Positions 1-38,488 of a DNA stretch of 38,488 nucleotides are shown here, piece after piece. How positions within the stretch are numbered: the stretch's first letter is position 1; every line of letters begins with the position of its first letter. The DNA is taken from positions 1 through 38,488 of the forward strand of contig ONJF01000023.1 of the NCBI GenBank assembly GCA_900318085.1. Reading direction: 5' to 3'. Origin of the DNA: an uncultured Bacteroidales bacterium (GTDB taxonomy: Bacteria; Bacteroidota; Bacteroidia; Bacteroidales; F082). Position numbers and translations under genes: made by a program. The notes below the pieces were generated by a model. The model saw nothing but the letters and a program-made list of their open reading frames with translations, made no database searches and was not told where the DNA came from.

Positions 1-1
1 T

Positions 2-1486
2 TTCCAGCATATTCCGGGCTTCTATCTGTTTGATGGAACGAGTTTGGCCATTAGCGATGAAGGAGTTGTGTACACGCCTCACTTCATGGGACTTCAGGCT
101 GTTCTTTCCTATTCCACCGACCATGGCGAGTATTTCACCGAGTTAGGAGAGCACCTTCCCCTTGTTGATATTGCTCCAGGCGGCGAAAATCCTCGCCTTT
201 TCAAAGGATATGACAACCATCTGTATTTTGATGGCGGCGGGGAGTACTGGAAGTGCATTCCGGATGCTGATGAAATTACCAATTATGGTAACTATGTCCC
301 TTTGGTTCATGAGGGCAACGACCGCCAGAAATGGAATGTGGTTTCCATCAGTGCTGTGAATTGGCCGAATAATTATTACACTGAAATACAAAGTATTAGG
401 GATTATATCACTCTTGATGGTGTGGACTATAAACTTGTTTGGAAGGAAGATGTGTATGATTCCAAAAGAATTGCAGGTGCGGTTCGTGAAGAGGACAAGA
501 GGGTGTATTTCCGCAGAAAAATAGAACAAAACTATCAAGACGAAGTGCTGCTTTACGATTTCAACTTGACCGTGGGCGACACTGTCAACGTGAATTGGTT
601 TGATCAAAAGTTGGGGGTGTTGGAAGAATCCGAAGTACAAGTAAATGGCAATATGAGACGAATGTTGGGATTGGCAGAGTATTATGAAGATGGCACTATA
701 GGTGAAGTGGAAGAATATTGGATTGAAGGCGTTGGAAGCACTTATGGTTTCTTGAATAGTGGCTATGAAGCGATGGTTGGAGCATACATTCAACTCTTGT
801 GCTATCACGAGAACAGCAACCTGGTTTGGGACAACGAGGAGTTTGAAGATTGCGTGATGAACAGTGATGGTACACTTGCATCGTTTGCTCCCCAAGGGGC
901 GGAGTGGTATTTCCATGTGCTATCGCAAGGGCCGATTACGGAGCCTCCTTTCTATTACCTTAAGAGTGTTGTGACTGGCACGGAAGAAATTCAGGGTCAC
1001 TTGTGCAGCGTTATTGATGGTTATCGATATGTTTATGAGGAGGATGGTGTCGTTTACATGTACAATCATTCAACCGATTCGTTTACGGTGATGTATGATT
1101 TCAATGCCGAAGAGGGTGATACGTGGTATTGCGATATTGAGGAAGGATACACGTGCCTTGTGACGGTTGAGAGCGTTGACAGCGTGACTTGGAACGGTCA
1201 TACTTACCGCACCCAATATGTGACGGGTTATATCCCCGATGAGGGCTTTTTAATCTACGATGGTCGAATCATAGAGGGAATAGGATATGAAAAGGGATTG
1301 TTTCCACATGAATTTGTTTATGACGGCACAGAATATGCATATATGAGATGCTACCTTGAAGATGGTGAATTGCTGTATCACGAAGGCGATTATGATTGCG
1401 ATTATGTGCCTGGCAACCAGCCACAACAACCCCAATTCAGGCTGGCGACACCATTGTCCAAGACGAACAGACGCATATCCTCGTGA
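2..1486 (+). CDS. T9SS-type secreted protein, 5'-truncated by window edge and 3'-end altered
   Basis: The frame is open to the left edge, so the real start and any signal peptide lie outside the window. The visible 494 residues are acidic and rich in Tyr, Trp and Gly, as in secreted Bacteroidales proteins. Two diverged copies of a module of about 150 residues can be seen. Its hallmarks are VYFRR/VYMYN, then LLYDFN/VMYDFN, GDT, a WIEGVG/IEGIG motif, and a closing LLCYHE or MRCYLEDGELLYHEGDYDCDY stretch. The second gene downstream ends in the same module, so the two are paralogues. The frame ends oddly: after a Gln/Pro stretch the last residues (RLATPLSKTNRRISS) are an out-of-frame reading of sequence that matches the second gene in another frame. 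The usual sorting domain is therefore lost from this reading frame. Function is unknown; a cell-surface or secreted role is inferred. Confidence 0.7.
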   Translation, partial: FQHIPGFYLFDGTSLAISDEGVVYTPHFMGLQAVLSYSTDHGEYFTELGEHLPLVDIAPGGENPRLFKGYDNHLYFDGGGEYWKCIPDADEITNYGNYVPLVHEGNDRQKWNVVSISAVNWPNNYYTEIQSIRDYITLDGVDYKLVWKEDVYDSKRIAGAVREEDKRVYFRRKIEQNYQDEVLLYDFNLTVGDTVNVNWFDQKLGVLEESEVQVNGNMRRMLGLAEYYEDGTIGEVEEYWIEGVGSTYGFLNSGYEAMVGAYIQLLCYHENSNLVWDNEEFEDCVMNSDGTLASFAPQGAEWYFHVLSQGPITEPPFYYLKSVVTGTEEIQGHLCSVIDGYRYVYEEDGVVYMYNHSTDSFTVMYDFNAEEGDTWYCDIEEGYTCLVTVESVDSVTWNGHTYRTQYVTGYIPDEGFLIYDGRIIEGIGYEKGLFPHEFVYDGTEYAYMRCYLEDGELLYHEGDYDCDYVPGNQPQQPQFRLATPLSKTNRRISS

Positions 1487-1856
1487 AAATCAACACGCTT
1501 TACGACAAGGGATTGCGCGACGAGGTGACACACGAATATGTCTACGAGCGCGATGGCAAACTATATTGGTGGAACAGGACTTTGGAAGAGTTTACCGTAC
1601 TGTATGACTATGAAGCCGAAGTGGGCGACTCGTGGGAAATCAAGGTCGGCACAAGAGCCCTTGACATGCATGTGGACGCAGTGGAAGAAATCGAATACAC
1701 CTCACCAGTTTCTTCCCCGAAAGGTTGATGGGCGACGGCGACCGAATGCGCGTGGAAGGTATGCGTTGCTATTGGAATGAAGGCGAATTGGTGTTCAAAT
1801 ACGGTGATGAGGACTGCGATGCGATTTATTCGGAGGTACATGGTTTAGAGGAAGGC

Positions 1857-1880
1857 GGCCCTTCGATAGGCTCAGGGACC
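1857..1880 (+). repeat. CTTC...CAGGCTCAGGG linker repeat, copy 1
   Basis: The short repeat ggcccttcgataggctcagg plus gacc lies just before the F-V-F-PNPTNG start of the sorting domain and encodes the Pro-Ser-x-Gly-Ser-Gly linker. The same sequence, with one or two changes, lies at the same position in the other two T9SS tails. The CCCT and AGGG ends are complementary. Confidence 0.6.
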
Positions 1881-1919
1881 TTTGAGGTTTTTCCTAATCC
1901 TACCAACGGTGTTTTGTTT

Positions 1920-1947
1920 GTAGAGACGGTGTGCACACCGTCTCTAC
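1920..1947. repeat. 28-bp GTAGAGACG palindrome, copy 1 (perfect, in coding frame)
   Basis: Arms gtagagacggtgtg and cacaccgtctctac are perfect reverse complements with no loop. The copy lies inside the sorting domain of the degraded T9SS tail and reads through as VETVCTPSL without a stop. Confidence 0.85.
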
Positions 1948-2110
1948 CAGACCAGACCTACCATATCACCAATCTGGTGGGCCAAACCGTCCTTTCAGGC
2001 AATATCATCGCTGATAACCAACAAATTAATGTTTCGTCATTGCCTCAAGGCATGTATTTCATTACCTTTGCAGGCGAAACGCAGAAATTTGTGGTGCGTT
2101 AATCGCGGTC

Positions 2111-2183
2111 TTGTAGGGCTGTCGTACCACGGCAGCCGCACATGGAAAACCAAGGCGGCTGCCACGTTGTGACAGCCCTACAA
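2111..2183. repeat. 73-bp intergenic inverted repeat with TTGTAGGGC ends
   Basis: Left arm 2111-2139 and right arm 2155-2183 pair over 13 outer bases (ttgtagggctgtc) and 9 inner bases (ggcagccgc). A 7-nt internal bubble separates the two helices and the loop is about 15 nt. It fills the gap between two T9SS genes. It could act as a transcript-end hairpin, but no T-run follows, so it is recorded as a dispersed-type palindrome. Confidence 0.7.
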
Positions 2184-2224
2184 ACCGAAACGAATAAATG
2201 AATAATAATCAAAAACATACGACA

Positions 2225-4897
2225 ATGAAAAGATTAGTATTAACTTTAGCGATTTTGGCTGGCTTCGCTCTTGGTGGCGTGGCGCAAAGCCTCCATTACG
2301 ACTTTGAAGACGGCACCCTTCAAGGTTGGACTACCCTCGATGGCGATGGCGACGGCCATTGTTGGGAACCTTCTATTGGCGGTATGGGCCACAATTCCAA
2401 CGGGATGGTGATGGCTTATTCCAAAGACTATGCCACAGGCGATTCCCTTGCACCAAACGAGTATCTCGTTTCTCCACGATTGGTTTTGAGTGAAGACTGG
2501 CCCGTTATCAATTTTTATGCATGTGCTTTGGATGAAATCTACCCTGCCGAGCATTTTGGGGTATCCATCTCAACTACAGTCAACGATGACCCGTTGGCTT
2601 TCACGCTCTTGTCGGAATGGACCATAGCCGCTAAAGATGCGGGAAACCGTCAGGGCAACTGGTACTACTATACCGTTGACCTTTCCGCTTATACCGGTCA
2701 GGAGGTCTATGTCGCTATTCGTCACCACTATTGCTCTGGACAATCTGCCATTTGCGTTGACGACATCACAATTTATGGTACTTTACAGCAAGACGGTTTG
2801 GTCATTTCACCCGATATACTGACTTTTGAAGAGCCTTGGGTGCCACAGACTTTCACCATCAGCAACCAAACCGACGCGGCTGTCACCATTTCATCCATCA
2901 ATGTGGAACCTGATGACAATGTGGTGCTTCTCTCTTATGGAGGTTTGCCCCGTACTTTGCAGCCCAATGCAACCATGAATGTGGAAGTGGAAGTGAACGG
3001 TGTCGGATATAAGGGCTATAACACTTACCATGTCAACATTGCCACTTCGATAGGCAACAGGCAAGTCACCGTTAGGGTCAATGAGGAAGCTTGGGACGAG
3101 GGTTTGTTGTGGATGCCAATGCAAGGACTTACTTTCGATGAAAACTCTCCATTGACTCAGGACTTCTACTTGTATAACACCAACGCCTTGGAGAGCATCA
3201 CAATCTATGAGCTTTACGAAGCCGGCACTGACTATCTTGCGCTGATTCCTTCACACACTCTTCCATATGTAATCCCGCCTCACGAGTCGCTTAATGTATC
3301 CGCTACCTTGGTCAACTTCCCGGAAAATACAACCAATGTCAATATCTATTGCGAAAGCTCTCTGGGTCAAGGAAGTACTCCGTACATACATATTATTGGA
3401 GGACTCACACCTGGCAGCGGCGAATTGGTGATTACGCCTGATACGCTGTGGGTTACGGAAATGTACCAATACCAAAACTCCTTTACTATCTTGAATGTCA
3501 CCGACCATGAAGTTGTCATTTCGGAGGTATATGCAGACGACTCCATCGTAGCAATCAATCATTACGATCCTGCGTATGGATATGTAGACGTTGAAGATAT
3601 TCTGCCCATCACGCTTCAAATGGGAGAAGACATTGTACTTCATACTTACCTTACCAACCTCGTTGAACCTATGGCAAAACGCAGCGAGTACATTGTGGCA
3701 CCGATTCACATTGTTTCCACCGAAGGCGAAGATGAAGTCGTCCTCATGATTGACGAAGCCGCCATTAGTTTTGGGCTGGTCGCATACCTGCCTTTCTATG
3801 GGCTTGATTCATACGAGCCACACCAATTCAGTCTGGTCAATGCGGAATGGTCGCAACCCATCACGATTACCGGAATCGAGGAAGTAGGTACAGATTATCT
3901 TGAAATCACCATCGAAGACTCGCTTCCTGTTACCTTGGAAAACTATGGCGACTATTTGCGAGGCAGCCTAAAATGCAGAGAGCCGTTCCCTTTTCATGCT
4001 TTTGTGTCGACAAGTATCATTGTTCATACTTCCATTGGGGATTTCGGTGCCATCGGTGTTGATATTGACGGCACTATGCTCTTCAGCCCCATTGGTAACG
4101 AATGGTACTACGAAATCGAGAACGAGAATGGCAGCATCACCTACCAATACCTCTATCAGGCGGGCGACACTATTGTCCAAGATGAACCGACACATATCCT
4201 TGTGAAAATCAACACACTTTACGACAAGGATTTGCATCAAGATGTGACGCACGAATATGTCTATGAGCGCGACGGCAAGTTGTATTGGTGGAACAAGACT
4301 TTGGAAGAGTTTACCGTGCTGTATGACTTTGGTGCCCATGAAGGCGACACTTGGGTCACCAAGGTCGGCACGGAAACGCTCACCATGCATGTGGATGCCG
4401 AGGAAATTGTTGAATACGAGGGCAGATTTTATCGAATGTTGCATGTAAGCGACACGGACGACATTTTCAGCGGCGACATCGTATGCGGCATCGGCCACCT
4501 GACGAGTTTCTTCCCCGAAAGGCTGATGGACAACGGTGACGGCATCCGTGTGGAAGGTATGCGCTGCTATTGGGTGGAGAACGAACTGGTCTTCAAATAC
4601 GGCGACGAGGACTGCGATGCGATTTACAGCGACATTCATGGGGTTGAAGAGGAAAGCCCTTCGTCAGGCTCAGGGACCTTTGCGGTTTATCCTAATCCTA
4701 CCAACGGCATCCTCACCATTCATCATTCTGCATTCCGCATTCATCATTCTGCATTCAGAATTACCAACCTCATGGGCCAGACCCTATTGACAGGCCAAAT
4801 CACCGCCGAAAACCAACAAATTAATGTTTCGTCATTGCCGCAAGGCATGTATTTCATTACCTTTGCAGGCGAAACACATAAATTTGTGGTGCGATAA
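2225..4897 (+). CDS. T9SS-secreted multidomain protein with N-terminal choice-of-anchor J-like domain
   Basis: 890 residues, predicted to be secreted and attached to or released from the cell surface by the type IX system. The start at 2225 gives a clean signal peptide (MKRLVLTLAILAGFALGGVAQS); an upstream ATG at 2198 in the same frame would add nine polar residues and cannot be excluded. Residues about 21-190 begin YDFEDGTLQGWTTLDGDGDG and look like the cleaved-adhesin/choice-of-anchor J fold. The middle (about 195-610) resembles several Ig-like or beta-sandwich segments with repeated phrases such as ITIYEL..AGTDYL and ITGIEEVGTDYLEI. The end of the protein holds the same module as the upstream gene (VYERDGKLYWWNKTLEEF to GDEDCDAIY), then the sorting domain (YPNPTNG, GMYFITF, KFVVR). 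The sorting domain contains an in-frame heptamer array that encodes HHSAFRI twice. No catalytic motif was recognised; adhesin or carbohydrate binding is possible. Confidence 0.8.
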   Translation: MKRLVLTLAILAGFALGGVAQSLHYDFEDGTLQGWTTLDGDGDGHCWEPSIGGMGHNSNGMVMAYSKDYATGDSLAPNEYLVSPRLVLSEDWPVINFYACALDEIYPAEHFGVSISTTVNDDPLAFTLLSEWTIAAKDAGNRQGNWYYYTVDLSAYTGQEVYVAIRHHYCSGQSAICVDDITIYGTLQQDGLVISPDILTFEEPWVPQTFTISNQTDAAVTISSINVEPDDNVVLLSYGGLPRTLQPNATMNVEVEVNGVGYKGYNTYHVNIATSIGNRQVTVRVNEEAWDEGLLWMPMQGLTFDENSPLTQDFYLYNTNALESITIYELYEAGTDYLALIPSHTLPYVIPPHESLNVSATLVNFPENTTNVNIYCESSLGQGSTPYIHIIGGLTPGSGELVITPDTLWVTEMYQYQNSFTILNVTDHEVVISEVYADDSIVAINHYDPAYGYVDVEDILPITLQMGEDIVLHTYLTNLVEPMAKRSEYIVAPIHIVSTEGEDEVVLMIDEAAISFGLVAYLPFYGLDSYEPHQFSLVNAEWSQPITITGIEEVGTDYLEITIEDSLPVTLENYGDYLRGSLKCREPFPFHAFVSTSIIVHTSIGDFGAIGVDIDGTMLFSPIGNEWYYEIENENGSITYQYLYQAGDTIVQDEPTHILVKINTLYDKDLHQDVTHEYVYERDGKLYWWNKTLEEFTVLYDFGAHEGDTWVTKVGTETLTMHVDAEEIVEYEGRFYRMLHVSDTDDIFSGDIVCGIGHLTSFFPERLMDNGDGIRVEGMRCYWVENELVFKYGDEDCDAIYSDIHGVEEESPSSGSGTFAVYPNPTNGILTIHHSAFRIHHSAFRITNLMGQTLLTGQITAENQQINVSSLPQGMYFITFAGETHKFVVR
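4655..4678 (+). repeat. CTTC...CAGGCTCAGGG linker repeat, copy 2
   Basis: agcccttcgtcaggctcagg plus gacc encodes the PSSGSGT linker directly in front of the YPNPTNG sorting domain. It has the same position and frame as in the two other T9SS tails. Confidence 0.6.
4717..4758 (+). repeat. Tandem heptamer array CATTCNN x6, inside a coding sequence
   Basis: Six consecutive heptamers: CATTCAT, CATTCTG, CATTCCG, CATTCAT, CATTCTG, CATTCAG. Three heptamers make 21 nt, i.e. seven codons, so the array keeps frame and encodes a repeated HHSAFRI. It sits at the same point of the sorting domain where the other two tails carry the 28-bp palindrome. Confidence 0.8.
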
Positions 4898-4902
4898 TCC
4901 TA

Positions 4903-4961
4903 TAGGGACACACCGCGTGTGTCCGCCAATGCAACCGGCGGACACATGCGATGCGTCCCTA
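4903..4961. repeat. 59-bp intergenic inverted repeat with TAGGGAC ends
   Basis: Arms 4903-4927 and 4937-4961 pair over 25 positions with three differences, all transitions, around a 9-nt loop. It begins six bases after the stop of the second T9SS gene and could serve as its transcript end, but there is no following T-run. The ends resemble those of the 2111-2183 repeat. Confidence 0.7.
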
Positions 4962-5002
4962 CAAATGGCAAACGCACGAACAACATTATACCCATATAAT
5001 CT

Positions 5003-6616
5003 ATGAAAAACCTACGGCTATTTGCTCTTCTTACGCTCCTGCTGTTGGCGGGGAAAATGACCATGGCCCAAACCGACCTCGAAACCTTGATGGCCACACG
5101 TGGGGAGTATTTCTTTTCCCTACCCATACAACAACGAGAGGAGGCTGCACGGATTACCCGTCTTTGTTCCATCGACAAACTGGAAGGCAACCATCTGATT
5201 TGTTATGCCAACGAAGAGCAGTACCGCCGACTCCTTGCCATGGGCTATCAGCCAACGCTGCTCACCCCACCTTCCATGCAGGAGCATTATGCCATGTGGG
5301 ACGGCACGAACCGCGAGGCCTACGACTGGGATGCCTATCCTACCTATGAGGCCTACCAGGACATGATGAAGCATTACGCCGAGGATTATCCTGAACGGTG
5401 CACATACTTCGATTTGGGCACATTGGCGAGCGGACGCAAGCTCATGTTTTGCCGCTTCAACAACGGTGATCCCGATGGCAAGCCCAAGTTCCTCTACACT
5501 TCCACCATCCATGGCGACGAGCTGACAGGCATGATGCTCATGCTGCGTCTCATCGATGAGCTTTGCACCAGCAACGACCCTCGAATCCTCGCACTGCTCG
5601 ACCGCCTCGACATTTTCATCTCGCCCTGTACCAACCCCGACGGCACCTATCACGGAGGCAACAACACCGTCTATGGCGCCCGTCGCAACAATGCCAACGA
5701 TGCCGACCTCAACCGCAACTATCCCGACCTTGCCGAGCAATACCCCTTTACCATGGCGGCGAACTATCATGGCGGATCCGAGGTGCTGAACTATCCGTGG
5801 GACACCTACCAACCGCTGCATCCCGATGACGAATGGTGGCAATTGGTGTGTCATGAATATGCCGACTTGACCCATGAACACGATACCATGTATATGAGCG
5901 GTTTCGACAACGGCATCGTCAACGGTTATGTGTGGTATCCCATCTATGGCAGCCGCCAGGATTACATGAACTATTACCAGCAATGTCGCGAGGTGACCAT
6001 CGAGTGCTCCATCCCCTATACACCGAATCCGTCGACGATGCCCATGTATTGGACTTATAACCATGAGAGCATGTTGCGTTACTTGGAACAATGTCTTTAT
6101 GGGATTCACGGTAGGGTGACGGATTCGGTGACAGGTGCGCCTTTGGAGGCAGAGGTCACCATTCTCACCCACGATCATCACGGTTCTGCCGTCAGCAGTC
6201 ATTTGCCTGTTGGCGACTACCACCGTCCCATCAAGGGCGGCACCTACGAGGTGACGTATTCTTGCGAGGGCTATTACCCCAAGACCCTCACCTTGACGGT
6301 GGCAGACTGGGAGACCTTGGTGCAGGATGTGCAATTGGTACCGGAAGGGTATGGGATTGAAGAAGGCGATCCTTCAACAGGCTCAGGGGCTGCATTTACG
6401 GTTTATCCTAATCCTACCAATGGCGTTTTGTTTGTAGAGACGGTGTGCACACCGTCTCTACCAGACCAATTCTATCGTATCAACAACCTTATGGGTCAAA
6501 CTGTAATAGCAGGTCAAATCACCGCCGAAAACCAACAAATTAATGTGTCGTCATTGCCTCAAGGCATGTATTTCATCACCTTTGCAGGCGAAACGCGGAA
6601 ATTTGTGGTGCGGTAA
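5003..6616 (+). CDS. T9SS-secreted M14-family zinc carboxypeptidase
   Basis: 537 residues. MKNLRLFALLTLLLLAGKMTMA is a signal peptide. Residues about 115-365 form an M14 carboxypeptidase domain. The zinc ligands are His170 and Glu173 (TIHGDELTG) and His256 (ANYHGGSEVLNYPWD). Substrate-binding Asn-Arg is at 237-238 (DLNRNYP), and the catalytic Glu334 lies in VTIECSIPY. Next comes a CarboxypepD_reg-like beta domain (about 367-450, GIHGRVTDSVTGAPLEAEVTI), as in carboxypeptidase D/M types, and a C-terminal T9SS sorting domain (YPNPTNG ... GMYFITFAGETRKFVVR). It should remove C-terminal residues from peptides outside the cell. The sorting domain holds one linker repeat and one perfect 28-bp palindrome in frame. 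It lies downstream of the two other T9SS genes and is followed by a hairpin. Confidence 0.9.
   Translation: MKNLRLFALLTLLLLAGKMTMAQTDLETLMATRGEYFFSLPIQQREEAARITRLCSIDKLEGNHLICYANEEQYRRLLAMGYQPTLLTPPSMQEHYAMWDGTNREAYDWDAYPTYEAYQDMMKHYAEDYPERCTYFDLGTLASGRKLMFCRFNNGDPDGKPKFLYTSTIHGDELTGMMLMLRLIDELCTSNDPRILALLDRLDIFISPCTNPDGTYHGGNNTVYGARRNNANDADLNRNYPDLAEQYPFTMAANYHGGSEVLNYPWDTYQPLHPDDEWWQLVCHEYADLTHEHDTMYMSGFDNGIVNGYVWYPIYGSRQDYMNYYQQCREVTIECSIPYTPNPSTMPMYWTYNHESMLRYLEQCLYGIHGRVTDSVTGAPLEAEVTILTHDHHGSAVSSHLPVGDYHRPIKGGTYEVTYSCEGYYPKTLTLTVADWETLVQDVQLVPEGYGIEEGDPSTGSGAAFTVYPNPTNGVLFVETVCTPSLPDQFYRINNLMGQTVIAGQITAENQQINVSSLPQGMYFITFAGETRKFVVR
6368..6390 (+). repeat. CTTC...CAGGCTCAGGG linker repeat, copy 3
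   Basis: gatccttcaacaggctcagg plus ggc encodes the DPSTGSG linker between the beta domain of the carboxypeptidase and its sorting domain. Third copy at the equivalent position. Confidence 0.6.
6434..6461. repeat. 28-bp GTAGAGACG palindrome, copy 2 (perfect, in coding frame)
   Basis: Identical 28-mer to the copy at 1920, in the same place of the sorting domain, directly after the codons for PNPTNGVLF. It is read as VETVCTPSL. Confidence 0.85.
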
Positions 6617-6639
6617 ATGCAGTTTTGAAATTTAATCAT

Positions 6640-6670
6640 GAAAGCCCACTTCGCAATGAGGTGGGCTTTC
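6640..6670 (+). terminator. Hairpin downstream of the M14 carboxypeptidase gene
   Basis: Ten-base arms gaaagcccac and gtgggctttc enclose an 11-nt loop. The hairpin begins 24 bases after the stop. A T-run (ttttttt) lies about 13 bases further on, so it is a plausible but not textbook intrinsic terminator. Confidence 0.55.
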
Positions 6671-6691
6671 CTATGTTGTCAGTTTTTTTAT

Positions 6692-6699
6692 TACTTTTG
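6692..6699 (+). promoter_or_regulatory. -7 box of the trpS promoter
   Basis: TACTTTTG matches the Bacteroidetes TAnnTTTG box and lies about 20 bases before the trpS ATG. It supports the start at 6719 rather than the longer frame that runs through it. Confidence 0.65.
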
Positions 6700-6718
6700 C
6701 ACCCAAATTGAATCAATT

Positions 6719-7714
6719 ATGGCAAAAGACATCGTACTTAGCGGCATCCGCCCCACCGGAAACCTTCACCTCGGTAACTACTACGGCGCCGTGCGTAGCT
6801 TCGTGAAGATGCAGGAAGATTATAATTGCTACTTCTTCATCGCCGACTGGCACTCGTTGACCACGCACCCCAAGCCAGAAAATATACAGCGTTCGGCCCG
6901 CACGATTTTGGCTGAATACCTCGCCTGTGGCATCGATCCTGAAAAGGCCACGATCTATATCCAGAGTGATGTGCCGGAGACCATCGAGTTGTATCTCTAT
7001 TTCAACATGAACGCCTACATTGGTGAGTTGGGTCGCGTGACGACCTTCAAGGAGAAGGCCCGTCAACAGCCTGATAATGTGAATGCAGGCTTGTTTACCT
7101 ATCCCACGCTGATGGCCGCCGACATCCTGCAACATCGTGCCAAATGGGTGCCAGTGGGAAAGGACCAGGAGCAGAACATGGAAATGGCCCGCAAGTGCGC
7201 CCGCCGCTTCAACAATATCTATCAGGTGGAATTCTTCCCCGAGCCCCAGAACTATTACTTCGGTGGCGATGCCATCAAAGTGCCAGGATTGGATGGTAGC
7301 GGCAAGATGGGCAAGAGCGACGGTAACTGCATCTACCTCTTCGAGGACGAGAAGACCATGCGTAAGAAAGTGATGCGCGCTGTCACCGACAGCGGCCCGA
7401 CGGAGCCTAACAGTCCCAAACCGGAGGTCATCCAAAACCTCTTCACGATGATGAACATCGTCAGTGAGCCTGACACGGTGAAATATTTCGACGAGAAGTG
7501 GAACGACTGCTCCATCCGTTATGGCGACATGAAGAAACAACTTGCAGAGGACCTCGAAAAGACGGTCGCTCCCATCCGCGAGCGCATCATAGAATTTTCG
7601 TCCGATACGGAACGCCTTGACCGCATTGCCCGAATGGGCGCTGAAAAGGCACGTGAGAGCGCGTCGAAGACCTTGAATGAGGTAAGGAAGATCATAGGAT
7701 TTAGAACATATTAA
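6719..7714 (+). CDS. trpS: Tryptophan--tRNA ligase
   Basis: 331 residues, the usual length. It is a class Ic aminoacyl-tRNA synthetase that charges tRNA-Trp with tryptophan using ATP. The HIGH-like motif is PTGNLHLGN at residues 12-20 and the KMSKS-like motif is KMGKS at 196-200, preceded by GLDGSG. Other family stretches visible are SDVPETIEL, TYPTLMAADIL and VPVGKDQEQ (here DQ replaces the common DQ/H variant). The start was set at 6719 (MAKDIVLSG) because the longer reading from 6638 covers the upstream hairpin and promoter box and adds an unrelated 27-residue extension. It stands alone in front of hflX, from which a 28-bp palindrome separates it. Confidence 0.96.
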   Translation: MAKDIVLSGIRPTGNLHLGNYYGAVRSFVKMQEDYNCYFFIADWHSLTTHPKPENIQRSARTILAEYLACGIDPEKATIYIQSDVPETIELYLYFNMNAYIGELGRVTTFKEKARQQPDNVNAGLFTYPTLMAADILQHRAKWVPVGKDQEQNMEMARKCARRFNNIYQVEFFPEPQNYYFGGDAIKVPGLDGSGKMGKSDGNCIYLFEDEKTMRKKVMRAVTDSGPTEPNSPKPEVIQNLFTMMNIVSEPDTVKYFDEKWNDCSIRYGDMKKQLAEDLEKTVAPIRERIIEFSSDTERLDRIARMGAEKARESASKTLNEVRKIIGFRTY

Positions 7715-7719
7715 TGCTT

Positions 7720-7747
7720 GTAGAGACGCGATTAATCGCGTCTCAAC
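7720..7747. repeat. 28-bp GTAGAGACG palindrome, copy 3 (intergenic)
   Basis: Arms gtagagacgcgatt and aatcgcgtctcaac are complementary with one mismatch near the end. The copy occupies most of the 45-bp gap between trpS and hflX and ends 12 bases before the hflX ATG, so it would lie in the hflX leader or translation-initiation region. Confidence 0.8.
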
Positions 7748-7759
7748 CAACACAACACA

Positions 7760-8953
7760 ATGGGCGATTTCATCACATACGAAAAGATTCCCGAAAGGGC
7801 TGTGCTTATCGCTGTTGCCAGCAAACAACAAGGCCGCGAACGTACGGAGGAATACCTCGATGAGTTGGCTTTCCTGTTGGAGACGGCAGGCGGTATCCCA
7901 GTGGCTCGTTTTGTGCAGCCTTTGGACCGACCAAGCAGCGTGACTTATCTCGGCTCGGGCAAGTTGGAGGAGATTCACCAGTACATCAAGGCGGAGAACA
8001 TAGAGATTGCCGTCATTGACGATGAGTTGAGCGCCACGCAAGCCCGTAACATGGAGCAAGCCTTGGAGTGTCGTGTCCTTGACCGTACGAGCCTTATCCT
8101 TGATATTTTCGCCTCAAATGCCCATACGGCACACGCAAAAGCCCAAGTGGAACTAGCACAATACCAATACCTTTTGCCCCGCCTGACCCGAATGTGGACC
8201 CACTTGGAGCGTCAACGTGGTGGTATCGGTATGCGTGGTCCTGGTGAGACCCAGATCGAAACCGACCGTCGCTTGATTCTGGAACGCATCGCGTTGTTGA
8301 AAGAGAAGCTGAAAGATATCGACAAACAGAAGACAGTGCAGCGCAAGAACCGCGGTAAGCTGGTGCGCGTGGCACTCGTTGGCTATACCAACGTTGGCAA
8401 GTCGACCATCATGAACCTGTTGAGCAAGTCGGAGGTCTACACCGAAAACAAACTCTTTGCCACTTTGGATACCACGGTGCGTAAGGTGGTGGTGGAGAAT
8501 CTACCTTTCTTATTGTCTGATACTGTAGGATTTATCCGTAAACTGCCGCATCATCTCGTGGAGTCGTTCAAGTCGACCTTGGACGAGGTGCGCGAGTCGG
8601 ACATCCTGTTGCATGTGGTCGACATCTCGCATCCCGACTTCGAGGCGCAGATGGAGGTGGTGAACCAGACCTTGGCCGAGCTAGGCTGTGCCGACAAGAA
8701 GACCATCGTGGTTTTCAACAAGACCGATGCCTACACATGGGAAGAGAAAGACCCTGATGACCTGACGCCGCCCACCAAGCGCAATGTCTCCTACGAGGAT
8801 CTAAAAAAGACTTGGATGGCCAAGATGAACGAAAACTGCATCTTCATCTCCGCCAAGAACCGCGACAACTATCAGGAATTTCGAGATCTGCTCTACAAGG
8901 AAATCCGTGATATGCATGCAATTCGTTATCCTTACGACAATTTCCTCTATTAA
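7760..8953 (+). CDS. hflX: GTPase HflX
   Basis: 397 residues. HflX binds the 50S/70S ribosome and splits stalled ribosomes under stress. The N-terminal HflX domain contains SSVTYLGSGKLEEI (59-72) and the glycine-rich GGIGMRGPGETQIETDRR (about 154-171), both family signatures. The GTPase core has G1 GYTNVGKS at 208-215, G3 DTVGF and G4 NKTD. It is probably co-transcribed with tatD, which follows 41 bases later. The 28-bp palindrome just upstream could fold over the ribosome-binding region. Confidence 0.95.
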   Translation: MGDFITYEKIPERAVLIAVASKQQGRERTEEYLDELAFLLETAGGIPVARFVQPLDRPSSVTYLGSGKLEEIHQYIKAENIEIAVIDDELSATQARNMEQALECRVLDRTSLILDIFASNAHTAHAKAQVELAQYQYLLPRLTRMWTHLERQRGGIGMRGPGETQIETDRRLILERIALLKEKLKDIDKQKTVQRKNRGKLVRVALVGYTNVGKSTIMNLLSKSEVYTENKLFATLDTTVRKVVVENLPFLLSDTVGFIRKLPHHLVESFKSTLDEVRESDILLHVVDISHPDFEAQMEVVNQTLAELGCADKKTIVVFNKTDAYTWEEKDPDDLTPPTKRNVSYEDLKKTWMAKMNENCIFISAKNRDNYQEFRDLLYKEIRDMHAIRYPYDNFLY

Positions 8954-8961
8954 CCCTCCTC

Positions 8962-8989
8962 TCTCAACTCTCAACTCTCAACTCTAAAC
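8962..8989 (+). repeat. Tandem heptamer array TCTCAAC x4
   Basis: Three TCTCAAC units followed by one TCTAAAC fill the gap between hflX and tatD and end five bases before the tatD ATG. An array of the same unit in reverse orientation lies at 28765-28792. Confidence 0.8.
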
Positions 8990-8994
8990 TATAG

Positions 8995-9762
8995 ATGTAC
9001 CTAGTCGATACCCATACCCACGTCTACGACCACCAATTCAGCCTTGATAGAAACGAGGCTATGAAGCGTGCTTTGGACGCTGGTGTAGGAATGATGCTCC
9101 TCCCTAATGTGGATGCCTCGACCATCGCACCGATGCTTGAATTGCATGAGCAATATCCTGACTGCACCCGAGTGATGATGGGCCTGCAGCCCGAGGAGGT
9201 GAAGGAGGACTACAAAGAGGTGCTTTCTATGATGGAAAAGGAGCTTGAACGTGGCATTTACATCGGAGTGGGGGAGGTCGGCCTCGATTTCTATTGGGAT
9301 GTTACATTTGAGAGGCAACAACTTGATGCCCTCGAAATCCAATTGGATTGGGCAAAACAACTTGGTTTGCCGCTATCCATTCATTGTCGTAATGCCTTCG
9401 ACAAGATGGTGAAGATCCTTGAAAAGAAGCAAGACGGCGGTTTGCATGGTATCATGCATTGCTTTACGGGTACAGAGGAAGAAGCCAAAGCCTATCTCGA
9501 ATTGGGTTTTCATCTTGGTCTAGGAGGCGTAACGACTTATAAAAACTGTGGCGTGAAGGATTATCTGTCCAATCTGCCTTTGGATAGGATTGTTTTGGAG
9601 ACGGATGCACCCTATCTGGCCCCAGTGCCATGCCGCGGCAAACGCAATGAACCTGCATTTTTGGTTCATACGGCGCAGAAGATCGCTGATGTTCTGCAAA
9701 TGCCATTGGAAGACTTTGCAGTTGTTACAACGGCTAATGTGAAAAACTTGTTCCAATTTTGA
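8995..9762 (+). CDS. tatD: TatD-family metal-dependent hydrolase/DNase
   Basis: 255 residues, standard for the family. TatD proteins are TIM-barrel metal-dependent nucleases; the reported activity is 3'-5' exonuclease on DNA/RNA. The metal-binding motifs are all present: DTHTHVYD at the N-terminus, GEVGLDFYWD, SIHCRNAFDKM, MHCFTGT and the terminal LETDAPYLAP. The start at 8995 gives the metal motif five residues from the N-terminus, as usual. A heptamer repeat array sits where the ribosome-binding region should be, which may affect its translation. It is the second gene after hflX. Confidence 0.93.
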   Translation: MYLVDTHTHVYDHQFSLDRNEAMKRALDAGVGMMLLPNVDASTIAPMLELHEQYPDCTRVMMGLQPEEVKEDYKEVLSMMEKELERGIYIGVGEVGLDFYWDVTFERQQLDALEIQLDWAKQLGLPLSIHCRNAFDKMVKILEKKQDGGLHGIMHCFTGTEEEAKAYLELGFHLGLGGVTTYKNCGVKDYLSNLPLDRIVLETDAPYLAPVPCRGKRNEPAFLVHTAQKIADVLQMPLEDFAVVTTANVKNLFQF

Positions 9763-9891
9763 GATTCCCTTCGGGAATGGAGTGTTATCGTTGTGTTATA
9801 CAGCGGCGGCTTGTGGCGTTTACTGAATGTAAGATGTGTTTGCCGCCGCATTTTACAAAATGTGCTTGACTCCATTCCCCGAAGGGGAATC
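9763..9891. repeat. 129-bp nested inverted repeat between tatD and nrdJ
   Basis: The outer arms gattcccttcgggaatggag(t) at 9763-9783 and its complement at 9869-9891 differ by extra C/G pairs. Each arm is itself a small hairpin (ATTCCC-TTC-GGGAAT and ATTCCCC-GAA-GGGGAAT). A second inner pair, GCGGCGGC at 9803-9810 with GCCGCCGC at 9842-9849, nests within it. It has the form of a REP/BIME-like or MITE-like element; no coding sequence is seen in it. Confidence 0.65.
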
Positions 9892-9894
9892 CCC

Positions 9895-9925
9895 AAAAAA
9901 AGGTCGCCGACTTGTGCCGGCGACC
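9895..9925 (-). terminator. Intrinsic terminator of nrdJ
   Basis: On the minus strand GGTCGCCG and CGGCGACC form an 8-bp GC-rich stem with an 8-nt loop, followed directly by a run of seven T. It lies about 40 bases after the nrdJ stop. Confidence 0.8.
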
Positions 9926-9967
9926 CACCATTATGAAGATAAAAAAAACAACTGTTTTCGTCTTGGT

Positions 9968-12706
9968 TTATCCGCACTTGGAATAGCCGCAGTTGCGGCA
10001 GTGTTTGCAGCCGTCTTCAAAGACGAGCTTCTCGCCACAGTTGGGGCATTTCTCTTTCTCGTCGACGACACCATCGGGCACATATTTCTTCAAGGCACGG
10101 GCAATGCCGTTTTTCCATGTGTTGATGCTTTCTTCCTCCACATTGAGGTTCTGCACCAACTCGATCACATATTGGATAGGCATACCGTGGCGCAAGATGC
10201 CTGAAATCAGCTTGGCATAGTTCCAGTATTCCTTGTCGAATGAGCGTGACAGGCCTTGCATCAGCACTTCATAGCCATCCTTGTCGTTGTAACGGAAGTC
10301 GTAACGGGTGGCCTCGCCTTTGATTTTCTCCTTGATGATGACACCCTTTTCGACATACGGAGGCAGGAAGAAGTCTTCGGCCTTGCCCAAGAAGATTTCG
10401 TAAGGTTTACCATGCAGTTTGCCGACGAAGGCGATCCACTTCTCATAGTTGTTCTGGAAACGCACCACGTCGCATTCGAGTTCCTTCGGACGTTGTGGGG
10501 CAACCGTTTCACGGATGTCGTTGGGACGGACACCGCCGTCAGCTTTCGGAGCCTCTTTTTTCTCCTCTTTGGCCACCAATACTCCGTCACGTGAGCCGTC
10601 GCGGTAGATGGTCATGCCTTTGCAGCCGCACTCCCATGCGGTCATGTAGATTTGGCTGACTAGTTCTTCGGTGGTCTCCTTCGGCACATTGACCGTCACG
10701 CTGATGCTGTGGTCGACCCATTTCTGCATCGAGCCTTGCATCTTCACTTTGTTTACCCAGTCGATGTCATTGGCCGTGGCTTTGTAGTATGGAGATTGTG
10801 CAATGATGCCATTCAGCTTTTCATCATCGTAATGCAGCACTTCATCCACATTGTAGCCGTTCACCTCAAGCCAGGTGACGAACTTGGGATGGAACACATT
10901 GTATTCCTCAAACGAGTTACCCGTCACATCGGTAAAGGTGACATGAACGTCTTTGTCGTTGGGATTCACCTTGCGACGGCGCTTGTAGCTGACCATAAAG
11001 ACAGGCTCGATGCCCGAGGTGGTCTGGGTGCAGATGCTGACGGTGCCTGTGGGCGCGATGGTCAACATGGCAACATTGCGGCGACCCACACGACACATTT
11101 TTTGGTAGAGGTCCTCGTCCAAGGCACGCAGGCGCTTGATGAAGGGGTTGTTCTCTTCGCGTTTGGCATCGTACATGGGGAACTTGCCACGTTCTTCGGC
11201 CAAATTGACGGATGAACGGTAGGCATTGTAAGCCAACAACTTTTGTATCTCGGTGGAGAAGGCGATGGCTTCTTCAGAGGCGTAGCGCTTACCCAAAGCG
11301 GCTAGCATGTCGCCCTCGGCGGTGATGCCGATACCCGTGCGGCGCCCTTGCAAACACTTGGCCTTGATGTTCTTCCACAGGTTGACCTCGGTGCGTTTGA
11401 TTTCATCGTCTTCGGGGTCGGCGGCAATCTTGGCGAGAATGGCGTCAACCTTCTCGATCTCCAGGTCGATGATGTCATCCATCATGCGTTGGGCGATGGC
11501 TACATGCTTGGAGAACAGCTGGTGGTTGAATCGGGCCTCGGGAGTAAAGGGGTGGTCAACATAACTGTAGAGGTTGATGGCGATAAGACGGCAGCTGTCA
11601 TAGGCGCAGAGCGGAATCTCGCCGCAAGGATTGGTACTCAAGGTCTTGAATCCCAAGTCGGCATAGCAGTCGGGGATGGACTCGCGGATGATGGTGTCCC
11701 AGAACATCACCCCAGGTTCGGCCGACTTCCATGCGTTGTGGATGATCTTGTTCCACAAGGCGCGGGCATCCACTTCTTTGGTGTATTTCGGGTTGGGCGA
11801 GTCGATGGGATATTGCTGGATGAAAGGCTTGCCTTCTTTGACGCACTGCATGAACTCATCGGTGATGCGTACCGAGACGTTGGCGTTGGTGATCTTGCCT
11901 TGGGTCATCTTGGCGTCGATGAAGGCCTCCGAGTCGGGATGTTTGATGCTGATGGTCATCATCAAGGCACCGCGGCGACCATCTTGTGCCACCTCTTTGG
12001 TGGAGTTGGAGAAGCGTTCCATGAAAGGCACCACGCCGGTGGAGGTCAAGGCACAGTTCTTCACAGGACTACCCGTAGGACGGAGATGCGACAGGTCGTG
12101 ACCCACGCCACCACGACGTTTCATCAGCTGCACCTGCTCTTGGTCGGTCTTCATGATGCCACCGTAGGAGTCGGAATCGCCGTTGTTGCCGATGACAAAG
12201 CAGTTCGACAATGACGAGATCTGGAAGTTGTTGCCGATGCCTGTCATAGGACTGCCTTGGGGCACGATATAGCGGAAGTCTTTTAACACCTCGAAAATCT
12301 CGTCTTCTGTCATCGGGTTGGGATAATTTCGTTCGATGCGGGCAATCTCACGTGCAATGCGATGGTGCATGTCGTCGGGAGTGAGCTCGTAGATGTTGCC
12401 GTCGCTGTCCTTGAGGGCATATTTGTTGGCCCACACGTCGCCTGCCAACGCATCGCCATGGAAATAAGCCTTGGCGGCGGCTTTCACCTCTTCGATGGGG
12501 TAGGAGTGGTATTCGATTTTTGGCTCGGTTTTGTCGACCACCTGCACTTCTTCTTGACGCTCAATCTGCTCGGAAGCAAAAGTGGTGTTTTTTCGGGTCT
12601 CTATGATTTTGTCATAAGGACGCTCTTCGGGTTGAGGCTCTTGGGCTTCTTCTAGGCCACTAAACAAATCTCCATCCAATTCCATTTGTGTATGGTTTGA
12701 TCTCAT
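9968..12706 (-). CDS. nrdJ: Adenosylcobalamin-dependent (class II) ribonucleotide reductase
   Basis: About 912 residues. It reduces ribonucleotides to deoxyribonucleotides using a thiyl radical generated with coenzyme B12. Visible family features are LSNCFVIGN with the N-terminal active-site cysteine, KRRGGVGHDLSHLRPTGSP, the NPCGEIPL motif with the radical cysteine, and APTGTVS. The end is cysteine-rich (CPNCGEKL...CKHCRNCGY), like the zinc-ribbon or redox tail of long NrdJ forms. The start at 12706 (MRSNHTQME) is preferred to the longer frame from 12766, whose extra residues are basic and overlap a likely promoter; 12685 is also possible. No cobalamin riboswitch fits in the short upstream gap. 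It is transcribed alone and ends at its own terminator. Confidence 0.95.
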   Translation of the reverse strand: MRSNHTQMELDGDLFSGLEEAQEPQPEERPYDKIIETRKNTTFASEQIERQEEVQVVDKTEPKIEYHSYPIEEVKAAAKAYFHGDALAGDVWANKYALKDSDGNIYELTPDDMHHRIAREIARIERNYPNPMTEDEIFEVLKDFRYIVPQGSPMTGIGNNFQISSLSNCFVIGNNGDSDSYGGIMKTDQEQVQLMKRRGGVGHDLSHLRPTGSPVKNCALTSTGVVPFMERFSNSTKEVAQDGRRGALMMTISIKHPDSEAFIDAKMTQGKITNANVSVRITDEFMQCVKEGKPFIQQYPIDSPNPKYTKEVDARALWNKIIHNAWKSAEPGVMFWDTIIRESIPDCYADLGFKTLSTNPCGEIPLCAYDSCRLIAINLYSYVDHPFTPEARFNHQLFSKHVAIAQRMMDDIIDLEIEKVDAILAKIAADPEDDEIKRTEVNLWKNIKAKCLQGRRTGIGITAEGDMLAALGKRYASEEAIAFSTEIQKLLAYNAYRSSVNLAEERGKFPMYDAKREENNPFIKRLRALDEDLYQKMCRVGRRNVAMLTIAPTGTVSICTQTTSGIEPVFMVSYKRRRKVNPNDKDVHVTFTDVTGNSFEEYNVFHPKFVTWLEVNGYNVDEVLHYDDEKLNGIIAQSPYYKATANDIDWVNKVKMQGSMQKWVDHSISVTVNVPKETTEELVSQIYMTAWECGCKGMTIYRDGSRDGVLVAKEEKKEAPKADGGVRPNDIRETVAPQRPKELECDVVRFQNNYEKWIAFVGKLHGKPYEIFLGKAEDFFLPPYVEKGVIIKEKIKGEATRYDFRYNDKDGYEVLMQGLSRSFDKEYWNYAKLISGILRHGMPIQYVIELVQNLNVEEESINTWKNGIARALKKYVPDGVVDEKEKCPNCGEKLVFEDGCKHCRNCGYSKCG

Positions 12707-12732
12707 CTTTCTGGTATTTAATATGTTAAATG

Positions 12733-12740
12733 CAAAGCAA
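12733..12740 (-). promoter_or_regulatory. Possible -7 box of nrdJ
   Basis: TTGCTTTG on the minus strand differs from TAnnTTTG by one base and lies about 27 bases before the chosen start. Confidence 0.35.
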
Positions 12741-12794
12741 CAGCGCTTTTTCAGACGCTTGTTCAAATTGCGAAATTAATAAAGATGAATCATA

Positions 12795-12827
12795 TAAGCC
12801 CCGAAAAAATCAATTTTTCGGGGCTTA
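12795..12827 (-). terminator. Stem-loop terminator after the ROK kinase gene
   Basis: A 14-bp perfect stem (taagccccgaaaaa with its complement) and a 5-nt loop lie 28 bases past the ROK stop. The minus-strand T-run is weak, so termination is inferred mainly from the strong stem and its position. Confidence 0.6.
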
Positions 12828-12854
12828 TTTTTTCAACATCAAGTGTTGATAAGG

Positions 12855-13952
12855 TTATTTCTTGAGCTGCTCCATGGCATAGGCATAGGCACCGATGGCC
12901 ACTGCCGACGAGGTACCGAGTCGGGTGATGCCCACTCCAACGCGTTTGGTGGGGTCATACCACACCATCTGTTCGCTGAAGGGCACCTTGACCATCTTTC
13001 CTGACTTCTCCGTGAAGCGGATCATGTCTTGGGCATCCATCAGGTTGTAAGCCTCGGTTTCCATGCGGCTGTAGGGATGGCCGTCATTGAGGTCGGCGAA
13101 AGGCTCGTTCATTTTCTTGATTAGTGTAGGCATGAAAACAGGCCAGGCGCCCGACAAGCCTCCTCCGATGACGATGATGCCGTCGATAAGCGAAATGGCG
13201 TTGGCTAACACATCAGCCAAGGCTGTGGCCATCTCGTCCCATGACTTTTGTGCCGCCTCCTTGTTGCCAGGCAGCTGCCCCATGGCAATCTTGTAGATGT
13301 CATAGGGATGGGGTGTGTCTTCGAAGGCGATGCCTGCCTCGCGTCCATACACGCGGCGAACGGCACGTATGCTGATGCTGTCTTCGGCGCTGGTGGTGGG
13401 GTATAGCGGATTGCGGTGGCGGTTGATCTCGCCGCCAGCCGAGTTGTCGCCGTTGAGCAACACCTTATTAATTACAATACCTCCACCGAAGCCCGTTCCG
13501 AGGGTGACGCCCAAAAGGTTCTTGTAGCGTTTGGGATTGCGCTGTTGCTCCAGAAGTTTGTTTACTTCGGGCAGCAAGCCGTTCAAGGCTTCGCCGTAGG
13601 CAAACAAGTCACCGTCGTTGTTGATGTAGACGGGAACCTGAAACTCATTCTCCAGCATGGCTTTCAACGGCACACCGCCTTGGAAAGTGGGTAGGTTCTG
13701 CAAATCGCCAATGATGCCGTTGGGATAGTCGGCGGGACCGGGGAAACAGAAGCTGATGGCGGCAGCCTTGTTGCCACAGCGCGTCTCGCATTCATGAAAT
13801 CCGGTGATGAGTTTTTGCAGTACCTCTTCCAAAGTAGGCGCGGCCGAAGGGATGGTGAAGGGTTCGATGATCTCGCGAGATTCTTGCACGGCAGAGAACT
13901 TGAATCCAGTGCCGCCTGCATCGAGGATGAAGATGATAGGTTGTTCGTTCAT
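12855..13952 (-). CDS. ROK-family sugar kinase
   Basis: 365 residues. ROK kinases phosphorylate hexoses such as glucose, fructose or N-acetyl sugars with ATP. The N-terminal ATP loop is DAGGTGFKF (residues 11-19). LGVTLGTGFGGGIV and GGEINRHRNP form the central ROK region, and VIGGGLSG the second nucleotide-binding loop. The protein is somewhat longer than typical glucokinases of the family (about 300), and the classical cysteine zinc motif of ROK proteins is not seen, so the substrate cannot be named. It follows the exosortase-like gene with a gap of four bases and must be in the same operon. Confidence 0.85.
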   Translation of the reverse strand: MNEQPIIFILDAGGTGFKFSAVQESREIIEPFTIPSAAPTLEEVLQKLITGFHECETRCGNKAAAISFCFPGPADYPNGIIGDLQNLPTFQGGVPLKAMLENEFQVPVYINNDGDLFAYGEALNGLLPEVNKLLEQQRNPKRYKNLLGVTLGTGFGGGIVINKVLLNGDNSAGGEINRHRNPLYPTTSAEDSISIRAVRRVYGREAGIAFEDTPHPYDIYKIAMGQLPGNKEAAQKSWDEMATALADVLANAISLIDGIIVIGGGLSGAWPVFMPTLIKKMNEPFADLNDGHPYSRMETEAYNLMDAQDMIRFTEKSGKMVKVPFSEQMVWYDPTKRVGVGITRLGTSSAVAIGAYAYAMEQLKK

Positions 13953-13956
13953 AGTG

Positions 13957-14586
13957 TTATGCTTTTGTCTTTGCTTTCAATGACTTATTGTAAAATAACT
14001 CTACCCAGAGCACCCACATGAGGAAGATGACGAGGTAGAAGAAGAACTTGAAGATGTAGTCATGGCCTAATTGGAAGGTGTTGATGTCACTGCCAAATAG
14101 GTGGATGTGGATGTTAGGCCAATAGATTTGCATGAGCAGGATGCCGCAGATCCTGATGGCATTGGTCCACTCGATGACGACCAAGCCAGCAGGGATGTAC
14201 CACAGTTTGTGCTTCCATGGACCAGGGAAGAGGATCATAAGGAATAGCCAATGCATCCACTGCTTCAGACTCGCACATTCGGGTGCGATGATGACTCGTG
14301 CCCAACCTCCATCCACATTGAGTGCGGCGATGATGCGCTGGGCGTTGGATGTAGTGATATCTACACGAAAGACATGGTCGAGAAGCCAGCACGACTGGCG
14401 ATAAACCAAATCAACCGACATGACCATGAGCTTGTGGACGAGCTTGCCTATAGGCCAATACCCTAAAGCCTGCCACCCCAAATAAAGAAAATGAAAGCTG
14501 ATTATCAGTAAGATAAACAGTCCTACATTGACCGTGTTCCGGTTTTTAGGGTCTTTGCAATATGTCTTGATGCCTTCGAAGCTCAT
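13957..14586 (-). CDS. Exosortase/archaeosortase-family transmembrane protease
   Basis: 209 residues with about five membrane segments, including 22-43, 111-122, 129-156 and 179-198. The sortase-like catalytic triad of the exosortase family is readable: Cys104 in PECASLKQW, Arg145 in TNAIRICGI and His175 in LGHDYIFKF. The FPGPWKHKLW stretch between the Cys and Arg is common in Bacteroidetes members. Exosortases process C-terminal sorting tails (PEP-CTERM and relatives) at the membrane. No PEP-CTERM-like substrate (motif, hydrophobic helix, basic tail) was seen in the window; the surface proteins here use T9SS tails instead. It starts the operon that continues with the ROK kinase. Confidence 0.8.
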   Translation of the reverse strand: MSFEGIKTYCKDPKNRNTVNVGLFILLIISFHFLYLGWQALGYWPIGKLVHKLMVMSVDLVYRQSCWLLDHVFRVDITTSNAQRIIAALNVDGGWARVIIAPECASLKQWMHWLFLMILFPGPWKHKLWYIPAGLVVIEWTNAIRICGILLMQIYWPNIHIHLFGSDINTFQLGHDYIFKFFFYLVIFLMWVLWVELFYNKSLKAKTKA

Positions 14587-14602
14587 AAAAAGATTTGGGC
14601 TG

Positions 14603-14610
14603 CTAAATTA
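14603..14610 (-). promoter_or_regulatory. Possible -7 box of the exosortase-ROK operon
   Basis: TAATTTAG on the minus strand matches TAnnTTTG at seven of eight positions and lies 17 bases before the ATG. Confidence 0.35.
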
Positions 14611-14629
14611 AGAATAATCGAAATATCAT

Positions 14630-14637
14630 TACCTTTG
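14630..14637 (+). promoter_or_regulatory. -7 box of the mscS promoter
   Basis: TACCTTTG fits the Bacteroidetes box, 21 bases before the ATG at 14659. The TTG of the box is also the first codon of the longest open frame, which argues that the longer frame is not the real gene. Confidence 0.65.
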
Positions 14638-14658
14638 CACCTCGAAATATTTGAAAAA

Positions 14659-15564
14659 ATGGAAAACGACAGCATCGTAACCGAAGTTTCGGAGACCATT
14701 CAAGATACTACAGCTCTTACCCAGGTGCACGAGGGCCTCAAGTATATCACTACCACACCTGTCTCTGACTGGTTGCCGGAGTTGGTGCGCACTTATCTTG
14801 TCCCCTTGGGACTCAAGATTCTGGCTGCCATCGTCGTGTTTTTCTTGGGGCGTTGGATCATCAAGTTGATCAAGAAATGGATGGCCAATGGATTAATGAG
14901 TCGTCATGGTGATGCCACATTACACAGCTTTTTGTCCAACTTGCTGTCGGTGGTGCTCTATTTCTTCCTCATCATGGCCATTATCGGGATACTGGGCATC
15001 AACACGAGTTCTTTGGTGGCCCTCTTGGCTTCGGCAGGATTGGCGGTGGGCATGTCGCTTGGTGGCACTTTGCAGAATTTTGCCGGTGGAGTGCTCATCA
15101 TCATGTTCAGGCCTTTTAAGGTGGGCGACTTTATCTCGGCCCAAGGGATGGAAGGCAAGGTGAACGAGATACAGATCTTCAATACGCATTTGCTGACGAT
15201 GGACAACAAAGAGGTCATCCTGCCCAATGGTGCTCTCGCTACTGGGGTGATGACGAACTATTCCAAGCAGAAAACACGTCGTGTTGACTGGACTTTCTCT
15301 ATTTCTTATGGCGACGATTACGATAAGGCCAAGGCCGTGTTAAGCCGTCTTTGCGCCGAAGATCCACTTATCTTGAAAGACCCCGAGCCGTTCATCCAGA
15401 TTGGCAAGCTCAACGATAGCTCGGTAGACATCACCGTGAGGGTCTGGACTAATTCAGCTGACTATTGGGCTGTGTTTTTCGGCATGAACGAGAAAGTGTA
15501 CAAAACCTTTGCCCAGGAAGGCCTCAACATACCTTTCCCGCAGGTGGATGTGCATGTAAAATGA
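14659..15564 (+). CDS. mscS: MscS-family small-conductance mechanosensitive channel
   Basis: 301 residues. It forms an inner-membrane channel that opens on membrane tension and releases solutes after osmotic downshock. Three membrane helices are visible; the last, pore-lining TM3 is typical (LLASAGLAVGMSLGGTLQNF, then AGGVLIIMFRPFKVGDFI). The beta domain follows (GMEGKVNEIQIFNTHLLTMD, PNGALATGVMTNYS), then an alpha/beta end. The start at 14659 (MENDSIV) was chosen because the upstream TTG start lies in the promoter box. It is divergent from the exosortase-ROK operon and is followed by rpmB with its own promoter. Confidence 0.93.
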   Translation: MENDSIVTEVSETIQDTTALTQVHEGLKYITTTPVSDWLPELVRTYLVPLGLKILAAIVVFFLGRWIIKLIKKWMANGLMSRHGDATLHSFLSNLLSVVLYFFLIMAIIGILGINTSSLVALLASAGLAVGMSLGGTLQNFAGGVLIIMFRPFKVGDFISAQGMEGKVNEIQIFNTHLLTMDNKEVILPNGALATGVMTNYSKQKTRRVDWTFSISYGDDYDKAKAVLSRLCAEDPLILKDPEPFIQIGKLNDSSVDITVRVWTNSADYWAVFFGMNEKVYKTFAQEGLNIPFPQVDVHVK

Positions 15565-15615
15565 ATTTTTTTGAGGCATTTTTTGAGGAAAGAGGTTGGG
15601 AAATGAAAAATTTTG

Positions 15616-15623
15616 TATTTTTG
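15616..15623 (+). promoter_or_regulatory. -7 box of the rpmB promoter
   Basis: TATTTTTG fits TAnnTTTG. A TTG at 15596-15598, 17 bases before it, is a plausible -33 element. The leader to the ATG is about 50 nt. Confidence 0.65.
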
Positions 15624-15677
15624 CAGCCCCAAAAAAGGACAAAATAGCAATTATAAATCAATAAAGGATAAAGAGTC

Positions 15678-15920
15678 ATGTCAAAAGTTTGTCAAATTAC
15701 AGGTAAAAAGGTCATGCACGGCAACAATGTTTCTCACTCCAACAAGAAGACGAAGAGAACGTTTGAACCGAATCTGAAAATCAAGAAGTTCTATGTGCCG
15801 GAGTGGGATGAGTGGATCGTGCTGAAGGTTTCGGCTGCCGGTTTGCGCACCATCAACAAGAAGGGCGTTTATGCCGCTATTCTTGAAGCCTCTGAAAAGG
15901 GTAATCTGGAACGTTGGTAA
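15678..15920 (+). CDS. rpmB: 50S ribosomal protein L28
   Basis: 80 residues, the usual size in Bacteroidetes. It begins [20 protein letters not shown], the canonical L28 N-terminus, followed by [18 protein letters not shown] and the [12 protein letters not shown] motif. It is a structural protein of the large ribosomal subunit. In many Bacteroidetes rpmB is followed by rpmG (L33) and a small DUF4295 gene; here it is followed within 30 bases by a strong terminator and then a TonB receptor, so it is transcribed alone. Confidence 0.97.
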
Positions 15921-15946
15921 TTCTATTACCATGTAAAAGATATCTG

Positions 15947-15977
15947 AGCTGCTGTGCCTTGCGCAGCAGCTTTTTTT
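15947..15977 (+). terminator. Intrinsic terminator of rpmB
   Basis: An 11-bp stem (agctgctgtgc with gcgcagcagct, one G-T pair) with a 3-nt loop is followed by seven T, starting 27 bases after the rpmB stop. Confidence 0.9.
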
Positions 15978-16035
15978 GTTGGGGCAAAAGAAGCCCTCGC
16001 AAATAATAATCCATGGTTTTTTCAGTTATCCTTTT

Positions 16036-18558
16036 ATGCGAGCCAAGTTGATACTCATAGCGCTGATGCTGTTTGCTTTTGCGGCCAAGGCCCAACAGTT
16101 GCCGACGGCTACGGTCTACGGCAAGGTGACCGACGAGCAGGGCCATCCCATCGAGATGGCGAATGTGGTCGTCCCCGATTTGTTGGTGGGCTATACGACC
16201 AATGCAAGAGGCTACTATGAGTTGTCGCTGTTGTCGGATACTACCCTTACTATCCATTTCTCGTTTATTGGCTATGAGCAGAAGCATGTGACGGTCCGCC
16301 TCAAAAAAGGCGAGAAACGCAAGCTCGACATGACCTTGCACTCCACCGCCACGTTGCTCCCCGATGCTGTCATTAGCGACCGCGCTACCGAAGCCTCCAG
16401 CTTGACTCGGCTCAATGCAAAGCAAGCCACTTTGTTGCCCACCATGGGTGGAGGTGTGGAAACGCTCATCAAGACGTTGCCTGGCGTGGTGTCGAACAAT
16501 GAATTGAGTTCGCAGTATCGTGTGCGAGGCGGTAACTTTGACGAAAACCTGATTTATGTCAACGGTATCGAAATCTACCGTCCGTTTCTCGTGGGTTCCG
16601 GACAACAGGAAGGCTTGAGCTTCGTCAACTCGCAATTGGTCAGCAACATCGAATTCTCTGCAGGAGGCTTCGCTGCCGAATATGGCGACAAGATGTCATC
16701 GGTCTTGGATGTGACCTACAAGCGACCCGCCGAGATGGCTGGCTCGTTGAGTTTAAGCCTCTTGGGCGCAGAAGCCCATGTGGAAGGCGCCACCAAGGAT
16801 GAGAAGTTCAGTTATTTGGTCGGAGCCCGTTACAAAAACACCGCATTGGCTCTCGGCATGATGAACACGAAGGGCGACTATAAGCCTAACTTTACCGATG
16901 CACAGGCCTTACTCAGCTATAGGTTGAACGACAAATGGGAAATGTCGCTGCTTGGCTACTATTCACAAAACAAGTACATGCTCATCCCGCAAAATGCCAC
17001 CATCGATGTCGGTACCATCGACATGCCGATGCGTGCCACCGTTTATTTCGATGGACAGGAGGTGGACGACTACACTACTGGCCTCGGCGCCTTGACGCTG
17101 GTTTATAAACCTCATAAAGACTTGAGCTTAAGATGGATAGCGTCTGCTTATTCTGCCTACGAAACGGAGACCTTCGACCTTCAGGAACAGTATTTCTTTG
17201 GCATACGCAACACCTCTTTCGGATCGGAAGAGTTTGGCGAAGTCATTGAAAACTATGATGTTGGCACACTTACCAAACATGCTCGCAACGGTTTCTATTC
17301 CCAAGTCTATAACCTCGACCACAAAGGCATGTATGCCTACGACAACAACCTGTTGAAATGGGGCCTGCGCTTTCAACACCAAGATATTGATGACAAGGTG
17401 GACGAGTGGCAGGTGTTCGACTCGGCAGGATACACCTTGCCACATACTCCTGATGTGATAGGCGGCTATCCTTTGGAGTTGCCCGACATCGGTATGGATT
17501 TCGCCCATAAGGCTCACAATAGGCTTTCAGTCAATAACTTGGATGGATTTGTGCAACATGCTTGGACGATTCCATACAACGACAAGGGGGAATTTGTCAT
17601 CACAGGAGGCTTGAGGGCCAACTATTGGGGCTACAATAATAAGGTGTATGTCAGTCCGAGAGCGGGCATCGCCTACAAGCCTGAAAATGAGCAACGCGAT
17701 GTGGTGTATCGTCTATCGGGTGGCGTTTACAACCAAACGCCGTTCTATAGAGAGATCCGCAATCGCGACGGAAGCCTCTACAAAGATGCCGAAGCACAAC
17801 GCTCGTATCAGATTGTGGCGGGCAACGACTTCAAGTTTAGGGCCTGGAACAGACCTTTCATCCTCACTTCGGAGTTGTATTTCAAGTGGTTCACCCATGT
17901 CATCCCCTACGATATCGACAATGTGCGCATCCGTTATTATGCCGACCAGTCGGCGCGAGCCTATGCTACGGGTCTCGATTTCAAAGTAAATGGCGAATTC
18001 GTGAAGGGCATCGATAGTTGGGCGAGTCTCTCCATCATGAACACGCGTGAGGATATCAGAGGCGACTATTATCTTGTGGATGCCGAGGGCAAACGCTTGC
18101 CCTTCTATAACCATTCCGACGATCAAGTGGCCGATACCATTGCCATGGGTTGGCACTCTCGCCCGTCGAACCAGTTGGTTAACTTCTCGTTGTTTTTCCA
18201 GGACTATATCCCTAACTTCCCGACATGGCGTGTCAATATGACTTTGAATTTCGGTTTGGGATTGCCTTACAACAGTGACAACTCTGACTTTTACGACCCC
18301 CAAGGTCGTTATCCTGCCTACCGCCGTGTCGACATTGGTTTCAGCAAGCAACTTATCAGTGAGGCGTCAAGTTTCAGCAAGGGTAACCCACTACGCTATG
18401 TGCGCAATATGTTCATCAGTGTGGATGTCTTCAACCTCTTGGATATCCCTAACACGATTTCCTTCACTTGGGTGAAATACATTGACAATAGATACTATGG
18501 TGTGAACAATTATTTGACGCCACGGTATGTCAATGTCAAACTGGTGATGGAGTTTTAA
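16036..18558 (+). CDS. TonB-dependent outer-membrane receptor with CarboxypepD_reg domain
   Basis: 840 residues. MRAKLILIALMLFAFAAKAQ is a signal peptide. Residues about 22-110 are a carboxypeptidase-regulatory-like domain (ATVYGKVTDEQGHPIEMANV, TTNARGYYELSL). A plug domain follows, with ETLIKTLPGVVSNNELSSQY, RVRGGNFDENLIYVNGIEIY and FSAGGFAAEYGDKMSSVLDV. The rest is a beta barrel ending in Phe (VKLVMEF), the outer-membrane insertion signal. It imports a substrate across the outer membrane using TonB energy. No SusD-type partner lies beside it, so the ligand cannot be inferred; the architecture is common in Bacteroidetes receptors of unknown ligand. The start at 15976 was rejected because it lies in the T-run of the rpmB terminator. 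Confidence 0.93.
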   Translation: MRAKLILIALMLFAFAAKAQQLPTATVYGKVTDEQGHPIEMANVVVPDLLVGYTTNARGYYELSLLSDTTLTIHFSFIGYEQKHVTVRLKKGEKRKLDMTLHSTATLLPDAVISDRATEASSLTRLNAKQATLLPTMGGGVETLIKTLPGVVSNNELSSQYRVRGGNFDENLIYVNGIEIYRPFLVGSGQQEGLSFVNSQLVSNIEFSAGGFAAEYGDKMSSVLDVTYKRPAEMAGSLSLSLLGAEAHVEGATKDEKFSYLVGARYKNTALALGMMNTKGDYKPNFTDAQALLSYRLNDKWEMSLLGYYSQNKYMLIPQNATIDVGTIDMPMRATVYFDGQEVDDYTTGLGALTLVYKPHKDLSLRWIASAYSAYETETFDLQEQYFFGIRNTSFGSEEFGEVIENYDVGTLTKHARNGFYSQVYNLDHKGMYAYDNNLLKWGLRFQHQDIDDKVDEWQVFDSAGYTLPHTPDVIGGYPLELPDIGMDFAHKAHNRLSVNNLDGFVQHAWTIPYNDKGEFVITGGLRANYWGYNNKVYVSPRAGIAYKPENEQRDVVYRLSGGVYNQTPFYREIRNRDGSLYKDAEAQRSYQIVAGNDFKFRAWNRPFILTSELYFKWFTHVIPYDIDNVRIRYYADQSARAYATGLDFKVNGEFVKGIDSWASLSIMNTREDIRGDYYLVDAEGKRLPFYNHSDDQVADTIAMGWHSRPSNQLVNFSLFFQDYIPNFPTWRVNMTLNFGLGLPYNSDNSDFYDPQGRYPAYRRVDIGFSKQLISEASSFSKGNPLRYVRNMFISVDVFNLLDIPNTISFTWVKYIDNRYYGVNNYLTPRYVNVKLVMEF

Positions 18559-18563
18559 AATGA

Positions 18564-18590
18564 AAAAAGCGAGGCAACACCTCGCTTTTT
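18564..18590. terminator. Bidirectional terminator between TonB receptor and aminopeptidase genes
   Basis: AAAAAGCGAGG and CCTCGCTTTTT pair around a 5-nt loop. The A/T ends serve both converging genes, whose stops lie at 18558 and 18598. Confidence 0.88.
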
Positions 18591-18597
18591 CTCGTTT

Positions 18598-20019
18598 TTA
18601 GTACAACCCCGCCAAGTGTATCCATTCTCGGCCTTGGGCGCACATGTCTTCCACTTCTGCCACGGTCTTTGGTATTGGCCGTCCGAGGATGCGGTTGCCG
18701 TCTTCAGTGATGAGCAGATCGTCCTCGATGCGGATGCCACCGAAGTCTTTGTAGCTCCCCAACTTGTCGTAGCAGATGAAGTCTTTGAGTTTGCCTTCGG
18801 CTTTCCACATGTCAATGAGGGTGGGAATGAAGTAGATGCCTGGCTCATCGGTGACCACGAAGCCTGGTTTTAGAGTCTTGCCGCAACGCAAGCCGCTGAA
18901 GCCCAATTTGATGGAACGCGGTGTGACATCGTCATAACCGACATAGGTCTCACCGAGGCCTTCCATGTCATGCACATCCATGCCCAGCATGTGGCCAAGG
19001 CCATGAGGCATGAAGAGCCAGTGTGCACCATTCATCAGTGCCTCTTCGGTGTCGCCCTTCATCAGGCCGACGCCTTTCAGACCTTCAATCAAGGTGCGGC
19101 AGGCCAAAGTGTGCATCACCATGTAAGGCATGTAGGGACGCGTGTTGGCAGCTACGGCCTGGTTGGCGGCGAGCACGATCTCATAGATCTCGCGTTGGCG
19201 TTGGTTGAACTTGCCGCCTACGGGAGTGGTACGGGTGAAGTCGGAGGCATAGTAGTTCTCCGTCTCGGCACCGGCATCGCACACCATCATACGGCCTTCT
19301 TTCAGCACATTGTGGTGACCATGGTTGTGCAAGGTCTGTCCATCGACACTCAAAATAACGGGGAACGACACGGGTCCGCCACCCGACAAAGAGAGGCCTT
19401 CGACTACGCCTGCAATCTCTTGCTCGACCATGCCTGGCTTACACATCTTCATGGCAGTGGTGTGCATGTAATAGGCTGTGTTGGCGGCACGCTCCATCTC
19501 GGCGATTTCGAGTTCGCTCTTCACCTCACGCATGGCGATGACCGCCTTGATGAGTTCGAGACTGGTATATTCAGCTACCTTATTAATAGGGCAGCCGAGC
19601 CATTCGGCGCATTGGATTTTGGTGTCGCCACGATAGGTGGGCAGCATGTGAATCTGGCGTCCTTTGGCGATGGCTTGTTGCAGATATTCGCCAAACTTGT
19701 TAAAGTCGCGGCAGTCGGTGATGCCGATACGGTCGCCTTGTTCCTGCAGTGAGGGCAGGGGACCGCACCAAATCACATCGTCTATGGTGACTTCTACGCC
19801 AAAGAGAATCTCTTCGCCTGACTCAAAGTCGATGACACCGATTAGGTCGGGGTGGTTGAGGCCGAAGAAATAGGAAAAATTACTATCCTGGCGGTAGATA
19901 TAGGTGTTGTCAGGGTAATTGAAGGGAGCCTCGTTGTTGGCAGGGAAGAAGGCGATGCCCTTCGAAATCATCTTTTTCAATGTGGCGCGACGGCCACTGT
20001 AAACGTCTTTATTGAACAT
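18598..20019 (-). CDS. pepP: M24B-family Xaa-Pro aminopeptidase
   Basis: 473 residues. It removes an N-terminal residue in front of proline from peptides, using two metal ions. The N-terminal creatinase-like domain has FFPANNEAPFNYPDNTYIYRQDSNFSYFFG in pieces typical of aminopeptidase P. The metal ligands are visible in DAGAETENYYASDFTRT (two Asp), HGLGHMLGMDVHD (His), TDEPGIYF (Glu) and GIRIEDDLLIT (Glu). The ATG at 20019 (MFNKDVYSGR) is preferred; the longer frame reads through a 28-bp palindrome in the leader. It lies directly behind a second M24 gene on the same strand but has its own promoter box. Confidence 0.92.
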   Translation of the reverse strand: MFNKDVYSGRRATLKKMISKGIAFFPANNEAPFNYPDNTYIYRQDSNFSYFFGLNHPDLIGVIDFESGEEILFGVEVTIDDVIWCGPLPSLQEQGDRIGITDCRDFNKFGEYLQQAIAKGRQIHMLPTYRGDTKIQCAEWLGCPINKVAEYTSLELIKAVIAMREVKSELEIAEMERAANTAYYMHTTAMKMCKPGMVEQEIAGVVEGLSLSGGGPVSFPVILSVDGQTLHNHGHHNVLKEGRMMVCDAGAETENYYASDFTRTTPVGGKFNQRQREIYEIVLAANQAVAANTRPYMPYMVMHTLACRTLIEGLKGVGLMKGDTEEALMNGAHWLFMPHGLGHMLGMDVHDMEGLGETYVGYDDVTPRSIKLGFSGLRCGKTLKPGFVVTDEPGIYFIPTLIDMWKAEGKLKDFICYDKLGSYKDFGGIRIEDDLLITEDGNRILGRPIPKTVAEVEDMCAQGREWIHLAGLY

Positions 20020-20051
20020 ATTGGTTTGTTTTTGTTGTTGATTCGTTGTGT

Positions 20052-20079
20052 GTAGAGACGCGGCGCGCCACGTCTCTAC
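20052..20079. repeat. 28-bp GTAGAGACG palindrome, copy 4 (leader of aminopeptidase gene)
   Basis: Arms gtagagacgcggcg and cgccacgtctctac have one mismatch; the flanking T and A also pair. It lies between a minus-strand promoter box and the ATG at 20019, so it should be in the 5' untranslated RNA. Confidence 0.8.
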
Positions 20080-20088
20080 ATGGTTCTG

Positions 20089-20096
20089 CAAAAATA
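20089..20096 (-). promoter_or_regulatory. -7 box of the downstream aminopeptidase gene
   Basis: TATTTTTG on the minus strand lies directly after the stop of the upstream M24 gene and about 70 bases before the ATG at 20019. Confidence 0.55.
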
Positions 20097-20097
20097 A

Positions 20098-21390
20098 TCA
20101 TTTTTTCATCGCCGCCTCAATTTCTTCGATTTCGGTTGGCAGGCCTTCGAACAGATTGATGGGCTCGCCTTCAGTGATCAAGAGGTCGTTTTCGATGCGG
20201 ATGCCGATGCCTTCCTCGCGAATGTAGATGCCTGGTTCGCATGTGAGAATCATACCTGGTTCAAAGGGCTTGAACTTGTCGATGCTGTCGTGTACATCGA
20301 GGCCGATGTGATGCGACATGCCGTGCATCAGGTATTTACGCTCCAAAGGCTTGTTGGGGTCTTGGCGTTTTACATCCTCTGCAGTGAATAGGCCTAGTCG
20401 GATCATTTCCTGTTCCATCAGCCTGTGAGTGGTCTCATTGATAAGGTTGATAGTTCCGCCCGGTTTATACAGTTTGGTGATCTCTTTCATAACACGGAGC
20501 ACGGCATTGTAGCAGTCGGCTTGACGCGGAGTGAATTTGCCATTAATAGGTATGGTTCGGCTTAAGTCAGAGGAATAGTTCTTCAGTTCGCAGCCGATGT
20601 CGAAAAGCAATAAGTCGCTGTCGTGCAATAGGCTTTGGTTTTTGGAGTAATGTAGGCAACAGCCGTTCTTTCCTCCCGCAATAATGGGGGCGTAAGCATG
20701 GCCAGTGGCGTTGTTCCGCTTGAAGATATACTCGATTTCTGCCTGCACCTCATATTCATACATGCCTGGTTTGACGGTCTCAAGACAGCGACGGAAGGCC
20801 TTTGCGGTGATGCCGCAGGCTTGCCGCGTGATGTCGATCTCATCCTCTGACTTTTTCATGCGCAAGGCGTTGAGGATAGGAGCGGTGCGCCCATAGTTGT
20901 GCATCGGGTATAAAGCCTTGACTTGTTGGATAAAGCGCTTTTGTATGGTTTCAACGGCGCATTCGTATTTCGGGTATTCGTAGCTGTTCAGGAAGATGGT
21001 ATCGCCATAGCCCGAATAGGCGATATCATTCAGAGTCATCCAGAAAGCATCGCTGCCTTTGATGGTCTTTATTCCCGAGAGTTCCGTGGCTTGCTGGGCA
21101 TCAAGCATCTCGCCCTGCCAAGTGGCTTTCACCTCGTCGTAGGGCTCGATGAAAAGCACCTCACGCATCGTCTCGTCAGGATAGTCGGGGGCGATGATGA
21201 GGTAGGCGTTCTCCTCGTTGATGCCCGTAAGGTAGAAGAAATCTGACTGTTGGCGGAAAGGATAGAATTCATCGCCGTTGCGCGGCATGGGCTCGTTGGC
21301 GGTGAAGACGGCTATGGATTTTGATGGCAGCTGTGCTGCGAGGTTCGCTCTGTTTCTAATGAAAAGACGGTTGGGAATGGGATTGTTCAT
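20098..21390 (-). CDS. M24B-family Xaa-Pro aminopeptidase (second copy)
   Basis: 430 residues, paralogous to the next gene on this strand. Metal ligands appear in DIGCELKNYSSDLSRT, HGMSHHIGLDVHD, TCEPGIYI and GIRIENDLLIT. The N-terminal domain carries FYPFRQQSDFFYLTGI, as in aminopeptidase P. The ATG at 21390 (MNNPIPNRLF) was chosen because the longer frame from 21438 passes through a perfect TACCTTTG promoter box. Two adjacent aminopeptidase P genes may differ in substrate length or cofactor; the sequence does not tell which. Confidence 0.92.
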   Translation of the reverse strand: MNNPIPNRLFIRNRANLAAQLPSKSIAVFTANEPMPRNGDEFYPFRQQSDFFYLTGINEENAYLIIAPDYPDETMREVLFIEPYDEVKATWQGEMLDAQQATELSGIKTIKGSDAFWMTLNDIAYSGYGDTIFLNSYEYPKYECAVETIQKRFIQQVKALYPMHNYGRTAPILNALRMKKSEDEIDITRQACGITAKAFRRCLETVKPGMYEYEVQAEIEYIFKRNNATGHAYAPIIAGGKNGCCLHYSKNQSLLHDSDLLLFDIGCELKNYSSDLSRTIPINGKFTPRQADCYNAVLRVMKEITKLYKPGGTINLINETTHRLMEQEMIRLGLFTAEDVKRQDPNKPLERKYLMHGMSHHIGLDVHDSIDKFKPFEPGMILTCEPGIYIREEGIGIRIENDLLITEGEPINLFEGLPTEIEEIEAAMKK

Positions 21391-21418
21391 GATGAGGAAT
21401 GTCTTGCTATTGGTCCTA

Positions 21419-21426
21419 CAAAGGTA
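21419..21426 (-). promoter_or_regulatory. -7 box of the second aminopeptidase gene
   Basis: TACCTTTG on the minus strand, 28 bases before the ATG at 21390; matches TAnnTTTG. Confidence 0.65.
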
Positions 21427-21466
21427 GAAATTTTCCATGATTTATTCACCTTATCAAAAAAAAGAC

Positions 21467-21474
21467 TACTTTTG
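21467..21474 (+). promoter_or_regulatory. -7 box of the PorT-like barrel gene
   Basis: TACTTTTG, 53 bases before the ATG at 21528, divergent from the aminopeptidase promoter. Confidence 0.65.
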
Positions 21475-21527
21475 TCCCCAAAATGAATCGTCAACGAAGA
21501 TTAATATTAACCTAAATCTATAAACAA

Positions 21528-22256
21528 ATGAAGAAAAACTTACTTATCATTGGCCTTCTGCTGGCCATGTCGCTGGGTGTTTCAGCGCAAAACACGGGCT
21601 TTGCCTTTGGTTTAAAATTAGGTCCTGGTTTCGACTGGACTGGTTCAACAACGGGTGCTGCAAAGAGCGAAGGCGTGAGAACGGGCTTTGGTGTCGGTCT
21701 TGTCGCTGAATACTACTTTGCCGAGAACTATGCCATTGTCACGGGTGTCAATGTCAATATGAACCGTGGCCACTACAGCTTCCAGAATGCCCATTTGGAC
21801 AGTGTGGCTGGTGTGTCGCCTTTCTCCGTCGACAGATATTACAAGTCGACCGTCTACGAGATCCCGTTGATGCTGAAGATGGTCACCAATGAACTTGGCA
21901 ACCTTCCCCTTCGCGTCTATGCACAAGTGGGTGCTGGCTTCGGCTATGCCCAGAAAGTTAAGGTGAAGGATTCCTATGAGGACTTTAACGGTGATACCTA
22001 TATCGCTTCAAACAAGGAGTACAGCAATTTCCGTACTTCTTTGAAGATTGGTGCTGGTGCCCAATATGCTCTTGATGAGAGCACACGCGTATTCCTCGGT
22101 GTGTATTTCTCGCATGACTTCATCAACAACATCAACTCCATTGCTCCTAACCATTACAAGTTCTATTTTGATGGTGACGAAAAGGTCGGTGAGCGTGATC
22201 CCAAGTTGAATGTGCTGCAAAACCGCGTTGGTATCGAAGCAGGTGTCCTCTTCTAA
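21528..22256 (+). CDS. PorT-family outer-membrane beta-barrel protein
   Basis: 242 residues. MKKNLLIIGLLLAMSLGVSAQ is a signal peptide. The mature part has the alternating pattern and motifs of small Bacteroidetes barrels (FGLKLGPGFDW, GFGVGLVAEYYF, YEIPLMLKM, RVYAQVGAGFGYA, FRTSLKIGAGAQY) and ends in Phe. It is a paralogue of the gene at 23176: both share LKLGPGFDW/IKVGPTFDW and AEYYFAENYAIVTGVNVN/CDYYVTSYFAVSSGVDVN. The general role is an outer-membrane structural or channel protein; no specific function can be stated. It is transcribed alone and ends at a bidirectional terminator. Confidence 0.82.
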   Translation: MKKNLLIIGLLLAMSLGVSAQNTGFAFGLKLGPGFDWTGSTTGAAKSEGVRTGFGVGLVAEYYFAENYAIVTGVNVNMNRGHYSFQNAHLDSVAGVSPFSVDRYYKSTVYEIPLMLKMVTNELGNLPLRVYAQVGAGFGYAQKVKVKDSYEDFNGDTYIASNKEYSNFRTSLKIGAGAQYALDESTRVFLGVYFSHDFINNINSIAPNHYKFYFDGDEKVGERDPKLNVLQNRVGIEAGVLF

Positions 22257-22274
22257 AACCGGTTTTAGTGTAAA

Positions 22275-22306
22275 AAAAGAGAGCGGCTCAATGAGTCGCT
22301 CTCTTT
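22275..22306. terminator. Bidirectional terminator between two convergent barrel genes
   Basis: aaaagagagcg and cgctctctttt pair around gctcaatgagt, which itself can pair partly. A and T runs flank both sides. Stops of the converging genes are at 22256 and 22331. Confidence 0.85.
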
Positions 22307-22330
22307 TGTTGTTATTGATGGCGTCGTGAA

Positions 22331-23056
22331 TCAAAGGAACTTGAAGCCGACGGTCACCATGAACAGGTTCTGCTTGGTGTTGTCGATATTGGTGAAATCG
22401 AAAGTTTCGCCAAGTTGAGTGTCGTTCAGTTTGTCGAACATCTTGCTCAATCCGAAGTTGTAGTTGATGTCGAGGGTGATTCTCTTCAAAATGTCAACAC
22501 CCAGGCCGGCTTGCACACCCCAAGAGATGGATTTGGTGTCGAAATTCTTGTCGGTGGTGGCATTGTTCTGGTCCAGTTCGAATTGTTGACCTTCAAGAGA
22601 ATAGGTCTCGTCGTACAATGTTTGTGACTTCAAGGTGAAGTTGGCAGTGGGACCGACCTGGGCACGCAGGGTGACGATGTCAAGATCAATGATGTTGACG
22701 CCAATCATGATGGGCACTTGAAGGTTCATTTGGTTCAGTGTGAGGTTGAGATGGGCTCCAGTGGGGAGATTGAACAGATTTTCGCTTTCGACACCTACAA
22801 CGCTGGCATCAAAGACATTGGTTGTCTTGAAATAAAGCACCTCGGGTTGTACATAGACGCGACCGACGGTGACGCGTCCAAAGACACCGGCAGTGAAATG
22901 GTTCGAGAAATCCGATTTGATGTTGGCCTTGTTGTACGACAACTTGGCGGTCTGGTAGCCGATTTTCGGACCGATGGCGAGGTCGATGCCTCCGCCTGCA
23001 AATGCTGCGCTGCCCAACATCAGGAGGGCTGCAATCAGTAAGAATGTCTTCTTCAT
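22331..23056 (-). CDS. PorT-family outer-membrane beta-barrel protein
   Basis: 241 residues with signal peptide MKKTFLLIAALLMLGSAAFA. The mature part starts with IDLAIGPKIGYQTAKLSYN and contains AGVFGRVTVGRVYVQPEVLYF, LQVPIMIGVNII and RAQVGPTANF, typical of PF13568-like barrels, and ends GFKFL. It is more diverged from the two neighbouring barrels than those are from each other. An outer-membrane location is inferred; the substrate or role is unknown. Confidence 0.82.
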   Translation of the reverse strand: MKKTFLLIAALLMLGSAAFAGGGIDLAIGPKIGYQTAKLSYNKANIKSDFSNHFTAGVFGRVTVGRVYVQPEVLYFKTTNVFDASVVGVESENLFNLPTGAHLNLTLNQMNLQVPIMIGVNIIDLDIVTLRAQVGPTANFTLKSQTLYDETYSLEGQQFELDQNNATTDKNFDTKSISWGVQAGLGVDILKRITLDINYNFGLSKMFDKLNDTQLGETFDFTNIDNTKQNLFMVTVGFKFL

Positions 23057-23097
23057 TTTGAATTTGTTTTAGTGAATGATTAAGAATGATTTGGCGA

Positions 23098-23105
23098 CAA
23101 AATTA
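23098..23105 (-). promoter_or_regulatory. -7 box of the minus-strand barrel gene
   Basis: TAATTTTG on the minus strand, about 41 bases before the ATG at 23056. Confidence 0.6.
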
Positions 23106-23147
23106 AGAATCATTTTCGGATTTTGAGGAAATGTCGGCAAAATAAAT

Positions 23148-23155
23148 TATCTTTG
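23148..23155 (+). promoter_or_regulatory. -7 box of the third barrel gene
   Basis: TATCTTTG, 20 bases before the ATG at 23176; full match to TAnnTTTG. Confidence 0.68.
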
Positions 23156-23175
23156 TAGGTCTAAATTTTGTTATT

Positions 23176-23871
23176 ATGAGAAAAACATTGTTGATTTTCA
23201 GTATGGTAGCGGCCATGGCCGTGGGTGCCAACGCTCAGACAGGGAACGCTAGGTTTGGCATTAAAGTAGGGCCTACTTTCGATTGGGCCAGTTCGGGTTC
23301 TACAGCGGCCAGCAACGATGGTCTTTGGTTAGGCGCCAATTTGGGTTTGGTTTGCGATTATTATGTCACGAGCTATTTTGCGGTTTCCTCGGGTGTGGAT
23401 GTCAATATCCTCAACATGAAGTATACCTTTACCGACCGCAGGTATGTGGAAGATTTTTTGGAAGAGACCAATGTGGCGGTCTCACGCCGGTTGAACGCTG
23501 TCAATATTGAGATTCCATTGAAAGCCAAACTCAGTTTTGATGTGGCTGATTCGTTCAAGGCATTTGCCGAAGCCGGTCTTGGATTGGGCATTAATTGCAG
23601 AGACGTCTGCAAGGATAGTTATAGCTTTTATTGGGTGAATTATGAAGAGGGTAAGAATTATGTCGATTGCACCAACCAATACCGTCCGTTGCAGTTGTCG
23701 ATGATATTTGGCTTGGGTGCCGAGTATGAAATCAGCCATGACATTTCTGCTTTTGCCCAATTGACTTTTGACCATGCTTTCTCCAATGCTTTTGTACGTT
23801 CATTGGAAAAGCAAACGGGGAGTATTATTCGCAACAATTACATTGGCATTGAGATTGGTATCATGCATTAA
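23176..23871 (+). CDS. PorT-family outer-membrane beta-barrel protein
   Basis: 231 residues. MRKTLLIFSMVAAMAVGANAQ is a signal peptide. Motifs FGIKVGPTFDWASSG, GLWLGANLGLVCDYYV, AVSSGVDVN, IEIPLKAKLSF and FAEAGLGLGINC match the barrel encoded at 21528, so the two are likely an old duplication now separated by an unrelated or more diverged barrel on the other strand. A conserved gap in the middle differs: here there are Cys residues (CRDVCKDSY, DCTN) that could form a disulfide in an extracellular loop. Function unknown. Confidence 0.82.
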   Translation: MRKTLLIFSMVAAMAVGANAQTGNARFGIKVGPTFDWASSGSTAASNDGLWLGANLGLVCDYYVTSYFAVSSGVDVNILNMKYTFTDRRYVEDFLEETNVAVSRRLNAVNIEIPLKAKLSFDVADSFKAFAEAGLGLGINCRDVCKDSYSFYWVNYEEGKNYVDCTNQYRPLQLSMIFGLGAEYEISHDISAFAQLTFDHAFSNAFVRSLEKQTGSIIRNNYIGIEIGIMH

Positions 23872-23947
23872 TATAGATTGCTTCTTCTGAAGTTGAACGA
23901 CTCACTTTTCATATTGGGTTGTTGGGAAGTCAACAAAGCATAAAGAA

Positions 23948-23975
23948 AAAGCCTGGCGGAAATCCGTCAGGCTTT
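23948..23975. terminator. Bidirectional terminator between barrel and OmpA-domain genes
   Basis: AAAGCCTGGCGG and CCGTCAGGCTTT pair (one G-T) around a 4-nt loop with A-rich sequence before it. It lies between convergent stops at 23871 and 24000. The remainder of this 128-bp gap shows nothing else. Confidence 0.85.
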
Positions 23976-23999
23976 CTTGTTTGGATTATGTGTTGATTA

Positions 24000-25388
24000 T
24001 TACTTGTCAGTATCCTTTTCCTTGAGGAGTTGGATGAGCACGCGGCGGTCGTATTCCGTCGGGTCAAGGATCTTCACACCACCGATGGGTTCGATGACGA
24101 TCTGGCTTTCAGGAACACCCAGTTCAAGGAGTTCAACCTTAATCTTGTTGCAGCGGTTCTCCGACAGGGTCTGGTTGTAGGACGGCGTAGCAGTGGCGCT
24201 GTCGCACGAACCCGTCAGACGCAGCTTGTAACCATTCTTCTTGGCCACTTCGGCGATTTCTCTCAAGTTGACGATGTCTCTTCTTGACATCAGCTGATAA
24301 GAGTCGCGGTTGAAGAAGATGGAGAAAGGATAGCTCAAGACATCTTCCGACTGCACATTGACAAACTTCACGATGGTGTCATGAACGGTTTCGATAACCT
24401 TGATGATGCTGTCGTTTCTTTCCATGATTTCGGGGCAATCCTTAGGCAGATCGTACTCTCTGCTGAAGTAGTAGGTCAAGCCGAGGCCGACACCAAGGTT
24501 CTGGTCGATTCTGTTGCGGCTGTAGTAGGTCGGCATCTCACCAGCTGCGTTGGAAACGTTGCCGGGAGCGATGGTGCCATCAGGATAGACCCAACCACCT
24601 TGTTGGTTACCGGGCTCATTGAACCAGGTGTCGATGTTCCAACGTTGGGCAGACCACTTGAGGTCGAGATGGAGGTCGAGGTGGTTGCTTAATCTGAAGT
24701 TGTTGATCAAGCCAGCAGCAGCAGAGAACTCATAGTTGACACCTTTTTCATCGCCCACTTTTCTGCCATTGATGGTGACGGTTTCACCCTTGTGTTGCCA
24801 GTTATACCACTGGTTGGGGTTAATCAGGATGCCCTCGGAAACCGTAGCCACGCCCATACCGACATAAATGACGGGGGTCCAAATTCTTTCAGGGTTGTAG
24901 TAACCTTGGAAGAAGTCGATGGGGCTGAACAACACATCACCGTGCAGGTTGTGATACACGAAAGAGGTGTTGTAGTAGCCATTTTCATCCGGATCAGAGC
25001 CATCGTATGAAATGAAATTACCATTTTCGTCAAATTTGAACTCGCCATCATAGAGGAAATGGTACAGGGGGCGACCAACATGTAAACCATCTATGTAGCT
25101 TTTTCCACCGTTCACGTCATAGGAGAGGCGCAGTCCCAAGCTGTGGGTGAGCCATTTGCCGACGTTGATGTTGCCACCGAATGAGGGCTTGCCCCATTGA
25201 ATAGCAGTATAGTTGCCAGCAGGATTCTTGTCTGAACCTTTCCACCAATCAATGTTCCCATCAGCGGAGATGAACCAGTTTTTCCAAGCCTTGGTGGCCA
25301 GGTAACGAGTCGAGTCATTTTGCTGTCCAGCAAAGGCTGACGCGCTCATTGCGAGAAATGCAATAATTGCGATAAATGTCTTCTTCAT
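24000..25388 (-). CDS. OmpA-family outer-membrane protein with C-terminal peptidoglycan-binding domain
   Basis: 462 residues. Signal peptide MKKTFIAIIAFLAMSASAFA. Residues about 30-315 are a beta barrel with many aromatic residues (NWFISADGNIDWWKGSDKN, GGNINVGKWLTHSLGLRLSY, LGVGLGLTYYFSREY). A short linker (IIKVIETVHDTIVKFV) leads to an OmpA domain (about 345-455). This has SIFFNRDSYQL, LRLTGSCDSATATPSYNQTL and SENRCNKIKVEL, i.e. the conserved Asp and Arg that hold diaminopimelate, and ends DRRVLIQLLKEK. It resembles the OmpA-like proteins of Bacteroidales that anchor the outer membrane to the cell wall. The cysteines in the OmpA domain are unusual. Confidence 0.9.
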   Translation of the reverse strand: MKKTFIAIIAFLAMSASAFAGQQNDSTRYLATKAWKNWFISADGNIDWWKGSDKNPAGNYTAIQWGKPSFGGNINVGKWLTHSLGLRLSYDVNGGKSYIDGLHVGRPLYHFLYDGEFKFDENGNFISYDGSDPDENGYYNTSFVYHNLHGDVLFSPIDFFQGYYNPERIWTPVIYVGMGVATVSEGILINPNQWYNWQHKGETVTINGRKVGDEKGVNYEFSAAAGLINNFRLSNHLDLHLDLKWSAQRWNIDTWFNEPGNQQGGWVYPDGTIAPGNVSNAAGEMPTYYSRNRIDQNLGVGLGLTYYFSREYDLPKDCPEIMERNDSIIKVIETVHDTIVKFVNVQSEDVLSYPFSIFFNRDSYQLMSRRDIVNLREIAEVAKKNGYKLRLTGSCDSATATPSYNQTLSENRCNKIKVELLELGVPESQIVIEPIGGVKILDPTEYDRRVLIQLLKEKDTDK

Positions 25389-25454
25389 TGCTTCTAATTG
25401 TTCTTATTTTGTTAATACTCTATTGTCTTAAGAAGGGGGTGAAGTTTCGAGCGG

Positions 25455-25462
25455 CAAAAATA
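25455..25462 (-). promoter_or_regulatory. -7 box of the OmpA-family gene
   Basis: TATTTTTG on the minus strand, 66 bases before the ATG at 25388; the long A-rich leader is typical for abundant outer-membrane proteins in this phylum. Confidence 0.6.
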
Positions 25463-25521
25463 GACAATTTTTTCATATCAACTGACATAAAATCAGAAAA
25501 AACGAGTTTTTTTTCTTTTTT

Positions 25522-26403
25522 TCATTTTTCAGATAGTCTTTGCAGCGTGTTTTCCACGAGTTTTTTCACATAAGGATGATAGTCGGTGGCAAATTTTTCG
25601 GTCACACGATTGGCTACGACAACACAAATGGTCAAGCAATTGTGGCCCATCATCTTGCCGAGGCCGTAGAGCGCCGACGACTCCATCTCGAAGTTGCATA
25701 CACGCCAGCCTTGATATTCAAAAGCTTCAATCTTGCGGTTGTTTTCAGGATAGGCCAAGTGCATTCTGAGCGTGCGGCCTTGGGGTCCGTAGAATCCTGG
25801 AGCAGTGGCGGTTACGCCTTGGTAATAACCTTGGGCCAGTTTGTCGAAAAGGCTTTTGGAGCCTTCAACGACGTAGGGCAGTGGCAGGTCTTTCGGATAG
25901 TCCATCTGCTTGATAAAAGCGTCGCGCATGCTGATGTCGTTCACTTCTTTATTCTTCTCGTAGAAGTAGATGAGGCCATCCAATCCAATGGCATAACGAG
26001 TGGCTACATAACTGTTGCCAACTTCGATGTCAGGCTGCAGAGCACCGCAAGTACCGAGACGGATGAGATTCAAGGAATGGTGCTCTTCTTTGGGCATTCG
26101 GGTTTTCAGGTCGATGTTGGCCAAAGTGTCGAGCTCGTTCATGACGATGTCGAGGTTGTCGGTGCCCATGCCGGTGCTGAGCACAGTGATGCGCTTGCCG
26201 TTGAAATAGCCTGTGCGGGTGACAAGCTCACGGTTTTGTCTTTTCACCTCTATCTTGTCGAAGAATGAGGCAATCAGCTCGACACGGCCAGGGTCGCCCA
26301 CCATGATGACGTCGTCGGCCAATTGGTCGGGATGCAGGTTCAGATGATATATCGCACCCTCGGCGTTGAGCACGAGCTGCGATGCGGGAATGGGTTGGTT
26401 CAT
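25522..26403 (-). CDS. udp: Uridine phosphorylase-type nucleoside phosphorylase
   Basis: 293 residues. Cleaves uridine (or a related nucleoside) with phosphate to the base and ribose-1-phosphate, in pyrimidine salvage. Family motifs: VIMVGDPGRVELIASFFD (phosphate binding), VLSTGMGTDNLDIVMNEL, IRLGTCGALQPDIEVG and NFEMESSALYGLG near the nucleoside site, followed by CLTICVVVANR. The protein is longer than E. coli Udp (253) but typical of the Bacteroidetes type. Purine or broader specificity cannot be excluded by eye. It is divergent from cinA with separate promoter boxes. Confidence 0.88.
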   Translation of the reverse strand: MNQPIPASQLVLNAEGAIYHLNLHPDQLADDVIMVGDPGRVELIASFFDKIEVKRQNRELVTRTGYFNGKRITVLSTGMGTDNLDIVMNELDTLANIDLKTRMPKEEHHSLNLIRLGTCGALQPDIEVGNSYVATRYAIGLDGLIYFYEKNKEVNDISMRDAFIKQMDYPKDLPLPYVVEGSKSLFDKLAQGYYQGVTATAPGFYGPQGRTLRMHLAYPENNRKIEAFEYQGWRVCNFEMESSALYGLGKMMGHNCLTICVVVANRVTEKFATDYHPYVKKLVENTLQRLSEK

Positions 26404-26431
26404 AATCGAAGTATTAATTGGTTATAAACCG

Positions 26432-26439
26432 CAAAGATA
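26432..26439 (-). promoter_or_regulatory. -7 box of the nucleoside phosphorylase gene
   Basis: TATCTTTG on the minus strand, 28 bases before the ATG at 26403. Confidence 0.65.
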
Positions 26440-26489
26440 CGAAAATTAATGAATTGAGCGTTGTTTTCTTTGCCGTAAGAAAATTGATG

Positions 26490-26497
26490 TATCTTTG
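26490..26497 (+). promoter_or_regulatory. Promoter of the cinA-gldB operon
   Basis: TATCTTTG with a TTTG about 17 bases upstream (26469-26472) fits the Bacteroidetes -33/-7 pair. It lies 16 bases before the ATG at 26514, inside the longest open frame, which is therefore too long. Confidence 0.68.
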
Positions 26498-26513
26498 CAC
26501 AAATTGTTTCAGT

Positions 26514-27758
26514 ATGAGAGAATTGATTGTAAAAAATATTTCCATCGGTGATGAACTGCTTATAGGTCAGGTTGTTAATACCAATGCTGCTTGGTTGGGA
26601 GAGCATCTTGCCGAAGCTGGATTCCAATTGGATTCGGTCTTGACCATCGGTGACTCGGAACAAGCTATCTTGAAAGCCTTCCAGGCTTGTATGGATGCCG
26701 ATCTCGTGTTGGTCACAGGTGGTTTGGGACCTACTGCCGACGATATCACCAAGCCTACGGTTTGTAAGTTTTTTGATACGGAATTGGAGTTTTGTCAGGC
26801 TGCCTACGATAATGTTGTCGCCTTGTTCGAGCGTCGGGGTTTCCAGATGAGCGAACGCAACCGAGGTCAGGCCATGTTGCCGAAATCTTGCCAATATATT
26901 CCCAATACCTATGGAACTGCACCGTGCATGTGGCTCGAAAAGCAGGACACGGTGTTTGTCTTTATGCCTGGGGTGCCGTTCGAGATGAAGGGCATTTTCA
27001 CCGATGAGTTATTGCCGCGTATTCAGGCGAGATTTCATGCTTTGCCTTACGAGAAGCGCGTGGTGATGACAACGGGCATCGGCGAGTCGTTTCTTGCCGA
27101 CCGCATCAAGGAATGGGAAGAGAGTCTGCCCGATTTTCTTTCCCTGGCTTATCTGCCGCAATATGGCATGGTGCGTCTGCGCTTGAGTGGTAGGCATGAG
27201 GATGCCGCACTGCTCCATGCTACATTGGACAATGAGATTAATAAACTTGAAAAATTAATTCACGATTATATCTTTTCATTGGAGGATCAGCCTATCGAGC
27301 GTACGGTATTCGACATTCTAATTAATAAAGGTATGACTTTCGCCACGGCTGAAAGCTGCACTGGCGGCAACATCGCCCATGTCTTCACCTTGATTCCAGA
27401 AAGTTCGGCAGTTTTCAAAGGTTCTGCAGTCACTTATGCCAATCCCACTAAGACCAAAGTGTTGGGCGTCCCGTCCGAAACCATAGCAAGCTATGGCGTC
27501 GTGAGCCAACAGGTGGTGGAGTGTATGGCGCGTGGCGTGTGCGATTTGATGGAAGCTGACTTTGGTGTGGCCACTACGGGTGTGGCGGGTCCTGAAGGTG
27601 GCACTGAAGAAAATCCAGTGGGCACGGTGTGGATTGGTGTGGCATCGGCCAACGGAGTGGTCTCCAAACGATTCAATTTTGGCAAAGACCGCGAGAATGT
27701 GATTAATCGTGCTACAATCGCAGCGTATGAAATGTTAAGACAACAAATAATTGGATGA
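26514..27758 (+). CDS. cinA: CinA-family nicotinamide mononucleotide deamidase-related protein
   Basis: 414 residues, standard two-domain CinA. The N-terminal MoCF-like domain holds SIGDELLIGQVVNTNAAWLG, VLVTGGLGPTADDITK and FVFMPGVPFEMKGIF (COG1058, nucleotide-pyrophosphatase type). The C-terminal PncC amidohydrolase domain starts at about 270 with FATAESCTGGNIAHVFT and contains TTGVAGPEGGTEENPVGTVWIG. It salvages NMN in NAD metabolism; the competence role implied by the name applies only to some bacteria. The ATG at 26514 was chosen because 26418 lies upstream of the promoter. The stop overlaps the next start (ATGA), so translation is coupled to the GldB-like gene. Confidence 0.93.
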   Translation: MRELIVKNISIGDELLIGQVVNTNAAWLGEHLAEAGFQLDSVLTIGDSEQAILKAFQACMDADLVLVTGGLGPTADDITKPTVCKFFDTELEFCQAAYDNVVALFERRGFQMSERNRGQAMLPKSCQYIPNTYGTAPCMWLEKQDTVFVFMPGVPFEMKGIFTDELLPRIQARFHALPYEKRVVMTTGIGESFLADRIKEWEESLPDFLSLAYLPQYGMVRLRLSGRHEDAALLHATLDNEINKLEKLIHDYIFSLEDQPIERTVFDILINKGMTFATAESCTGGNIAHVFTLIPESSAVFKGSAVTYANPTKTKVLGVPSETIASYGVVSQQVVECMARGVCDLMEADFGVATTGVAGPEGGTEENPVGTVWIGVASANGVVSKRFNFGKDRENVINRATIAAYEMLRQQIIG

Positions 27759-28765
27759 CAATGAAGATAATAGTAAAGACTTTAACCTTGCTGTGCCTTT
27801 TTCTCATGGCAGCTTGTCAGAAGCAAGAGCCTGCCTATAAAGCCAAACTCAATGTCAAGCCCGAAGCCTACGATCTTGAATTTGACCGCTATGAGGAGGT
27901 ACTTTTCAATCTCGACACTGCTGATTTCCAACAGGAGCTGAAAAGGATTCAGGACCGTTACAAGGTGTTCATTGGCGGTGATCTCAACAATCCCCAAGCC
28001 GTGCAATACCTCAAGGACTTTGCCACCGACCCGTTCAGCATCACCCTTTACGATAAAGTGATGACCGCTTTCCCTGACTTGAAAGAAGTTGAGCCTGTGG
28101 TGGAAGATGTAATGGCGCATTTCCATTATTATTATCCTGACATCTCGTTGCCCCAAAAGGCCTTTACCTGCATCACTGGCGTTCGTCCCGATGAGCCTCC
28201 TGTGCAAATCATCGCTGATAATTTGGTGATTTCGTTAGACTGGTACCTCAACGGCGACGAATTATACGACCAAATCGGGATGCCGAGATATATGGCAGTG
28301 CGTACCCATAAGGCGACATTGGCGAAAGATGTAGCACTTTGCTTGTATATGTATTACCTATATGAACAACGTAAACAGGGGCAGATCATCAGTGAGATGG
28401 TGTTTTACGGGAGGCGTAACTTTTTTGTAGAGGCGATGTGTCCCACGATGGCTGATAGTGTGGTGCTTGGTTATTCCTCCAGCCAATGGCAATGGGCAGT
28501 GGAGAACGAAGGTGCGGTGTGGGCCGACATTGTGGGTAACCGTCGGCTTTACGAGGCAGGTTTGGATACCTATATGATGTTCTTCGGTGATGGACCTTTC
28601 ACGCAGGCATACAGCAATGACGCACCTTCACGCTTGGGCGAGTTTTTTGGTCTAAACATTACGCGTTCTTATTTCTCAAACAATGAGATTTCGCTCCAAG
28701 GCCTAATGCAACAAAAGGATTTGCAGAATATCTTCCAGGATTCGGGTTATAAGCCGAAGAAGTAG
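27755..28765 (+). CDS. gldB: GldB-like lipoprotein
   Basis: 336 residues. A lipoprotein signal peptide ends in the lipobox LMAAC, so Cys is lipidated and the protein sits in the periplasmic or outer-membrane face. A second ATG at 27761 gives nearly the same protein; 27755 overlaps the cinA stop. Family features of GldB: FDRYEEVLFNLD near the start, YPDISLP, ISLDWYLNGDELYDQIGMPRYM in parts, and GYSSSQWQWAVENEGAVWADIV, DGPFTQ, PSRLGEFFGLNITRSYF at the end. GldB is needed for gliding motility in flavobacteria; homologues are also found in non-gliding Bacteroidales, where the role is unclear. Confidence 0.82.
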   Translation: MTMKIIVKTLTLLCLFLMAACQKQEPAYKAKLNVKPEAYDLEFDRYEEVLFNLDTADFQQELKRIQDRYKVFIGGDLNNPQAVQYLKDFATDPFSITLYDKVMTAFPDLKEVEPVVEDVMAHFHYYYPDISLPQKAFTCITGVRPDEPPVQIIADNLVISLDWYLNGDELYDQIGMPRYMAVRTHKATLAKDVALCLYMYYLYEQRKQGQIISEMVFYGRRNFFVEAMCPTMADSVVLGYSSSQWQWAVENEGAVWADIVGNRRLYEAGLDTYMMFFGDGPFTQAYSNDAPSRLGEFFGLNITRSYFSNNEISLQGLMQQKDLQNIFQDSGYKPKK

Positions 28766-28792
28766 TTTAGAGTTGAGTGTTTAGAGTTTAGA
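28765..28792 (-). repeat. Tandem heptamer array (reverse TCTAAAC/ACTCAAC) x4
   Basis: GTTTAGA, GTTGAGT, GTTTAGA, GTTTAGA in tandem right at the gldB-like stop. It is the reverse complement of the TCTCAAC/TCTAAAC unit at 8962-8989. Confidence 0.75.
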
Positions 28793-28796
28793 GTAG

Positions 28797-28828
28797 GGGC
28801 AGACCTATGTGTCTGCCCGTTTTTTTTA
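28797..28828 (+). terminator. Intrinsic terminator of the cinA-gldB operon
   Basis: GGGCAGAC and GTCTGCCC form an 8-bp stem with a 6-nt loop, followed by G and eight T. Its TAGGGGCAGAC start resembles the TAGGG-ended palindromes elsewhere in the window, so a repeat may have been taken over as terminator. Confidence 0.85.
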
Positions 28829-28853
28829 TTTTATTGATTATCAAAAATATATC

Positions 28854-28899
28854 CGACAGCAAACGACAACAAACGACTACAGTCGACTACAAACGTTTG
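28854..28899. repeat. CAAACGAC/CGACTACA short repeat cluster before comM
   Basis: cgacagcaaacgacaacaaa continues into cgactaca-gtcgactaca and ends in the perfect palindrome CAAACGTTTG at 28890-28899. It lies between the terminator and the likely comM promoter and could bind a regulator or be a recombination site; this is inference. Confidence 0.4.
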
Positions 28900-28927
28900 T
28901 TCAACGGCTTTTTCTTGACAAGGGTTG

Positions 28928-28935
28928 CATCTTTG
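28928..28935 (+). promoter_or_regulatory. Probable -7 box of the comM promoter
   Basis: CATCTTTG differs from TAnnTTTG at one base and lies 28 bases before the ATG at 28964. Confidence 0.45.
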
Positions 28936-28963
28936 CGGCATGAAACTTTAAAAACGAAGAATC

Positions 28964-30496
28964 ATGTTAGTAAAAACATTTGGATGTGCCCTTTTTGGCA
29001 TCGAAGCAATTCAAGTCACCATTGAGGTGAACATTGACAGAGGTATCAATTTCTATCTGGTCGGCTTGCCCGACAACGCAGTCAAGGAAAGTCAGCAGCG
29101 TATCCAGGCTGCTATCATTAATTTAGGGTATTACTATCCCCACAAGAAAATCGTCATCAACATGGCGCCCGCCGACATCCGCAAGGAAGGCTCGGCTTAT
29201 GACTTGCCCATCGCCATCGGCATCATGGCGGCTTCGGAACAGGTCAGCACCGACCTTTTGGAACAGTTCGTCATCATGGGCGAGCTCTCGCTTGACGGCA
29301 CGCTCAAGCCTATCAAAGGGGCTTTGCCCATCGCCATCAAGGCTAAACAAGACGGTTTTCGTGGCCTTATCGTACCGAAAGCAAACGCACGTGAAGCCGC
29401 TGTCGTGGAAGGTTTGGATGTGTATGGTGTGGAAAACATTCATGATGTTGTGTCAATCTTGAATGGAGAACTCCTCAACCAGCCCGTGACCGTCGACATG
29501 GCGGAATCGTGGCAGGACGTCAGTTTCGAGTTTGACTTCAGTGATGTTAAAGGACAGGAGAACATCAAGCGTGCCTTGGAAATCGCGGCCGCAGGCGGAC
29601 ACAATGTCATTCTCATCGGCCCTCCAGGCAGCGGAAAGACGATGTTGGCCAAGCGCATGCCCACTATCTTGCCGCCGTTGACTATGGCCGAGGCCTTGGA
29701 GACTACCAAGATCCATTCTGTGGCTGGATTGATTGGGCGTAATGCCACATTGGTCAGGACGCGGCCTTTCCGCAGCCCGCACCATACCATTAGCGATGCC
29801 GGCTTGGTCGGTGGCGGCACCTATCCACAGCCTGGCGAGATTTCACTTGCACATAACGGAGTGCTATTTCTTGACGAACTCCCAGAGTTTAAACGCACTG
29901 TCTTAGAAGTAATGAGACAGCCAATGGAGGATAGGGTCGTAACAATTTCAAGAGCCAAGATGACCGTCGATTTTCCAGCTAGTTTCATGTTGGTGGCGGC
30001 GATGAATCCCTGTCCTTGTGGCTATTACAACCATCCCGACAAGGAATGCACCTGCAAGCCAGGCATGGTACAACAGTATCTCAACCGTATCAGTGGCCCT
30101 CTGATGGACCGTATCGACTTGCACGTCGAAGTCGTGCCCGTAGCCTATAAAGACTTGTCCGACAAGCAAAGAGGTGAATCAAGTGCGGCAGTGCGCGAGC
30201 GTGTTGTCAAGGCTAGGAAGATTCAGGAGGAACGCTACGCCCCATATCCGGCTATCCATGCCAATGCACAAATGACCTCGCAACTCATCCAGAAATACTG
30301 CGAGTTGGATGAGGACTGCCGCACCATCCTCAAAAATGCCATGAACAGGTTGGGACTCTCGGCACGTGCATACGATAGGATTCTCAAAGTTTCCCGCACC
30401 ATTGCCGATCTGGACGGCAGCGAGAACATTCAGACTGGCCATTTGGCGGAAGCTATTAATTATAGGAGTCTGGATAGGGATAATTGGGGGAGCTGA
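28964..30496 (+). CDS. comM: YifB/ComM-family magnesium-chelatase-like AAA+ ATPase
   Basis: 510 residues, standard length. The N-terminal Lon-protease-like ChlI domain (about 20-165) includes VGLPDNAVKESQQRIQAA and NMAPADIRKEGSAYDLPIA. The AAA+ core has Walker A GPPGSGKT at 219-226, Walker B GVLFLDELPEF, and a Mg-chelatase signature RSPHHTISDAGLVGGG; the C-terminal Mg_chelatase_C region follows (CPCGYY...CTC, LSARAYDRILKVSRTIADLDG). ComM is a hexameric branch-migration helicase that helps integrate incoming DNA in naturally transformable bacteria; YifB homologues are widespread. The next gene starts three bases after its stop. Confidence 0.95.
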   Translation: MLVKTFGCALFGIEAIQVTIEVNIDRGINFYLVGLPDNAVKESQQRIQAAIINLGYYYPHKKIVINMAPADIRKEGSAYDLPIAIGIMAASEQVSTDLLEQFVIMGELSLDGTLKPIKGALPIAIKAKQDGFRGLIVPKANAREAAVVEGLDVYGVENIHDVVSILNGELLNQPVTVDMAESWQDVSFEFDFSDVKGQENIKRALEIAAAGGHNVILIGPPGSGKTMLAKRMPTILPPLTMAEALETTKIHSVAGLIGRNATLVRTRPFRSPHHTISDAGLVGGGTYPQPGEISLAHNGVLFLDELPEFKRTVLEVMRQPMEDRVVTISRAKMTVDFPASFMLVAAMNPCPCGYYNHPDKECTCKPGMVQQYLNRISGPLMDRIDLHVEVVPVAYKDLSDKQRGESSAAVRERVVKARKIQEERYAPYPAIHANAQMTSQLIQKYCELDEDCRTILKNAMNRLGLSARAYDRILKVSRTIADLDGSENIQTGHLAEAINYRSLDRDNWGS

Positions 30497-30499
30497 GTT

Positions 30500-31369
30500 A
30501 TGGAACAAGTAAACGAAATGGTTGTATATCAACCTGATGAAGTTGTCAGTTTGGAAGTCAGAGTCGAAAATGAGACGGTATGGCTAAATTTGAATCAAAT
30601 TGCAATGCTGTTTGATAGAGATAAATCTGTGATATCCAGACATATAAATAATATTTACAAAGAGAAAGAGCTTTCCAAGACTTCAACTGTTGCAAAAAAT
30701 GCAACGGTTCAAATCGAAAATGGCAGGTCAATTGTCCGCCAGATGGATTATTACAATTTGGATGTTATTATTTCTGTAGGATATCGGGTGAAGTCCCAAA
30801 GAGGTACACAGTTTCGTATTTGGGCTAATCAAGTGCTAAAACAATATCTACTTAAAGGTTATACGATCAATAGCCGATTGACACAATTGGAGCAAAGGAT
30901 GGACAATAAGTTTTTGGAACACGAACGGCGTATTTCCGACAATGAAAAGCAAATCGATTTTTTTGTTCGGACGACTTTGCCTCCAACTGAAGGTGTGTTT
31001 TGCAATGGGCAAATCTTTGATGCGTATGTGTTCGCTTCTGATTTGATTAAGTCGGCAAAAACAAGTATTGTATTGATTGATAATTATGTTGATGAGAGTG
31101 CTTTGTTGCTATTGTCAAAAAGAAAAAAGGGCGTTTCTGCAACTATTTTTACAAAAGTAATCTCACAAGCGTTACAACAAGACCTTGACAAACATAACCT
31201 TCAATATGAACCAATCAGTGTGCTGACTATAGCAAATGTTCATGATCGTTTCTTTATCATAGATAACATGGTTTATCATTTAGGGGCGTCTTTGAAGGAC
31301 CTAGGCAAGAAGTTGTTCGCTTTTTCTAAAATGGAATTGGCTGGAGATGAATTGTTGGAAAAGTTGTAA
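30500..31369 (+). CDS. RhuM-type DNA-binding domain fused to a phospholipase D-like domain
   Basis: 289 residues. Residues 15-120 match the RhuM family (VWLNLNQIAMLFDRDKSVIS, RHINNIYKEKEL, YYNLDVIISVGYRVKSQRG, TQFRIWANQVLKQYLLKGY), known from virulence and genomic-island genes. Residues about 123-155 are a likely coiled coil (LTQLEQRMDNKFLEHERR). The rest (165-285) looks like one half of a PLD fold: FDAYVFASDLIKSAKTSIVL, then His248-Asp-Arg-Phe (VHDRFFIID) and GASLKDLGKK near Lys266 in place of a full HKD motif. A DNA-binding conflict or defence-type role is inferred. The gene is more AT-rich than comM, which it follows by three bases, suggesting later insertion into that transcript. Confidence 0.75.
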   Translation: MEQVNEMVVYQPDEVVSLEVRVENETVWLNLNQIAMLFDRDKSVISRHINNIYKEKELSKTSTVAKNATVQIENGRSIVRQMDYYNLDVIISVGYRVKSQRGTQFRIWANQVLKQYLLKGYTINSRLTQLEQRMDNKFLEHERRISDNEKQIDFFVRTTLPPTEGVFCNGQIFDAYVFASDLIKSAKTSIVLIDNYVDESALLLLSKRKKGVSATIFTKVISQALQQDLDKHNLQYEPISVLTIANVHDRFFIIDNMVYHLGASLKDLGKKLFAFSKMELAGDELLEKL

Positions 31370-31532
31370 TAGATTTTCAATTCTTTCTATCCCTGTCATA
31401 CGACGTCCCAATCCACTACTGATTAAGCAGTTTTGGGATGTTCATATAGGAGTTGTTTTCGTCTGTTAAATAATTGGTTTTTTGGTTGAAGGACAAATTA
31501 ATAGCTTTTACTTGAATTAGTGTCAAAATGTG

Positions 31533-31540
31533 TAACTTTG
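31533..31540 (+). promoter_or_regulatory. Promoter of the bcp gene
   Basis: TAACTTTG with TTG at 31512-31514, 18 bases upstream, fits the -33/-7 pair. It lies 25 bases before the ATG. The rest of the 196-bp gap after the RhuM gene contains only a weak imperfect hairpin (about 31409-31440). Confidence 0.65.
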
Positions 31541-31565
31541 CGCACACGAACAATACAAACAAACC

Positions 31566-32009
31566 ATGTTACAAAAAGGAACGAAAGCCCCTTACTTTGA
31601 AGGGCAAGACGAGAGCGGTAACCTCGTCAAACTGACGGATTTTGCTGGAAAGAAACTGGTGCTCTATTTCTATCCCAAAGACAGCACGCCAGGATGCACG
31701 GCTGAAGCTTGCGACCTTCGTGACAACTACGAGCGTTTTCTGGCATTGGGCTACAACGTGCTGGGTGTCAGTCGCGATAGTGCCAAGTCGCATCAGAACT
31801 TCATCGCCAAATACAACCTGCCTTTCCATCTCATCGTCGACACTGATTTGACTATCCTGAAAGCCTACGAGGCTTGGGGTGAGAAAAAGATGTACGGCAA
31901 AGTGACTGAAGGTACGCTGCGCACCACATACGTCATTGATGAACAAGGCATTATCGTTGACGCCATAGGTAAGGTGGATACCAAAAACCATACGGCACAG
32001 ATTTTATAA
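31566..32009 (+). CDS. bcp: Thioredoxin-dependent thiol peroxidase (Bcp/PrxQ)
   Basis: 147 residues. Reduces hydrogen peroxide and organic peroxides, using thioredoxin for recycling. The active site is YFYPKDSTPGCTAEACDLRD, with peroxidatic Cys44 and resolving Cys49 five residues later, as in the atypical 2-Cys PrxQ type. GVSRDSAKSHQNF, KMYGKVTEGTLRTTYVID and the terminal VDTKNHTAQIL are also typical. A separate promoter precedes it; the DUF488 operon downstream has its own box. Confidence 0.95.
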   Translation: MLQKGTKAPYFEGQDESGNLVKLTDFAGKKLVLYFYPKDSTPGCTAEACDLRDNYERFLALGYNVLGVSRDSAKSHQNFIAKYNLPFHLIVDTDLTILKAYEAWGEKKMYGKVTEGTLRTTYVIDEQGIIVDAIGKVDTKNHTAQIL

Positions 32010-32036
32010 GCCGTTGCGATAATGGAAATAATTCTT

Positions 32037-32044
32037 TATTTTTG
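32037..32044 (+). promoter_or_regulatory. Promoter of the DUF488-DUF488-dual-OB operon
   Basis: TATTTTTG with TTG at 32014-32016, about 20 bases upstream. It lies 26 bases before the first DUF488 ATG and is the only clear box before the three genes. Confidence 0.62.
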
Positions 32045-32069
32045 CAGCCAGACAATTGAATAGTATTGA

Positions 32070-32702
32070 ATGGATAAATACAGGTTATATAGTATAGGAC
32101 ATTCCAGCCAATCTTTAGAAGACTTTTTGAATTTATTGGCTGTTCATGGCGTCAATTGTGTCATTGATGTCAGAAGCATTCCTGCGAGTAAGTACTCTCC
32201 ACAATTCAACCAAGATGGTTTGAAATGCTATTTGAAGTCTCACAACATTCAGTACTTGCACTTTGGCGACGAGTTTGGCGCAAGACGAACGGATTGCTTG
32301 GATGAGAATGAACAAGTCGATTTTGAAAAAGCAGTTGAGACTCCCCTTTTCAAGAAAGGTGTTGAGCGTGTTATGAAGGGCTTGGAAAAAGGCTTTCAAA
32401 TTGCTTTCATGTGCTCTGAGGCCGATCCTTTAGAATGCCATCGTTTTTCACTTGTTTCTCGCTTTTTTTACGACAATGGAGTCGATGTTCAGCATATTTT
32501 GAAAGATGCGTCATTGGTGTCTCAAGCAGATCTGGAAAAAGAAATGATAGCATCTTTTCTCCATTCACGGAAATACCATCTTTCAGAAGTGGATTATCTA
32601 TTTGGATCCTATACGGAAGAGGAACAACGTAAAGATGCATATCGCTTAAAAAACAAGGAGATAGGATATAGACCCAAACTCCAAGAGGAAGAAAACTATT
32701 GA
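32070..32702 (+). CDS. DUF488-family protein (first of operon)
   Basis: 210 residues. Family hallmarks are IGHSSQSLEDFLNLL near the N-terminus, VIDVRSIPASKYSPQFN, IQYLHFGDEFGARR and Cys115-Ser-Glu-x-x-Pro-x-x-Cys123-His-Arg (MCSEADPLECHR). The conserved Cys-Glu-Cys-His set may bind a metal or form an active site; the biochemical function of DUF488 is not known to me. Codon use is more AT-rich than in bcp upstream. It begins a tight three-gene run: the next DUF488 ATG follows two bases after this stop. The tail (about 175-210) is charged and not part of the core domain. Confidence 0.85.
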   Translation: MDKYRLYSIGHSSQSLEDFLNLLAVHGVNCVIDVRSIPASKYSPQFNQDGLKCYLKSHNIQYLHFGDEFGARRTDCLDENEQVDFEKAVETPLFKKGVERVMKGLEKGFQIAFMCSEADPLECHRFSLVSRFFYDNGVDVQHILKDASLVSQADLEKEMIASFLHSRKYHLSEVDYLFGSYTEEEQRKDAYRLKNKEIGYRPKLQEEENY

Positions 32703-32704
32703 CT

Positions 32705-33148
32705 ATGATTACGCTCTATACCATCGGTTTTACGAAAAAAAGTGCCGAACACTTCTTTAATTTGCTGCGCGACAACAATGTGAAGCAATTGGTGGATGTA
32801 CGAATCAATAATAGTAGCCAATTGGCTGGTTTTGCCAAAGGAAAAGACTTGGAGTTTTTCGTCAGCGAGATTTGTCATATTCCATATCAGCATGTTGCCG
32901 ATTTTGCACCGACAAAAGAATTACTCGACAAGTGGCACAAAGAGGAAGTGACATGGGAAGAATATGTAGAAATCTATGTGAACTTACTGAAAACCCGAGA
33001 TGTCATTCGTAAATACGGTGTAAAGGCTTTTGATGGCTCGTGCTTCCTATGTAGCGAAGACACACCCGAACAATGCCACCGCAGGCTATTGGCCGAATAC
33101 CTGCAAGCACACAGTAAAGAAAAGGTCACGATTGTTCACCTCATTTGA
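32705..33148 (+). CDS. DUF488-family protein (second of operon, short form)
   Basis: 147 residues. Shares the DUF488 plan with its neighbour: TIGFTKKSAEHFFNLL, QLVDVRINNSSQLAGFAKG and the same closing motif Cys116-Ser-Glu-x-x-Pro-x-x-Cys124-His-Arg (LCSEDTPEQCHR). The P-x-F loop of the first protein is replaced, and it lacks the C-terminal extension, so the pair may form a heterodimer with distinct roles (inference). The ATG at 32705 is chosen; a TTG at 32699 overlaps the previous stop. The dual-OB gene starts five bases after its stop. Confidence 0.84.
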   Translation: MITLYTIGFTKKSAEHFFNLLRDNNVKQLVDVRINNSSQLAGFAKGKDLEFFVSEICHIPYQHVADFAPTKELLDKWHKEEVTWEEYVEIYVNLLKTRDVIRKYGVKAFDGSCFLCSEDTPEQCHRRLLAEYLQAHSKEKVTIVHLI

Positions 33149-33153
33149 GCATT

Positions 33154-34404
33154 ATGGATAAGTATTTCATTTGTTTGGCCAATTCATACAAACATGGTGG
33201 ACGTTGCATTGCTGGCGTTGAGGTTTCGCCAAGGCCAGACGGTCGTATGGATATTGTTCGCCATAATGACGGTCGCCCATGTTGGATTCGCCCGGTTTCG
33301 ATGGCTGAAAACGGAGAAATCCCAATGCAATTGGCGCAAGATGTCAAATTGCTTTCTTTGGTAAGACTTACCGACGTGGCACCTTGTCCTCATAAGGCTC
33401 ACACCGAGGATGTGCATTGCTCACGCATGGAATGCTGCCCCAATGACAATGAGTTCAAAGACGATTTTATGAGCCAACTCGTTGACCCTGTTCACCAAGC
33501 GGTATTCTATTTTCGAGGGAAGGCTATCCCAGCAAAGATGATAGACCGGCTCAACTATTCGTTGATGCTCATACGACCTGAAATAGCTAGTGCCTATATT
33601 GACGAAGAAAGGGAAAAGTCTAAATATCGGATGAAGTTTACTTATTATGGCTCCAACTATGACTTCCCTATTACGGATCCTTATTTTTTGGATGCTTTTA
33701 AGAAGAATCCGGAAAGATACACGGACTTAAAAGGAGTTTACCTTACACTCTCATTGGGGTTGGAATTCGAAGGTTTTCATTTCAAACTGGTTGCAGGGGT
33801 GTTCTTGCCTCCAAAAATAGAATTGGAAAAGAAAGAAATTTCTTCTCCAGACAAGGAGCTTTCATATATAGATCGGCAGAAACAACTTCATCCAAATGCC
33901 TATGCTAAATGGAGTCAAGAGGATGATAGTTTATTGATGGAGATGCATAGACAGGGTGCTTCGCTTAATGAAATCATGACTCGATTTCAGCGGAATGAAG
34001 GATCGATCCGTGCTCGGTTGAAAAAACTACTTGTCGAAGATTCATCAGGTAATTGGTTTGATTATTATGATCAAGAATTGGCCCGTTTGATTGACCTCAA
34101 GAAAGAGACAGAGAGCCAAATTGGCGCATTGCGGAAAGAACTGCTTCAACAAATGGAAATCCATGATGAAGAGAAGATAAAAACGACAAGGTTCACGATT
34201 AGTTATTCTCCTCCAAAAACTGTTTTGAAATTTGATAGCGACCTTCTTCGAGAAAAAAACGAAGAACTATACAGAAGCTATTGTACTATTTTCGATAGCA
34301 AGTTGTTCCGCGAGGAGAATCAAGAATTGTATGAAAGCTGTTGCAAACCAGTACAAAAAGATGCTTCAATAGTGGTCAGGCAAAACAAAACAGATGAGTC
34401 TTAG
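33154..34404 (+). CDS. Dual-OB (DuOB)-like protein with C-terminal Myb/HTH-like domain
   Basis: 416 residues. The N-terminus (FICLANSYKHGGRCIAGVEV, then CWIRPVSMAENGEIP) is characteristic of the dual-OB domain family, proposed to bind nucleic acids or nucleotides; a cysteine cluster (PCPHKAHTEDVHCSRMECC) lies at 78-95, and a second beta-rich half extends to about 220. Residues 251-295 (AKWSQEDDSLLMEMHRQGAS, IRARLKKLLVED) look like a Myb/SANT-type helix-turn-helix. After a helical segment (305-345) there is a near-perfect 20-residue duplication, FDSDLLREKNEELYRSYC and FDSKLFREENQELYESCC (360-397). A sensing or effector role within the three-gene operon is inferred. The longer TTG start at 33145 overlaps the preceding stop and was rejected. 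Confidence 0.7.
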   Translation: MDKYFICLANSYKHGGRCIAGVEVSPRPDGRMDIVRHNDGRPCWIRPVSMAENGEIPMQLAQDVKLLSLVRLTDVAPCPHKAHTEDVHCSRMECCPNDNEFKDDFMSQLVDPVHQAVFYFRGKAIPAKMIDRLNYSLMLIRPEIASAYIDEEREKSKYRMKFTYYGSNYDFPITDPYFLDAFKKNPERYTDLKGVYLTLSLGLEFEGFHFKLVAGVFLPPKIELEKKEISSPDKELSYIDRQKQLHPNAYAKWSQEDDSLLMEMHRQGASLNEIMTRFQRNEGSIRARLKKLLVEDSSGNWFDYYDQELARLIDLKKETESQIGALRKELLQQMEIHDEEKIKTTRFTISYSPPKTVLKFDSDLLREKNEELYRSYCTIFDSKLFREENQELYESCCKPVQKDASIVVRQNKTDES

Positions 34405-34430
34405 TACAAAAAAAGAATCAAACTAAAACA

Positions 34431-35267
34431 ATGACATACTATATCCTCGATGCCTTCACCAATCAACTTTTCGGCGGCAATCCCGCAGGTGTTGTGCTGC
34501 TCGAATCGGATCAGTTCCCCGAAGAGAAATTGATGCTGCAAATCGCTGCCGAGTTGCGCTATTCGGAGACGGCTTTCATCAGACGGCACTCGGATAAGGA
34601 GTTTACTATCAGGTATTTCACGCCCAAAGCCGAGGTTGAGCTATGTGGACATGCAACAATAGCCTCATTCTATTTGTTGCACCATGAAGGTTTGGCTTCG
34701 AGGAGTTGCCTTTGCCACACACTTGCTGGTGATTTACGCATCGAAGCAGGGGAGAGGGTGATGATGCAGATGGCTATGCCGCGTATTGTGGCTACTGTCG
34801 AAGAGACGGAAGAAATCTATAAGGCATTGGGCGTCAATGATTATCACCCCATTATGCCTATACAAATTGCCTACTCGGGCCTTCCCGATTTGATGATTCC
34901 CCTGCCCGATGTGGAAACCTTGCAGGCCTTGAATCCCGACATGGAGGCTATCGCTGCCATCACCAAGAAATATGATGCAGTAAGTTTCCATGTCTTTGCC
35001 TTCGCCAACGACAGCTACACAGCCCATGTACGCGACTTCGGGCCTTTGTATGGTGTGCCCGAGGAATCGGCCACAGGCACCGCCAACGCTGCCTTGACCT
35101 TCTATCTGCAACATAACGGATGCCTTGGCGCAGAAGCAGAATGTGCCTTCATGCAAGGCGAGGCTATGGGGCGGCCTTCAGTGGTGGCCACACAAATCCG
35201 AATGGATGGTACCATTTATGTGGGCGGCACGGCGGCGATTGTGGCAAAAGGTGAATTGTGTGTTTAG
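34431..35267 (+). CDS. PhzF-family isomerase/epimerase-like protein
   Basis: 278 residues. Two-lobed diaminopimelate-epimerase-like fold. Family motifs: LDAFTNQLFGGNPAGVVLL at the N-terminus, RYSETAFI with the catalytic Glu, TPKAEVELCGHATIAS, and near the end ESATGTANAALTFYL. PhzF itself acts in phenazine synthesis, but no other phenazine gene is present and most homologues have unknown substrates. It returns to the base composition of the housekeeping genes. The HEAT-like gene starts three bases downstream, so the two are co-transcribed. Confidence 0.88.
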   Translation: MTYYILDAFTNQLFGGNPAGVVLLESDQFPEEKLMLQIAAELRYSETAFIRRHSDKEFTIRYFTPKAEVELCGHATIASFYLLHHEGLASRSCLCHTLAGDLRIEAGERVMMQMAMPRIVATVEETEEIYKALGVNDYHPIMPIQIAYSGLPDLMIPLPDVETLQALNPDMEAIAAITKKYDAVSFHVFAFANDSYTAHVRDFGPLYGVPEESATGTANAALTFYLQHNGCLGAEAECAFMQGEAMGRPSVVATQIRMDGTIYVGGTAAIVAKGELCV

Positions 35268-35270
35268 CCT

Positions 35271-35765
35271 ATGTCGGAACTGAAATCCATATTGTCCGGC
35301 AGAATCAGCGGAGGCGATGCCCGAGCCTTGGCTGTTGGCGACTTCAAGGAGGAACTGTTTCAGTTGCTCTTCGACCCTGACAAGCGTACTTCCGACAATG
35401 CCGCTTGGGTGTTGACGCACCTGCCCAAGACCGCAGATGCCTGGTTGGCCGAAAGGCAGAACATCCTTATTGATGAGGCCATGCGCACCACCAGCACTAC
35501 CAAGCGTCGCCTCATCATGAACCTGTTGGAAAGAACTCCCTTTGAGGCCGACAACATCCGCACCGATTTCCTCGATTTCTGCTTCAACGCCATGCTTTCC
35601 GACGAACCCATCGGCGTGAAGTCATTGGCCATCAAGCTCACTTATGCGCAAAGCATATTCTACCCTGAACTGATCGAAGAGTTCAACACGGCACTCCGGA
35701 TGATGGAGCCAGAGGTATTGCCGGCCGCGTTGAAACATATTAGGGGAAAGATGCTGGAAAAATGA
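35271..35765 (+). CDS. HEAT-repeat-like all-helical protein of unknown function
   Basis: 164 residues, soluble, no signal peptide. It consists of successive helix pairs: FKEELFQLLFDPDKRTSDNA, AAWVLTHLPK, TKRRLIMNLLERT, and IGVKSLAIKLTYAQSIF. This looks like HEAT-type repeats used for protein binding. I do not recognise a named family. It is translationally close to the PhzF-like gene and ends just before the promoter of the HNH gene. Confidence 0.7.
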   Translation: MSELKSILSGRISGGDARALAVGDFKEELFQLLFDPDKRTSDNAAWVLTHLPKTADAWLAERQNILIDEAMRTTSTTKRRLIMNLLERTPFEADNIRTDFLDFCFNAMLSDEPIGVKSLAIKLTYAQSIFYPELIEEFNTALRMMEPEVLPAALKHIRGKMLEK

Positions 35766-35766
35766 T

Positions 35767-35774
35767 TAGTTTTG
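35767..35774 (+). promoter_or_regulatory. -7 box of the HNH endonuclease gene
   Basis: TAGTTTTG directly follows the stop of the HEAT-like gene and lies 40 bases before the ATG at 35815. Confidence 0.5.
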
Positions 35775-35814
35775 TGTTAAAATAATCAATTGTTGGAATC
35801 AATAATATGCTATT

Positions 35815-36726
35815 ATGGAATTTGTATTGAACGAATATCATCGAAATACTCCAGACGAAGAATTGGTAGAGGATGTGAAACGAGTGGCAGATTTGCTCAA
35901 AAAGGAATCCTTGTCATGCAAAGACTATTCTTCGCACGGTCGTTTTAGTTATGGTACTTTGAGGAATCGATTTGGCTCTTGGAACGAAGTATTAAGACGG
36001 GCAGGGCTGTCTGTTGAGAAAGGACGTCTTAAGTTTCATGATTATTGCGAATCGGATGAGGTTTTTTTCGCTGATTTACGACGTGTTGCGAAGTTAATGG
36101 GACGTGGTTATGTTACGCGAACAGAATATGAAAAACATGGAAGATTTAATTACGGAGAGAGGACAAAAAAATATGGAGGATGGGGCTCTTTGCTGAAAGT
36201 GGCAGGATTAGAACAAACACCTTTTAGAACTGGCCCTAAGCAAATGTATTCTGAAAAAGAATTGTTTGAAGAAATAGAACGTGTTTGGATAAAACTTGGA
36301 AGGCAACCGTCAAGTACGGATTTTGAAAAGAATGAGTTTAAATATGGAAGAAATACATTCTTACGCAGGTTTGGTGGATGGAGGAAAGCATTAGAGGCTT
36401 TTGTGGACTATATCAATTCAGAGGATGATGAGGAAAAGTCTGAGATTGTTCCTGAAGAAGGAGTCCATGATAAAACCTTGATAGGTCAGAAGTCTTTCAA
36501 ACATAAAACAAAACGAGATATTAACCTTCGTTTACGTTTTAAGGTGATGGCTCGGGATCATTTTAAATGCTGCAAATGTGGCAAATCGCCTGCAACAGAC
36601 CCTTCTGTAGTATTGCATATTGATCATATTTACCCTTATTCAAAAGGCGGTGAGACGATAATGGAAAACCTTCAAACTCTTTGTTCCGACTGCAATTTGG
36701 GCAAAAGCGATCTTGTGATTTATTAA
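35815..36726 (+). CDS. HNH endonuclease with three N-terminal HNH-associated repeats
   Basis: 303 residues. Three diverged repeats of about 50-70 residues share the pattern (hydrophobic)-x-D-h-x-R-V-A, then Y-x-x-H/N-x-x-F-x-Y-G, then RFGSWNEVLRRAGL, KYGGWGSLLKVAGL or RFGGWRKALEAFVD. This is the repeat known from homing-type HNH nucleases, probably for DNA recognition. The C-terminal HNH domain (about 235-303) has FKCCKCGKSP, HIDHIYPYSKGG, then NLQTLCSDCNLGKSD: two CxxC zinc pairs and the metal-binding His residues. It should cut double-stranded DNA. The gene is AT-rich relative to its neighbours, indicating likely horizontal origin. It has its own promoter and no cognate methylase nearby. 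Confidence 0.85.
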   Translation: MEFVLNEYHRNTPDEELVEDVKRVADLLKKESLSCKDYSSHGRFSYGTLRNRFGSWNEVLRRAGLSVEKGRLKFHDYCESDEVFFADLRRVAKLMGRGYVTRTEYEKHGRFNYGERTKKYGGWGSLLKVAGLEQTPFRTGPKQMYSEKELFEEIERVWIKLGRQPSSTDFEKNEFKYGRNTFLRRFGGWRKALEAFVDYINSEDDEEKSEIVPEEGVHDKTLIGQKSFKHKTKRDINLRLRFKVMARDHFKCCKCGKSPATDPSVVLHIDHIYPYSKGGETIMENLQTLCSDCNLGKSDLVIY

Positions 36727-36756
36727 AGATATATAGTGATACAAATAGAACCAATC

Positions 36757-37242
36757 ATGAATACTTCATTTATCATCCGTCCTGCGAAGCCCGAAGAGGC
36801 AGGCCTTGTCCTTGAATTCATCAAGAAACTCGCCGTTTACGAGAAATGCGCCGATGAAGTTGTGGCCGACGAAGCCACCATCTATCATTCCCTTTTTGTG
36901 GAGCATGCTGCCGAGGTGGTCTTTGCCGAGGAAGATGGCGTGGTCATCGGCTTCGCTTTGTTTTTCCACAACTTCTCCACTTTTGTCGGGCGCAAGGGTC
37001 TGTATCTCGAAGACCTGTTCATCCTTCCCGAAAAACGCGGTCGGGGCTATGGCAAGGCTCTGTTGAAATATCTCGCCAAGATTGCCGTGGAGCGCAACTG
37101 CGGCCGTATGGAGTGGATCTGTCTCGACTGGAACAAACCCGCCCTGACCGTTTACCGCAGCATCGGTGCCGTGCCCATGGACGAATGGACGGTGCAGCGC
37201 TTGGACGAAACGGCATTGAAAAAGTTTGCATTGGAGGATTGA
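36757..37242 (+). CDS. GNAT-family N-acetyltransferase (diamine/SSAT-like)
   Basis: 161 residues. Transfers acetyl from acetyl-CoA to an amine. The sequence pattern follows the spermidine/spermine or thialysine acetyltransferase group: IRPAKPEEAGLVLEFIKKLA, YEKCADEVVA, FFHNFSTFVGRKGLYLEDLF, the CoA loop RGRGYGKALLKYLAKIA, and DWNKPALTVYRSIGAVPMDEW. The start at 36757 (MNTSFIIRPA) is preferred to the GTG at 36736. The ogt start lies two bases after its stop, so the two form an operon; the substrate is inferred only from similarity. Confidence 0.88.
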   Translation: MNTSFIIRPAKPEEAGLVLEFIKKLAVYEKCADEVVADEATIYHSLFVEHAAEVVFAEEDGVVIGFALFFHNFSTFVGRKGLYLEDLFILPEKRGRGYGKALLKYLAKIAVERNCGRMEWICLDWNKPALTVYRSIGAVPMDEWTVQRLDETALKKFALED

Positions 37243-37244
37243 CG

Positions 37245-37775
37245 ATGGACGTGTTCCGCTATCCGACCCCAGAAGATTTTGATGACCTGCTGATGAGTAC
37301 AGACGGTGAGGTGTTGACGGGCATTTGGTTTGCAGGTTCGCGAGATGAAAACAAACATCCATTGGGCGTTGTAGAGACGTGGCACGCCGCGTCTCTACCG
37401 CCCGTAATCCATGACACCTATCGTTGGTTGGACCTCTATTTCACAGGTCGTCAACCCGATTTCACACCAGCCTATCGCATGGAAGGCCTGACGCCATTCC
37501 GCAAGACGGTGTTGGATATCGTGAGAGAGATACCTTTCGGAAGAACCATGACCTACGGCGAAATTGCGAAACGCATTGTAGAGACGTTTTCTGAAACGTC
37601 TCCGAAACCAAGAAAAATGTCAGCACAGGCGGTAGGTGGCGCAGTGGGTTGGAACCCCATCTGCCTCATCGTGCCCTGCCATCGCGTGATGGGCGCAAAC
37701 GGCAACCTTACGGGATACGGAGGGGGCATTCACAACAAAATCGCTTTGCTGAAACTGGAAGGAAACCTTGTGTAA
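37245..37775 (+). CDS. ogt: Methylated-DNA--protein-cysteine methyltransferase
   Basis: 176 residues. Repairs O6-alkylguanine by irreversible transfer to Cys145 in the PCHR motif (LIVPCHRVMGANGNLTGYGG). The helix-turn-helix region (MTYGEIAKRI, SAQAVGGAVGWNP) and the N-terminal WLDLYFTG are also typical. Two 28-bp palindromes lie inside the gene: one at residues 42-52 (VVETWHAASLP) and one at residues 111-120 (VETFSETSP) in the loop before the recognition helix. Both are in the Val-Glu-Thr frame without a stop. The protein should still fold because both are loop positions in the family, but this has to be inferred. The start at 37245 follows the GNAT stop by two bases. Confidence 0.93.
   Translation: MDVFRYPTPEDFDDLLMSTDGEVLTGIWFAGSRDENKHPLGVVETWHAASLPPVIHDTYRWLDLYFTGRQPDFTPAYRMEGLTPFRKTVLDIVREIPFGRTMTYGEIAKRIVETFSETSPKPRKMSAQAVGGAVGWNPICLIVPCHRVMGANGNLTGYGGGIHNKIALLKLEGNLV
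37371..37398. repeat. 28-bp GTAGAGACG palindrome, copy 5 (inside ogt)
   Basis: gtagagacgtggca and cgccgcgtctctac pair with few mismatches at the centre. It is read as VETWHAASL in ogt. Confidence 0.8.
37578..37605. repeat. 28-bp GTAGAGACG palindrome, copy 6 (inside ogt, degenerate)
   Basis: gtagagacgttttc with tgaaacgtctccga; the gagacgttt/aaacgtctc core pairs, the distal end has diverged. It is read as VETFSETSP in ogt. Confidence 0.65.
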
Positions 37776-37788
37776 ATCCCAAAAGTAT

Positions 37789-37796
37789 TATCTTTG
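37789..37796 (+). promoter_or_regulatory. Promoter box before the Imm32-like gene
   Basis: TATCTTTG matches TAnnTTTG. The ATG at 37938 is 142 bases away, leaving a long leader that contains the inverted heptamer arrays. Confidence 0.55.
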
Positions 37797-37828
37797 TGCG
37801 ACAAGTGAATGTGCATATAAAAAATCAC

Positions 37829-37904
37829 GGCTTTCAGCTATCAGCCATCAGCTTTTAGCAAAGATGCTACCAAGCTGATAGCTGACGGCTGATAGCTTAT
37901 AGCC
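37829..37904. repeat. Inverted tandem heptamer arrays (GCTATCA-type) in a leader
   Basis: Left array 37830-37857: GCTTTCA, GCTATCA, GCCATCA, GCTTTTA. Right array 37874-37901: GCTGATA, GCTGACG, GCTGATA, GCTTATA. The arrays are inverted relative to one another and can pair as a long hairpin with one heptamer bulged out. It lies between a promoter box and the ATG at 37938. Confidence 0.7.
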
Positions 37905-37937
37905 AACGAAGTTCAAAGAAATAGAAAAAGTAGTATT

Positions 37938-38159
37938 ATGGAATTCAAATGGGAGGACGGCTTCACTATAGCCACGAGAATTGAGGCTGATGGCGCCATC
38001 GTCATTTCCGCCAATGCGGCAGGATTGCGGTCGCTGGCCAACCATCTTATGGCGCTCGCCGATGAGGAATCTAACCACTCACACTTTCATCTCGACGAAT
38101 ACAATTCTTTGGAGGATCACTCCGTGGAATTGATTGTTGAGAAGGCGGAAATGCCCTAA
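37938..38159 (+). CDS. Small Imm32-like protein
   Basis: 73 residues, acidic. The middle and end, ANAAGLRSLANHLMALADEE, HSHFHLDEYNSLEDHSVELI and VEKA, resemble the Imm32 immunity-protein family (a GL..LA..L..LA helix followed by a HxHLD...L..S.ELI strand pair), found in polymorphic-toxin loci but also as single genes. No toxin gene is visible upstream; one could lie to the right of the window. The next gene begins 12 bases after the stop, so both are probably co-transcribed. The family match is by memory of the pattern and is tentative. Confidence 0.6.
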   Translation: MEFKWEDGFTIATRIEADGAIVISANAAGLRSLANHLMALADEESNHSHFHLDEYNSLEDHSVELIVEKAEMP

Positions 38160-38171
38160 AATAGCATCACG

Positions 38172-38488
38172 ATGAGATTAAAACAATATGACGGTCAGTG
38201 CGTTAGGATTGATTGCGTGGACGGGATTGTCTATGATGGCATTTGCAGTTACAACGATAAGGAGTATGACGAGCAGGAATATGGTCGCCCCGAGGAGTGC
38301 CTGGTGATGGTCAACTTCCTTTTTTTCAAAAGCGACATCATAGCCATAGAAAGTTTGGAAAACCATACGGGTCCCTACGGAAAATTCCTTGATCCGTTTG
38401 GGAAACTGGAGGAGATGAATGTGCAAGATGGTTTGAATAGCATCCTCGATTTCCTTGATTGTGAAGACCCTGAACATATTCTCCGCAT
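38172..38488 (+). CDS. Conserved protein of unknown function, 3'-truncated by window edge
   Basis: The ATG at 38172 opens a frame that runs off the right edge; at least 105 residues. It starts MRLKQYDGQCVRIDCVDG, followed by IVYDGICSYNDKEYDEQEYG and a VMVNFLFFKSDIIAIESLE stretch, then GKFLDPFGKLEEMNVQDGL and CEDPEHILR. The N-terminal part (YDGQCVRI..DG..YDG) has the feel of a small SM-like or SH3-like barrel that senses or binds a ligand. I cannot name the family. The short spacing after the Imm32-like gene suggests a shared transcript. Confidence 0.7.
   Translation, partial: MRLKQYDGQCVRIDCVDGIVYDGICSYNDKEYDEQEYGRPEECLVMVNFLFFKSDIIAIESLENHTGPYGKFLDPFGKLEEMNVQDGLNSILDFLDCEDPEHILR

Follow-up and report, generated by a model that had tools for sequence, protein, structure and literature searches.

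DUF488 proteins form a common enzyme family for which we found no substrate in the literature searched. Burroughs and Aravind (2023) reportedly defined a RapZ-C-DUF488-DUF4326 clade and predicted a role for it in DNA-end processing in conflict systems. The closest catalogued system to the locus described here is the PADLOC candidate PDC-M45, with components A, B, and C, a defence candidate without a mechanism. PDCs are guilt-by-embedding candidates, mostly without experimental validation, according to the passages of the source that treat them (PMC12988326). In the literature that we searched by name there was no mention of PDC-M45, and searches on DUF488, DuOB, and PDC-M45 yielded no biochemical or genetic test of the triad. 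We likewise found nothing that combines any three of DUF488, DUF4326, RecQ, and anti-phage work, and only unrelated literature on dual OB or DuOB together with DUF488.

We analyzed a stretch of 38,488 nucleotides from a rumen bacterium, an uncultured member of the Bacteroidales (contig ONJF01000023.1), referred to here in its full length as the window. The original prediction, made from the sequence, presented a three-gene operon in this window as a candidate undescribed system. Each of the three proteins matches its own PDC-M45 profile (B, 1.2e-53; C, 1e-58; A, 1.2e-29), and all three components are present as one unit; since the trio is PDC-M45, and since DuOB and DUF488-N3a are existing Pfam families, the claim of novelty fails. 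The triad differs from the catalogued candidate in that the window's A continues for ∼195 residues (HTH and Gp157-like) past its PDC-M45A match, and in the helicase-fused forms seen here. With the RapZ-C-DUF488-DUF4326 clade it has in common its DUF488 membership, a PTP-like model, and the replacement of B by DUF4326 on plasmids.

Organization, conservation, and insertion of the cassette

The three genes lie on the forward strand. Gene B (32070..32702; 210 aa) encodes a DUF488 enzyme (PDC-M45B), PTP-like in its model; gene C (32705..33148; 147 aa from the ATG), a second DUF488 enzyme (PDC-M45C) that exceeds the DUF488-N3a cut-off; and gene A (33154..34404; 416 aa from the ATG), a protein (PDC-M45A) composed of DuOB, a Myb-like HTH, and a coiled-coil/Gp157-like region. 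The gene coordinates bear out the predicted tandem, with 2 bases between B and C and 5 between C and A. Alternative TTG starts are present at 32699 for C (its longest start) and at 33145 for A (giving 419 aa). The DUF488 domain (Pfam PF04343) is matched above its curated cut-off of 22.2 bits in both B (E = 1.3e-20, 74.7 bits) and C (E = 5.3e-22, 79.1 bits). The two proteins share 30% identity across 125 residues, with a profile-profile probability of 98.9%, and are, judged by their sequences, diverged relatives. The expected dual-OB protein with a Myb/HTH domain is also found: DuOB (dual OB; PF22557; 33163..33801, forward strand) has an E-value of 1.6e-35 (123.5 bits; curated cut-off, 27), and the HTH (33910..34080, forward) is sub-threshold (Pfam, 0.013), with helices in the model. 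The coiled coil and Gp157-like region (34063..34245, forward) matches Sipho_Gp157 with 31.7 bits (cut-off, 28.6). There is no further copy of A's HTH in the source genome, and tRNA and Rfam scans of the whole window gave no match.

A search of genome contigs with a DuOB profile gave 99 relatives, of which we used the best 80 loci; grouping these by A at 75% identity yields 53 clusters. Although these loci were found via DuOB alone, B is present in 79 of the 80 and B together with C in 68 (best 80 of 99), which answers the question, posed with the original prediction, of whether the genes co-occur across genomes. B occurs without C in 11 of the same 80, and one locus, L053, is a counter-example with DuOB and neither B nor C. 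Triad members within one locus share one strand, and in the 67 loci where B, C, and A simply follow one another the spacing is at most 60 bp in 63 (B-C) and in 61 (C-A). These data support the view that the triad is conserved as a unit and that its linkage is above chance. DuOB is patchily distributed: it is present in 11 of the 395 genomes from the window's phylum, in 11 of 60 close relatives, and in 12 of the 297 genomes from another phylum. Pairwise distances computed for A, for B, and for C covary over 42 loci (r = 0.60, 0.58, and 0.80; largest of 999 permutations, 0.20), as would be equally expected from plain vertical descent.

The cassette extends from the stop codon of Bcp to the start codon of PhzF (32010..34430, forward strand). 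In two congeneric genomes (L139 and L140) this site is empty, the Bcp stop being followed by 3 bp and the PhzF ATG where the window has 2.4 kb. The cassette is thus a clean insertion; no target-site duplication was seen by eye. The window's insertion site is common to loci L027–L031 and L046. An AT-rich composition had been predicted and is confirmed, with a GC content of 40.5% in the cassette and 48.1% in the window. Three inserts (the cassette, RhuM, and HNH) have 36%–41% GC and the intervening core genes 48%–53%.

RhuM, on the 5′ side, and HNH, on the 3′ side, are separate insertions; L139 and L140 lack both at the corresponding positions. The idea that RhuM-PLD and the HNH nuclease form an accessory neighborhood is not supported, and we rejected them as partners, since they are missing in these two genomes and are not conserved in the flanks fetched for the DuOB loci. 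The fetched flanks of the 80 DuOB loci (best 80 of 99) contain no HNH relative at E 1e-3 and no full-length RhuM, flanks of 2 kb on the 5′ side and 3 kb on the 3′ side being available for only 57 of the 80. Short RhuM-like open reading frames (ORFs) occur in two of the 80 (L076 and L091), the one in L091 lying ∼100 bp 5′ of the B ORF.

The promoter box that had been proposed in front of the operon is the sequence TATTTTTG (32037..32044, forward strand), with a possible TTG element (32014..32016, forward) 20 nt 5′ of it. In line with the consensus, we take TAnnTTTG to be a −7 box and TTG a possible −33 element. TAnnTTTG is unique to 32037–32044 within 31951–32075 and is kept in six of six sibling loci; the possible −33 TTG is missing in one of these (L029). 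Among 52 nonredundant loci, 21 have TAnnTTTG within 150 bp 5′ of B, against 3.9 expected from mononucleotide shuffles.

The cysteine motif and the predicted folds

As had been predicted, both DUF488 proteins of the window contain the motif C-S-E-x-x-P-x-x-C-H-R. In B it reads C115-S-E-A-D-P-L-E-C-H-R125 (32412..32444, forward strand) and is placed by the model between strand 111–115 and helix 124–135; in C the sequence reads C-S-E-D-T-P-E-Q-C-H-R (33050..33082, forward). Over the DuOB loci (best 80 of 99), the strict motif is found in 76 of 80 B ORFs and 61 of 69 C ORFs, and the core C-x-E...C-H-R in 79 of 80 and 67 of 69, respectively. The three ORFs that do not have the core are split-gene fragments (67, 64, and 117 aa).

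In the model of B (pLDDT 94), C115 ends its strand and R125 starts the helix that follows. The modelled layout may correspond to that of the rhodanese-phosphatase superfamily, a Rossmannoid PTP-like fold in which the Cys closes a strand and an Arg lies at the helix after it, and the strand-Cys-loop-Arg-helix arrangement is common to classical PTP and dual-specificity phosphatases. The loop itself is different, C-x9-R in both B and C, and the CX5R P-loop of classical PTPs is absent; the B and C profiles, moreover, matched nothing in a sequence search of the PDB at E up to 0.1. In a Foldseek search of the PDB with B, PTP-fold phosphatases hold ranks 1–7, with weak matches (E from 2.9e-3; TM 0.35–0.40), and are followed by SRP GTPases and tetrapyrrole-type methylases. 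Phosphatases also lead the named matches among the BFVD viral models, where a phage DUF488 appears at rank 11.

The model of A (pLDDT 90.8) finds its best Foldseek matches in the tandem OB domains of Teb1, POT1, CST, the HIN-200 domains, and RPA. These matches are weak (E from 5e-4; TM at most 0.23 over the whole query), and we found no sequence relation to POT1, Teb1, RPA, or HIN-200; unlike their OB domains, A is bacterial and is joined to an HTH or to helicases. With the A profile, the best PDB sequence match is 2lvs, at the HTH region (0.0026), and the C terminus alone matched nothing. We treat the PTP-like fold of B and the tandem-OB fold of A, both predicted from models, as leads and not as proof.

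Helicase fusions and gene neighborhoods

The long A proteins of Bacteroidales that we scanned are all DuOB-PIF1 fusions (five out of five), some with extra domains: HRDC in L087 and L091, and HTH_40 in L063. PIF1-family genes also occur next to the triad. In seven cluster-4 loci such a gene ends 17–55 bp 5′ of B; in L037 the upstream gene encodes PIF1-HRDC-HTH_40; and in L082 a PIF1-family gene lies 3′ of A. The phylum to which the Desulfuromonadales locus L102 belongs has fusions of DuOB to a RecQ-type helicase, and here the order of domains varies, the RecQ set preceding DuOB in L173 and following it in L175, and DuOB preceding the helicase domains in L174 (L174 and L175 extend to the ends of their contigs). 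That DuOB is fused to helicases of two superfamilies, and in both orders, points to function rather than descent, and because it is otherwise hard to explain, it suggests that A works on helicase-opened DNA. The window's own A has no helicase, and neither a helicase gene nor a repair gene directly adjoins its triad; PIF1 matches in the source genome are on two other contigs, away from that of the triad.

Repair genes are found beside the triad in a range of loci. Four clusters, represented by L068, L069, L071, and L104, have a MutT-like NUDIX gene whose distance from B is −4, +1, +2, and +3 bp, respectively, and in L069 and L104 a Schlafen-g3-type helicase gene overlaps the NUDIX gene by ATGA (Pfam assigned the L068 NUDIX and the L069 helicase, and the other members were assigned by blastp family). 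In L095 the order is Vsr, MutT (exceeding the NCBIfam cut-off), and then the triad; in L087 it is a UDG-like gene (18.9 bits, below the Pfam cut-off of 24.3), Ogt, and then the triad. The triads behind PIF1 (L037), Ogt (L087), and MutT (L095) have a promoter-like box of their own, so co-transcription in these three loci is only putative. Together with the helicase fusions, these neighbors bear out the leaning of the original prediction toward DNA modification or repair.

Other loci are associated with defence genes. The triad is downstream of type I restriction genes in L064, with HsdR and YgjP protease genes (L066 is alike), of a type IIG enzyme in L079, and of GmrSD in L099; in L176 it is within a DNA methylase/SNF2/AlbA_2 locus. 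On plasmids, it lies inside a CRISPR III-B locus (Allochromatium pAt1) and ∼2 kb from CBASS genes (Agrobacterium). Many neighbors of the triad look, on inspection, like housekeeping genes.

As a control, we compared 144 genes near the triad (≤1.2 kb) with 144 far from it (≥5 kb), taking one locus per A cluster. The near set comprises complete ORFs of 90–1250 aa (147 found, three among the longest removed), and the far set was drawn at random (147 of 205 eligible, the last three dropped). PADLOC families matched number 113 near and 176 far, counting families and not genes; by this measure there is no excess of defence near the triad. A defence-island reading of the genome loci gains no support from this control. 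The earlier defence claim is partly supported, by the PDC-M45 matches and by the plasmids with III-B CRISPR and CBASS. By Pfam, the near set has four NUDIX, three SLFN-g3 helicase, two PIF1, two Ogt, and two HSDR_N genes (small numbers), and the far set two NUDIX and at most one of each of the others.

Protein A matches 15 plasmid records, of which five were inspected. On Citrobacter and Acinetobacter plasmids DUF4326 takes the place of B, the smallest such plasmid (4167 bp) having the arrangement DuOB-DUF488-DUF4326. In the formaldehyde gene cluster of an Escherichia coli IncX5 plasmid, a C-family DUF488 gene (184 bits against the C model) lies between UvrA and frmR, with neither A nor B. At least 80% of this stretch is present in 82 plasmid records, out of 494 with any match; the 82 are mostly near-identical and so may be one lineage. 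We found no literature on a plasmid-borne formaldehyde cluster that combines frmR and UvrA. No other observation hints as directly as this arrangement at a role of the C enzyme in handling DNA adducts.

Among putative viral contigs, 26 loci were found via B, of which nine have both B and C and five of these nine A as well, two of the five (L110 and L111) resembling each other. In L112, B and C are joined as a single 377-aa protein. Protein C had no match to phage records.

Proposed function and alternative readings

Our preferred reading, to which we give about an even chance, is that the cassette is a helicase-coupled DNA-processing module for DNA ends or adducts. The gene linkage, the conserved motif, the helicase fusions, and the clean insertion are observed and the folds predicted by models, whereas we infer both this substrate and the order of steps, as follows. 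Through its tandem OB and HTH domains, A would bind what a helicase has exposed, either single-stranded DNA or DNA ends. B and C, as PTP-like enzymes with a cysteine nucleophile, would then act on the A-bound DNA, removing or transferring a terminal phosphate, phospho-sugar, or adduct. The module would serve to process damaged or abnormal DNA in general and would have spread as a cassette; some lineages may have coupled it to repair enzymes and others recruited it into defence loci.

A dedicated anti-phage system is a possible alternative, which we consider doubtful. A would in this case be a sensor of phage DNA, recognizing its ends or intermediates of its replication, which B and C would disable, or in response to which they would make a signal. 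All three proteins are components of PDC-M45, one of the candidates described as guilt-by-embedding in the pertinent passages of their source (PMC12988326), and the CRISPR III-B, CBASS, type I and IIG restriction, GmrSD, and methylase/SNF2/AlbA_2 neighborhoods, the patchy occurrence of DuOB in both phyla, and the predicted resemblance of A to the HIN-200 DNA sensors are all consistent with such a role. However, PADLOC families were the fewer near the triad (in families, not genes), the repair-gene neighbors would be left unexplained, and the literature searched contains no phage test. Roles in helicase-coupled DNA processing and in phage defence may both be true.

That B and C dephosphorylate phosphates derived from ADP-ribose or nucleotides, with A as sensor or regulator, seems to us unlikely. 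It would agree with the MutT-like neighbors and with the DUF4326 that stands in for B on the Citrobacter and Acinetobacter plasmids, DUF4326 having been proposed to act on the terminal phosphates of ADPr or of the products of its breakdown (PMC9503650). An archaeal fusion of a ParB-CTPase fold with DUF488-HTH, moreover, bound CTP, as stated in the relevant part of its source (PMC12704722). That A is fused to PIF1 and to RecQ, and that there is a link to UvrA, points instead to DNA and not to free nucleotides. A thiol-redox or stress function within a Bcp operon, in which the conserved cysteines would serve a peroxide response with the neighboring peroxiredoxin, is very improbable: Bcp lies 60 bp 5′ of the cassette's B on the same strand, is present at eight of the 80 DuOB loci (best 80 of 99), and in L058, where A is much diverged, is found on the opposite strand at a distance of 85 bp from B, but six of these eight loci share the insertion site of the window itself, the remaining loci have other neighbors, and two genomes hold Bcp-PhzF without the cassette.

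The helicase-coupled DNA-processing reading can be extended, tentatively and with our own judgment leaning against it, to a widespread and undescribed repair of adducts or blocked ends. An SF1 (PIF1) or SF2 (RecQ) helicase would open the DNA, the tandem-OB protein would hold the strand, and two PTP-fold cysteine enzymes would act on the DNA, in a pathway common to base-damage repair (MutT, Vsr, UDG-like, Ogt, and UvrA/formaldehyde) and anti-phage islands. To our knowledge, this would be the only case of a PTP fold acting directly on DNA. The link to repair is the testable part of the proposal, and it is new unless Burroughs and Aravind (2023) already have it.

For the DUF488 family and for PDC-M45, the helicase fusions, the MutT, Vsr, and Ogt neighbors, and the UvrA-DUF488-frmR arrangement provide a concrete and testable class of substrate: DNA ends and adducts. 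They suggest that a system catalogued under defence may fundamentally be one of DNA repair, a possibility that bears on how defence candidates derived from embedding are to be interpreted.

Sequences flanking the window cassette

The window cassette of two DUF488 genes (B and C) and a DuOB-HTH gene (A) lies between two further genes: that of a RhuM-family protein (30500-31369; PADLOC PDC-S05, 6e-129) and that of a single protein with three HNH_repeat units and an HNH domain (35815-36726). These genes represent two separate AT-rich insertions with core genes between them, and comparison with the window shows that a congeneric genome without the cassette (L140) has neither insert. An Ogt-like protein is encoded ~2.7 kb downstream of the cassette (37113-37775), within the flank common to the siblings, the loci that share the window's insertion site. 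At L058 (8795-9977), the peroxiredoxin gene Bcp again adjoins B, at 85 bp and on the opposite strand; here A has diverged strongly and C is absent.

Variation in A and in gene arrangement

The C-terminus of A in the window carries a short tandem duplication, FDSDLLREKNEELY / FDSKLFREENQELY (34231-34332); this pattern is found in two copies in L028, a locus at the window's insertion site, and in one copy in L033. Three relative loci (L042, L043, and L062) have two different DuOB genes each, in the order A-B-C-A, and in all three a related gene precedes this arrangement, the L042 copy being TerB-like, below the cut-off. On a viral contig (L112, 9989-11122), B is fused to C in a single protein of 377 aa. 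Genes broken into two ORFs (B in L036, C in L050, and A in L104) suggest either that the module has decayed in places or that the assemblies contain errors.

A fourth gene behind A

In seven loci (L077, L084, L085, L086, L099, L100, and L102), the gene immediately 3′ of A encodes an acyl-carrier protein (ACP) fused to an LnmK-type acyltransferase/decarboxylase. TIGR04098 matched all six such proteins scanned; that of L086 was assigned by its blastp family. In L085 and L102, the fusion gene overlaps the stop codon of A. L106 has a short ACP as fourth gene in place of the fusion; the fourth gene of L088 resembles it by eye, with no family match.

C-family DUF488 genes on plasmids

UvrA, a C-family DUF488 gene, and frmR are consecutive within a formaldehyde gene cluster on an IncX5 plasmid (L186, NZ_CP086392.1, 4158-8072), and at least 80% of this UvrA-DUF488-frmR stretch is present in 82 plasmid records.
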